The notes under the pieces: model-generated
Databases searched by the model: none
Told to the model about the DNA's origin: nothing
The model's input: the letters and a program-made list of their open reading frames with translations, nothing else
Origin: Siphonodentalium dalli
Taxonomy: Eukaryota; Mollusca; Scaphopoda; Gadilida; Siphonodentaliidae
Reading direction: 5' to 3'
DNA length: 64,000 bases
NCBI GenBank assembly: GCA_032622095.1
Contig: CP136069.1
Span: forward strand, 186,175,122 to 186,239,121
Shown: in pieces, positions 1 through 64,000 of the stretch
Layout of the letters: each line of letters begins with the position of its first letter
Numbering within the stretch: the first letter of the stretch is position 1
Position numbers and translations under genes: made by a program

Positions 1-66
1 GTGAGGCTTCCTATTGGCACAGGGTTTTCACAAAATTTTATGAAGCTTCAGTCATGGAAGGGTTTT
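1..66. mobile_element. Right end of a hairpin TTAA element, cut by the window edge
   Basis: Contains TTGGCACAGGGTTTTCACAA and the terminal block GCTTCAGTCATGGAAGGGTT, which match the right ends of the copies at 7039-7283 and 9225-9481. It sits in an AK8 intron. The left part is outside the window. Confidence 0.7.
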
Positions 67-133
67 TTCAGTCTGTTGGTTCCATCCATGGATCAAAATA
101 GCTATATTATACAATAAATGGTTGTTGTTTCAG

Positions 134-265
134 TGATGAGTTTCTTGTGCAGCAACCCTCGATCCAACGCTCCTCACACACCACGCATTGTCTTGATGGG
201 TCCAACTGGTAGCGGCAAAGCAGTCCAGGCAGCATTATTAGCCAGCAAGTACAACATTGTCAATG
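134..265 (+). CDS. AK8: AK8 internal exon carrying the P-loop of the second adenylate-kinase domain
   Basis: First of four consecutive exons of adenylate kinase 8, a cilium/flagellum-associated nucleoside monophosphate kinase with two adenylate-kinase domains. The acceptor is TTGTTGTTTCAG ending at 133 and the donor is ATG/GTAAGT at 266. Two bases complete a Val codon, then the translation runs [17 protein letters not shown], then [26 protein letters not shown] is the Walker A loop binding ATP phosphates. The RPRTNAP-like lead-in before the P-loop is where the linker to AK8 domain 2 is expected. A second AG at 151-152 could serve as an alternative acceptor but would remove conserved linker residues. 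The exon ends after one base of a codon. Upstream exons (N-terminal half, first kinase domain) are outside the window. Confidence 0.9.
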
Positions 266-292
266 GTAAGTAAGGCCGATATAAAAATAAAG

Positions 293-602
293 CTCGATTC
301 TCACCCCCTCCCGACCCTATTTTGATCCCCTTCTCAAATATTTTATTTGGATAATTTTGAGGTAAACATTTTCTCATTCCTTAACCTTCAAGTACATTGC
401 TATGATCCATTACTCAGTCTACTTTGATCAATTTGGGCTATTTAATTCAACTTGTTTTTATATTAAAGGAAGGATATTGTTTAAATTTATAGAACTGACT
501 ATGACCAATAATGTTAGAAAGAATAAAATACAAAAAAATTTGCCTCAATTTTCCCAAAAAGTTGAATGAGAATCTTGTAATTTATTTCTATTGGCCTGAT
601 AC
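293..602. repeat. Dispersed repeat, copy 1 of 2 (GATTCTCACCCCCTCCCGAC family)
   Basis: About 165 bp starting GATTCTCACCCCCTCCCGAC are nearly identical to 7501-7667. Both copies end near a TGAGAATCT block that is inverted relative to the start, so this looks like a small TIR transposon. This copy has an extra AT-rich stretch in the middle. It lies in an AK8 intron; no coding capacity is seen. Confidence 0.7.
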
Positions 603-610
603 ATGTACTT

Positions 611-740
611 TTCTGAGTTTCTAATCTATGCTTGTATGATATTCTGAGTTTCTAATCTATGTTTGTATGATATTCTCGGTTTCTAATCTATGTTTGTATG
701 ATATTCTTGGTTTCTAATCTATGTTTGTATGATATTCTGA
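611..740. repeat. 31-bp minisatellite, about 4 copies
   Basis: TTCTGAGTTTCTAATCTATG plus CTTGTATGATA recurs at 611, 642, 673 and 704 with one- or two-base changes. It is intronic in AK8. Confidence 0.9.
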
Positions 741-970
741 GCTATATATACTCATCTCACAGTCCAAACTATGCATGATTCACTTAGTTGGATCTTTTGT
801 GTTAAGTCAAGAAGCCTTACAGAAATACCATACATCATTTTATTTCTCATCTTACGCTCAGGTTAAGGCAAAAATAAATCGGCTCTCGTAAAATATCCTT
901 GATATAATGATCCTCTATTTGTTGAACTTATTATCTGAATATGACAGGGAAAAGTAAAGAAAGAGGTAAT

Positions 971-1558
971 TTAAAGGGGTACTGTACGCCATTTTCAATA
1001 AATTCCCGGTGATAGCAACGATCTAATATCGATAATATATAGAAAACTAAGTAATTTGAGTCGAAGATGTATTCTGTAAATGTTCAGGTTTATAGGTTAT
1101 CATAAAATCAAAGTTAATAATTTTATATAAATTTTATTAATGACTGGAGCCATAAATTAAATTTCGAATTTCCGTGCACAAGACATAATCAAAATAATTC
1201 ACGGATAGTGGATTGGGCAACGCGTGACACACATGATCGTGTAATAAAAATTATGTTGATAACTTGATACGGGGTGTAAACTCAAGCCACTCACTGACTG
1301 GTGACTATACAATGACTTAAATGAGTATATGGGACTGGTATATAATATAATATAACATATATTTGACACATTTTCTTGAAAATTGTCCAAATATTACTCG
1401 ACAACGACAATTGGTATTTTCGCATTCCGGCTAATCTGCCATCCGTAACATTACTTCGTACTCGACAGACTTTCAAATAATGGAAATCTGATCACCTAAT
1501 TCTATTACTCAGAGACTATAGACACCAACAACAACATTTGAGTACAGTATCCCTTTAA
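971..1558. mobile_element. TTAA-flanked non-autonomous DNA element (T2/Kolobok-like ends)
   Basis: Left end TTAAAGGGGTACTGTACGCC and right end GTACAGTATCCCTTTAA are inverted copies, with TTAA at both outer edges (971-974 and 1555-1558). TTAAAGGRR ends with TTAA target sites are known from T2-type MITEs of the Kolobok group. At 588 bp with no coding capacity it is non-autonomous. It lies in an AK8 intron just before the acceptor at 1598. Confidence 0.7.
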
Positions 1559-1598
1559 GATCATAGAAAATATTTATTATGTTCTTTTTATCCTCCAG

Positions 1599-1688
1599 TT
1601 TCCTGTGGGCAGCTGATAAAGCAAGCGATAGCCAATGATACAAAGGCGGGACTAGCTGCAAACGCTTACATAGAGAAAGGGATGATGG
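1599..1688 (+). CDS. AK8: AK8 internal exon, NMP-binding segment
   Basis: 90-bp exon with acceptor TTTTTATCCTCCAG ending at 1598 and donor ATGG/GTAAGA at 1689. It completes the split Val codon from the previous exon and reads VSCGQLIKQAIANDTKAGLA then ANAYIEKGMM. SCGQLIK matches the start of the NMP-binding helix that follows the P-loop in adenylate kinases (S-x-G-x-L/M-L/I motif). Frame and phase fit the exons on both sides (phase 1 in, phase 1 out), which is strong support that this is a working exon. The preceding intron is about 1.3 kb and contains a 31-bp minisatellite and a TTAA-flanked element. Confidence 0.9.
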
Positions 1689-1978
1689 GTAAGACATTGA
1701 AAAATTCCAACTGAAATGAAAATAAGGCTGCGCTAATATTAAAGCTTGGTTTACAAACATTTAGGATTGAAAAAAGTAAATGCTGAAGGGATAAAATAAT
1801 AAAATAAATATTCATCACCACACACCCCAACAATCGACAAACATTTTTCAAAACATGAAATTTGAAAGAATTTTGAAAAAAATATGATTTATTTAAATTA
1901 TAAAAATAAAATGAATTATTTCTTCCTATAAAACAGTTTATAGAAGAGGAAAATAGAAAAAAAATAAAGAAGACAAAG

Positions 1979-2150
1979 CTAACCCTTCCATGATGGGAGC
2001 TTCCTGAAATTTTGTGAAAACCCTGTGCCAATGCATTCTCTTATATATGCGAGTCTTCCACAGGGAGCCTCACACATATAAGAAAATTCATTGGCCTAAC
2101 AATATTACCTTGACTTTGTAAGCCAGTGCATTCTCCCTCACACAGAGAGA
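1979..2150. mobile_element. Truncated hairpin TTAA element
   Basis: Starts CTAACCCTTCCATGATGGGA (TTAA mutated to CTAA), includes ACCCTGTGCCAATGCATTCT, and has a hairpin centred near 2059 (arms around ATGCATTCTCTTATATATGC and its complement). The right terminal block is missing; the sequence passes into a local tandem duplication. Confidence 0.75.
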
Positions 2151-2395
2151 TCAAATATGTTGATAAATACTTTTAGGAGATATTTGACATACTGATCTAA
2201 GGGCCATATATTGTCGTAACAACTAAACTTGCAAAAGTCATGTAGCAAATTTTCCGCTGTTTTGAAATTTTTGCACAGAGAGATAAGATACATCGGTATA
2301 TTCTTTCCGGAGATACTTGACATACTGATCAAGGGCTTTATATATAGTCGCAAAAGTCATAGAAATTTTTCCACTCTTTTGAAATATTCGCACAT
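2139..2395. repeat. Two-copy tandem duplication, about 131 bp unit
   Basis: Segments beginning CACAGAGAGAT near 2140 and at 2274 align along their length (TTTGACATACTGATC versus CTTGACATACTGATC, and GCAAAAGTCAT in both). They have diverged, so the duplication is old. Confidence 0.7.
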
Positions 2396-2440
2396 AATTG
2401 AGCGAACACATTTTATCTTTACCATATCAGGATTAACAAG

Positions 2441-2890
2441 GAGTGCTCTTTCTTGATTTATGCTGAGGAAAATTTTGTACCTAATTTTCTAAATTCTGTG
2501 ACTTGAATAAGTATTTCTACAACGTGAAAAGCCCTTATGAAAGTTTTAACGTATTTATTAACCAAAAAAAGTGCCCAATTCAATTTGAAAAAATCTTCCT
2601 GAAATAAAAAATGGAAACAATGGTTGATTATGTTGCTTTCCCAGCTAGACTGAACATAGGTTTTCAGAATATAATGAACACCAACGGGGATATGTTTTTT
2701 ATTAAAAAAATAGAGGGAAGGGGGAAATCTTAAATAAAACTGGTGGACCATTTCATGGAATTCGCAGGAGTAAAACCAGGAGTGGCACTTTCTTGATCTA
2801 TGCTGAGGAAAATGTGGGACCAGATTTTACTAAATTCTATGACTGAATAAGTCTTTCTACAGCTTGAAAAGTCCTTATGACATTTTTAAC
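2441..2890. repeat. Direct duplication, about 335 bp apart
   Basis: The block CTTTCTTGATTTATGCTGAG through CTTATGAAAGTTTTAACG near 2446-2551 is repeated with changes near 2787-2893. No gene is visible between the copies. Confidence 0.7.
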
Positions 2891-3273
2891 GACTGATTTT
2901 GATCCACGGAACTGAATCTGGATGTAATAAAAGTGAACATAATTTTAGGTTTAAAACCGATATGTAGCATCAACCTCTAGACTGCATCGGTACTGAGTAT
3001 GGACGTAAAATGTCATGCTGTGTCAGTTTTTTTGAATGATTTTTTATGGTTTTCGGGATTTTCCGTTATATTTTTAAATTGCCATAATGCCAACAGCCCA
3101 GCACACGGCATAAATAGGTATCCAAATGAATAAAAAAGACATCTATCATTGTCATTGCTGTCAGAAATGACCATATTGTTCACAAAACATCAAAAGCAGC
3201 ACTAGCGTTGTTTTAGTGATTGTTTGATATATAACAGTACCAGTCGGTTTAAACCTGTCTTATCTCTTTTCAG

Positions 3274-3415
3274 CTCCAGATAATACTGTTCTGACAATCT
3301 TGAGGGAACGACTATCTCAGCTTGATTGTGTTAGTCGAGGATGGGTGCTGCACGGATATCCACAAACACGCGAGCAGGCAGAACAGCTAGATAAGGCTGG
3401 ATTCGTTCCTAATAG
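3274..3415 (+). CDS. AK8: AK8 internal exon, central kinase-core segment
   Basis: 142-bp exon with acceptor TTATCTCTTTTCAG ending at 3273 and donor AATAG/GTGTGT at 3416. It reads APDNTVLTILRERLSQLDC then VSRGWVLHGYPQTREQAEQL and DKAGFVPNR. GWVLHGYPQTREQA is the counterpart of the G-x-x-L-D-G-F-P-R-T-x-x-Q-A signature of classical adenylate kinases. The Asp is His here and the Arg is Gln. The His at the Asp position is, to my knowledge, normal for the second domain of AK8; the Arg-to-Gln change is less certain and could affect phosphate binding. The exon ends with two bases of an Arg codon completed by the next exon. Confidence 0.9.
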
Positions 3416-3596
3416 GTGTGTATTCCAAACAACCAGGGTTTAATTACCTTACTCTGATTGGAAATGGGCTCCTGTCCCCTGCCATTAGAGAAAAGTTAAT
3501 GCAGTAGGGGTCCAGTTTGGGAAATTTCCAAAGGTTAAAGATGTTTTCATTGTTCCAAACCTCCAGTTACAACAACAACATACAAGATCCAATTTA

Positions 3597-3964
3597 AGTG
3601 TACATTCAGACGACCACGATACAATCGTAAGTGGAAAGATTTCCGTCGTAGGATGTAACCATTAGTTCGATTGCGCATGCTCACGTCAAAATCGTAGATA
3701 CAAATATAATATCAAGCACTGTTTGATTTTAGATGCGAAATCGTGGCGTATCCTTGGTTACCTCCACTTGCGACGTAATCGCAGTCGTCTGTACGTAAAA
3801 ATCGTAGCTGGAAATGACCGTAGGGTAGTCAATCACATGCTTTAGAACAACCTACGATATCATAATGCCCGACGACATAGCAATCGTTTGAACAAACTAT
3901 CCACGATTTCGTCGGGCCCGATTGCTCCACTTACGATTGAATCGTGGTCGTCTGAACGTACACT
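3597..3964. mobile_element. Long-TIR element in the last AK8 intron
   Basis: The first 39 bp (AGTGTACATTCAGACGACCA onward) and the last 39 bp (ending TGGTCGTCTGAACGTACACT) are inverted copies. The interior has further self-complementary blocks containing AATCGTA. Length 368 bp, no coding capacity. The target-site duplication is not clear, so the superfamily is not assigned. Confidence 0.75.
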
Positions 3965-4008
3965 AACACAGAATTTTCTTTTTACTGTTGAAAACCTAAT
4001 TTGATGTA

Positions 4009-4170
4009 TTGTAATGCCCTAAATCGACTCCTTAATCACAGCAGAATTATGGGTAATGTTTCAGGATTTAGTCGGAAATATGACTTGTTGCCTTTCATTG
4101 GAAAGCTCTCACTGAAAAATTACCCATAATTCTGCTGTGGTTAAGGAGTTGATTATTTAGGGCATTACTG
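4009..4170. mobile_element. TA-flanked palindromic MITE (Tc1/mariner-like), copy 1
   Basis: Inverted arms: GTAATGCCCTAAATCGACTC on the left, and on the right TTAGGGCATTACTG followed by TA. Both arms include CACAGCAGAATTATGGGTAA or its complement. TA dinucleotides flank the element. Related copies lie at 12495-12607, 46452-46668 and 48177-48341. Confidence 0.8.
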
Positions 4171-5189
4171 TATAAACTAGACCTACATATACCAAATAAT
4201 GGTATTTGTTATTGAAAAATTAACTTATTATTTGTGTCCATCTGATACCTAGAAACCACATGATATAATTAGATAGAGCAATAAAACATAAAATAGAAAA
4301 TGTGACCACCTAGAGTTGCATCGATCTCCACATAACTGAAGTTTCTAACAAGGAGACACTGGAGATACCATTGATCAGGGGTCAAAGTATACCCATAGTA
4401 TGGTATAAAATTTTCTGATAATGGGTGACATATAGAATTTGGTGATATTTTGTTGTCTTTAATCGCTTCCCTCAAGTAGGAATCTTTATTTATTGATCTG
4501 CATTGTTTTATAAGAGTTCTGTAATATTGCTATAGCTAGATGCAATCATTATTATTGTAAACAATCATTTACATGTGTCCGCAGCATGTTTCTCTCAGTC
4601 CAAATTAATTTCCCGGTACAAGAAAAAAAATAAGAAAATGGTGACTCGGAGGTGTTCTGTTACCAGATGGACTGAAACTCGATACAATGGCAGAGCAATT
4701 TTGCAATAGTTTAGTTAAAATGTTTAAAAAACTGGTTTGAGAACTCAAAATAGTGCTCTTGCATATTAAACTTGGCCCTCGGGGTGACTCAGGGCTAGAT
4801 TTATGTTATCACATCCCTGATCATCGGAAATAAAAAATAAAAATAAAATCCTCCCTCCCTCATTGATTCCAAATTTTTTTATTTCTGAGCATCAAATAAT
4901 TCTTAAGTTGAGTTTTTTCTCACCACTTTAACCTATTTCTATTAGTTTTTAAATATTAATGTATGGTATGTCTGTTGTACTTTGTTTCCATTACCATTTC
5001 AAGCATTTTTAAACTTACCTGACACTCTTACTTCATGATATCTTAATACTTAATATCGCATAATATATTCCACAAATAACTATATGGTTTCATTTTTGGT
5101 TTCATAATGGCACAATGAACAGAACATTCTATATTTAATTTTTAATTTTTCTCTTTAACAATGCTATTGTATATACAATTGAATTTCAG

Positions 5190-5505
5190 AGCATTCTTCC
5201 TTGATGTTCCGAACGACTCTGTCGTCGAGAGACTCACCATGAGGGCGACTGACCCAATAACTGGGGAGAGATACCACATGTTATATAACCCCCCGAGAAC
5301 ACAGGAAATCAAACAACGTCTTCATCAGCACCCCAAGGATAATGAAGAGGTGGTGAAGAAACGCCTATCACAGTATCATGCCTATATAGAGGAAATCACC
5401 GATTACTACTTGGACGGACAACATATTAATGCAGACCAGGATCCACACACTGTGTTTGAATCCATAGAGAGTATGATTGTGAACCCGCTACCAAAGAGAA
5501 CGTGA
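5190..5505 (+). CDS. AK8: AK8 terminal coding exon (LID region and C-terminus)
   Basis: Last coding exon. The acceptor is TGAATTTCAG ending at 5189; the TGA stop is 5503-5505. An open frame from an ATG at 5161 runs into this exon, but that part is intron. The exon reads AFFLDVPNDSVVERLTMRAT, then DPITGERYHMLYNPP, later DQDPHTVFESIESMIVNPLP and KRT-stop. ERLTxR and DPxTGxxYH mark the LID-domain boundaries of adenylate kinases, and the NPLPK-type tail is as expected for AK8. The four exons encode about 225 residues, which is the full second domain of a protein normally near 480 residues. AK8 interconverts AMP/ADP/ATP and is linked to ciliated or flagellated cells. No frameshift or premature stop is seen, so this is probably an intact gene truncated only by the window edge. 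Confidence 0.93.
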
Positions 5506-6710
5506 AGTGTGATTTGTGGTGAACTACATACATCTTCTTTAGCTGAATGACTGATACAGACTCATCGAAACTTATTTCCTACTTGACATGACTGTTGACG
5601 ATGACTGAAAACATTATTTATTTTTACTGCATACTGACTGTCAAACAGGCCTGTAGATTTGAGATGAACCACTGTTCAGTTTGCCTGGAGGGTACCTAAA
5701 ATGAAAATGCTGCGAATGAAAAACAGGTTGTGCCAAAGTTTTCTGTAGGTCTCTCGATCACTGATTCTCACCTTATTGCTCAATCAAGTCCCAAAATATT
5801 GACATTCAAAATTATTAGTTCAATGGTTGCCCATTAGTAGTTAATAATACCAGTTTATAATACCAGGGATTACAATAGCAGATGTAACTCGTCTGGTAAC
5901 ATGTGGGTTACCTTATAAGCACAAACCAGCCGAACGAAAAATATATTACGCATTAATTTTGAAATATGCAGGCCTGCTCAAAATTGTAGGTGACAATAAC
6001 TATATAATATGTTGCTGTCACATACAGTTTGAACATGAAAATTATAATGATTTATTATTTATTTGTTGAAGAAACATGCTCATTTATCTAATATTAATGA
6101 GATGGTACCAGTACACCATTACAGGCCAATTATTATTTTTTATCTGCTGAATGAGCTGGTCTTTCTTGGATGGTATTTGTGGACATCTCTCATGAAGAAA
6201 TTTGTTATATTTTCCCTTGTTAGTGAAAGAAATTGTCTATTTTTCAATTGTTTTTAATCTTACAACCAATATTAGCCAGGTTTAGGCACATGTACTTGTA
6301 ACATGTGTTGTTATTACCATCAGATTCACATGACTTACATGATCATTTCGTCCATGCGAACATGGTCATTCGGTCATACGGAACTTGCAACAAAGAGGAA
6401 TAATCTAATCTTCTAATAACCGAATAAACGCCCAATGCGAGATTTCCTGCATGGAAAAATTATATGAGATTCTCTAGATGTTGGTCGATATTTATAAACT
6501 GATGATAACTTCAAAAAGTTATGGCCCTTTGTTGGAATGACCATGGACATATGTCCTATAGATGCTTTTTTTGCTCTTGTTCTAGTGAAATTAATATCAA
6601 GAATATTTTTCTTGACAATTGTAGCTTACAGATAAAAAGTTATATTTACATTAAAAATTACTTGGGATAAATTGAATCTTATTTGGATCCGAAAAAAAGC
6701 AAGCCTGAGT
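5506..6710 (+). other. AK8 3' untranslated and downstream sequence
   Basis: AT-rich sequence after the AK8 stop with no recognisable second gene. AATAAA hexamers occur at 6423 and 6915, but nothing else marks a cleavage site, so the 3' end of the mRNA is not fixed. No coding region is supported here. Confidence 0.4.
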
Positions 6711-7033
6711 TTAGTATGCCTGTCATTTATAGAATGGACTAGCATCACTAAATTCACCCTCTGCATGGCCTCATCTGCTATGGGAGAATATTGTGATGTA
6801 CACCCATTGGGAACCTTGATTATTTAATATGTTGTCTGCCAATTTGGGGATATAGAGAAACTAAACTAAAAATATTATGGAATCTATGTGAAGAAGTTTC
6901 TATAGAAATTTGATAATAAAGAAACTTTCCAGAGAAGATGAGGCCTAACCAGAATGAGGTCCCCAGACGGTGAATTTAGTGATGCTAGCCTGCTATGCGG
7001 GATAGCGTCACTAAATTCACCATATCAGAATTA
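6711..7033. repeat. Degenerate palindromic element related to 8351-8601
   Basis: Contains TATGCCTGTCATTT, two blocks of CACTAAATTCACC and their complement GGTGAATTTAGTGATGCTAG, all shared with the palindrome at 8351-8601. The order is scrambled by an interior insertion or decay. Confidence 0.6.
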
Positions 7034-7038
7034 TAATA

Positions 7039-7283
7039 TTAAACCTTTCATGACAGGAGCTGCATTGAGGCAGCATTAAAGATCCAGTGCCAGTGCATTC
7101 TCATATAATTGCAAGTCTCCCATAGGCAGCCTCGCATATATAAGAGCATGCATTGGTTTAAATATAAATATTGTTAGGCCAATGCATTCTCTTATGTATG
7201 TGAGGCTCCCTATGGGAGACTTGTATATATAAGAGAATAAATTGGCGCAAAATTTAAGGAAACTCCAGTCAGGGAAGGGTTAA
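7039..7283. mobile_element. Hairpin TTAA element, complete copy
   Basis: TTAA at 7039-7042 and 7280-7283 flank left end ACCTTTCATGACAGGAGCTG and right end ACTCCAGTCAGGGAAGGGT. The interior holds palindromic ATGCATTCTCTTATATATGC type blocks, the hallmark of this family in the window. It has no coding capacity. TTAA target sites and CCCTTT termini suggest piggyBac-type mobilisation. Confidence 0.8.
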
Positions 7284-7500
7284 TTTGTATCTGTTTGTAA
7301 AAGTTTCTAATAAACTAGAAATGAAGAAATTACAATGAAACTGAATGTGAGAATATCTAATAATTTGATATAAATTGAATTGTACATGTGTGTACAACTT
7401 ATTTAAAAAATATTTGTCATATCAGTATTTGTTTCCTTTTATTAAAACCATTAGGTAGCTGTACACGATTTCAAGGGTTAGGCCAATGTAAAAAATATTG

Positions 7501-7703
7501 CTAGATTCTCACCCCCTCCCGACCCTATTTTGATCCCCTTTTCATATATTTTTATTTGGATAATTTTGAGGTAAACATTTTTCTCATTCCTTAACCTTCA
7601 AGTATATTGTAATGACCCATTAATCAGTCTACTTTGATCAAATTGGGCTATTTAAATCAACTTGTATTACCAATTCTCCTAAACAATTTGGATGAGAATC
7701 TAG
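7501..7703. repeat. Dispersed TIR repeat, copy 2 of 2
   Basis: Begins CTAGATTCTCACCCCCTCCC and ends GATGAGAATCTAG, giving 11-bp terminal inverted repeats (CTAGATTCTCA). The body matches 293-457 closely. It is a small non-autonomous DNA transposon. Confidence 0.75.
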
Positions 7704-8104
7704 TGATTTATCAATATTGGGCTATAATGGAGGGCTGAACAATAGGACAAAAAGTATCCGTGGGACATAACTGCCATGTAGCCTGCATTAAATGTGGCAC
7801 ATTAATGGTTAATTACTGTACAAAGATTTGGTTAAAACCTGGCGTTTTGTTTGTGCAAACCAATGGGAATATCTTTGTGACTAATAGTATAGACATTAGT
7901 TTACAACGTTCATTTCTGTCTAAATTAAAACAATTATTCATAAGGCATATGCCAAGGATAATGGCTCAACATAGATTTGAGATACAGTGCCCCATTCAAG
8001 TAATACAGGAAAGTGTGTATCGTTACCATAGCCATTATTTGTTGATACAATTTGTTTAAGTTCTATTGGATGTGGTGAAAATAGGTGACAACCAAACATT
8101 TTGC

Positions 8105-8706
8105 ACAGCAGGGACCAGCCTAGAGATTTCAAATTGAGAGAAGTCACTTCTCCCCGGGACAAAGATAGAGAGAAGTGGACTGATATCAGGGAGAAATAAC
8201 AATGGGTGAAATTTAATTTACACCTCAACATTACCCTTCTATGATGAAATAAGTATTATGCAACACTGGACTGACCAGAGCCCATTTAGAGAACCATTAA
8301 TATAGTCTGTAAATATACTTTAAATATTGCGACATATGCATAATGGTATACAAGCCTTGAAATAGTGTGCCTGTCATTTGCAGAATGAGGTCCCCAGAGG
8401 GTGAATATAGTGATGCTACCTCGCATAGCGGGCTAGCATCACCAAATTCACCCTCTGGTTACCTCATTCTGCTTACACCTCAGCAGAATGAGGTTTTCAG
8501 AGGGTGAATTTGGTGATGCTAGCCCGCTAGCGGTAGCATCACTAAATTCACCCTCTGGGAACCTCATTCTGCAAATGACAGGCACACTATTTCAAGGCTT
8601 GATGGTATGTGAGAGAGAAGTTACTTCTCCCTGGGACAAAGATTGGGAGAAGTGACAAATTTTAGGGAGAAGATTTCTCCTAAGTCACCCTCTAGGCTGG
8701 TCCCTG
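8105..8706. mobile_element. Outer inverted-repeat element containing a nested palindrome
   Basis: CAGGGACCAGCCTAGAG near 8107 is inverted at CTCTAGGCTGGTCCCTG near 8690. Just inside, GAGAAGTCACTTCTCCC-type blocks occur on both sides. The 251-bp palindrome at 8351-8601 lies between them, so one element appears nested in another. Confidence 0.65.
8351..8601. mobile_element. 251-bp near-perfect palindromic MITE
   Basis: CAAGCCTTGAAATAGTGTGC at 8351 is inverted at the 8601 end, and the arms continue through CAGAATGAGG, CAGAGGGTGAAT and TGATGCTA. Each half also contains its own shorter palindrome (GGTGAATATAGTGATGCTA against TAGCATCACCAAATTCACC), so the element could form either one long hairpin or a cruciform with two side hairpins. 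Confidence 0.85.
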
Positions 8707-9224
8707 AGCTAGATACTAGTATGCTAAGATATAGACAATACCTACAGTTTTTTGTTTGAATACCGAAATATCTCATGAGTGTCTAGGAAGAAATAATTTT
8801 TTTTACTTGCAGCTACACAAATGAGATGTTTATAGGTATTCAAACAAAAACTGTAGGTGTTGTTTTTATTATATGCGCCATTTTACTGCTTAAGTTGCTA
8901 AAGTATGCAGCATTTTCATTTGTAATATCACAACTAATTAAACAATACATGGAACGCAACACCTGGTTGAACCAAATTTCTGGCACTAATCAGCTGATAG
9001 GTGCATGAACTGCTTTGAAGTGATGACGTCATTTGAAATAACACAGGGCTACAATGAAATAACAATGCGATTTCACTGTAGCTTCTAAGAGATGCATACA
9101 ACGATTTACGTTTCGGTAATTTTACGCTATTTTATAGGCAAGCATATAACAAAAGGTATTAATAATTCAAATTGAGATGCACATCTACTCAAAGGGATGC
9201 AAAACCCAAGAGGGAGCACGGGCA

Positions 9225-9481
9225 TTAACCCTTTCATGATGGGAGCTGTGCTAGTGCAGCATTAAATATCATGTGCCAGTGCATTCTCTTATATATGCGA
9301 GTCTCCCAGAGGAAGCCTAGCATATATGAGAGAGTGCACCGCCTTACATGGTCAAGGCTAATATTGTTAGGCCAATTCATCCTCTTAAATATGCGAGGCA
9401 CCCATACTCACATATATAAGAGAATGCATTGGCACAGGGTTTTCGCAAAATTTCAGGAAGCTCCAGTCATGAAAGGGTCAA
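9225..9481. mobile_element. Hairpin TTAA element, complete copy
   Basis: Left edge TTAA at 9225-9228 followed by CCCTTTCATGATGGGAGCT; right edge AGCTCCAGTCATGAAAGGGT with TCAA at 9478-9481. It carries interior palindromes of the ATGCATTCTCTTATATATGC type and the GGCACAGGGTTTTC block. It is non-coding. Confidence 0.82.
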
Positions 9482-9807
9482 ATGATTGCTTTCTACTTGT
9501 ATTTTGGAACACGTGCAGTTCAGGATAATTTTAACAATGAATTTTATTGGTGTATCCAGACAAATTACAGTAACTCTATTACTGGAGTCAAGCTCGCTGG
9601 CATGTCATGTTTAAATATAACAGATACCCCCTTGTATGCAAATGAGCAGCACGCTTCTACCAACACAAAATTTAAGTAAATGTGTTGTACCCCACGTTAG
9701 TTTTTTTTACTCGTAAAATGCTGGTGAATCATGTTGGTTAATTTGTTAATGTTTTGTATATAATGCTCTTACACCAGGATCTTTACCACATATTATATCA
9801 TTTTTAT

Positions 9808-10130
9808 ACCCCCACCCTGCAATGAGTTGTGGGGGGTATACTGGAATTGGCTTGTCTGTCCGTCTGTCCATTGTCCGTCCATGTGGAAAGTTTTCAGATG
9901 AGAGCTTTATTTTGGGCTATCGGTCCGCCCATTTTTGGTGGAGTTATGGCTCCTTTTCAACTTATAATTTGTCGTTTTGGGGTTTCTGGATGATAAGTTT
10001 AGTTTGTGTGATCGAATCTGAACCAAATTTGGTATGTACAGTTATCAGCTCCATATACAGGTCACATTCGAATATGGATTCAATCCGCCCATTTTTGCTG
10101 GAGTTTTGGTCCTTGTCGAATTAGAATTTG
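9808..10130. repeat. Mollusc-type dispersed repeat with GGGGGGTATA hairpin and GTCC tract
   Basis: TACCCCCACCCTGCAATGAG then TTGTGGGGGGTATACTGGAA forms a stem-loop, followed by TTGTCTGTCCGTCTGTCC. The later part (TTTAGTTTGTGTGATCGAAT, GAACCAAATTTGGTATGTA) recurs near 50915-51130. Sequences of this style are very common in bivalve genomes; the family name is not known to me. Confidence 0.7.
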
Positions 10131-11540
10131 CCTATACTTTCGGCTTCGGGATGATAACTTTACTTTTAGTTGTCTGATTGCTTTAAATTATAGTGAATCT
10201 CTTGATATTTGGTTCATGGTTAAAATTTCAGAAGACAAAGGCCAAGTTTGAATTTGGTGAATTTTAACAGTATTTTACCGGAGTAGAGCCTGGTTTACCA
10301 TGTTTTACAGGGCTTTTGCTAGGGTGTTTAACAAGGGCATGAGCGATAACTCTATTTCACAATAGCATATTACACAGCTGAGGTGTTTCTCTCTCTTTTG
10401 TAAGAAGAAAATCATATTTTGATATTGAGTTAGTGATCAGTGGAAAACAATTATACCTGGTGTCAGACTCAAAAGTTAACAGAATGGGCCAAGAATATTC
10501 TTATAAATAAGTAGGCTAAGGCAAGAAGAGTTAACACCTTATGTAATTAACTACATGTACATGTATGTGTGCCATTCATGACTTACAACTGTTGTCTCAA
10601 ATTATAAAACTTCTATATAAAAAGCATACCCCGGTACTACTGTGGTAAATTACACTAATATCCAGGCAAATTACCATGGTATAACCACCACATACATTAT
10701 ACTTACATCCCGGAAAAATACCTTGGTGAAATACATGGGTCCATTTTGCTAGTAAATACATGGATGGGTCTACAATTGTGCGTATACCGGTATTATATGG
10801 TGACGATTCACAAGACGAAATTTTACCAGAGTGTTTTTCACCCTGGTAAAATTACATAATTTTACCTGTTTCAATCATCATGGTAAATATGGTAAATTCA
10901 CATTGGGTTACTAGAGTTCTTTTATAAGGATCGTCTGCTTTTTAACCTGAAAATCCCTACAAATGAACACTAGACCAATCCCACAGGGGGGGAAGGAAGC
11001 TTTTATTATTGATAATTATATATATCAATAATAAAAGATTCCTGCCCCATGAATCCCCCATGTGACCAATCCGACAACACACACACAAACAGGTTCTGTT
11101 TCTCAAATAATAATTTTTTCAGAAAGGGCAGGCAGGCTGGTTTTTATTTTTATTTTGTATCCCTTATTTGGTCAGAATTTCCATGGGCTATGACAATGTG
11201 GGTTTTCTGAGGAGAAACCTGAAATAGTGGCTCAGAATCATTGAAATTTATCAGGGAAAGATCAACAACATTCAAATATATTAAAAAAAACATTAATTTC
11301 TTTGGAAACCATGTAAAATTCAGAATTCTTGTGAGCAAACATGAATTGAATCAAAGTCTTCGCACTGTTTTCACTTTCTCCAACAACACAGAGGGTGTAC
11401 CTCCCAAATAATTTGCTTCCAAAAAAGAATATATGTGTTTTGAGCATGTGGGAAACAATAGCCACACTATTTTAGAATATATAGTACTACCTCAAATGTC
11501 ATCAATTACGGGTTGGTTAGCACCCTGAACTGCTGCTAGG
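10131..11540. other. Non-coding interval with short palindromes
   Basis: No gene is supported. From 10620 to 10910 the motif TGGTAAATTAC and relatives recur irregularly. At 11000-11037 CTTTTATTATTGATA and its exact complement flank an 8-bp AT loop. Confidence 0.5.
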
Positions 11541-12196
11541 CATAACTGTTCACTCTCTATGAAGCCACTCCTAACACATAACTGTTCACTCTTTATGAAG
11601 CCACTCATAACACATAACTGTTCACTCTCTATGAAGCCACTCATAACACATAACTGTTCACTCTCTATGAAGCCACCCCTAACACATAACTGTTCACTCT
11701 CTATGAAGCCAGTCCTAACACATAACTGTTCACTCTCTATGAAGCCACTCCTAACACATAACTGTTCACTCTCTGTGAAGCCACTCCTAACACATAACTG
11801 TTCACTCTCTATGAAGCCAGTCATAACACATAACTGTTCACTCTCTATGAAGCCAGTCATAACACATAACTGTTCACTCTCTATGAAGCCACTCATAACA
11901 CATAACTGTTCACTCTCTATGAAGCCAGTCATAACACATAACTGTTCACTCTCTATGAAGCCAGTCATAACACATAACTGTTCACTCTCTATGAAGCCAA
12001 TCATAACACATAACTGTTCACTCTCTATGAAGCCACTCATAACACATAACTGTTCACTCTCTAGGAAGCCAGTCATAACACATAACTGTTCACTCTCTAT
12101 GAAGCCAATCATAACACATAACTGTTCACTCTCTATGAAGCCAATCATAACACATAACTGTTCACTCTCTATGAAGCCAGTCATAACACATAACTG
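11541..12196. repeat. 36-bp minisatellite, about 18 copies
   Basis: The unit is ATGAAGCCACTCATAACACA plus TAACTGTTCACTCTCT, with variation mainly at three bases after GCCA. Because 36 is a multiple of three and the unit lacks stops in one frame on each strand, long open frames appear on both strands (12-residue repeats MKPLITHNCSLS and CVMTGFIESEQL). There is no splice context or non-repeat coding flank, so translation is unlikely. Confidence 0.95.
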
Positions 12197-12494
12197 ACAA
12201 GTAGATACTAAAAGTGATATTAAATAATTCATTTCTCTATAATTTAATAGGAACAATTGCAACAATTCACCCACCAATACTACTATTTTACTAATACTAA
12301 TAATTGTCATTCAACTGTATTGTAAACATGATCTATATTGTTGTAAAAAATAGCCAACAACAGTAATACCTGTTGTAATATGATATGTGTTCATATTTAG
12401 ATTAATCAACAATTATTTTTAAAAATGCCGACATAATAAAAAGTACTTAGCGATGCATTTTAAAGGGATGCGGCGATACCAGAACCATTTTATA

Positions 12495-12607
12495 CGGTAA
12501 TGCCCTAAATAATCGACTCCTTAACCACAGCAGAATTGTGGGTAATTTTTCAGGATTTAGTCGGAAATATGGCCTGTTGCCATTCATCGGAAAGCCCACA
12601 CAGAGCT
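12495..12607. mobile_element. TA-flanked MITE fragment, left arm only
   Basis: GGTAATGCCCTAAATAATCG through CAGGATTTAGTCGGAAATAT to GAAAGC matches the left arm of 46452-46668. The right arm is missing. Confidence 0.75.
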
Positions 12608-12777
12608 TTAAGAATTTAGCTCAACATGAAATATGCAAACACTCAATAACTTAAATTGAGGAAGTGATGTGACATCAAGCTTCATTGATTAGACATGACA
12701 TGTTTGTCCAGAACTGTCTGTTATCAAACTATGTGAATATTACTTCTATTTGCCGTTAGACCAAGTAATATCATTTT

Positions 12778-12810
12778 ACGACATTACCAGCCCGATCAAG
12801 GTAATGTCGT
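12778..12810. repeat. Short hairpin
   Basis: ACGACATTACC and GGTAATGTCGT are exact complements separated by 11 bases. It lies in non-coding DNA; no function is implied. Confidence 0.7.
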
Positions 12811-12890
12811 CATGATTCCACACAATTTCTAAATCTTGCAAGCTATAAGCACGTGTGATTCTTGTGGATTTTTGCAATTTTTAGTGTTAG

Positions 12891-13146
12891 TTAAAGGGGA
12901 GCTGTACCCTAAATCCTGTCATTTATGGGACCATCTCCTGTTATGCTCAACAGAACATATATGCACAAATGAATGAATTTGAGCCACGGGTGAGTGCAAA
13001 ATACACTCATGTGCTCTATGAACGATGGAAACAACACGGTAAATGAAATCCATGGCTCGAATTCATTCATTTGTTGCATATATTCTGTTGAGTATAAAAG
13101 GAGATGGTCCCATAAATGGCCGGATTTAGTTTACGGTACCCTTTAA
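12891..13146. mobile_element. TTAA-flanked palindromic element (T2/Kolobok-like)
   Basis: TTAAAGGGGAGCTGTACCCT at the left and GTTTACGGTACCCTTTAA at the right are near-inverted copies, followed inward by TTTATGGGACCATCTCC and its complement, then AACAGAACATATATGC and AATGAATGAATT paired to the other arm. TTAA is present at both edges. It sits just downstream of the FReD exon and may contribute to its 3' untranslated region. Confidence 0.8.
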
Positions 13147-13454
13147 GTAATAGTCAGATATGACCGCGGGTGTTTGCATTTCGTGGTATTTGTTATGTTG
13201 TGTGTTCCTGAAATTGTTTGAATTGATTCTGACTGCAACACAAATATCTGAACTCGACGAATTATGCGCAGCTACGTACTCCGACTTTATGACTATATAT
13301 GCCATTAAACAATCTGTCCCTACTATAGGAGTAAAATCGGTATATAGACCATTGTTGATACTTTGTTGAAGTATATACATCTAGAAGGAGCTCGTTAACC
13401 GCCCAGTCAATCCGAATTGTTTCTGTATGCGGTTGCATGACGTTATACAAATTA

Positions 13455-14086
13455 TTAGTTTCTCTTAATTTCCATATCCGTTCGCTCCAGAGATTCCCAC
13501 CATCCGGACAGACATTCCCACGTGATTCCGAAACCTAGCTTATCGCTGTATTTTCCAGGAGACGGCACGTACCGACCATTAATGCAGGAACTTTGGCAAC
13601 AATTGTACCACCACCCAGCCTCGAAATCCTGAGGGCACAAACAACCAGTCCATATGTCAAACGTCGAGAACATTTTTCCGTTGTGATCCCCGATTGCAAA
13701 GAGGCTGTCACATAACGGCCCGATGTGACCAGATGCCGACAATCGATAATAATCCCGAGAATCGGATATCGCGAATCCTGTGTATCGCGATTCGTACTTC
13801 GTTTTGATTCCGAACTTCTTCATGAATATTCGCAGTGATGAGCTGCTCTTCGTCAGTTGGTGGATGGTTTCCAATCCGAGCCAATGTTCCCCGTCGAGAT
13901 CCCCAAATCCCGTGAGGTACTCATCCCAGGTACGATTGAAGTCGACACTGCCATCACGTCTGCGTTGTATGCCTGTCCACCCACCACCTATCATGTTGCA
14001 CCATGCTTCTGTGATTTTATAGCCATCGGGTGCGATTTTATAGATTCCGTCGGTTGATGCCCCACCAAGGAAATGGTCCAGGCAGT
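13455..14086 (-). CDS. Fibrinogen C-terminal (FReD) domain exon, 3'-terminal
   Basis: Minus-strand exon with acceptor ATCTCATTTTATAG just above 14086 and tandem TAA stops at 13457-13452. It encodes about 209 residues, a complete fibrinogen-related domain. In order: DCLDHFLGGASTDGIYKIAP, then WCNMIGGGWTGIQRRRDGSV, DFNRTWDEYLTGFGDLDGEH, WLGLETIHQLT, GWWYNCCQSSCINGRYVPS, and GITWECLSGWWESLERTDME. FReDs in invertebrate secreted proteins bind glycans and microbial surfaces and often act in innate immunity. The usual Asp-rich calcium loop (D-x-D-N-D after FST) is replaced by FDIWTGCLCPQD, with extra cysteines, so calcium binding may be lost. The first codon is split 1/2. No upstream exon is adjacent; the PAN exon at 27672-28082 on the same strand is a candidate 5' exon. 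Confidence 0.92.
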
Positions 14087-14201
14087 CTATAAAATGAGAT
14101 AGTGGTTACAATTACAGAAATGTCTTAAATATGGATTATATCTTAGTAAATACAATAATATATATGAGCCTGTCTGGAAAAGCTATCAATTAATTATATA
14201 A

Positions 14202-14879
14202 TCTAATATATATTTTGGGACTTCTGTTTGTTTGTTTGTCTGTTAGCTATGGCCGGGAAAACGGCTGGACCGATTGAGCTCAAACTTCCAATCTAAGGTT
14301 AAAAACCCACGGGCAGTGTTTACCGCCGTTTTGGAGAAGCTCCCAGCACCCCTTCTCCAAACCCAGTCACCAAAATGACCGTCATTGGCACTGTGGGTTT
14401 AATCGCGTTGATAGTTAAAGAGCGTTCGTATCCGCAGTGTCGTTGATAAAGAGCGTATGCGTGTAGTGTGATTCGTATGTCTGGGGCCAGACGTGAGTGT
14501 GTCTGTATCCAGACATCTGCGTGTTGTGTGATTCTTATGTCTGTCTTCGTACTTAGGGGTTCCAAGGAACGGGGGAGATTTTCATCGGGTAAGTTTTTCC
14601 GCCCGAGGCGATCTTCACCTTGAAACGGGTACCCACAAACGTACCTCTTTTAGGGACGGGTACCATCATGGGACGTGTACCATCATTTCTCTTCATTAAA
14701 AAGGCAGAATTAACTCAAATTAAATAAAAAAATTAACGGATTTCGACGAAATTTAATACCTAGGATACTTTTGTCGGGGGAGTGTTTTGGACGGGTCAAA
14801 TCGTTACCCCGACCTGACATTGACCTTCAAAATGGTCAATTCAAGGTCAAAGCCCGGACGAAGTCGGGTCACCTGCTAG
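14202..14879 (+). mobile_element. Non-autonomous Helitron
   Basis: The proposed 5' end is A/TCTAATATATATTTTGGGAC; the 3' end is hairpin CCCGGACGAAGTCGGG followed by TCACCTGCTAG/T. TC start, CTAG end, a hairpin about 6-12 bp before the end, no terminal inverted repeats and insertion between A and T are the Helitron rules. At 678 bp it has no Rep/helicase. The block GGCCGGGAAAACGGCTGGAC is a further internal repeat-type segment. Confidence 0.7.
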
Positions 14880-15905
14880 TATAATTATATAATTCGATAA
14901 TCAAGTGGGATATAACCTTGATTATGAAATAATCAATTTTATTTTCTAGGGAGCGTACTAAATTAAATAGGTCCGGGACTCCGGTACCCCTTTAACAACA
15001 GGATGTACATTTTATATACGGTCATGCGCAGTCTCTTTGTCCACCATTTGTCGGGAAAAGAATCAATATTTATTTTGTCCAAACATAATTCCCGTAATTC
15101 CTTTTATATCAGAATTCATTTTCCCACCCTCCCACCCCAATATTATGTTAGCAGCTTGAGATTTATGTTTCATCTATCACTAATCCGTCTCTTGAAATTC
15201 AAAAACTTTTATTATGGCTACATATATGTTACCACTATTACTAAGGCAATAGCTAGTTTATGATGCTAGGTATGTTTATGGAACATTGTTATATATCAAC
15301 AGGTGGGAAGGCGGTTATTGGCCTCCACCTTCTTGACAATATATTTTGTTTAAGTTATTATTGGTTGTTTATGTTTAGAATAATAAACAGCCCAATTGAA
15401 TCTGAACTACAGTGTTTGTTGTCAATGAACAAGCTCATCCTACGAGTTCCCCTCTTGTCCCTATACATAGGCTGTAGATTCCGAAGAACATAAATTTCCG
15501 TTATTAGTTTTTTAGAATATACGGTGATGATACGTTTAGGCAATCTCGCATAGAGATATGGTTCTTTGGCTTACTATACACCATGTGAGCCGTAAAATGA
15601 CACACATTCGTCGTTTTTTTTTCTAAATTCGAAATAAAAGCCATATTTATTGATAGAAGCGTTTCCGGACAGGTGTCTTCGAGTCATATTTATTATTTTA
15701 TACTCAAGGAAACTATATTAAACTTGTTATAGGAAGAGATAGACCATCTATAAATGTGCTTTCAAGGTTTCTGGCTATTTTTTTGTGAAATCTATTTTAC
15801 TTTATTTTTATTCTATTACATAAAATAAAGTAATTGAAACGAGAAGTGCTACACAAAGGAATTTATTTTGTGATATTTATTTTTCTTATATGCATTTATT
15901 TGATA
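14880..15905. other. Interval between two Helitrons, nothing recognised
   Basis: AT-rich sequence with short open frames only. No domains, splice-bounded exons or clear repeats were found. Confidence 0.5.
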
Positions 15906-15976
15906 CTAGGGGATTGCCCGTCAAATATGACGGGGCACAAACATGGCATGCATGAAAATCGTGTGGAGAATTAGTA

Positions 15977-16207
15977 GTTTAATATATAAGAGAATGCATT
16001 GGCTTAACACATATTAAAATGATAAAATTGTCAAAGAATGTAGAAAAATATTAAAAAAATTAAAAAAAATGTAAGAACAAATTATAAAAATGTTAAAGAA
16101 TGTAAGAAAAAATGGTAAAAAGTGTTTTTTAGGCCAATGCATTCTCTTATATATGTGAGGCGACCTATGGTCAACTCCCATATATAAGAGAATGCATTGG
16201 CACAGGG
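15977..16207. mobile_element. Hairpin TTAA-family element inserted in a Helitron, left end eroded
   Basis: ATATATAAGAGAATGCATTG at the left is half of the left hairpin. The right hairpin is intact apart from changes: CCAATGCATTCTCTTATATA, then CCTATGGT, then the complementary arm ending TTGGCACAGGG at 16207. Confidence 0.75.
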
Positions 16208-16558
16208 AATAACTGTATATAATTGCCCATTCAAGTCATTAAAAATAATTATTTGTCACCTGAGGTAAACAACACCTTTTGTATGACACACTCCGGATAT
16301 AGTGTTACCATCTATCTTTTAACCTGATCATAAACGCTCTTTATTTGTAATTATTAAGTCATTTGAGGACAACAGCACGCACATCATGTGACATTCCCCG
16401 TGTCATGTTATCTCTACGCACACATTTCCCCACATATCTTCTGAACTGATAATACATGCTCATTATTATTATTCATGCAATTTAAAAGTACTCATTTAAG
16501 TCAACTGAGGTCACGGCCCCTATCTCTATGGGAGCCTAAATTAACATTTAATAATTAA

Positions 16559-16662
16559 TTGCGCTTAAGCGCAAATAATCACACTTAAGCGCAATCAATT
16601 GCACTTAACGCAATCATTGCGCTTACGCGCAATTAATCGTAATTATTTGCGCTTAAGCGCAA
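16559..16662. repeat. Cluster of TTGCGCTTAAGCGCAA palindromes
   Basis: Exact 16-bp palindromes at 16559-16574 and 16647-16662, with degenerate copies between them (ACACTTAAGCGCAA, TTGCACTTAACGCAA, TTGCGCTTACGCGCAA). A further relative, ACGCTGAAGCGCAAAT, lies at 17523. Confidence 0.85.
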
Positions 16663-17817
16663 TTCATGGTTATATGTAACTAAACACCCCTGGTGAATAA
16701 ATAGGTTTATCCATATCTTAACCTTAACTCCTATTGACATATCACCTCTTGTTTTCATTGATTTGGATGGGTAGGGAGCTATAAACCAACTTCTTTATCA
16801 AAATGGCTGACTCGCAATAGTATCACCTTCTGTTTTAGTTGGAGCGACTCGTGATAGCATTATATTATCTTTGGTATATATTAGTTGGGGCTACTCGCAA
16901 TAGCAATACTTTCTGTATTAGTCGAGGCGACTTTGATTTTCTTCAATTTTCGAGTATACAGGCACACCATATGAGGGAAGTAAGTCCTCGGTGACACCAC
17001 ATTCACACTATATGACCATGGAAATACTATAGATTTGTGCAAGAGATGCTGATTTAATAAAAAAAATAGAGCTCGAGGACTGAGACACCAAAGCTCCAGG
17101 AATGAGACACCATTTTTTTGGGACAGAGATGCTGATAATATGAAAATATGTTTTTTCCCTGATTTAAGTCAATAAGTAAACCATATGAGGTAAGCAAGCC
17201 CTCATGCAGTGACATCACATGCATGCTATAGTATATGACCATAGTAATGGCCCAAATCTGTGCAAAAATACACATTAAAAAACATCATATAAAAATTACT
17301 AGAGTTCCGAGAAGGAGACATCAATTCTTTGGATATAGGGATGCTGATAATATGTAATTAGGGATTTTCATTGTTGAACACATACTCTCAGTTGACTGTT
17401 GGGTACTCAGGCTAATTAAAACAGGTTAAAATTAGCCCAATATGCTCCTCTTGTGTTGCTAGGTGATACACCAGGTCATGCCAATAGTTTATGGGTAGGT
17501 TAGATATATAGTAGTCACAATTACGCTGAAGCGCAAATGCCCTATTTGTACTTCCTCTTCAGCGAATGAACGCATTATATCAGTAAAATATCGCATTGGT
17601 AACCTTTGGGAAACGCGTTTTATCTCAGGTCGTCTTATACCGATTGGTCTGATAATTTGCGTGTCGTATTCCAAGATGGGCACGGGACAATGTCAAAATT
17701 TGGGCACACTTGCAAGGACATGCATGAGGATGATATATTTTTAGACGCGCAAAAATCGTGACAGAGTTACAAACATACACACACAGACAAACACTTGGCT
17801 TTTATAATATACTTTGA

Positions 17818-18548
17818 TGATAGTTTCGATATTTTAGGGGGACACCAAAAATATTTGTAAATTTTTCAATAACAAAATAATAGTTTTTGGTATTTATAGG
17901 TGTAGCTTAGAATATGCGATCAGGTTTTGACCATTTGTTTTTCATCCGAACAGAGCAGAAAACGATGTTTAGATTAGTTATGTCGTTATAACGGGATGTC
18001 ATAACCCTGAATACAAATGGGACGCGAAACTAACATCGGCTTATATAAGACAGGCATTGATGTTTCGCATATCTATGCGTTGTTTGCCCGCGTAAAGAAA
18101 TAGTGCCAGATAAATAAGGACTCTTTGGCGTATTTAATGGCGTATATTTAATGACATAACTTTTCAAACTCTTCATTAATTATAGTTTGTTGGTAAAATA
18201 TTGGAAGCCATCGTATTTTGAGACGTAGAGTACGGAATGTAAACAGACGAAAAACCGGAAGTCAAAGGTCACCTGACATTATTTTCTGTTATTAAACGAA
18301 CGTCTAGAAAGTTTCTGTGTTTTCGGTAAGTATTCAGAAGTTCCAATATAATGGCAGATTCGTTCGGTGTCAATATTCGAACCCATGTTCAGACTGATAC
18401 GCTTCCCAACACTCGATGATAGGGTTAAGGGTGTCCCCGTAATCGAGTTGGTTGGTGGTGGAAACGATAATAGCAGTCTGGTCTAGACGAGGTTGGCGCG
18501 AGTTCTAAAGTTCTAACCCCGACATAGGCGAAAATCGGGATTTTTTAA
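17818..18548. other. Intergenic interval, nothing supported
   Basis: No coding exon or clear repeat. A tRNA-like stretch near 18440-18520 was considered and not accepted. Confidence 0.4.
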
Positions 18549-18917
18549 CCCTGTGCCAATGCATTCTCTTATATATGCGAGTCGACCATAGGTCGCCTCG
18601 CATATATAAGAGAATGCATTGGCTTAACAATTGTTTACAATTTTAATAATTTTTTCTTGTATTCTTTAACAATTTTATAATTTCACCCATACAGAGCCCC
18701 AGACAAACATGAGCAGACGACACTCTTCTATATGCTTCTATATATGTATGGGGCTCCCTGCAGGGTAATGGATGTTTTTTATTTTTATGTCCTAAAAATT
18801 GTAAGAAACTTTTATTTAAAAAAAATGATAAAAAATTGTTAGGCCAATGCATTCTCTTTTATATGCGAGGCGACCTATGGTCGACTCGCATATATAAGAG
18901 AATGCATTGGCACAGGG
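18549..18917. mobile_element. Double-hairpin element, complete copy
   Basis: Starts CCCTGTGCC and ends GGCACAGGG. The left terminus (18556-18624) is a hairpin whose arms of about 33 bp begin GCCAATGCATTCTCTTATAT with a three-base loop ATA. The right terminus (18844-18912) is the same hairpin in inverse. Between them is about 220 bp of unrelated AT-rich DNA. TTAA precedes the left end; TAAA follows the right end. It is non-coding. Confidence 0.85.
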
Positions 18918-19719
18918 TAAAACATTGAATTGAGGGACATCTCAATGTGGCATTCCGATGATTACATGGCAATTTCTATTGGAAACGAGAATGTGTTCAC
19001 GCTCACCGACTTAAAGACATTATAGACTTGTTCGGGCACGTGAAACTGACAAGTTAGTATACTCATGAGCTATGCCACTTGTGGGAATGTATAGCATTCT
19101 ACTAACATCGCCGAAAATCTCAAAGAAATCGACCATAACATTCCATAGATATCACCGTCTGAACTACGCTTAAGTGTAAATATTTACATCTCGATTCGGG
19201 ACGCAACAATCGGCGGTAAACTAACGCAAATGATTTCGCCATCGAGAGTCATTACATTGAATTAATATATAAGAATGACGATGTGTGTGCTGTAAATTTG
19301 GATGAATATTCGTAAAAATAACTACTTTGTGCAAGATTATTCCCCATTTCTATTTGATCACTCAACCGGAGTGTTTGACATCACTTTAACAATATTTTAT
19401 GTTTAAATGGGCTGTATGTCCTTTATTTTTTTCGTTCTTTTTGACAGCTGGTCATAAATTGACCATGTGCGCCTTTGCACGGCCACCAAACTTCTTGGGT
19501 TAATCAAACTTTAATGTTTGTGCATACATGGAAACCAACATATTTGACATACCTCTGTATGGCCAGTATTGCTGACCGTCTGTATCTTGTTTACATTTCG
19601 TCTCCTGAAAAAGGAATATTGTTTGTTAACTACATGTACATGTGGTGTTACACATACATTTACACTGATATACATGGACATCATAGCCCTATTTACGCAA
19701 CGTCACGTTAATCCGGGGG
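18918..19719. other. Intergenic interval, nothing supported
   Basis: Only short open frames. No domain, exon or repeat family was recognised. Confidence 0.4.
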
Positions 19720-19828
19720 ATTGGGGGGGGGGGGGGTATGCCGTTTATTCTATCTGGCATTATCAGGGACAAAATAAAACAAAAAACAATTACTCCCAAT
19801 GGTTTGACCCCCCCCCCCCCCCCCCCCA
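19720..19828. repeat. Poly-G and poly-C tracts about 75 bp apart
   Basis: A run of G ending near 19737 and a run of about 18 C at 19810-19827 are complementary and could pair, or form G-quadruplexes on either strand. The poly-C corresponds in position to the poly-C/poly-G arms of the foldback element at 49483-50445. Confidence 0.75.
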
Positions 19829-19921
19829 ATTTCACTCATTTCTGTCTAAAACAGCATAAAACCCTACTGATATAACTCTAATAACTGGGAAATTATCCTC
19901 TTTATTTCAATTGACAGTTCA

Positions 19922-20352
19922 AAGATGCATAATCCGAATTAACGCTCCCAAATTACTATTTCTTTGGCTTCGGTGGTAAACAATATTTGAGTTTAGTCGA
20001 GGAACCCACTCATCAAAGCTCAGATATTGATTTTTGATATTTTTTATTTCCCGAGGTATGTAATTTTTGGCGGCTTGCAAATATTCGTCAAGCCGACGGT
20101 CTCGGACCAAATTGCGGATGGATAACCCTAAAATCAAGTGGCTTTGGGTGTTAGATATTTTACATCCTGGCCAAATTTCTTTGAACAAAATGTTGACAAA
20201 TAACACGTTTTGGGTAATTTTATAGTTTAGTTGACTGTGGTTAGCATTATTTTTGGGCAATTAATCAATTCTAATAACTGAAGCAGCATTTTTTTAAATG
20301 TTGTTGTTGGAATCTCATGATATGGGGCCATTGAATATGATTGAGTACCTTT
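19922..20352. mobile_element. Half copy (one arm) of the foldback element
   Basis: AAGATGCATAATCCGAATTA through AAGCCGACGGTCTCGGACCA and TGGTTAGCATTATTTTTGGG to GAGTACCTTTAA matches the right arm of 49966-50445. The terminal TTAA is conserved. No complementary left arm was found next to it. Confidence 0.8.
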
Positions 20353-20539
20353 AACTTGTTTCAGAAGCTGTTTTAATTGAAAAATTGTTAATACAAGCAA
20401 ATATGAAGATTTTTTCAAATACTGACGATGGGCATTTGTTTACCAAATTCATGCATTGGAGTTTCCAGATCAGTGTGTGCTTATAGTATGCTAGGTCTAC
20501 CTGTGTGGCAAAATTCCATACTGCAAAAAAATATTGGGA

Positions 20540-21310
20540 GCATATCCTTTCAGTTCGAGGTGTGATTAAGATTTGTCAGCCTCCTTTTTGTAAATGTAAA
20601 GAACCCTGGATTTTCGGGAACTAAACTACCCGCATAAAGTTAGTTATATATTCCCTGATACCACTAACTTTCGTTCACACTGTCAGCTAATATTAAGAGT
20701 ATACATCTTCAGTGCTTGGTGCGTTCAAGAGTTTAAAAGGGTTAACGGGTCCCACAACTCAACATATATTCGCCTTTGCATGTCATCCGCTTTTTGTAAA
20801 GTGCTAAAGGCTTTCGGAAACCAACCCATCCATATGATACTACATCCCCATTCAATATTGACAACAATCATTTCAATTCGTGGTGCATTCAACGTTAACA
20901 CTTCAATTGGGTAGGGGGGGTGCTCAAAACATAGCAAATTCGTCTTTCTTATTTATCAACCACTTTGTGTAAAGCGACACGTGCTTTCCGGAAACAAGCC
21001 ACCATATAAATTATGTATTCCCCGATCGAACTACCTTCCGTTAAAAATCTCGGTTAACATAGAGAAAATATAGATTCAGTTCGTATTGTGTTCAAGATTT
21101 TTAAATCGGGTAGAGTGTTTTCGAAAAAAATTCGCCTTTCCTATTTGCCATTCATTCGCCTGTTATAAAGTGCCACACTATCTCAGGAACCAACCAATCC
21201 ATAAACATTGTGTATTTCCTTGCGTAACTATATCCTTTGTCCACACCTTCAGTTAACACTGATGTTATCTTTTCAGATCGTGGTGTGTTCAATACTTCTA
21301 ATATTGCAGG
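20540..21310. repeat. Degenerate tandem repeat, about 160-200 bp unit, 4-5 copies
   Basis: Blocks resembling TTCAGTTCGTGGTGTGTTCA recur near 20548, 20708, 20875, 21072 and 21270. Each is followed by TTCGCCTTT-like and TTTCGGAAACCAACC-like segments. Divergence is high, so the array is old. Confidence 0.65.
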
Positions 21311-21584
21311 GGGCCTCAAAACATAGAACAGCTAACGATTGCCATCTTGGTCAAACTAGTTTGTGAGGTATAAAACACACTATCCATTTTTTCCTATATT
21401 TTGGTCGATTTAGAGGGACACATCACTATGGCAGCGACAATGATTTTGTTCTGTATATGTTGTCTATACTATATGTCATGTATAACAAAATTAATATAAA
21501 ATTACATGCATGTTACAACTAAAATGTGTTGTTGTTGTAACTGTAAACAGGTGTGTTGTGTTATCATAAATAAGTATTTTTTTC

Positions 21585-22045
21585 GATCATAATGTGTTCG
21601 GGGGAACGGTAGCTAAAGTTCAATATCTCGCAAATCGTTCAAAATTTATGTCAAATTATTCATACATATGATGTCCAGATAACTACTGAGTCATAAGTAT
21701 TATTTAGTTTGTCACGTGTTGTTTATAACAAATATTTTTGGATGTTATCGCATGCAGAATTACCTGTTATCAATAAAATATGTTGTTGTAACTAGTGGTC
21801 TGGAAGACTGAACACATCTGTATCATTTAAACGGTATCTCTGGACCAACCTTTCAGTACGCAATTCATATTGGGTCCCATAATGATCAATTAGAAAATGT
21901 TGTAATATCGTTATCAAAAATATGTAAACTTTCGACCAAAACGTGTTTGGGGAGGAGTAGCTAAAATCCAGTATCTCGTAATCCGTTCAATATTTCTGTT
22001 GACTTCCTTCTACATATACTTGTCAGATAACTGTTACACCAATAA
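21585..22045. repeat. Direct duplication, about 346 bp apart
   Basis: TAATGTGTTCGGGGGAACGG with TATCTCGCAAATCGTTCA near 21590-21645 is repeated as AACGTGTTTGGGGAGGAGTA with TATCTCGTAATCCGTTCA near 21938-21990. Confidence 0.65.
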
Positions 22046-22201
22046 ATGGATTAACTGTTTCGTCATTCTCGCAATATCCGTTTGAATGAGAATGTTTGAA
22101 AAACATATTTCTGACAAAAAGAGCGATTTTTCAGCAAAAAAATAAATGTTTCTGTTCCAAATGGCAGGGAGATCCAAAATTAACCAACACTTTTAAGAAC
22201 T

Positions 22202-22601
22202 TTAACCCTTTACCCAACAAACCGGCCAAAACCGGCCAAATAAAGCTTCAACAGCCTAAAATATCTTCGGTCTGTCTCAATAGAACCATACAAATATGGA
22301 TATCATTGGAACCGGCTCCTTGACCACATTGTGATAGTTACAGTTATGCCCTGTGCCAATGCATTCTCTTATATATGCGAGTCGACCATAGGTCGCCTCG
22401 CATATATAAGAGAATGCATTGGCCTAAACAAAATCTTTTTTAAACACTTTTTACCATTTTTTCTTACATTCTTTAACAATTTTATAATTTTTAATGTGTT
22501 AAGCCAATGCATTCTCTTATATATGCGAGGCGACCTATGGTCGACTCGCATATATAAGAGAATGCATTGGCACAGGGCCCTTCTGTTGGGTAAAGGGTTA
22601 A
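22202..22601. mobile_element. TTAA-flanked composite element with a nested double hairpin
   Basis: TTAA at 22202-22205 then CCCTTTACCCAACA; TGTTGGGTAAAGGG then TTAA at 22598-22601, giving 14-bp exact terminal inverted repeats with a TTAA target site (piggyBac-like). A complete double-hairpin unit, CCCTGTGCC to GGCACAGGG, lies inside at 22349-22577 next to the right end. Confidence 0.8.
22349..22577. mobile_element. Double-hairpin unit, short copy
   Basis: Left hairpin 22356-22424 and right hairpin 22503-22572 are almost identical to those at 18549-18917 (arms starting GCCAATGCATTCTCTTATAT, loops ATA and TAT). The spacer is only about 80 bp. Arm identity to the 18.5-kb copy is very high, suggesting recent activity or sequence conversion. 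Confidence 0.85.
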
Positions 22602-25600
22602 CAACAGGGCTCGCCTTACCAAATCGTAAATTTCTAGACAAAGTTACTGGTGAGTATTGTTCATCGTCGATTTGACAGCCACCACCTATTCCGCTATTTT
22701 TCACTATCATTTTTGTGAAAAAGGTATATTTCTCCTTCAAAATAATTTTGCTTCAACTTGTTCTACCATGGGTAGGGGTGGTACCCGACACTTTTTGCAT
22801 TTGGCTGCTGCACTAATATTCCAGCATATGCCCTGCATATCATGTGAACCGAACATGTGTTTTGGCTATTTACACTGTGTAGGAACTGTTACATCGGAAG
22901 TCGTTCTATCGCCGGTATTGTGATGGTTCTTGTCTGATTTGTGACAAAATCACGCATAATTATATATATCTTGAATATATTGTACTTTCCTGAATGAACA
23001 GAGGCTGCAGCAGTGCCGTGATATCGAAACCTGAACTCTAGACCACAATTAACTCGGTATTAGCGAGTTAACGCGTAAATATCAACATGTCATCACTGAA
23101 AATCAAGCCACGTGGACGCAATTTCTTTGTTTTTCGTGGCGTATAAAATATGAAACGCATTCTGAAGACAAACACTGACTATAAAGTATACCCGTGTTAT
23201 TCTTCTGTAAAATAGCTGAGAAATTATCCCTACAGGGGTTGATAATTGGGAGCTGTGGCCTCGTAATCAACACGGGTGCGTGTTACGGTTCTATTTCAAA
23301 CCAATCACGACTGTGACGGTTCTGTACATGAAATTTATTCGAACGATTTCTGCACTTTGGTCAGAAAATCGTCTTGTGTATCTGACATTTTAAACCAGAT
23401 AATGACTGTAGCTTATGTGATTTGCATAATAGAACAGGTATATTAAGAAATAACACAATAAAATACATAATACGGGAGATTAAGTGACATTAATAGGCAG
23501 AAATAAAATATTGAAAGTCCCGATGAGTATAGTATCATAATCATGCCCGCCTATATAAATGACCAATGGTAATATAAATATACTCTCAGGAGAATATGAG
23601 ATGTTATATTCATTTACTTAATCTGGGCATTATTGAAAGATCCAGGTGTGACAATATTTCAATGCCAGCGCCATCATATTTCCTCCGCAGCAGTCCGCCT
23701 GAGGGACATTTACACATGTTTGTCGCCCAGACATGAATATAACTTATGAAATCACGTTCAACTGAATCATTGGTAGGTTATGACGTGATTAGGGTGGTGG
23801 TGGACTTGGGGAGGGGGTGCTTAATTGGTGTCTATCCCCAACTTTGGTCAAAATGTTCAACAGTTACAAATTTCTTATCTTACAATAGATTGGTTTGAAA
23901 TTTAACACCAACAATATGTTGAAATTGTTCTCTTAGTTCGCTTTGACAACAATTTAATAGTGGAGAATTTGTCACGGTCGTTTTTAGACCAACATTTGCA
24001 TACTTTCCTACACTTTAAACATGTACTCAACCATATTTGACATATACAAAAGGACACCTCTTCTTTAGAGTTGATCCAAAACTCATGATGGGTGGACAGG
24101 AAGTAGGGAGCAGGTATGATCTCAGTCTATGTAAACATACACTCAGATTCATACTGATACTGAGTCTATTGCATTCCCATCAACTTTTCATTTCTGAACG
24201 GTTGTGTGCTTCCCCCAAATTACGTCACACCACACTAAATATAAATCTGAAATTAGTTGTGATTGACAGGCGTAAACATGGTCACGTGCCATTGCCGTCA
24301 TGGCCGCTTCAACCCTGTGAAGCCGATTCTAAGAATCGGAATTAATAGTTGCAGGGTTTGTGACTTTTCGTTCGGCGGTTGTTTTACTGACAATAAAGGG
24401 AAGCAGCTAGCTTCCGGGATCCAAAATAATATGTACAATAACTAAGACAGATCTTCTTGAAATTATAAAAAATGTCACTTTATGTGGATCTCTTGGACTC
24501 AGAACGAATTATTTTTAGATTGGCCAGGCGATTTGTCGCCCATGTTGTCAAAAAATAACACAAATCAACGGCCACGAATCAAAAATACATGAATGTCGGG
24601 ATTATCTGCTAAAACAACTACAGAACTAAAAAAAAGTTAAATGACATAACAAAACGATATATCAGTTCCCCAGTACCGGCAGTAGTACCACCGCAGCCAA
24701 AACGAGCGAAGAACAACACAATTCTACCACCAACCCCACCGAAACCCTCCCGACCTTACACAGCCGTATTATTAGCTCCAAAGATTGGCCAGTTGTACCA
24801 TAATTACAGTTGCCTGCAATCCAAATTCCGGTGATTCTTGATTTTAAACTTTCGACCGCTCGTCAACAATCTACTTTATTTGTCGATTTGTGAATTTCTC
24901 TTCCGGTATAACATGACGTCATGGATACTATTTTAACAACATTTAGACACACCTTCGGAATTTCCACACCGAGAGCACGTGACATGTTACTAGTTTTTTA
25001 TTGGGGCACACATTTCTTGGAGCTAAGTTTTGATTGGCGGTAATTACAAGGAATCCCGGGTTTGGGAAATGAAAACTGAACGAAAGGTCGTCAGAACCAC
25101 TATTTTGTATATGTGGGTATGTAGTTTACTCCAGACTGGTATGATCTAGTTTTCTATATCACATTTACACCCCCCCCCCAAATTGGCAAGAAACTGGATA
25201 ATAGACAAATAATCTAATTCCATTTAATTAATATGCTTTGTATTAAATAATGTATGCTCCTTTGCAAAATAAATCATCTCTCTCTCCATTTGTTGGGAAC
25301 ATATCCAATCTTGTGGGGGTGGGGCGCCAGGTTGGAAACTTCCAACACTTGGGAATCTTGAAGCCAGTCTAGATGATTTTTGCAATTTTCAGGTTCAGAT
25401 ATCCACATTTTCTCACTGGGCCCATGTATCCTGAGTTTCTCCCCCGGTTTGCATGGTGGCCATTCAAAGGCTACTAATCAATTCACTTCAGAATGGCATA
25501 CAATCTAGAGCTATAATGTGTCACGCAGTTGGAAAAAACCAAAGCCCAGGCCTTGTGCATGAGTTTGGTCTGTTTCAAGCGGATGATGCGGTTGGAAATT

Positions 25601-25760
25601 CCAAGGTGGACGCGCCAACATTGGATATCCTCCAGCTCACGTCCCTGCTCACTTGACACGTTATTAGCGAGGAATCATAATGTGCCTTATAATAGCCAGG
25701 TTCAGACACCCATAACACCGGTTTCTAATGATTCATTTGTATAAATGTTTAGCTAATAAT
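22602..25760. other. Intergenic interval, no gene supported
   Basis: Contains short open frames only. A proline- and basic-rich frame near 24630-24830 and a Thr/Ser-rich overlapping frame were noted but lack clear splice or start signals. A C run lies at 25171-25179. Confidence 0.4.
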
Positions 25761-25767
25761 TCAAACA

Positions 25768-26070
25768 ATCTGTTACTGCATGTTGAATTTAATAGCTGGG
25801 CATTCCTACAAATGAATCAATATGATTCAAGTCGCTGCTCATTACATCACATTTAGTCACCGAAGAATTTACATCCATATAATGATATTTGTAACTGCAT
25901 GATTCTTTTCTCTTTTTTTTATATGTTACTGCTTGTTGAACTTAATAGCTAAGCATTCCTACAATTAATCAATAGGATTCAAGTCAATTCTCATTACAGC
26001 TCATTTAGTAACCAAAGGTTTAACATCCATATATTATATTTGTAACTGTAGGATTCTTTGCTTTTTTATA
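25768..26070. repeat. Two-copy tandem duplication, about 152 bp unit
   Basis: TGTTACTGCATGTTGAATTT and AATAGCTGGGCATTCCTACA (first copy) match TGTTACTGCTTGTTGAACTT and AATAGCTAAGCATTCCTACA (second copy), continuing through ACATCCATATA and TTTGTAACTG. A weak third partial copy follows to about 26230. Confidence 0.8.
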
Positions 26071-26354
26071 TCTTCTATTAAAAAATCAGAGATCCCTAAT
26101 CATTCTAAAATATGATTGAATGAAAAGTTATCGTGCTTGTATATGCTTTAATAGCTGATAATATCTCAGGATAGAGAACTCAATCTTCTTTCGAGTCACT
26201 GTTGCAATTATTAGGATCTCAATCACCCCTAAATGTAGGTATATAATATAAATGACAACCGCGCTGTGTATATATAAAGAGCAAGCATACAAATGTCATT
26301 ATGTGGTTGTATATATGCAGATTGGTATATCTATACTGTTTGTTCCTGATCGTA

Positions 26355-26562
26355 GTTAAAGCCAGTTGGCGGTTTGCGCTCCAAAATACACCGCATAATA
26401 TTCGCTTTTGGATTTTTCCTGGTATCGAAGTAGGTCGAAAAATACTTGAACTGCCTTTCTACGAGCACTATATCTCACAGAAAGACGCATTGAAGAAATA
26501 CAAGTTTGCACAGGATGTTTGGGTCCCAAACAAAAACAGTCATTTGCACGGCATGGTACAGA
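26355..26562 (+). repeat. Dispersed repeat, copy A (inverted partner at 38437-38643)
   Basis: TGGCGGTTTGCGCTCCAAAA through CTGCCTTTCTACGAGCA and AAAGACGCATTGAAG to CATTTGCACGGCATGG aligns over about 205 bp with the reverse strand of 38437-38643. This copy has an open frame with PFYEHYISQKDALKKY; the other copy has stops in that frame. It may be a fragment of an unrecognised transposon coding region. Confidence 0.75.
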
Positions 26563-27671
26563 ATCGAGGTTATAATACACCAAATACAAATTTCCCCTGG
26601 GACCCTCCCCCCCCCCCCAAGCTAGGATCAGCATACAAAAAATCCTGACAGCTGAATGGTCAATGACACATGGATAAAAAGTGCACGAAAAAATGCACAA
26701 ACTTGTTTCCCGACGAGAAATATAGCCACATGGTGAACGGTTACGGCTGTCAAATTGGCAAATAATTTATGGGAGGGGTTGGTGTTTTTTTTCGTTGTCA
26801 TTTTTTCTCTCCATTTAAAGGGTTGTGTGACGTTTGCCAAAACTGCAGTGTGACGCAGCACGTTTAAAAGTACTTTTGGGCACATTTTCGTGCGTCTAAA
26901 AGGACGTTCTTCAATTTTTTATACTCGTGCAGGGTCAAAGATGTCCTGCGAATACAGGCCAGCGGGATTTGTTAACACGGAGGCCTTTGCAAATCATTTG
27001 GTGTATTGTAACCTCGAACGTTACTCTATTCTTGATATGGTGTTAATAATGAGCGTTTATTTCACTTCTGTGCGAAACTTGAAAACAGCTGTAATATGAC
27101 TGTGACCATGGGAAGTATTTTTCAGAGCATATATGGAGCCGGTATTTAACTATTTCGTATACCTCCTTCGAAATTACGCAGACAAAATCTGGAAGCTCGA
27201 ATGAGCCATGTCCGAGCAATATCCTGAATTTAGATATGTGATTTTACCTTCAAACTTGGAGCTGTGTATATGTTTAAGATGCATTGTCGTCATAATAATG
27301 AGATTTCCATCATGGTGAACTTGTTCGTTTCATGACTACACGGGTTTCATGCCGCGACTGTCTGTATGCGTTACTTTAAACATATTTTATTGTGAATTAT
27401 CATATTACAAAGGAATTTGGGTGTGCAAGTTACAAAAATTTACAGGAGACCCATCTCCCGATACGAATTACAATATCTGTTAACAAGAGTATTTACAATT
27501 GTTGTGTATTACAGATAAGAAGTTATAATGGTAAGCGTGTGTACTATGTGTGGTGAGATAATTGTGTTAGTTGCCATATATATCTACATATCGATTAACA
27601 GAAATAAATGGAATTGAAACATGAAACTGCCTCCGTGAAGTATTGCTATAAGATTTGTTTTAAAGACCCAC

Positions 27672-28082
27672 CTTGTGTAGTTTAACGTATCTCACTACAC
27701 TCATGTCTCGTGATGTCTTAGGAGGAACACCGACCACCACATTTCGTTTATCCTGCTTGATCAGGTTGCATTCTTTCCTATTTTTATCGAAAAGAACACT
27801 CCCGCATTTAAAATCAACAAGGCAGAGTGAAACACACTCGAGAATACTCCTCGCCTCGATCACCCTCAGAATGATGTCCGTGAAGTCGATGTCTGATCTG
27901 GACACATAAACTGAGTTCGCATAAACAGCGTCAAGTCCTGGAGTGATTTTTTCGTAGCACGGTTGATTTATGGTACCGATGGCTGATGTATATCCCAGAA
28001 TGCAAAATATAACAATGTTTGCGATAAGCAGTTGACGTCGTGAGACGAAGAATCCTACGAAAGTCTTTGTTAACTCTTCCAT
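27672..28082 (-). CDS. Signal peptide plus PAN/apple domain, first exon
   Basis: Minus-strand open frame ending at donor CACAAG/GTGGGT. It begins MEELTKTFVGFFVSRR, then a hydrophobic stretch LLIANIVIFCILGY and a likely signal cleavage after TSA. After NQPCYEK comes a PAN/apple core ECVSLCLVDFKCGSVLF (C-x3-C-x5-C) and RKECNLIKQDKR. PAN domains mediate protein or glycan binding in secreted proteins and often precede other lectin modules. Using the strong donor the exon is 411 bp, phase 0; a weaker GT at 27667-27666 would give phase 1 and match the FReD exon. The ATG lies inside the terminal repeat of the hairpin element at 28070-28336; the alternative is a splice acceptor TTTCGTAG a few codons downstream. 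Same strand and secreted-lectin logic suggest it belongs with the FReD exon, but this is inference. Confidence 0.72.
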
Positions 28083-28336
28083 GATTGGAGCTTCCTGAAA
28101 TTTATCGAAAACCCTGTGCTAATGCATTCTCTTATATATGCGAGTCTCCCATGTAGGTGTCTGGCAAAAATAAGAGAATACATTAGTCTACCACTATTTA
28201 CCTTGACCTTGTAAGCCAATGCATTTTCTTATATATGCGAGGTTCCCTATATAATGGAGACTCGCATATATAAGACAATGCACCGACCCATGGTATTTAA
28301 TGCTGCACCAGCGCAATTCCCGTCATGAACGGTTAA
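28070..28336. mobile_element. Hairpin TTAA element overlapping the PAN exon start
   Basis: TTAA at 28070-28073 with CTCTTCCATGATTGGAGCTT; right end GCGCAATTCCCGTCATGAAC with TTAA at 28333-28336. The interior contains ACCCTGTGCTAATGCATTCT and hairpin arms of the ATGCATTCTCTTATATATGC type. The left terminus supplies the ATG and first codons of the PAN open frame on the minus strand. Confidence 0.8.
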
Positions 28337-28713
28337 ATGCATCCTTGTTGAGAATGTCCAATAATATCACACACTGCATTGTTTTTGTGCATAATTGAGA
28401 AATATAACTAGGTGCACAGCATATCGCAGCTAGTTGATTTGACGGGAAAACGAAGCTCGCGAAATTGACAGTCACATTTAGTCCTGTTCAGTATGCTAAG
28501 TCAAATAATACCACTTAAAATGTAGTTTTTCTCATGCTATGAACACGTACGGCGGCACGCACACATTCAGTATTGCATATGCAGTTAAAATGTCCACCAG
28601 CGGGTCAAGTATAAGAATACACTACGAATCGACGCTAATCCATATAATTAGTAGCTGGTCTATGAATTTTTCTGTTCTATCCACTACGATCATGTGTTTT
28701 AAGTATCCCCCTA

Positions 28714-28975
28714 TTAACCCTTTCTATACTGAATACTCATTGACGAGTAGTCCCCTCAGGAAATGTTCAAACGATAAGTTCAACAAACTATAACACTTAT
28801 TTTATGAACATTTCCCACCAATGAATATTAATCATTCTGCTCTTGTGTTATCTGTTTTCTGTCGGTCGTCTGCTTTTAGTACGTGAACACCCACCCCTCT
28901 GATTGAATAATAGTCTGTTCCAATGTATAATTTTATAACCGAATGGGACAATCCATTTAGTACAAAACGGGTTAA
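28714..28975. mobile_element. TTAA element, CCCTTTCTATACT family, complete copy
   Basis: TTAACCCTTTCTATACTGAA at the left; ACAAAACGGGTTAA at the right. It contains AGGAAATGTTCAAACGATAA followed by ACATTTCCCACCAATGAATA, which are partly inverted, then CTGTTTTCTGTCGGTCGTCT. The same layout occurs at 54778-55033. Non-autonomous, piggyBac-type target site. Confidence 0.75.
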
Positions 28976-29817
28976 ACAGGTATTAACAGCCTACTATTTA
29001 CTGGTATTTTAAAGATGTAGTTAGGATTTTACTACATGTTCTCTTTTACTAGTATTTATAGTTTAGTGAATACATCACGTGTTTATTTTGATAAATGTTT
29101 TGATTTAAAAAATAGAATTTCCTATAAATTTATATCACACATTTTCGATTATTTCAAATAACGTTAACAGTCAACTATATGGACAATTTAGCGTAAGCCT
29201 GAGTAGAGTCATGGTGTCATGATCTATTGTGAATAGAGGTCTAGAACCCAGAATACACCTTTAACCAAATATACTATAGTCAAGCACTACTTTATCGCAT
29301 GTATAATCCCACGTCCTCGCACATGTAAGCCAAGTTCCCCCAGCTGGTTCCTCACACATATAACCATGGTGAGAACTTGTCGATCTTATATCCAGGAACC
29401 TGGTCATAATTTATTAAATATCAGATCAATGTTCGCCGTTCACAGACTATTTACATCTCCGTAAAGCAATTTTCAAAAATATTGTTAACAACGTCGGATG
29501 GAGACCCTTAAAGACTTGGCTGTTTCTCTGTTTTTTATATTGAATGAGAGCCATTGAGAGGTACACTATATTACATGAGTGTCAATATTTATGTGTACCA
29601 AATCAATGGCCAGTGATCACACGGTAAATTTACATCGATATCCATTGTGAAGTTGTCCTTTGGAGTTGGGGCACCATTTGTGGAAATTTCCTTTGAGAAA
29701 TCGTTTGAGTGGCAGTTAGATCACCACCGGGCAATCGACAGCACCTAGAAGTCGGTCGTTGACTGTCCCACATACTATGTTAACCCCTCGTGGTGGTTTG
29801 ATGTCGGAAGTGCGAGG
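28976..29817. other. Intergenic interval, nothing recognised
   Basis: No exon, repeat family or structured element was identified. Confidence 0.4.
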
Positions 29818-29992
29818 AACCAGGAAATGTTCAGATAATAAGTTTAACCCTTTCTATACTAAATACTCATAGATGACTAGTTATCCCATATGAAATGTTC
29901 AGATAATAAGTTTAACCCTTTCTATACTAAATGCTCATTGGTGACTAGTTATCCCATAGGAAATGTTCAGATAATAAGTTTAACTCTTTCTA
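29818..29992. repeat. 68-bp tandem units from a TTAA element end, left of the Helitron
   Basis: Units of TTAACCCTTTCTATACTAAA, TACTCATAGATGACTAGTTA and AGGAAATGTTCAGATAATAAG recur here and resume at 33742. The last unit breaks off at AACTCTTTCTA, where Helitron sequence starts. Confidence 0.85.
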
Positions 29993-30014
29993 TCTATATC
30001 TATATATTTGCGAA

Positions 30015-30053
<39 letters not shown>
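30015..30053. repeat. (TGTC)n microsatellite
   Basis: Uninterrupted TGTC repeats just inside the Helitron 5' end. Confidence 0.95.
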
Positions 30054-30972
30054 GTTCTATAGAAATTCACAGGGGACCACCTAGATGACAAATAAGGGGT
30101 CTAATAGGGGTAACTTTTTACGAGAAAGATAATGGCGAGGGTTAGAATTTTATAAAGTGGCGCAGTTGTTGTCAGGGGCAGAACAGGGGGAGGGGCAGAA
30201 CAAACATTGTCGCCGATTCCCACGAAACTTATATATAATCATCCCCATAATATGAGGAATCTAATGGTGTGGTTTAAATATGTCAAAAGTCGCGCCGTTC
30301 GCACCAGAGATGCCCGGAAGGGGAGCGGGGCACCAAAATTGATCAAAATAATTTTAGCGACGAATTTCACCAAATTTATGCACATTCTTCTGAGATCTTC
30401 TCCATGATACAAGGAATCTTATTGCGTGATTTAAAGACGCCAAATTGGTGTCGTTGGGATTAGAGATTTGGGGGGCGGTAGGTGGGTACTAAATCTGATA
30501 AGAATTGGTTTAGTCGCCGATTGCCACGAAACTTATACAAATTCATCCCATGATATGAGGTGTCTAATGGCGTGGCTTAAAGCTGTCAATCGTGGCGTCA
30601 TTCGAGTCAGGGGTGCCCTGAAACGGAGAGGGGCACCAAAATTGATACACATTATCTTTAGCGCCAATTGCCACCAAATTGAAACACATTCTTATCCATG
30701 ATATGAGGTATCTAATCGCGTGACGTCATATTGGTGCTTCTTTGGTGAGAGATGTGGTGGGATGGGGTGAGCACTAAATTTGATAAAAAATTGTTTAGTC
30801 GCTTATTAGCACCAAACAAACAAATAATAATATCCATGATATAAAGAGTCCAACCAAATTAAACTTATAAAAAATATGTTTAGTGCCAATTACCATCAAA
30901 CTCATACACGTTCTTCTCAAATGATACAATGAATCAAATATTTGCGAATATCTAGCTTTCTGTGTTCTATAT

Positions 30973-31580
30973 ATAACTTTAAGGGTACAATCGAGATGGC
31001 ATCAAGGCGGTCTGACAGGGGTAACTTTTTACGAGTTAGGTAATGGTCAGGGTTAAACTTTTCTAAAGTTACGTTGTTGATACGAGGGATATAAACGTGA
31101 TTTAAGACGCGAAATTGGTGCCGTTTGTGTGAGAGATGGGGGGGGGGGGTAATAAATATGATAAGAATTTGTTTAGTTGCCGAATACCACCAAACTTATA
31201 TATAATCATCTCCATTATATAAAGCACGCATGAGTCTAATATACCTGGTTTATATATGATAAAAGTGGCGTGATTCAAGTCATGCATGAGGGGAGTTGCA
31301 CCAAAGTCGATACAAATATATTAATAGCACTGATTCCACCAAATTCATGCACGTTCGTATCTAATGATATGATTAATTAAATCACATTTGGGACCGTTTG
31401 GTTCATGGATGGCGAGAGGAGATTCACTAGCATTTATAAGAGTGTTCAATTCGCCGATATCCAACAAAGTTATATATAGTCATCTCCCAGGCCATCTCCA
31501 TGTCATTATGAGGAGTTGTTGGCATTCTAATTTCACAATCTCGACAAATGGTGACCGCATTAAGTCACTTGAACAATTAT
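30973..31580. repeat. 600-bp duplicated segment, copy 1
   Basis: ATAACTTTAAGGGTACAATC through TCGACAAATGGTGACCG to TTAAGTCACTTGAACAATTA is repeated at 32154-32766 in the same orientation with few changes. Both copies contain a G run near GAGAGATGGGGGG. Confidence 0.88.
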
Positions 31581-32153
31581 TTTGAGTGTGTTTTATTGAA
31601 GGGCGTAGCGCTGTAGGCGTCGAACATACTAAATGTACCCCATGTTGTCATTTCCCTTGCAAAAGATATAATCGAACCCCTTCATGGTATGTGCAAGTAG
31701 GGTCTTGGTCGATGCATGCCAATAGGTTAGTGTGAAATGTTCTGAACGCCCGCTGTTTTCTCCAGTTCGAGAACCGAGGTTATTCGGGTTACACCATTAA
31801 TATTTTAAAACACCGGGAGTGCTAGCGTAACATCCAGCTGATTCGAACTTAGGAGGTTTTTTGTCTCTTCTGTAAATTGAAGATATATTTTGGTCGGACA
31901 ATAGACAATTTTTTCTTACCAATATAGTATGTTCGTTGTACGCAAAAATGGGGTTGACCCAGAAAAATTGTTAAATAAGCGATCTTGGTGTCATTCAACG
32001 CGGGATAATCTCTGGTACAACATATCCAAAATCCGCTTTGGGGACAATCCAGGATCCAAGATGGCGTCCAACATGACTGCCCTTAGTCAAAAGAGACTCT
32101 GATTGAGAAATTATTCGAATATAATGAGAACAAATGTTGCCATATGTATACAA

Positions 32154-32766
32154 ATAACTTTAAGGGTACAATCGATATGGGACCAAGGAGGTCTGACAGT
32201 GGTAACTTTTTACGAGTAAGATAATGGTCAGGGTTAAACTTTTCTAAAGTGACGTTATTGATACGAGGAATACAAACGTGTGATTTGAAGACGCGAAATT
32301 GGTGCCGTTTGTGTGAGAGATGGGGGGGGGGGGGGTAATAAATATGATAAGAATTTGTTCAGTTGCCGAATACCACCAAACTTATATATAATCATCTCCA
32401 TTATACAATGCATGCATGAGTCTAATAGACGTGGTTTATATATGGCACAAGTGGCGCGTTTCAAGTCATGCATGAGGGGAGTTGCAACAAAGTCGATACA
32501 AATATATTAATAGCACTGATTACACCAAATCCATGCACGTTCGTCTCTAATGACATGATTAATTTTATTACATTTGGGGCCGTTTGGGGATTGGATGGGG
32601 AGAGGAGATTCACTAGCATATATAAGAGTGTTCAATTCGCCGATATCCAACAAAGTTATATATAGTCATCTCCCGGGCCATCTCCATGTCGCTATGAGGA
32701 GTGGTTGGCATTCCAATTTCACAATCTCGACAAATGGTGACCGAATTAAGTCACTTGAACAATTAT
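32154..32766. repeat. 600-bp duplicated segment, copy 2
   Basis: Direct partner of 30973-31580, offset by about 1.18 kb. Sequence between the copies (31581-32153) is not duplicated. Confidence 0.88.
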
Positions 32767-33295
32767 ATCTTCTCAACTGTCATATTTATATGGGGATGGA
32801 AATCAGGGCATTCCTATAATGATCTAGCAACACAGATACATAGAAGAAAGCATTACAAGTATATTTATATCAATCTATTTAAGAGCTACATATATTCATT
32901 CAAACTGAGGGACCTTGAATCGTCAGAGGATTGCATATTAGAATGGCTCATGTATATATTATAACACGATTATAACACGATGAGTCTGTCTCATTCAATA
33001 TAGTTTCCACAAAAACAGTTACAATTGACAAGAGCTATGGAAATGTAGTGCAGGCCTGTTCAAAAATTGTGATCACAGTGTGCAGTCAAATATGGTTACT
33101 TCTGAGATAAACGCAGTCCGTAGCACATGACTTTTCAGGATCCTCTGACAAGGGTATATCTGCCCGATACAGTTTCATATTTTAGAACAGACGCATCGCC
33201 TAACATAAACAATTCAAAATCTCGCTGTGTCGGACACATGTAGCTGCTATATACATGCATACCATCATTTCTTTTAAACTGAAAATGATTAGCCA

Positions 33296-33298
<3 letters not shown>

Positions 33299-33346
<48 letters not shown>
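33299..33346. repeat. (TA)n microsatellite
   Basis: About 24 uninterrupted TA dinucleotides within the Helitron. A short TGAT run follows near 33412-33435. Confidence 0.97.
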
Positions 33347-33347
<1 letters not shown>

Positions 33348-33741
33348 CACCAGAACAGAGGAGCACCTGGAAATATCTTTAAGACATCTGTATCTTCATG
33401 AAGATGTGATAAATTTGATTGATTGATTGATTGATACATCTCTATGTAAAACATAATTGTCGTCTTTTATTGTTTCGAACTAATGTGTTTATGATGTTCA
33501 TGTTTCATGCTATAACGTCTGGAATAAACGCGATAAACAAAATTATAATCGCTCCGATCTGACAAGGTGAGCCCTACTTATATTCCAAGTGTAAGAATCA
33601 TGTTTTGTGATGCCATTTTGATATACAATTTATGAGAATACGTTTAACACTTTGAGAGCACGAGTATTCTCTATTCCCACTAAATATCCACATAGAATTT
33701 CACATCACTTTAACCTGAGCAACGCCGAGTAACCCTGCTAG

Positions 33742-34486
33742 TATATACTAAATACTCATTGGTGACTAGCTATCCCATATGAAATGTTAAGATAATAAGT
33801 TTAACCCTTTCTATACTAAATACTCATTCACGACTAGTTATCACATAGGACATGTTCAGATAATAAGTTTAACCCTTTCTATACTAAATACTCATAGATG
33901 ACTAGTTATCACATAGGAAATGTTCAGACAATAAGTTTAACCCTTTCTATAATACATACTCATAGATGACTAGTTATCCCATAGGAAATGTTCAGGTTAT
34001 AAGTTTAGCCCTTTCTATACTAAATACTCATTGATGACTAGCTATCCCATAGGAAATGTTCAGATACTATGTTCTACAAAAGAACTTATCATATGAACAT
34101 TTCCCACCAATCGATAGGAATCCTTCTGCATCTTCTACTATCTGTCGTCTGCTTTATATCCTTACTACATTCCTCCATGTTTATGACTGAGTGGACGTAT
34201 CCGTTCAGTATAAAGTGTTAATTTCAGGTCCTGTTCAGGGAAGCAAAATATGTGATACCCAAGTTAAAACTCATTGACGAACAGTTCCCATAGGAAATGT
34301 TCAGATAACACGTTCAACGTTGTTTGATGAACTTATTATCTGAACAGTTCCCTCAAATAAATTGGACTCCACTTGACTTTTATTGTCTGTCGTCTGGGTA
34401 TTTTTCCCGACAACCCCTTCAAATGAACAATAGATCACTCCAATGTATAACTGATGGGAGTATTCATTTAATAAAGAAAGGGTTAA
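33742..34486. repeat. 68-bp tandem units and the right end of the parental TTAA element
   Basis: Five or more units of TTAACCCTTTCTATACTAAA with CATAGGAAATGTTCAGATA run to about 34080. Then the single-copy body of the element follows (GAACATTTCCCACCAATCGA, CTGTCGTCTGCTTTATATCC), then a second partial body, ending AGAAAGGGTTAA at 34486. This shows that the left terminal part of a TTAA element was tandemly amplified while the right end stayed single. Confidence 0.8.
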
Positions 34487-34499
34487 ATATGTAACAATA

Positions 34500-35170
34500 T
34501 TGGCGAATTCAATGTCTGTCTGTGTTTTATATAAATCAACAGGGAAACAAGGGGTCAAAGCGGAATATTTTTACGAGGAAGATAATTATGACCAGGCTAA
34601 ATGTTTTCTGAACAGACGCTGTCGGGGCCAGGGGAAGAAAAACGGGAGGGCAACAAAATCCATTATTTTGTTTGTCGCCGATCTGCACCAAATATATACA
34701 AGAGATGTGCACTCGAGTGCTAGCATACCCACACCGTGGAAAATTCAACCCGCATTATCCGTAAACCCAACAAAAAAAAATTGCTAATTTTTAACTTTAA
34801 AGGCAAATTTGGATTAATAATATCATCCACAAAAAAATAAGTCAAAATAAGTCGAAAATGAAGTATAATGTCAGGAAAAACAGTCCGAGCCAATCCCTAG
34901 CCGCATCATGTAGGGATGGTATTGCAATTAGCATCATGCGGAGAGGCAGTCCTAAGGAGATTGCATACACAAAATTATTGAAATCGGTTCACAGTTGTTC
35001 GAGTTATGAGGTCGGGCGGACGGACGGACGGACACGGAGGGAGAAAGCGTGACGGACGAACGGACGGACGCAGTCAATCCAGTATACCCCATTTCTTCTA
35101 AAGTGGGGGTATAATAATACTATTTGTTGTCGCCGTTTTCCACCAAACCTGTATGGATAAGCGTTGATAG
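34500..35170. repeat. Helitron-related fragment interrupted by a GGAC-rich repeat
   Basis: TTCAATGTCTGTCTGTGTTT and TTTTTACGAGGAAGATAATTA resemble the inside of 29993-33741. At about 34705-35113 a mollusc-type repeat is inserted, containing GGGCGGACGGACGGACGGAC and ending CTAAAGTGGGGGTATAATAA. After it GTCGCCGTTTTCCACCAAAC resumes the Helitron-like sequence. Confidence 0.6.
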
Positions 35171-35344
35171 AGATGATTAATGACATCGTATAATTCAATA
35201 CGTGAGGAATTCACACGGAGTGCATTTAAACGTAAACTTGTTAATGACTTCCGAACTATATACGTACTGTCAGAATCTCAAATTTGACAACTCTTACTGC
35301 CAGGACTGTACTTTACAAACCACGACATTAACAAAAGACAATTA

Positions 35345-36118
35345 GTAGTAGTAGTATTTATTTGTACAATATATAGATATTTGTAACAATACAGTGTACA
35401 TAAGTGAACATATGTATATTGTACAGGAGCGGCATGGCCAAAATTGGCCGTCTTCCTGCCGCCCCTATATATAGCTGTAATTTAAGTCATAAAACGACAA
35501 CGAGAAATGGAATGGTATTTTGAAATAACGGAATGGTGTATCCAAACTTATTGCACACATGATGGTTTACCATGGACTGGGCTTAGTATTACTTTATCAT
35601 AGGTACAGAGTCTGGCTGAAGTATTATTCCTTTAGAAAGGAACAGAGCAAGTGTCTTTCAATGTTTCTTTTCATTTTGTTCGTACTCATCTAGTTGTAAA
35701 GACTAATTTTGCGTTCTTCCAGCCAAAATGTAAGGCGAACATACCTGGCTTTTTCAATCGCAAGTTTAATGGTGGGGCTCATGTCGTGCAGTTTATGTAT
35801 CTGTGCAATCTCGACAAAATGAATTGTTACATTTAATTTGTGACGAGTATCGCGATATGTAACTTTTTGTCAGTACATTTTAAAATCTATTTCGAAACAT
35901 TATGTTCTTGTTATTTTTATCCAGTCAAAAATAAATGTCGCAGCTTGTAGTTGATATAAGTCGTGGAATTTCAAAATATGTTCATGCAGAAAAATGGGTT
36001 CTGTGTGACTTCTATATGATTTATTGGATATTATTCTGATTGCCCTTTTCTGTTGTTTAAAGATAGTGCCTCCTGTATCGGCATGACCCCAAATTGACAA
36101 ACCATAGATGAGATTAAT
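35345..36118 (-). pseudogene. Truncated non-LTR retrotransposon (LINE), 3' end
   Basis: On the minus strand an open frame (36118 to 35900) reads INLIYGLSIWGHADTGGTIF, then KQQKRAIRIISNKSYRSHTE. This is the C-terminal connection region that follows reverse transcriptase in LINE ORF2 proteins (W-G then QKRAIRII, with Y-x-x-H-T). It is followed by about 550 bp of 3' UTR ending in a TAC-rich tail near 35345. All of ORF1, the endonuclease and the RT core are missing. The upstream border is exactly where the 43-bp satellite begins. Confidence 0.8.
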
Positions 36119-38214
36119 AGTAATCATGGCCCAATCAGTCCAGTCTCTTCACAATAATAGTCACCATGGCCCAATCAGCCCAGTATCTTCACAATAATAG
36201 TAAGCATGGCCCAATCAGCCCAGTATCTTCACAATAATAGTCACCATGGCCCAATCAGTCCAGTCTCTTCACAATAATAGTAATCATGGCCCAATCAGTC
36301 CAGTCTCTTCACAATAATAGTAATCATGGCCCAATCAGTCCAGTCTCTTCACAATACTAATAGTCACCATGGCCCAATCAGTCCAGTCTCTTCACAATAC
36401 CAATAGTCACCATGGCCCAATCAGTCCAGTCTCTTCTCAATACTAATAGTCACCATGGCCCAATCAGTCCAGTCTCTTCTCAATACTAATAGTCACCATG
36501 GCCCAATCAGTCCAGTCTCTTCTCAATACTAATAGTCACCATGGCCCAATCAGTCCAGTCTCTTCTCAATACTAATAGTCACCATGGCCCAATCAGTCCA
36601 GTCTCTTCTCAATACTAATAGTCACCATGGCCCAATCAGTCCAGTCTCTTCTCAATACTAATAGTGACCATGGCCCAATCAGTCCAGTCTCTTCTCAATA
36701 CTAATAGTCACCATGGCCCAATCAGTCCAGTCTCTTCTCAATACTAATAGTCACCATGGCCCAATCAGTCCAGTCTCTTCACAATACTAATAGTCACCAT
36801 GGCCCAATCAGTCCAGTCTCTTCACAATACTAATAGTCACCATGGCCCAATCAGTCCAGTCTCTTCACAATACTAATAGTCACCATGGCCCAATCAGTCC
36901 AGTCTCTTCACAATACTAATAGTCACCATGGCCCAATCAATCCAGTCTCTTCACAATACTAATAGTCACCATGGCCCAATCAGTCCAGTCTCTTCACAAT
37001 ACTAATAGTCACCATGGCCCAATCAGTCCAGTCTCTTCACAATACTAATAGTCACCATGACCCAATCAGTCCAGTCTCTTCACAATACTAATAGTCACCA
37101 TGGCCCAATCAGTCCCTTCACAATACTAATAGTCACCATGGCCCAATCAGTCCAGTCTCTTCACAATACTAATAGTCACCATGGCCCAATCAGTCCAGTC
37201 TCTTCTCAATACTAATAGTCACCATGGCCCAATCAGTCCAGTCTCTTCACAATACTAATAGTCACCATGGCCCAATCAGTCCAGTCTCTTCACAATACTA
37301 ATAGTCACCATGGCCCAATCAGTCCAGTCTCTTCACAATACTAATAGTCACCATGGCCCAATCAGTCCAGTCTCTTCACAATAATAATAGTCACCATGGC
37401 CCAATCAGTCCAGTCTCTTCACAATACTAATAGTCACCATGGCCCAATCAGTCCAGTCTCTTCACAATACTAATAGTCACCATGGCCCAATCAGTCCAGT
37501 CTCTTCACAATACTAATAGTCACCATGACCCAATCAGTCCAGTCTCTTCACAATACTAATAGTCACCATGGCCCAATCAGTCCCTTCACAATACTAATAG
37601 TCACCATGGCCCAATCAGTCCAGTCTCTTCACAATACTAATAGTCACCATGGCCCAATCAGTCCAGTCTCTTCTCAATACCAGATACCAATCCAAATCTT
37701 AATATTAACCATGGCCCAATCAGTCCAGTCTCTTCACAATACCAATAGTCACCATGGCCCAATCAGTCCAGTCTCTTCACAATACTAATAGTCACCATGG
37801 CCCAATCAGTCCAGTCTCTTCACAATACTAATAGTCACCATGGCCCAATCAGTCCAGTCTCTTCTCAATACTAATAGTCACCATGGCCCAATCAGTCCAG
37901 TCTCTTCACAATACTAATAGTCACCATGGCCCAATCAGTCCAGTCTCTTCACAATACTAATAGTCACCATGGCCCAATCAGTCCCTTCTCAATACCAGAT
38001 ACCAATCCAAATCTTAATATTAACCATGGCCCAATCAGTCCAGTCTCTTCACAATACCAATAGTCACCATGGCCCAATCAGTCCCTTCACAATACTAATA
38101 GTCACCATGGCCCAATCAGTCCAGTCTCTTCACAATACTAATAGTCACCATGGCCCAATCAGTCCAGTCTCTTCTCAATATCAGATACCAATCCAAATCT
38201 TAATATTAACTTAA
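36119..38214. repeat. 43-bp satellite, about 48 copies
   Basis: The unit is AGTCACCATGGCCCAATCAG plus TCCAGTCTCTTCACAATACTAAT. Variants are CTTCTCAATACT, AATAATAGT and a shorter unit lacking CAGTCT (CAGTCCCTTCAC). A different insert, CAGATACCAATCCAAATCTT plus AATATTAACC, appears near 37680, 37993 and at the right end 38180. A roughly 469-bp block carrying the CATGACCCAATC and short-unit variants occurs twice (near 37054 and 37523), which indicates higher-order duplication. Long open frames across it are artefacts. Confidence 0.97.
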
Positions 38215-38436
38215 ACGGACATGGCTCATTCGAAACTCCATTTTTTTCTACGTAATTTAGAGCGACGGATACGATAGGTCGATAAATGAACGAACTGTTG
38301 ATATATCTGCTTCATATGCTCTGAAAAACACATTACAAAGTCACAGCCATTATTAACTGTTCGCCAGATGTCAGAAAAACGCTCTTTATTGCTACCATAC
38401 CAGGAATAGATTACCACGGAACGCTCTTTTCTTTTC

Positions 38437-38643
38437 CATGTCATGCAAATGGCTGTTTTGTGTTTGGAACCCAATCACCGTATTCATAGTTGTATTTTTC
38501 ATTACTTCAATGCGTCTTTTTGGGTTACATAATGCTCGTAGAAAGGTAGTTCAGATATTTATCGACCTATTTCGATAATGAGAAAAATTCAAAAGCGAAT
38601 AATATTATGTGTATTTTGGAGCGCAAACCGCCATGTGGCTTTA
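38437..38643 (-). repeat. Dispersed repeat, copy B (inverted partner of 26355-26562)
   Basis: The reverse strand reads GGCGGTTTGCGCTCCAAAAT, CTACCTTTCTACGAGCATTA and AAAAAGACGCATTGAAG, matching copy A over about 205 bp. The frame open in copy A is broken here. Confidence 0.75.
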
Positions 38644-38984
38644 AATATCAACGATACGCGGGAGCAGACATAAACTATATTATAAATTTCACTAGATCTG
38701 ACAGTTCAACGGTGATTGGCCTGGGTGGTATCAAGAAGAGTGAAGACCGCCCACATGGCCATGGCATCCCCCGGATAACAATGCTAATATGTACATATTA
38801 TTATACTGATCTGTTATCTGTGATTCACGTATGCGATATTATCAAATAAACTTATTAGTTGGATAGTTAGTACACTTATTTATAATTTGAGTAACATCGG
38901 ATATTGATAGGTAGTAGCTAAGATAGGTGTTTCGCTTCTTCGTGACAAACTGCTCAATGGGGTGTAATATAGAAAAGGAGCATC

Positions 38985-39290
38985 CCATATAAAAATGTAC
39001 CTGGGTAAATCTTGGTGTTTACCTAGGTATACCCCGGTACATATAGGTTTTACCCTGGTTCCACCCAGGTCACACCCAGGTTACACCCAGGTAAATCATG
39101 GATTTATATAGATTTACCCAGGTGTTTTCTATATATGTTAGGTATAAACCCCAGTTTACCCGGGTTTTTACGGATTTACACCCAGGTATTTACACCAGGT
39201 ATTTACACCCAGGTATTTACACCAGGGTTTCGCCCAGGTATTTACTACAGTGTTCACCCGGATATATACACCTGTGGTATTTTGTTAAAC
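38985..39290. repeat. CCAGGT-rich element with TCCCATATAAAAATGTACCT end
   Basis: Starts ATCCCATATAAAAATGTACC then TGGGTAAATC, followed by many ACCCAGGTxxxxAC motifs including four near-tandem copies of ATTTACACCCAGGT at 39175-39245. The start is the inverse of the right end of 52471-53311, so the two belong to one family. Confidence 0.75.
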
Positions 39291-39314
39291 TGTATAATCT
39301 GCATTGAAGTCACC

Positions 39315-41095
39315 TTATTAACCCTTTCTATATTACAGCACCATTGGCGTGTAGTTACCTTATTAACCATTCTATATTAAATCATTAATTGACAGGTAGT
39401 TACCTTATTAACCCTTTCTATACTAAGTAACATTGGTGAGTAGTTACATTATTAACCCTTTCTTTATTAAAGCACCATTGATGTGAAGTTACCTTATTAA
39501 CCCTTTCTTTATTAAAGCATCATTGACGCGTAGTTACCTTATTAACCCTTTCTATATTAAAATATCATTGATGTGTAGATACAATGTTAACCCTTTCTAT
39601 AGTATAGCATCATTGGCGGGTAGTTGGCTCCTTAACTCTGTATATACCAAAGTATCATTGTCGTATATAGTTACCTTATTAACCCTTTCTATACTAAGTA
39701 CCGTTGGCGTGTAGTTGCCTTATTAACCCTTTCTATATTAAAGCATTAATTGACAGGTAGTTACCTTATTAACCCTTTCTATACTAAGTATCATTGGTGA
39801 GTAGTTGCATTATTAACCCTTTCTATATTAAAGCGCCATTGGCGGGTAGTTACCTTATTAACCATTTATGTATTAAAGCATCATTGACGTGTAGTTACCT
39901 TATTATAACCCTCTCTATATTAAAGCATCATTATTGCTGGGTAGTTATCTTATTAACCCGTTCTATACTAAGTATCATTGGTGAGTAGTTACAGTATTAA
40001 CCCTTTCTATATTAAAGCATCATTGACGTGAAGTTACCTTATTAACCATTTCTGTATTAAAGCAGCATTGACATGTAGTTGTTAACCCTTTCTATATTAA
40101 AGCATCGTTGACGGGTAGTTGCCTAATTAACCCTCTATATACTAAAGTATCATTGTCGTGTAGTTACCTTACCAACCCTTTCTATACTAAGTATCATTGG
40201 CGTGTAGTTACCTTATTAACCTTTTCTATATTAAAGCTTTAATTGACAGGTAGTTACATTAAACAACCCTTTCTATACTAAGTATCATTGGTGAGTAGTT
40301 ACATTATAAACCATTTCTATATTAAAGCGCCATTGACGGGTAATTACCTTATTAACCATTTTGGTATCAAAGCATCATTGACGTGCAGTTACCATATTAT
40401 AACACTTTCTATATTAAAGCATCATTGACTGATAGTTACCATATTAACCCTTTCTATATTAAAGCACCATTGGCGTGTAATTACCTTATTAACCCTTTCT
40501 ACGTTGAAGCAATAATTGACAGGCAGTTACCTTATTAACCCTTTTTATAATGAGTATCATTGGTGATTAGTTACATTATTAACCCTTTCTACAATAAAGC
40601 ATCATTGACATGTAGTTATCATAGTAGCCAGTTATATATTAAAGCATCATGGACGGTAGTTACCATATTAACCCTTTCTAAATTAAAGCACCATTGGCGT
40701 GTAATTACCATATTAACCCTTTCTATATTAAAACATCATTGACGTGTAGTTACCCTATTAGCCCTTTCTATATTTAAGCATCATTGACGTGTAGAACTTT
40801 ATCTTATTAACCCTTTCTTTATTAAAGCATCATTGACATGTAGTTACCTTAGTAACCATTTCTACACTAAAGCATTATTGACGGGTAGTTACCTTATTAA
40901 CCCTTTCTATATTAAAGCATCATTGACAAGAAGTTAAATTATTAACCTTCTATAATAAGTATCATTGCCGTGTAGTTATAGTTACCTTATAAAACCTTTC
41001 TATATGAAGACGTCGATCATTGACGGGTAGTTGTTACCTTATTAATCATTTATGTATTCAAGCATCATTGACGAGTAGTTACCTTATTACTTGAA
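39315..41095. repeat. 45-bp satellite derived from a TTAA-element end, about 38 copies
   Basis: Consensus unit TTATTAACCCTTTCTATATT, AAAGCATCATTGACGTGTAG, TTACC. Variation is high (AAGTATCATTGGTGAG, AAGCACCATTGGCGTG, missing parts). TTAACCCTTTCTATAxTAAA is the terminal motif of the elements at 28714-28975 and 54778-55033, so the satellite appears to be an amplified transposon terminus. Confidence 0.9.
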
Positions 41096-41810
41096 GTTTA
41101 TTATGACAGTATGACAATACACTACCCCGGACAAATGAAGCAATATCATACTTTATCTAACAGCCTAGCTATAATTAGTGAACATTATACTGACAAACAG
41201 ACAATTTTCAGGGCCATTATTTAATATTAAAGGGATACAAAATAAAGAGATTTCTAATTATCAGTAAGAATTATTCTCTAAGTGATACTTATTATTTCAA
41301 ATAAATGATTGCATATACTATAGTAGACCATATACCAACAGGAAAATATTAGTGAATACAATTATTGTGTTTCAAAATTCGTTTCGTTTCGTTTCTGCAG
41401 CCAAATTACAATCTTAACTTTTAGTTATCGTTCTTCAAAATGAAGCGCGGATAATTCTTTGTGGTATTTTGAGTTAATTTTGTCGCGAATCAACGCGGAT
41501 TGACAGAAGGAAATGGTGTATTGGCTACAAACGGATAAACTGTGGACTTATATATAAGATTCGCCGATTTCTCCCCATGGATGTGCGCAAATATCGAAAA
41601 AGACTGAATTTCATGTGACAAAAAATATTTCAATTCCCGGAACAGTAAGAATTAAGCTGCGATAACGAAACGGATCAACTATAGTATTGAACAGTACCTC
41701 AGCTACCTGGCCATAACCAGAATATTTTCTCAAAATTGAATTTGTGGTACCGGTACAATCATGATGTAGTGCCAGTGGCCTGCTCATAATGCACCTGTCC
41801 AGAAGAAGAA
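41096..41810. other. Intergenic interval, nothing recognised
   Basis: No exon or repeat family identified between the 45-bp satellite and the LINE fragment. Confidence 0.4.
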
Positions 41811-41814
41811 GAAT

Positions 41815-42400
41815 TGAGAAGTTTGAAGATCATGGACTACGCAGACACCATCTGGGACCCCTACCAACAAAATCACATCGACAAGCTGGAAAGAATCCAG
41901 CGTAGAGCAGCCCGTTTCATTAAAAGAGACTATAAGAGCAAAGAAGATGGATATATGACCAAGATCCTCTACGAGCTAGATTTACCAACATTGCAGAAAC
42001 GGCGGAAAATAAATCGGCTGGGATTCATGAGTAAGGTGGTGGGTGGATTGGTCCCGGCTATACCACCTAATCAATACTTTACACCCGAAACAAGGCGTCT
42101 TAGATCGCAGAGCAAAGTTCTGACAGGCTACGTCACCAGCCAAATTCCTCGGCACCTAATTTAAAGGAACAACAGTCAGTGCTACGAGGCTATACCATAC
42201 GTGTCAGCTCAGTTCGCTAATTCCACATTTGTTCGAACTATATGCGACTGGAATCAGCTGGAGGAATCCTTAATCCTACAACAACAGCCTGTGGATTCCT
42301 TCAAGAGTGCGCTGAAGGAAAAGATCTGAGACTCTCTCGCCCGCTGCGAAATTACCATAATTGGGATCTGCAGCGTAACCATTCAGATTCAGATTGATCC
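41815..42400 (+). pseudogene. Truncated non-LTR retrotransposon (LINE) with an in-frame stop
   Basis: Frame from about 41814 reads LKIMDYADTIWDPYQQNHID, then KLERIQRRAARFIKRDY, LPTLQKRRKINRLGF and RRLRSQS. This is the region following RT in CR1/jockey-like LINE ORF2 proteins (Y-A-x-x-x-W-D-P-Y and Q-R-R-A-A-R-F). A TAA at 42162 interrupts the same frame, which then continues with NSTFVRTICDWNQLEESL and ends at TGA 42327-42329. A short 3' UTR ends in ATTCAGATTCAGATTG, a typical LINE microsatellite tail. It is 5'-truncated and dead. Confidence 0.88.
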
Positions 42401-42588
42401 ACGATAGTAAGGGGTCAGTACATGTAGTAAGTACTGATAGTGATAAGCCTGCTGTACAATAATACTACTTTTGCTGTTTTACTGGTCTTAACTGAGTACT
42501 GTGTCAATGTGACATTGTTAATTCAGTTCCACTCTAATGTACATTAACTGGCAATGATGCATCTGACGCTATTAAAGGCACCGGTAAT

Positions 42589-42790
42589 CCCTAAATACCA
42601 GGAGGACGCGGCGTAGAAACTTGGTACAACAGTTGTTACACGACAAAGAAAATTATCAACAAGCTTAGTGAGCGTCATCATCAAAATTGCAAATTAAAAC
42701 ACGGCAATGGTAAATTGGTAATCCCTACATACCAGGAGGACAAGGCATTGAAACTTGGGACAACAGTTGTTACACGGCAAAGAAATTTAA
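42589..42790. repeat. Two-copy tandem duplication, about 130 bp apart
   Basis: GGTAATCCCTAAATACCAGG with GGTACAACAGTTGTTACACG (first) matches GGTAATCCCTACATACCAGG with GGGACAACAGTTGTTACACG (second). Confidence 0.85.
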
Positions 42791-43094
42791 AACACACTGT
42801 GCACAGATGAATGTTTATACATGTACTGTGCAGTCGAGATCACCTGGACTACAAATATTTGAGGATTGTACTATTTGATGAGTAGATGCGTGACTGATAA
42901 AAGAATTAGAGACTCCATATTTACTCGGAAGATAACAGTATACGATGCCATACAGTTGTTCCATAACACCTCAACCTTTGGTGGATATTAACAGTAAAAC
43001 TAATGAAAATGATGAAAGCCAGACTCAACATCAAGACAACATGTGCATGCATAAGTGACGGTTCAATGATTTTGACTCCATCAGATGATATTTA

Positions 43095-43474
43095 AGCGAC
43101 ACCAATTTTTAAGTCTGGTTTACGATGTGGGGAGAAAAAAAGTAGATGCAGGAGGGAAAAAAATAAAAATAAAAAAGATTGTCCCCCCAATTTATATCAA
43201 GTAAATCGTGGAATTTTACATAAATTTTACAAAAATTGTGAAAAAATGTTTTTGAATGAAATTCTGTTCAAACCAAACAAGACATATCTTGTCATGAAAT
43301 ACATGAAAATATGGATCTGTAAATGATCATAAGCAGAACCGGATGCGACAGCACATGAAAATCAGTACGCGTGTAAAATATTTTGGGACAAAAAAATAAA
43401 AAAAAAAATTCATGAAATGGAAACAAAGTTGTAGGAGGTGTTCGTAAACCAGACTTAAAAATTGGTGTCGCCTT
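43095..43474. mobile_element. TIR element, GGCGACACCAATTTTTAAGT family, copy 1
   Basis: Left GCGACACCAATTTTTAAGTC plus TGGTTTACGA; right TCGTAAACCAGACTTAAAAA plus TTGGTGTCGCC. These are about 30-bp terminal inverted repeats. A second copy in inverse orientation is at 50476-50871; the bodies share AATTTATATCAAGTAAATC and GCTTATGATCATTT. About 380 bp, non-coding. Confidence 0.85.
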
Positions 43475-43658
43475 AGGCTCATGTTAACACAGGATCACAT
43501 ATTCTCAAAATAATTGTCTCCCTCAAGTTGGCCTCAACCATACTAGTATTTATATTTGATAGAACCTCAGTGAGACCATGTTGAAAATTACCATCAATGC
43601 AGTTCCAGTGTTGACGCAACGCGGTCATGTTACTTCAAACCAGTTGCAATGTTCCTTA

Positions 43659-44351
43659 GGCCAAAGAAAAAAGATACTATGTTTCCGTACATCGACCGAC
43701 CCTAAAAATAACCCGCCGACCCTAAACTTTTTATTGATATTTTGAGAAAAAGTCAAAATTTTCGCAATTTTAATTTCCTGAGAGTGGATCTCCTGCCTGC
43801 TTTATGTCTTGTTTGGGACTTATGGAACACTATCAACAGACATGGTGTGTGTGTATCTGTATATATACATGTAAAGAGGTTATCACTGCATATATTAGGG
43901 GTATACATGTACTAGTAGCTACTGTTTCCAAAAACCAGGCATGCTCGGTGGGTGTACTGGCTACCCCCAGACAATGGGATGTAATCGTCACAATACATGT
44001 ACGGTATAATGGCGGTATTATTGGTAAAATTCTTATAAAAAGTTAGTGACATCAATTTTGTACCAAGTTTATAGCCAAATTTATGAAAATGTGGTATTAG
44101 ATATAATAAAAAACATACGTAAGCATGAAGTAAGTTTGATTTTTTATCAATCTTAATGTATATTTCCACTGTGTTGATCAAGTAATACTTTCCCCATGGC
44201 ACGGGTTGGCATTTTATGTCACTTTGGTCGAGGTAGTTCAATATTTCTGCAGCTGGATAAAAAATATCAAAATAAAATAAAATAAAAAAAATTCCCTACC
44301 TACCTACCCTAACTTTTTTTACCGGAAACATACAATCTTTTTTCTTTGGCC
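43659..44351. mobile_element. 693-bp TIR element, GGCCAAAGAAAAAAGAT family
   Basis: GGCCAAAGAAAAAAGATACT plus ATGTTTCCG at the left is inverted at CGGAAACATACAATCTTTTT plus TCTTTGGCC at the right. Next inward, GACCCTAAAAATA-like and CTACCCTAACTTTTT-like blocks occur. No transposase is seen. Confidence 0.8.
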
Positions 44352-44399
44352 TTTAGCATGGTAATTCGTGAAAATAAATGTCAATGCAACTTACTCTCA

Positions 44400-45336
44400 G
44401 GCTCCAAATAAAAGTGCCGGCCCAAATAATAGTGCGGGGGGGGGGGGGGGGGAAATTCCATTGAAAGTTAATAAAAGTACAGACCTAAATAATAGTGCAG
44501 GGGGAACTCTGAGCAAAACATCAACTGTGGTTAACCAAATAATTTTTATAGCAGGTTCAGGTATACGAGTCAACATGTAGTACAGGTACATGTATGTATC
44601 ATGTGGTGTTTTTTTGGTTTGCCACATACTTGAATATGTACTACTCTTGAGTGCCTAATGTACGATTATTAAAATCGAGGTAAAATTCCCACCTGTACGA
44701 TCGTTATTTGGTCCTGTACGTTTATTAAATTAACCAAAAGAAATAATTCACCAATCTTAAATTGTGTTATTCATATAAGAAATGAACAGCGGTTTCAATG
44801 CGGTCATGAGGTTTTGACCGCGAGAAAAAATCAGCAAACTTCGGGGTTCATGCAGAGTTTGCTGATTTTTTTAACGCGGTCAAAACCCATGACCACGTTG
44901 AATCCGCCGTTTATTATTTATATTTATATACTTAAATTCATTATGAACTAGGATTGTATGTCTTTCCCATTATTTATTCATCTATTTAAACAAACCCATG
45001 GAGTTCAGTTCAGACAGTTCGAATCCTTGTTTTTTGGAAAACCAAACATTTTGAGAATCCGTTCATGGAGAACGGAAGAAACGCAATTTCACAGTAAAGT
45101 ATAAACATATGACAAAATGTCTTGTTTAGCTAGTAACTAATGTAGACGTGTTGATCATTTTTACATCTGAATCATATAGAAATCTTGAATTTGTGCTGAT
45201 TTAAATTTTCATAGCTTCAAAATATTAATAAACGTGCAGACCCACATAAGCACTGTGCAGGGGGGGGGGGGGGGGGATTTCCCAAGAAAAATAATAAACG
45301 TGGATGCAGCTGGTGCATGCATATTTATTTGGAGCC
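44400..45336. repeat. Element bounded by GGCTCCAAATAAA inverted repeats with long G runs
   Basis: GGCTCCAAATAAA at 44400 and TTTATTTGGAGCC ending 45336 are inverted. Inside, AATAATAGTGCAGGGGG-type blocks occur near 44425, 44489 and 45246 in the same orientation, with runs of about 17 and 19 G. A hairpin (44790-44915) lies in the middle. Confidence 0.6.
44790..44915. repeat. Long hairpin with GCGGTCATGAGGTTTTGACC arms
   Basis: AGCGGTTTCAATGCGGTCAT, GAGGTTTTGACCGCG and AAAAAATCAGCAAACT pair with AGTTTGCTGATTTTTTT, CGCGGTCAAAACCCATGACC and GTTGAATCCGCCG. The loop is about 14 bp and the arms about 52 bp with few mismatches. Confidence 0.85.
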
Positions 45337-46451
45337 CAAGAGTAAAGAGGTGGAGGTGAATGTTACATGTAAGTTGTTATTAACGAAATGGAACGATGCC
45401 TTTAATAGGTTCCACCAGCAATAAGTCGCTACTTCTTTATATTGGCCTGACAGATTGGTTTTTGTTGGCATCATGCCTGTCGACCATTATGATGGCCACA
45501 TATATTGTCATATAACAGCGATTTACGATCTGTCTTGTTGGCTCATAATATAAATTAAGAAAGTGGCCTTGTGTTCGTTCCTTGCGTAAAAAAATATTTT
45601 TTTTAGTACAAACGTCCTCATTGATTGTGTCCCTCGACTCCTTGTGTAATTGGTCAAGTAACTTACATGTATGTACATGTACAGACCACTCACAAATTTC
45701 TTAGAAAAGCGACCACATGTTCGAATCTACTTTGCGATTTTGGAGCAACGCATTTGTAAATGCGTTCATATTTTAACACATTTACCTTGATTTATTCACA
45801 AACAAATGTCTTGATGCAGGCCTTAAAATCCATCAGATTTTTGGCAATAATCAAAATGTTAGTGTTTCACTTTCTACAGGGAATCAAGACTTTTTACTAG
45901 AATCAAAATGAGAATCATGATTCTCAGATTCTGATTATAAAACAATTAATGTCAACAGTGTTTATTTATGTTTATTCCATTTTGAATGGAAAACTACATC
46001 ATGAATGTCCGATTCCGAACATATACATGTACACCAGGAGTGGGAAAATAACACAGAATTATTCAGATGTGAATTTAAATTAAACAAAATTATAACTAAA
46101 ATTGCAAAATACACTATCGTATCGTTATTTGGGTGTTCATACTAGTATACTTTTTCGGCGCAATGATCGGTAATTTCAATGCGACTGCGATTATTCCCAA
46201 TGCAGTGCATTTAATTTAAATGCTGTCATTAAGGCATTTACAAAGTGGCGTGACACAATGCACCCTCAATGCATTTTAAATGCAACAACCGCATTTCATT
46301 GATCCACGTTGTAAAGGACATTTATTTTTAGAATACATGTATGTACGTGTATATAACCACAAGAATAAAGAACAAATCAACTGTTTTTATTACTTTGTAA
46401 ACCTCTGATGTTTCCCATACAGTATACATTTGTATATTATAAACCATGTTA
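45337..46451. other. Intergenic interval rich in TACATGTA
   Basis: No gene supported. TACATGTA-type palindromes occur at about 45365, 45666, 46025 and 46335. Confidence 0.5.
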
Positions 46452-46668
46452 CAGTAATTCTAGAGCTAATTAATCGACTCCTTAACTACAGCAGAATTAT
46501 GGGTAACTTTTCAGGATTTAGTCCGAAATATGGCTTGTTGCCATTCATCGGAAAGCTCTCACCGAGAGCTTTCCTATGAATGGCATCAACCCATATTTCC
46601 GACTAAATCGTGAAAAGTTACCCATAATTCTGCTGTAGTTAAGGAGTCGATTAATTAGAGCATTACTG
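46452..46668. mobile_element. TA-flanked palindromic MITE, longest copy
   Basis: CAGTAATTCTAGAGCTAATT at the left, TTAATTAGAGCATTACTG at the right, with TA on both sides. Arms of about 100 bp include GACTCCTTAACTACAGCAGA, ATTATGGGTAACTTTTCA and GGAAAGCTCTC; the centre is at CTCACCGAGAG. CAGT-type ends and TA target sites suggest Tc1/mariner mobilisation. Confidence 0.88.
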
Positions 46669-48176
46669 TATATCCTCTATAACTGTTTATTCAACATCAC
46701 GTGCTGCAATCCATAAATGCGGTTCAGATTTCGATGTCCGGTTCAACATTATTATCATATGGTTTGATAGCAGAAATACTCAGTTTGGAATGTTATACCA
46801 TACAAGTTTTACGAGTTGCTCTTGCTCAAGAATGGATAAATTTATAAACCTGATTTTTGGCGCATTAGTTAGAATTATATTTTTGCACAAGAACACACCA
46901 CAAATATCGAACTGGACATCAAAAGCAGAACCGGATTGTATCGATTGCATAAACATAAGAAGTTGGTCACTGACCGACAATTGCTATTCTCTGGTGTGGT
47001 TTATAGGACTACCGTACGCAATGCCGACTTAAAAATAAAAATTCACATAAACATCGCATGAAGCGGTCTATCCACAAACTCAGGTATTCGGTAATTCCAA
47101 ATGTATGAACTATCACCATGATATCCCGGTATATCATTGTCAGGACTGTTTGTACAAAAGGTTGTTATTCTACTATGCATAATTTTGCTATATCATTGTA
47201 CTCGGACTGTATTGCAATGTAATATATCAGTACATGTACCGGTATACTGGGTGCACATTATATACATGTACATGTAGGCCTACTTTCACTTTAGTACATG
47301 TATGTGTCATAAAAGACTCATGTTGTTAAATTGAAAAAAAACATGTGTGAAAACAGAGAGAATACATGTACATGTGCCGGTACTATATACCTCTTTGTGT
47401 GCTGTACTACCGGTACTATTCATGTACATGTACTACACTACAATAAGAGAAATTTTAATTGATTCTGCTGCCCTTGTGCCACAGGCCTCAAACACGCCAA
47501 ACAAGTATCTGTAGCCAGGCCCACCAGTACCAGGCTACTAGTAAATGAAGTACTGAAAGTGTCACATCATTAATCGAGCCCAATCTTAGTTATACTAGTC
47601 TCTTGTGTAGTTTGGGTTACTATTAATAAGATATTTAATGAATGTTTGGAATGTATGGTAGCATTCTTACCTGGATCAACATATGCCATGCACAACGCTG
47701 GTCATCATATCATCACCGCTGTTGGCAGTAAACCGCTCATCGGGCTATAACAGTTAGAGTTTTCCATACCAGGGCTAATCTAATCAGTTAAAATTAGTCA
47801 TTTTAGAGGGAATACCAACCAGTGGAAGACGTACAAAAAGTCATGTATATTCAGATATCAGTTTTCGAGAAAAAACCCATCTTAGTCGAGCGGACTTAGA
47901 ATATCGGGGTAAACTTAAATTTCATTCAGCAACACTTTCACAGCAGAATATAAAAATAGTACATTATAATCACTTACAGTACATGTACATGTAGCCCAAG
48001 TGCAGTGCTAGCCTATATTATATACTACCAAAACTTTTGGTCAGTTTCTCGATGACTGACACTTGTAAACGTTTGAACGGGTACTATATAGTACATGTAC
48101 ATGTACATGTGTACCGTATGTGAATTAAAGATCTTATTATTGACACAACAGGAGGCTAGACATACATTTGTAACTA
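46669..48176. other. Intergenic interval, no gene supported
   Basis: Short open frames only. TACATGTA repeats are dense at 47225-47435 and 47980-48115. Confidence 0.45.
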
Positions 48177-48341
48177 CAGTAATGCTCTAATTAATCGACT
48201 CCTTAACCACAGCAGAATTACGGGTATTAAACTCGGGGAGAGCTTTCCGATGAATGGCAACAAGCCATATATCCGACTAAATCCTGAAAGTTACACATAA
48301 TTCTGCTGTGGTTAAGGGGTCGATTTCTTAGGGCACTACTG
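48177..48341. mobile_element. TA-flanked palindromic MITE, copy 4
   Basis: CAGTAATGCTCTAATTAATC at the left, TTAGGGCACTACTG at the right, TA at both sides. Same family as 46452-46668, with a deletion in the left arm. Confidence 0.85.
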
Positions 48342-48769
48342 TATCTGTTTTAGTGCACATCAAATGTATTTGTTGTCTTTCCTCTTGTAATTTGTCTTTG
48401 GTTGTGTTCGCCATTTCGATGGACAACTACATGTACTGACATCAAATGACTGAAATGAGTCAAAATTTAGCAGTGCAGCCAATTATATAGATAAACAGAA
48501 TTAAATAGCATCCAAATTCCAAATGAGCATAAATGATAAAACAAACTTTATTGAGCACTCTTTTAATACTAGTAATTACAGCTACAATGAAAGCACCTAA
48601 TAAAAATTCTAAGTTTGGTAAAACTGTCTGTATACAAAGTTTATCTGGCCGTGATGAATAAAACCTATAAATGGGATCATATACATGTATGTTAGATATC
48701 ATTACATGATTATTTGAAAACACATATCCGTATGGAAAACAAACTATTTTACCACTGGCCAAGTGGTCC

Positions 48770-48883
48770 TGCTAATATGCTATGATGCTGGTGGTCCTGC
48801 TGAATTGCTATGATGCGGGTAGTGCAATTCATAGCAATTAAGCAGGACCCAACCGCATCATAGCACATTAGCAGGAACACTTG
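48770..48883. repeat. Hairpin element with nested direct repeats
   Basis: CAAGTGGTCCTGCTAATATG and GCTATGATGC pair with GCATCATAGC and ACATTAGCAGGAACACTTG. Inside each arm a second CCTGCTGAATTGCTATGA-type block repeats the pattern. A half copy lies at 57600-57655. Confidence 0.8.
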
Positions 48884-49482
48884 AACAGGGTATATTTACA
48901 GTGTCAAATCGAATGGGCATCTTTTAACAATATTTTTGAACAATTTCCTAGAAGTGTTCGAAAATTGAGAACTGAATTTAAATTTTTTTTTATGAGGTTT
49001 CGATTGAAAAATTTCTAACTTAGCTCATCAGGATTAACATTGTCGCACAGCTATATTCTCTTTCCCAACAAAGTGTATAGAACATACATGTAAAATTACA
49101 GCTATGCTTTAATTAATCAACTCGCCTTATATTACTCGGGTATTACTGCAGTATTCAGGCGTGTTCATGCGATCAACCGCAGTCAGTTATACCGCCGCAG
49201 AATGTGGTCCACCTCACATTTGCAGTTAGGCTGTATTTTTCATGCGATGTTTATATGAATTTTGTTTTAAAGTTGACATTGTAATCACACCAGAATTTTT
49301 TTTTATTGTTTCAAAATGTCTAGATAGAATTCAGAATTTTTGTGGTAAAAACAATTAACTTGGTTATCACAGTTAACACATATTACTGTGGTAAGATTAC
49401 CAGCGGATACCGCATGTCAACAGGGACTGCATGCTCTAATTAATTATCAGGTTTAACATGTTTATACTGGATACAGTTCATT

Positions 49483-50445
49483 TTAAAGGTACTCAATCCG
49501 GTTCGATGATACCCATATAATCAGATTCCAACATCATACATTTGTATTTAGAAAGGCTGCTTCAGTTACGTTATCAGAATTGATTAATTGCCCTAAAATA
49601 ATGCTAACCACTGTCAACTAAAGTATACAATTGCCTGACATATGTTATTTATCAACATGTTGTTCTACAAAATTTGGCCTTATTATCAACAGAAAGCCTC
49701 TTGATTTTAGAGTTATCCATCTTCATCTGAAATTTGGTCCGAGACCGTGGGCCACTATTAATTCTTGATCGTGAAAAATAGTATATTTCAAAAATTGATA
49801 TCTAATAACTCTGAGCTTTGATAGGTGGTGGGTTCCTCGACTCGTACCAAATATCTTTTACCCCCCCCCCCCCCCCCCCCCCCAAGTCCAAATAAAGAGT
49901 AATGTGCGAGCATTAATTCAGGGGGCCCTTAATCAGATTATGCATCTTTAAATTCAAATACAGTTTAAAGATGCATAATCCGATTAAGTGCCCCTCATTT
50001 GCTATTTACATATACATGTATATGGAATCGGGGGGGGGGGGGGGTAAAAATATTTTAATCAAGTCGAGGGACCCACCTACATGTATCAAAGCTCAGAGTT
50101 ATTAGATATCAATTTTTGAAATTTTAATATTTATCACCATCGATACTTAATAGTGGCCCAGAAAAATTTGACGAGCCGACGGTCTCAGACCAAATTTCGG
50201 ATGAAGATGGATAACTCTAAAATGAAGAGGCTTTGTGTTGATAATAAGGTCAAACTTCGTCGAACAGCATGTTGATAAATATAACGTATCAGGCGATTTT
50301 ATACTATACATGTAGTTGACAGTGGTTAGCATTATTTTTGGGCAATTAATCGATTCTGATATTACTGAAGCAGCATTTCTAAAAAAAATGTTGTTGTTGG
50401 AATCTAATTATATGGGGACCATCGAATCTGATTGAGCACCTTTAA
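49483..50445. mobile_element. 963-bp full-length foldback (palindromic) TTAA element
   Basis: TTAAAGGTACTCAATCCGGT at the left and GATTGAGCACCTTTAA at the right, TTAA at both edges. The arms pair throughout: CTGCTTCAGTTACGTTATCA, AATGCTAACCACTGTCAACT, AAATTTGGTCCGAGACCGTG and GAGGAACCCACC-type blocks all have complements in the right half. A 23-base C run (49861-49883) faces a G run near 50031-50044, and the centre is ATGCATCTTTAAA against TTTAAAGATGCAT. TTAAAGG ends suggest a T2/Kolobok-like MITE. One arm is found alone at 19922-20352. Confidence 0.85.
49861..49883. repeat. Poly-C tract, 23 bp
   Basis: Uninterrupted C run in the left arm of the foldback element. Confidence 0.95.
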
Positions 50446-50475
50446 TAGTTAGCTATATGAGTTATATACACATAA

Positions 50476-50871
50476 GGCGACACCAATTTTTAAGTCCGGT
50501 TTACGAACACCTCCTACAACTTTTTTTCCATTTCATGATTTTTTTTTTAAATTTTTTGTCCCAAATTTTTTACACGCGTACTGATTTTCATGTGCTGTCG
50601 CATCCGGTTCTGCTTATGATCATTTGCAGATCCATATTTTCATGTATTTCATGACAAGAAATGTCTTGTTTGGTTCAGAATTTCATTCGAAAAGTTTTTT
50701 TTCACAATTTTTGTAAAATTTATGTCAAATTTCAAGATTTACTTGATATAAATTGGGGGGGGTGGGGGGACAATTTTTTTTATTTTTATTTTTTTCCCCT
50801 CCTGCATCTACTTTTTTGCTCACCACATCAGCCCACATGTTCGTAAACCAGACTTAAAAATTGGTGTCGCC
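50476..50871. mobile_element. TIR element, GGCGACACCAATTTTTAAGT family, copy 2
   Basis: Left GGCGACACCAATTTTTAAGT plus CCGGTTTACGAACA; right TGTTCGTAAACCAGACTTAA plus AAATTGGTGTCGCC. The body is the inverse of 43095-43474, including TTTCATGTGCTGTCGCATCC and CTCCTGCATCTAC. A short G run lies near 50755. Confidence 0.87.
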
Positions 50872-50894
50872 TAATAGACATTTAAACTTTGAAA

Positions 50895-51130
50895 ATTGTA
50901 GGTTTCCGGATGATAACTTCAGTTTGTGTGATCATATCTGAACCAAATGTGGTATGTAAGTTTATCATACCAAAATACAGGTCAAGTTCGAATATAGGTG
51001 TGCTCCGCTCATTTTTGCGAGAGTTATGGCCCTTTTTCGACTTAGAATCGTGTTAATTTCTGGTTTCCGCATCATAATTTTAGTTTGTGTGATCAAATCT
51101 GAATCAAATTTGGTATGATAGTTTATTATC
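50895..51130. repeat. Mollusc-type dispersed repeat, second copy
   Basis: GGATGATAACTTCAGTTTGT, TCTGAACCAAATGTGGTATG and GAGAGTTATGGCCCTTTTTC match 9985-10120. The motif GGATGATAA-TTTAGTTTGTGTGATC occurs twice within this copy (about 50900 and 51065), so the unit is tandem. Confidence 0.7.
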
Positions 51131-52470
51131 CACCATTTCATGGGACACTGGTTGGATTGTTCTGAAATGTAGTATCGGATTTAGGGGACCTTGATATATT
51201 TTTCAGACAAGCTGATGCCCCAAAGAAGCCACTTTTTCTCACATTTGCTGAAATAGTATCCAAAACATCAACATATCAAGAGCCATTAGACTGAATTAGA
51301 TAAAAATATATCACTTGGGTCTGTTTAAGCTGGAAAATACTCAAAAATTTTATAATTTTCTGCTATTATATCTGCATACTAGCCTTTTTGCTGAATCGTG
51401 AATGCCGGTTATATTGCCGTGTGAAATCCTAGTACCAGATAACATTGGGTATGTACATGTATATAGCATACCACCTGAAAATGGCTTGAATATCACATAC
51501 CAAAGCGGGGTGGGGGTGTGTGTGACACCCTCCTTGATCATAGTCTGTATTCTACAGGGTATGTTAACTGTTTCGAGTTGGTGCAATTAATGTGATTGTT
51601 TAATCTCTACCATCTGAAATCTATTTATAGCATATTTTGCTATCTGATCAATATTGCTACTTAGTACTGATATAAAACAGGATAAAGATGGTGTGTCTCT
51701 TTCCCGAATGTTCTGTTTACATGTACATTTGGGGGTTTATGAGTCAAATAATATCAGACAACATGTCCTTCTAACACTAAGAAATAATATGTTCTTATGA
51801 ACCAGGACAAAATATGACTATTTCTGGAGCATTACAGCACATTATTACAAATCTATATTTGTAAGCAGTAAGATAATGACAGGAAACATGTCCTCAGACT
51901 AAGAAATAATTTTTTGGTGTGTATTTCACACCACAGCTCATGTGTATACTCACATTAGTTTATGTCATTCAAAGGGAGAAACCCATTTAGAAAGTTTAAA
52001 TGAGACAAAACTACCTCACTGTAGATGTAGTTGCAAGGTACAACATGTACATGTATTCTGGTAAATGACATTGGAACTAAAATAATGATTTTTGTGTCCA
52101 CCGGTATGTCATGTACCGGTACTAGTATACATTGCAACTACATGTACATGTAACTTGCCTAACATACCATATACATGTATGAAGAGGGACTTTGCAAGTG
52201 TTTTTTAATCAAAATTTTAACCCAACTCTTGTTGTCAGTAAGTTTTAACCCATGCAGTTTAATGAGTTTATATATTTATATATTACATGTGTTTCTATAC
52301 ATGTATTTTATCTTTAGTTAGTTTGTTGTCCTTGAATAAACTTGTATTGCTGCACAATCAGTTTCCTTAATGTTCTATTATACTAAAACAACTCCATTGA
52401 TAACAATACCCCTGCATCCCATCAAAATCTACTTCATTGCCATCCTCATCATTTCACTTTGGTATCCCCA
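51131..52470. other. Intergenic interval, no gene supported
   Basis: No exon or named repeat. TACATGTA motifs continue to about 52180. Confidence 0.45.
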
Positions 52471-53311
52471 CCCAGGTGTACCTTGGTGTTATTCACCCAG
52501 GTGTTCCTTGGTGTTTCCTACCCATGTGTACCTTGGTGTTTTCTTACCCAGGTGTACCTTGGTGTTTTCTTACCCAGGTGTACCTTGGTGTTTTCTTACC
52601 CAGGTGTACCTTGGTGTTTTCCTGCCCAGGTGTACCTTGGTGTTTCCTTACCTGGGTGTACCTTGGGGTTTTCTAACCCAGGTGCATCTCAATGGGAAAT
52701 CCACCTGGGTAAGAAAACACCAAGGTACACCGGCGTAAAAAAAACACCAAGGTATACCTGGGTTGGAAACATCAAGGTACACCTGGGTGGGGAACACCCA
52801 GGTAGGAAACACCAGGGTACACCTGGGTGAATAACACCAAGGTACACCTGGGTGGGAAACACCCAGGTAGGAAACACCAGGGTACACCTGGGTGAATAAC
52901 ACCAAGGTACACCTGGGTGGGAAACACCCAGGTAGGAAACACCAGGGTACACCTGGGTGAATAACACCAAGGTAACCTGGATGGGAAACACCCAGGTAGG
53001 AAACACCAGGGTACACCTGGGTAAATAACACCATGGTACACCTGGGTGGGGAAACACCCAGGTAGGAAACACCAGGGTAGACCTGGGTGGGAAACACCCA
53101 GGTAGGGTACACCTGGGTGTGGTCACCTGGGTAATTACACCCAGGTTTACCCATACCAGGGTTTTTATCCAGTTTCAGGTGGGTAAATCATGGTAAAACC
53201 CAGGTTTCGCGGGGTCTTGATGGTTGGTGGATGTCTTGGTAGATAGATTTTTACCTGGGTTTCGGCCCAAAAAACCTGGGTGGATTTACCCAGGTACATT
53301 TTTATATGGGA
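52471..53311. repeat. Inverted CCAGGTGTACCTTGGTGTT minisatellite
   Basis: From 52471 to about 52690 the unit ACCCAGGTGTACCTTGGTGT plus TTTCTT repeats about eight times. At about 52690 the array switches strand, and AACACCAAGGTACACCTGGG repeats to about 53110, grouped in higher-order units with GGAAACACCCAGGTAGGAAA. The right end GTACATTTTTATATGGGAT is the inverse of the start of 38985-39290. Open frames across it are artefacts. Confidence 0.93.
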
Positions 53312-54777
53312 TAACAAAACATGAATACGATATGTATTGTAATGTAATTGACTTTTGGATGATGAACCCGAACATATGGGTGAACGTTTCCATGTTTTCA
53401 CTTAAAAATAAATGTTTTTCTGTTTTTCTTCTTTTGTCGTCTAACTTTTCCAATGAATCCATTCCAATCCACATATGCCGATGCTTGGACCTCGTACACA
53501 AATCATGAGTTATATGGGTACTGTTATTTTTTAAATCTAGTTGTATGTTGGTCTCAGTCGTCTTCTGACATCAACCAATGCCCGAAGACTTTCCTCCAGA
53601 TCCGTGGTTCTTGGGAACATTTCCTGAATAGATAGGATAGTTTTCAGAGTGTGCACTCAACCAACTCAGATGCTAATGAGAACACAATATGGTTCCCGTT
53701 TCACAATGCGGGAAACAGGTTGCAAAACAGTTTGTGAACCAGTAAATATCCACCATTATCAGTCAACACTTCATATATGAACATTTTGCAGAAAGTATTA
53801 TCTTGAAACTCATCAATGCTATTGGATGGTGTCTTTCCCTACCCATGTGGACCCTCACTAACATTTACAGAGGGTGAATCCTTCGAGTACCGGTTAAGAA
53901 AATATCGAATACCAATTATGGTTATTTCACACTAATATGATAATTAATTTCACACATTTGCCGAAGTAATGTATTTAACGTCATCACATCAATATATATG
54001 AGACTGAATTACATCAAAAATAATAACGAGTCGAAACGTGATGTGACATGCGCTTAGCATGGCATATAGTCAGCAATCTGCAAATGATGCTGGTCCTATC
54101 AAAACATTTTGGCATCTTTTTAACTCATTGGGAGTAATTTTCAAAAATTTAGAAATTCTACCTTTGGCATTAAATAATCTTGTTTTTGTGGGGTACGTTC
54201 TAAAATTATTTTCAAAATTCTAATAAACCGCCCCAGGGTCCAGCTTCCATCTCAAAATTCATGTCATCAGAACGAGGAGCAATTTGTCTGAGAGAAATTG
54301 GGACCTTGGTCATCATCACATTTAGCCTCGAATCTTCTTTAATATGCCTATAGCAGACAATCTACCCTTTCTTTTGACATCCATACATTTGTGCACCACC
54401 TTCATTATGTGGGGAAATTATATGACGGATAGGCTGTAAGCCATTATTTCTTTCGGGTCCGTCAGCCAGTGCTCCATTCTGACTTGTTATTGTCATTCCG
54501 GAGGGTTAGGTGTGATTTTCGTTGACCCGGGCAGATGTGTTACCTTGTCAGGCACCCACTTACCTGTATTGGTTAACCTATAAAAATATATATGAGACTG
54601 AATTACATAAAAAATTATTGTGTCAATTGGGCTAAGAAATAATCCAAATGTGATGCTTTAAAAGCTGCATACCAGCCGTGTTATTAACTCCTGAGTACCG
54701 GTCAAAATGGGTATATGAATCCCGGGTACCAGTTAACAGAGGGGTAGGCCTTCATCGGCTTTATGTGTTAACCATTT
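53312..54777. other. Intergenic interval, nothing recognised
   Basis: Short open frames only. No domain or repeat family identified. Confidence 0.4.
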
Positions 54778-55033
54778 CTATACTAAATACTCACTGATGA
54801 GTAGTTCCCTTAGGAAATGTTCAGATAATAAGTTCAACAAAATAGGTCATTTGTTGAACTTTTTAGCTTAACATTTCACACCATTGAATAGGATTACTGC
54901 CAATTCTACTATATTTTCGTCTCTCTGTCGTCTGCTAATTTTTCCTGAACACCCATCCAAATGAATACTAGACCATTCTAATTTTTAAAGTCATAACTGG
55001 TTGGAATAATCCTTTTAGTATTTAAAGGGTTAA
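54778..55033. mobile_element. TTAA element, CCCTTTCTATACT family, complete copy
   Basis: TTAACCATTTCTATACTAAA at the left, TTAGTATTTAAAGGGTTAA at the right. It contains AGGAAATGTTCAGATAATAA, then TTGTTGAACTTTTTAGCTTA (partly inverted), CGTCTCTCTGTCGTCTGC and ACACCCATCCAAATGAATAC. 256 bp. This is the cleanest single-copy member of the family that forms the arrays at 29818-34486 and 39315-41095. Confidence 0.8.
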
Positions 55034-55197
55034 GCTATTTGTTATAGTTTAGCAGGAGATCGTGTACATAGCTATAGACAATATTCATAACAACAAATTT
55101 CACGAATACAAAATTACGATAATGAATTTCCCCCGCTTTTTTGCACAAGTCTGCAAACGCGTGAAGGCAACCTAACACAATGTCACTCGAGCCTTAC

Positions 55198-55351
55198 CTC
55201 TATCTGTATGACAACATTGCTTGATATGTGCACACCAGGTGGAGAGTCGAACATCGCGCGGATGTAGTTTACAAGAATTGTGGAATTTCTGGGACAATCT
55301 GGCGTGTCAATGTCTGCCGCCTTATAGCACTGGAAGGCTCGGTCTGAAAGC
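55198..55351 (-). CDS. Orphan internal exon of unknown gene, secreted-type sequence
   Basis: The minus strand has a strong acceptor, TTTATCTGTCTTCCCAG, just above 55351 and a strong donor, ATAGAG/GTAAGG, at 55197. The 154-bp exon reads LSDRAFQCYKAADIDTPDCP, then RNSTILVNYIRAMFDSPPGV and HISSNVVIQIE (51 codons, phase 2 in, phase 0 out). Two cysteines and an N-x-S/T site fit an extracellular protein. The CPxxSxI-x-I-x-x-A-x-F/Y pattern faintly recalls the start of a SUEL-type galactose-binding lectin domain, but the G-R that normally follows is absent. No partner exon was recognised nearby. It could also be a decayed exon. Confidence 0.45.
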
Positions 55352-55627
55352 CTGGGAAGACAGATAAAGAGTGGGTTATATCTCGAGCCTAATGGAATTA
55401 CTGAACTAAATTGTTTCCCATAGGCGACAGTGTTAACGTTTCGGCAAAATTCACTGAATTGAAGCCTGCAGGCCATACCAGTGATGTTTACCCAGCTAGA
55501 TTGACACCAGTTGATCACGAAAATGTAAGAAAAAGAGGTGGCATCAGAGATGATGTGTCTCGTTTTCGGTGGCTTACCGCCGGTGGCTACCGCCAATTGG
55601 TGTGCATCAGTATCGGTAGACTAATTA

Positions 55628-56361
55628 ATAGGTAAAATCGAAAAATGACTAATTAAGGGCCATAACTCTATCAAATTTTATCGGGCCAGGCTGGTTTTCG
55701 AACTCGTCCGAAATATTCTTGGCAAGTATGTCTATTCCAAATTTTAAACAAATCGGAGGACGTTTGTTGAAGTTATCGTGCTAACGAGCTAAAAATTCAC
55801 GAAAAATGACTAATTAAGGACCATAACTCTATCAAATTTTTCGAACTCGTCCAGGATATTATTGGAAGACACTAATATACCAAATTTTAGTTGAATCGGA
55901 TGACGTTTGTTGAAGTTATCGCGCTAACGAGCTGAAAATTCGTGAAAAATGACTAATTAAGGGCCATAACTCTATCAAATTTTATCGGACCAGGCCGGTT
56001 TTCGAACTCGTCCGATATATTCTTGGGAGACACCTATATACCAAATTTCAATCAAATCGGATAACGTTTGTTGAAGTTATCGCGCTAACGAGCTGAAAAT
56101 TCGTGAAAAATGAATAATTAAGGGCCATAACTCTATCAAATTTTATCGGACCAGGCCGGATTTCGAACTCGTCCGAGATATTCTTGGGAGACACCTATAT
56201 ACCAAATTTCAATCAAATCGGATAACGTTTGTTGAAGTTATCGCGCTAACGAGCTGAAAATTCGTGTAAAAATGAATAATTAAGGGCCACAACTCTATCA
56301 AATTTTATCGGACCTGGCCGGTTTTCGAACTTGAACGAGATATTCGTGGGAGACACCTATA
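55628..56361. repeat. 161-bp tandem repeat, left part
   Basis: TTAAGGGCCATAACTCTATC recurs at about 55653, 55813, 55957, 56118 and 56280, with ACCAGGCCGGTTTTCGAACT and AACGTTTGTTGAAGTTATCG in each full unit. AGGGCCATAACTCT blocks are abundant in mollusc genomes. The array is interrupted at CACCTATA by the 4-kb element and resumes at 60350. Confidence 0.9.
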
Positions 56362-59300
56362 TGGGCATTTTTCAAAAAAAGTGGACTATTTCTGTCCATC
56401 ACCATTTATTTTTAGAAAAGTTTATTAATGATCACATTTTTTTATTTTGAGATATAATATGGGATGGGGTCGACTTGTTGCAGACCCTATATCATCCGCT
56501 CCTTGATATCTCTACAATCCAGAGGCTCGTAATATGGCCAAAATGGCCAATTATGCCTGTCCCATTTTCCGAAATCTCCCCAAAAACAGACATTTTTGTA
56601 TAAAATATGACCATTAAATACCACTTTATTAGACAATTTGCATCATATGTAACACGCCTGATCATAAAATCACAAAATATGCACAATTTTTACCAAGTCA
56701 AGTAACATAATTTAGGTCACAAAACTGTCCCACGATTGGTGGTCCCTACTGTTACCAAGAGAGAAACACATAATACAACAGTCCTGGCATTGGCGAATGA
56801 GGAAGTGCAAATTGGTTTCCAGTACTACTCATCAGTACACATGGCTAAACAACTGTTATCCGCTGGTCGGTGCAATTAATTTGCCCGTAATTAACAGTAT
56901 CATTCATCAGACAGGTGAGTACATTTGGAGTGTGTCACTACTGTTACCGATAGATACAGGTCTGTGAGTTTATTATTACACAAATGTTTCTCTTCTTAGT
57001 TTTGTCCAATGTGATCCCCGTGGGGCAACACATACATTTTGTTACATAACAATGGACGACCGGTGGGAATCCCCTTTATAACCCGAAACGTCCCTACTGT
57101 TACCGTCCCTACTGTTACCTTTTAAATTGTAACAGTAGGGAAAACTTTGGTAACAGCATGGACAAAATTAAAAAAAATGGCATGAGTAAGTATTAGTTTG
57201 CATGTCGTAATGATTTTGACATCACCATGCTCTGGTTCCTGGCTTATAACATCAATATTTTCACAGATTTTACTCATCATTCCTGTCTCGGTCAGATAAT
57301 GCTGGATGTGGTAACAGGAGGGACATTGCGGTAACAGCAGTGACAATAGATTACACAGTTGTTATTTTTGGCAGTGAATTGACATATATTTGTATTTCCT
57401 TGCAGAACGCCTTCCATTCTGTCTTCCACACACTCATTTTGATATAGAATGTTTTCTATTATACTTGATTGAGATCCAGTAAATGAAAGTATACGTGCTC
57501 ATTTGCAATGATCAAACAGTTTTCACATAAATTCACTTAGGGCCAATTCCCATGCCCAACACAAACCCGTGTAAACTGTCAGATATAGACACACACCTGA
57601 TCAAGTGGTCCTGCTAATATGCTATGATGCTGGTAGACCTGCTGATATGCTATGATTTCAAAAACTCACGAAATTAAATTACTGCGGTTGTGCACAAGGT
57701 ACATACGTATATGTATGTGAAAAGTCATTTAATTGTGAGGTACTATATTCTAATTCCAAACAAAGTATCTCCATCATTCCGCAGCGATTCCATTATTCAT
57801 CTACGACATACACGAAATATACAGAGTTTACTATAATCAGTATTTAACGAGACCGCTACTCGTGTGTAAACAAATAGCAATGAGCAAACGGTGTTAACTG
57901 GATATTAGCTATCAACATACTAGTAGTAAAAGGTGCACTACCATTGTACATGACCACCTGCCATGCTGCAGACGTCAGAAGTTGTTCAATCTAAACCTGT
58001 CTAGTAACCAAATCAAAATTTATTTTAAAGCCAGTTACAGCAGGTGGGGGGGGGGGGGGGGGGGGTCTGCAATTTTTTCCGAACACTAGGCGGGTGGGTG
58101 GGTGAATCTTTCAGCAGCCCGACTGACACATTTTTTCCTGGCCCTGTAACTTTTTTCCTCGAATCAATTGTCTTCAAAATGATGGGACATAAGGTTTTAA
58201 GAATGCTTCTATTACATGTATGTAATAGGTATGTACTTAACTCTTGGTTTCACCATCAGTTAATAATGATGGATGACACCAAGTGGCAATAAAAAGGTCA
58301 GCTTGCTAAATGTTTTCATCAAGGATCTATCAATGCACATTGACACGGAATGGCTCAGATTTAAATAGTTCTAATAAAAATAATTTATTCAACCTGATAT
58401 AAATGAAAACAACACAAAAATAGATTCTTAAAAAAAATATAAACTCTTCACTGAACTCTTCAAATAAAAATAGAATATTCTAAAAAACATAATAAAATAA
58501 AACAAAGGTGTCAGAACAAACTTTGACCGATTTCAACGATATTCGGTATATAGATCTGGGGGTCACCTCTAGATGGGAGTTGCCAAATTTGAATGACTTT
58601 TTTATGAAAAATATGGCCGCTGGCAGCCATCTTGGATTTTACTCTTTGTATGACCAAATCCTTTAGCGCACTTTGCAGGTTACATTTCTCATCCAATCAT
58701 CACCAAAACTTCATATGGATCTTCGAAGTGACCTCTAGAAGGGAGCCTCCATGTTTCCCCCAAAATGTGTTTCAAACAAACATTGCTATCTTGGACTTTA
58801 AATGCCAATCCACCAGCATACCATACAGCCCACATTTATTGGAGACTTGTTTTGAAACATGTCTTGTTGGTAAATAAAACAAGGAATGCTTCTTTAATCA
58901 TTATATGGAACATTGATCAGATAAGATCATGAGAACTGAATAAATAGTCATTTGAAGCAGTTTGGAGGGGTGGATCCCTATCACAGAATGGGAAAAAAAT
59001 TAGGGGGTGGTGAGTACCAACAGGGCAGAAAAATAAAAAAGCTCCTAGCATCAGGAATTTTTTTCCTGACACCTCCCCCTGATTAGTGGAATTTCAAACA
59101 AAACATATTTTGTTCACTATACAACAGATGTACGCATGTATGCGTCGGACGAAGGTAATTTTATCAAATTTTGCGCATGGTGTCAATGAACATCGTGCGA
59201 AATGTATTATTGTATTATCATTTCAATACTATATTTAAACACAATGTTCATGTGTGTCTTGCTTATTGTCACTCTGTAGTGTATCAATATGCCATTACCA

Positions 59301-60349
59301 GTATGTGATCTCTGTTTATAGTTAAAATTGTCACACAGTTCTGCAATAATACATCATACGAAAAATAAATCCACGGTTATAGTCTGACAACAAATATGAA
59401 TTGCCAATATGCTATAGTTACGCTAATGTCCTTTCTGTTACCGGAGACCAATTGCGGCGTGTATGTCATAAATTTCATCAATTGCACCTATATTTGACGA
59501 TCAGAACCTTAGCTTTTAGTTATCCTATGCCGGATCGCATACTATATTGTGTTGTTGGTCACATTTGGTATATATGTGTCCTTCCTGTTACTACCAGTCC
59601 TTCATGTTACCAAATGATAGGCTAATATGCATCAGACTATCGTTTAATACATTTTGTTTCCAGGTCTGGTACGCATTTGGTCCAGTTGGGTCTCGTTCAC
59701 TTATGGAAAGTGACATTTTGTTTTATTGTTGGAAATAATGTTTCCACAAGTATGTTCATAATAAAACTGTCCCTTCTGTTACATCAAGTGTCTCTCCTGT
59801 TATTGGCTTGTCCCATCTGTTACTGTCGAGTTTTTCTGTCGTATCGAGATTAATTTGAATTGGATTCCCTCATCCCGATAGAATTGTGGAGTATTTACCT
59901 TAATCTTCGGAAAAATATATGGCCATAATCAAACAGAAATGCACACCATTCCAGATCGAGAAAACTCGATACCTGGATATCGGAAATTTATGCATATCAC
60001 ATATACATTATCATAACTCGTTATACTCATCATATTTTGGTGTTTATTTTTGCAAATTCTGATTACCACACAATGCACATGTTGCGCATGTGTTATTTTC
60101 CACCTCTATATCACTCAAAATCATATTTACATTGAAAAACATAATGGCAACAGTAGGGACACTAGGTGTGTGTGCATCGTCATTGGACCTGATTCGGACA
60201 GGATCTAGGGGTGATTAAGGTTGCATTTTACTATCCTCTGATCTACTAGATACCCTCAACCACGAAAAGCGGCTAAAATATGTTTTCTCGTTGAAATAAT
60301 TTTTTGATTCTTGAATACCCAAATCGGCCACATTTTTGAAAAATGCCCA
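56362..60349. mobile_element. 4-kb TIR DNA transposon with subterminal GTCCCTnCTGTTACC motifs
   Basis: TGGGCATTTTTCAAAAAAAG plus TGG at the left is inverted at CCACATTTTTGAAAAATGCC plus CA at the right. The flanking 161-bp repeat gives the empty site CACCTATATACCAAA, so the duplication is TA (or ATAT if the ends are GGGC/GCCC). Fifteen copies of a motif close to GTCCCTACTGTTACC lie in two clusters: 56742-57344 (four plus, four minus) and 59428-60160 (six plus, one minus). None lies in the central 2 kb. Such subterminal arrays usually bind transposase. No transposase was recognised; the centre holds a 20-base G run and a segment with AATATGGCCGCTGGCAGCCA. Confidence 0.75.
58046..58065. repeat. 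Poly-G tract, 20 bp
   Basis: Uninterrupted G run inside the 4-kb element; potential G-quadruplex. Confidence 0.95.
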
Positions 60350-60760
60350 TATACCAAATTTTAATCAAATCTGATAACGTTTGTTGAAGTTATCGCGCTA
60401 ACGAGCTGAAAATTCGTGAAAAATGAATAATTAAGGGCCATAACTCTATCAAATTTTATCGGACCAGGCCGGTTTTCGAACTCGTCCGAGATATTCTTGG
60501 GAGACACCTATATACCAAATTTCAATCAAATCGGATAACGTTTGTTGAAGTTATCGCGCTAACGAGCTGAAAATTCGTGAAAAATGAATAATTAAGGGCC
60601 ATAACTCTATCAAATTTTATCGGACCAGGCCGGTTTTCGAACTCGTCCGAGATATTCTTGGGAGACACCTATATCCCAAATTTCAATCGAATCAGAAAAC
60701 GTTTGTTGAAGTTGTTGCGATAACGAGCCTAAAATCAGTGAAAAATGGCAAAGGGCCATA
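60350..60760. repeat. 161-bp tandem repeat, right part
   Basis: Resumes with ATATACCAAATTTTAATCAA. Units start at about 60431 and 60592, then decay into AAAATGGCAAAGGGCCATAA. It is continuous in phase with 55628-56361 once the 4-kb element is removed. Confidence 0.9.
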
Positions 60761-60930
60761 ACTCTGTAATAAACGGGCGGACGAACCCGATTTTTTGTCT
60801 GCAGCTTACGTGCATGGATATGTACTCACACACCAAATTTTTTAATCCGTCAATAAACGATTGAGTTATAAGCAAAACACGCCGCCCGCCCGCCCGCCCG
60901 TCCGCCGCCCGCCCACCGTCCCTCATCAAA
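60761..60930. repeat. Mollusc-type repeat tail, GGGCGGACGAACCC to CCGCCCGCCC
   Basis: GGGCCATAACTCTGTAATAA plus ACGGGCGGACGAAC leads into CACACACCAAATTTTTTAAT and the tract CGCCCGCCCGCCCGCCCGTC. The layout resembles the GGAC-rich ends at 34990-35110 and is probably the terminus of the 161-bp repeat family. Confidence 0.7.
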
Positions 60931-63900
60931 CTATAAGTCGAGTTTTGGAAAAAAAAATCGACTAAAAATCATAGGTCATGTGTTTACTTTTTAAAATAAA
61001 TCCCCAAGTGTACGACAGGGCTATACCACAGCCAAATTTGATCTGGAAAAACCCAGAACTACAGCAGCTAGTTAAATAAATTTCCCACTCACAAAAATCC
61101 ATTGCCCCATGCATTTGTCCCGGTGTCTAGGGTTTAGATGTTGAATTGGCCGTGTCGGGAACATTGATAACAATCACTGGTTCATAGATCTTCATACTTT
61201 ATATATGTATAAGACTTTCTCGATAAGCACAGTACATAGGCGGAAGAACAGAGGTATTGGTATAGTAGCAAGGTTGTCGGATAAGTGACCTCCCGCTTTA
61301 GAGCACGGGTAGTTATTCCAACCTCTGGTGTATCATGCCTCTTAAATAAGGTCCGAGATACATGGTACACTTGGATATGACGTGTATCAGTATATACTGT
61401 CTTATAGAATGATACTGGCTTTATCCACCCTAACTTATACAATGGTTGCTACCAGTCATAACCACTTAAGAATGTGATCTTGTTAATTATGTGTGTGTGT
61501 TCTACACTATATATAATCTGTCTTCTATGTATTGTGCTTATCTATACAATTAACCCTAGCAGTTACAATCACTGGGGAAAGGAAGTTTATCCTAGATTCC
61601 AGGAACACATATAACAACACATAACTATCGTATGTACTATCGGACAGACTTCCCTCGCTACAGAAATTTGTAACTACATGTAGTTACAAATTAAAAGTGT
61701 GGTAAAAGTCCGAGTGTACAGAAGATAGTTGGAATCTAGGATCTATAATCGCGAACGCGAACCTAAAAAACACCAACACATGGATATTCATACACAAAAC
61801 TCAACAGCAACAGAAACTAAGAGTCAATTATCCATGGCGAGTCTGGTAAACAGTATGTCACTAGGTTACTGGATTAGCATCGAACAGTAAGTCACTGGAG
61901 CACTGGTTTATCAGCGAATAGTTAATTTATCCAGGAATTTGTAGAGAAGTTCTGGCTTGGCGTGTATAATGTGATATATGTGTCCAATATAAATATTCGG
62001 CAAACTAGTCTATCCAAGGTCGGATAATCCACAGTAGCTATAAGCTGGTATGTGCGAACAAGAAAACTCGCACAACACGTGCAGTTATAATTGACAGCAA
62101 CAATTATGGAAGATAAATGTTAATGCCCGTGCGGCATGCGAGAGCTGGCAAGGCGGCATTCGTTCCATTGATGAAATCCGGTGTACATGTATCAGCAGTG
62201 TACAGTTGCGATCAAATGCCAATTCGTTTATGCCAATGTATATCAAACGTATCAGCGATGTTCATGAACGATCTGGCAGCATATGCGTCATTTATTTAAT
62301 CATCTAAGGAACTGTGGCGGCGTCAGCGTTGAAACAACGACTGTATACAAGACTCCGAACGAGGAAATGCAGCAACGAGTGTTTATTTTGGACAGTCGGT
62401 GGAATAGCTATGTCCGGTAATCTTGTGAGGACAGTGTCATGAACGGTCGAAGATTTTCAGCGGTGTCGCTAGATGTGGTTGAAACACCAATGTCTGGTCC
62501 GGTCTGCGTGTCTGGTATGTCAGCGCGGTGTATATTGGATGGTCCATCGCGTGTGACGTCATTTGCCTGACTTACAGTACCAACCATTGATCGTGTTTGG
62601 CGAACCCATTTAGTTCGACATAAATGACACGAAGTCTAAATAATGTGTTTGTAAAAGGAACACAATAAACCCACAATAGCTAATAAGCATCTTGAAACCA
62701 AAATATGTCCAAAGTACGAATCATGAAACAAAATCAGTGACTCGCCAATGCAATTTGCATTTTCATAAATTTTGAACCTGTTCGTAGAGCATTTCCATAA
62801 AATGTAAAGAAAAATGGTCATGCAATAAATGAGGGATATGGACATTAAGGGAATTGGGTGATCAATAAAATGTGATCGTAGGAATTAAAAATATGTCTTG
62901 AATCATGACATTAAAGGGAACCGCTAGATATATGTATATCACGCCATAAAAATTCATAAAAAACGTAATTGTCGCTGAAAACAATTGCTGTGCGATAACC
63001 AAACATGCCTGCCGCGACGATATTTATAATTGACAATCGTGTAATTATTTTGGTGTGAAATTATTGTTAAAATCGGGTGAATTATCGTTCACCATTCCAG
63101 TAGAATTAGAACCAATCAGTAGATGATTGCGATTTCGTTAAACTATTCACAGATATTTATGAACAATCACGTGGTAATGAAATATCACATACATGTACTT
63201 CGCGGCTATCTATATCATATTATATTATATGCTCATATTTACCATTGTAAACAAAACTTAATATGCGGTTTACAAAGTGAATAAAATAGTATTATACTTG
63301 TGCTTGGTATAAGCCATCTAACGACCATTCTTATTTAATTATTCTTAGCATTCCATTACCAACACTAGGGTTAAATATCCCTGCGTATCTCAAGTCAAAC
63401 CCGGAAGACGATGGCTGATCATACCACTCGAAATTCCACTATACCTATATTCAATCCATCTGGGGAATGCTTCGTGGCGCCACAAATTGTATGCTAAGGA
63501 TGCATGGTCAATGACGATTAATGATAATCTATTTGTATTAGTATTATGATTGAACGTTGCACTGTATGTATAGGCAATTGACAACTCATCGCGGTGCTTA
63601 ATTATACAATAACCTATACATAACACGCATGTCAGCTGAGTTATGGAGTCTATGCAATACTCATGCTGGTCGGTTCAATTGTATGTGCAAATTTAACATC
63701 TCAATAGCTTTACACGATATTCCTGGACCCGTTGTCCAGATACATAAATCAAGTAAACCTCATGCTTTGTATACAGAAAAGTTTGCATTTTTTTTTCCGG
63801 CACGTTATTTAAGCGTGTAGTGGCACAATGTTGGATATATTTATGTTATACCCGCGTAGACTACGAATATTAAAACTATGATTTAAATCATGTTTGTGTT

Positions 63901-64000
63901 ATTTAGATCAATTGTTTATCATTTCTATTCCTTTGTTGTACGGAAAGTGAACATTCAGGATTTTGTTATACATTGTTTGATATTAATTCTGTCGGACAAA
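60931..64000. other. Terminal interval, no gene supported
   Basis: Only short open frames. A perfect 28-bp palindrome lies at 61665-61692 (AATTTGTAACTACA and its complement). No exon with matching splice signals and a recognisable domain was found. Confidence 0.4.

Follow-up and report, generated by a model that had tools for sequence, protein, structure and literature searches.

The transposase of Galileo binds through its THAP domain to sites at about 70, 561 to 577, and 701 to 718 bp from the element ends, as demonstrated by footprint and gel shift, and these multiple sites were suggested to give specificity and proposed to be secondary determinants of end recognition (PMC3688188). In the CACTA (En/Spm) transposons, which have been called exclusive to plants, TnpA binds subterminal repeats, and the non-autonomous lettuce element LsC1 has a length of 3,913 nt with 28-nt imperfect terminal inverted repeats (TIRs) (PMC8195511). 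The subterminal repeats of the hAT transposon Hermes are bound by BED domains, but its internal sites were considered unlikely to play a part in transposition (PMC10368747). Sola2 elements make AT-rich 4-bp target duplications (AWWT), ATAT among them, and have TIRs of 12 to 21 bp in amoebozoan examples (PMC3627910); among the molluscs studied, Sola apparently occurs in bivalves only, and 14 Sola2 consensus sequences were curated (PMC10294476). No report of subterminal arrays in Sola2 was found among the matches listed from open-licence papers.

The element described here, located in a window of 64 kb (the whole stretch of DNA analyzed), is a clean and well-bounded example of this known design, with 15 copies of a 15-bp motif in an array that is unusually distant and ordered. 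Galileo, where binding of a transposase THAP domain at internal sites has been shown, is the closest demonstrated precedent: both have several short sites hundreds of base pairs inside their ends, THAP-bound in Galileo and predicted to be binding sites here, but the Galileo sites lie in TIRs of ~1.2 kb (PMC3688188), whereas the arms of our element are inverted only over about 30 bp. CACTA transposons resemble it in size (LsC1; PMC8195511) and in having 10- to 20-bp subterminal repeats in both orientations, but the element lacks CACTA ends and its arrays start 189 and 380 bp inside. With Hermes, it shares multiple copies on both sides, asymmetry between the ends, and an orientation that is mostly uniform in each arm (PMC10368747); since a role of the Hermes internal sites was judged unlikely, we caution against easy extrapolation from such arrays to docking.

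The borders can be read directly from the target. A 161-bp tandem repeat breaks off at 56362 and picks up again at 60349, and the joined flanks restore an intact unit, which bears out the claim in the preliminary description that the interrupted repeat proves the borders. The two flanks of the insert (56033 to 56362 versus 60346 to 60674) have 96.7% identity over 330 bp. The empty site CCTATATACC is present in the 161-bp units at 56025, 56186, and 60499, and the stretch around the insertion point recurs in five other units: GGGAGACACCTATATACCAAATTT is exact in the same three, and the remaining two have one difference and 3 of 24 bases different (unit 55864). Joining the flanks gives an intact unit if the duplication is TA (element ends TGGGC...GCCCA, 17-bp perfect TIR) and also if it is ATAT (ends GGGC...GCCC, 16-bp perfect TIR). 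A reading without duplication is formally possible too (ends ATGGGC..., 18-bp TIR), and every other duplication in our enumeration leaves the element with asymmetric ends; the target sequence at the insertion is TATATA, and the duplication is at most 4 bp. The element is hereby confirmed as a DNA transposon inserted in one 161-bp unit at CCTATATACC, as seen in one insertion, and its identification as a DNA transposon with subterminal arrays is well supported, because the motif statistics concur with the TIR and with the empty site. Coordinates are given in Table 1.

Table 1. Features of the element and of the repeat it interrupts (positions in the 64-kb window; mismatches are to the 15-bp motif)
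Feature	Position	Strand	Remarks
Whole element	56362..60349		3988 bp, read with a TA duplication; splits a 161-bp tandem unit that the joined flanks restore
Whole element, ATAT-duplication reading	56363..60348		3986 bp
Interrupted target: 161-bp tandem array, left of the element	55640..56361		
161-bp tandem array, right of the element	60350..60765		
Left border, TATAT	56358..56362		Contains the target duplication: TA 56360-56361 or ATAT 56359-56362
Right border, ATATA	60349..60353		Second copy of the duplication: ATAT 60349-60352 or TA 60350-60351
Left TIR, TGGGCATTTTTCAAAAA	56362..56378	+	17 bp perfect; similarity continues to about 56391
Right TIR	60333..60349	-	
Motif 1	56742..56756	+	Exact
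Motif 2	56934..56948	+	1 mismatch
Motif 3	57090..57104	+	Exact; adjoins motif 4
Motif 4	57105..57119	+	Exact; motif 5 opposite across 8 bp
Motif 5	57128..57142	-	2 mismatches
Motif 6	57149..57163	-	1 mismatch; motif 5 at 21 bp
Motif 7	57310..57324	-	Exact
Motif 8	57330..57344	-	1 mismatch; motif 7 at 20 bp
Motif-free middle	57345..59427		No Pfam match; frames of at most 89 aa; contains a poly-G tract
Motif 9	59428..59442	+	1 mismatch
Motif 10	59578..59592	+	2 mismatches
Motif 11	59597..59611	+	2 mismatches; motif 10 at 19 bp
Motif 12	59769..59783	+	1 mismatch
Motif 13	59790..59804	+	3 mismatches; motif 12 at 21 bp
Motif 14	59810..59824	+	2 mismatches; motif 13 at 20 bp
Motif 15	60146..60160	-	1 mismatch; outermost on the right, strand opposite to the remaining right-arm motifs

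Aligned end to end in inverted orientation, the element termini give 26 matches in 30 columns with three mismatches and one gap, for a score of 38 against a maximum of 27 over 300 shuffles. The TIR, first put at about 22 bp, is real, and its length is better stated as 17 bp perfect and 26 of 30 columns overall. Longer inverted arms, sought beyond about 30 bp, did not rise above shuffles: the score of the outer stretches compared in inverted orientation beyond the TIR was reached by 99 of 300 shuffles, and the scores of the motif-masked arms were reached in 64 of 100 shuffles (inverted) and 23 of 100 (direct). Such terminal TIRs together with a 2- or 4-bp duplication are not known as a signature of rolling-circle transposition. 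A rolling-circle element of the Helentron type, of which non-autonomous carriers of satellite-like repeats have been reported in the Pacific oyster (PMC7492417), is hardly credible here, given that the TIRs are perfect over 17 bp at the two outer ends, that the duplication is of 2 or 4 bp, and that the motif arrays are subterminal rather than a single tandem block.

Stop-to-stop frames overlapping the element reach 89 aa at most, and a Pfam search of its six-frame translation with stops masked returned no families at E up to 1, a search in which filters remove most matches above about 0.1. As nothing recognizable is encoded, this copy is non-autonomous; a captured or remnant transposase was found neither by frames nor by Pfam. 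Elsewhere in the window, two of the six frames searched with Pfam from among the 12 longest have matches, to Fibrinogen_C (13455 to 14105) and PAN_1 (27660 to 28118), as would suit DNA of an invertebrate animal, and Rfam gave no matches in the 64 kb. The middle of the element carries a fragment (57596 to 57658) of a short repeat that is also found at 48760 to 48889. A transposon nested in the middle was considered and judged unconvincing: the inverted alignment is weak (score 35, unshuffled, versus 30 for the direct one), and a single 9-bp inverted pair has flanks that match over 3 bp. That motifs are absent from the middle, as originally reported, is upheld, and a uniform scatter would empty these 2 kb with a probability of 2.5e-5 if sites are counted and 0.0035 if the eight motif clusters are counted.

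The motif itself is specific to the element within the window. Allowing up to three mismatches, GTCCCTNCTGTTACC has 17 matches in the 64 kb, whereas 100 shuffles have a mean of 2.93 and at most 8; the element contains 15 of the 17, and the other two (10475 and 43915) have three mismatches each. Among the 15 motifs, four are exact, six have one mismatch, four have two, and one (59790) has three, and the right arm is more diverged (12 mismatches in seven sites) than the left (5 in eight). The motifs had been called near-identical, which is generous for the right arm; their coordinates needed one change, since the full 15-mer of the motif placed at 57129 starts at 57128. The distance from a motif to the nearer element end is 189 to 968 bp, in line with the 0.2 to 1 kb first given, and several left motifs are indeed adjacent or opposed, motif 3 abutting motif 4 and motif 4 facing motif 5. 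With these small corrections, the motif observation is confirmed.

A matrix built from the 15 sites scores them at 16.7 to 27.6 bits, while the best other site in the window scores 9.1 bits, which leaves the possibility raised beforehand, that the motif is a dispersed satellite, without support within the 64 kb. Because this separation is partly circular, the matrix being derived from the same sites, we made a second test by counting the commonest 15-mer with no motif named in advance (up to three mismatches, non-overlapping, words dominated by a single base excluded). The element has 15 copies of its commonest 15-mer, versus 4 to 6 in all 20 dinucleotide shuffles. Other pieces of the window have 5 to 9 copies in 10 of 14 cases and 15, 22, 27, and 49 in the other four, where the copies come mostly from tandem arrays (for the 49, as judged from the first and last positions): 11 of the 15, 21 of the 22, and 26 of the 27 positions are in or at the edge of 11541-12196, 39308-41089, and 52470-53119, and the remaining four of the 15 belong to a palindromic repeat at 8380-8572.

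Pairs of motifs have a mean identity of 81%, and their 24-bp flanks have 28% and 26%, against 27% by chance (95 of the 105 pairs, those at least 45 bp apart, were compared). The consensus is TGTCCCT-N-CTGTTACCR, with position 7 free, and the information falls within one or two bases of the edges. Position 7 is a purine in seven of the eight left sites and a pyrimidine in six of the seven right sites (Fisher P of 0.01, for a contrast spotted after the fact). Because identity ends at the motif edges, the motifs look like kept binding sites rather than duplicated blocks; duplication would carry flanks along and protein contact would not, so flanks at chance level favor predicted binding sites. 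The view that the motifs are functionless remnants of neutral local duplication, spread in a minisatellite-like manner, could appeal to the perfect abutting tandem of the motifs at 57090 and 57105 and to the short arrays of other repeats that are common in the window. We consider it very improbable, as local duplication brings flanks along, copies occur on both strands and in arms separated by 2 kb, and elsewhere in the 64 kb no site approaches the motif scores. Binding of transposase to the arrays is plausible, and docking of the protein that moves the element appears to be their most likely function.

The arrays also exhibit order in spacing, period, and orientation. Seven of the 14 gaps between neighboring motifs are shorter than 30 bp (2.2 expected), and five are 19 to 21 bp (0.44 expected); none of 2,350 accepted random placements had five or more such gaps, from 20,000 drawn with overlapping-site placements discarded and the arms bounded by eye. 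The motifs form eight clusters. Their centers are spaced at 192, 186, and 200 bp in the left arm and at 160, 202, and 356 bp in the right one, and the period that fits all of them best is about 186 bp (P of 0.002; P of 0.004 to 0.016 with the outer clusters fixed, over four merging distances). Read from the end inward, the orientations are ++++---- on the left and +------ on the right, so that outer motifs point inward and inner ones outward; a single switch in both arms has a chance of 0.0022 if sites are independent. The arms differ from each other in motif number and spacing. We hold these three patterns to be suggestive, because they were noticed before the tests were picked and neighboring sites are perhaps not independent.

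The period of about 186 bp is close to the nucleosome repeat. The arrays might accordingly be imagined as a docking platform in chromatin register, with clusters about 186 bp apart and the motifs within clusters on one helical face, in which transposase would assemble on the linkers of positioned nucleosomes over nearly 1 kb per end ahead of cleavage at the short TIRs. We regard this as quite unlikely; if true, it would constitute an undescribed end-recognition architecture and an undescribed animal transposon family. The resemblance to the nucleosome repeat would also suit arrays bound by a host protein (a transcription factor, silencer, or replication factor) that controls how the element is expressed, silenced, or spread, as would the location of all motifs at least 189 bp inside the ends. 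A host factor is a fair rival as the array binder, albeit an unlikely one: arrays that sit at two ends in mirror-like orientation order are better explained by end recognition, an array serving a promoter should lie on one side, and the element has no recognizable gene to drive.

To which family the element belongs is a separate matter. It has the TIRs, the duplication at a demonstrated empty site, and the absence of a transposase gene that characterize a non-autonomous cut-and-paste TIR transposon, and it is filed solely at this level and not to family, because ATAT and TA fit equally and a tested feature speaks against each of Harbinger, ISL2EU, Spy, Kolobok, KolobokP, CACTA, and hAT. The P superfamily, which includes Galileo, duplicates 7 to 8 bp of target, compared with at most 4 bp here. 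That limit is also below the 5 to 8 bp duplicated by hAT transposons, and the ends TGGGC or GGGC are not the CAC...GTG of CACTA (EnSpm) elements (PMC12730594); as the CMC group makes duplications of 2 to 4 bp, duplication length is no strict test for CACTA (PMC4482050). The ISL2EU, PIF-Harbinger, and Spy (PHIS) groups are similar in their AT-rich targets and, for ISL2EU, in TIRs starting with GG, but their targets (AT in AATT, TWA, and AAATTT without duplication) do not fit the symmetric readings of our element (PMC4482050). Specifically, the 2-bp AT in AATT with GG ends of ISL2EU is matched here by AT only with asymmetric ends and in a TATATA target; the 3-bp TWA of PIF/Harbinger is matched only by ATA or TAT readings that break the TIR symmetry; and for Spy, without duplication at AAATTT, the 18-bp ATGGGC reading exists but the target is CCTATATACC (PMC4482050). 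Kolobok and piggyBac duplicate TTAA, which the element does not, and KolobokP has terminal direct repeats of ~450 or 660 bp (PMC9587614), whereas the longest direct repeat reported within the element is 29 nt. KolobokP elements, which we considered and set aside here, are composite and abundant in bivalves (PMC9587614).

The TA duplication of Tc1/mariner fits the element, and ATAT fits as well. A transposase that duplicates TA, either Tc1/mariner-like or from a TA-type Harbinger relative such as PHISTA, in which TA duplications occur (PMC12730594), is possible but doubtful. Among the readings with a duplication, TA has the longest perfect TIR (17 bp, with the outer T/A counted), but the target is TATATA, so this extra T/A pair may derive from the target, the ATAT alternative is no less symmetric (16 bp), and PHISTA families were described from rust fungi (PMC12730594). 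Such an element would differ from the one we favor in family alone, and its arrays would work alike. With ATAT (4 bp) as the duplication instead, a Sola2-like partner would be the likeliest, an identification that we offer tentatively from the ends. The perfect TIR of 16 to 17 bp is within the 12 to 21 bp of Sola2 (PMC3627910), a trait unspecific to that group, and ATAT with GGGC ends fits no better than TA with TGGGC ends in this one insertion; the element has no transposase and is likened to Sola2 by description.

Relatives were sought in the window, in viral and prokaryote collections, and in the literature. The 64 kb contain no second TIR (up to two mismatches), and blast within the window at E up to 1e-3 returned, besides the element itself and the facing motif pair, only short matches (the 57596-57658 repeat and poly-G). 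The viral and prokaryote collections gave no tandem motif pairs, no facing motif pairs, and no flank repeat; the TIR was found there in seven stretches, each time without an inverted partner in the searched DNA, and a single motif in at least 120 and at least 117 stretches. Of the 244 listed loci in which the motif was counted (up to two mismatches), the five with the highest counts among the matches listed were inspected, and the other 239 were judged by count alone. Three of the five are evenly spaced arrays in bacterial contigs (L160, 12 motifs about 228 bp apart; L212, nine about 50 bp apart; L177, three 144 to 147 bp apart), and two (L119 and L087, three each) are scattered sites in viral contigs, and we judged these matches to be coincidence. 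The motif, TIR, and flank-repeat strings had no matches in open-licence papers, in which strings split in print would escape, and no subterminal-repeat array like this one in bivalves or other molluscs was found among the matches listed from such papers. The subterminal-array design is of a known kind, and that we found no description of this specific array in the open-licence literature is weak evidence for its being new.

We hypothesize, and consider it probable, that the element is a non-autonomous cut-and-paste DNA transposon and that its arrays are bound by the transposase, or else by an accessory protein, of a partner element that is unseen here. The 17- to 30-bp ends would be the cleavage sites, and the arrays would serve as secondary docking sites for several molecules of transposase or accessory protein from the same autonomous family, which would sit at a spacing of two helical turns and in the outer-inward and inner-outward order in both arms. 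Filling of both arrays would single the DNA out as a transposon and may help to unite the ends ahead of cutting; it is filled arrays and not one site that would provide this mark, because a single 15-mer arises by chance in large collections.

A non-autonomous element must retain the DNA that its transposase needs; the 15 motif copies that this non-coding element has kept are therefore a clue to how an unseen transposase recognizes its ends. If the arrays are common to the members of the family, the motif would be a tag by which the autonomous partner could be found and by which to test whether animal transposases, as seems to be so for Galileo and as happens through an accessory protein in plant CACTA elements, use arrays for docking hundreds of base pairs from the cut site.

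At position 7, the free position inside the 15-bp motif of the 4-kb element (a non-autonomous TIR transposon), across the set of motifs at 56742-60160, a purine occurs in seven of the eight left-arm copies and a pyrimidine in six of the seven right-arm copies.

The motif-free middle of the element carries a 20-base poly-G run (58046-58065). Within the element, 57596-57658 is a fragment of a short, near-palindromic hairpin repeat (TGGTCCTGCTAATATGCTATGATG...) that lies at 48755-48890 of the window.

Other repeats and open frames in the window are listed in the table. The unit of the palindromic repeat is itself palindromic (GAGGTCCCCAGAGGGTGAAT ... ATTCACCCTCTGGGAACCTC). Minisatellite arrays number four, and both unit orientations are present in the one with units of variable length.

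Repeats and domain-encoding open frames in the window
Feature	Coordinates	Strand	Details
Palindromic repeat	8380-8572		103-bp unit, almost two copies
Minisatellite array	11541-12196		36-bp units
Open frame, fibrinogen C-terminal domain	13455-14105	(-)	E 1.3e-44
Open frame, PAN domain	27660-28118	(-)	weak match, E 1.6e-6
Direct duplication	30973-31580 + 32154-32766		~0.6 kb, 92%
Minisatellite array	36115-38180		43-bp units
Minisatellite array	39308-41089		45-bp units
Inverted duplication	43092-43475 + 50874-50473		~0.4 kb, 88%
Minisatellite array	52470-53119		units about 25-65 bp
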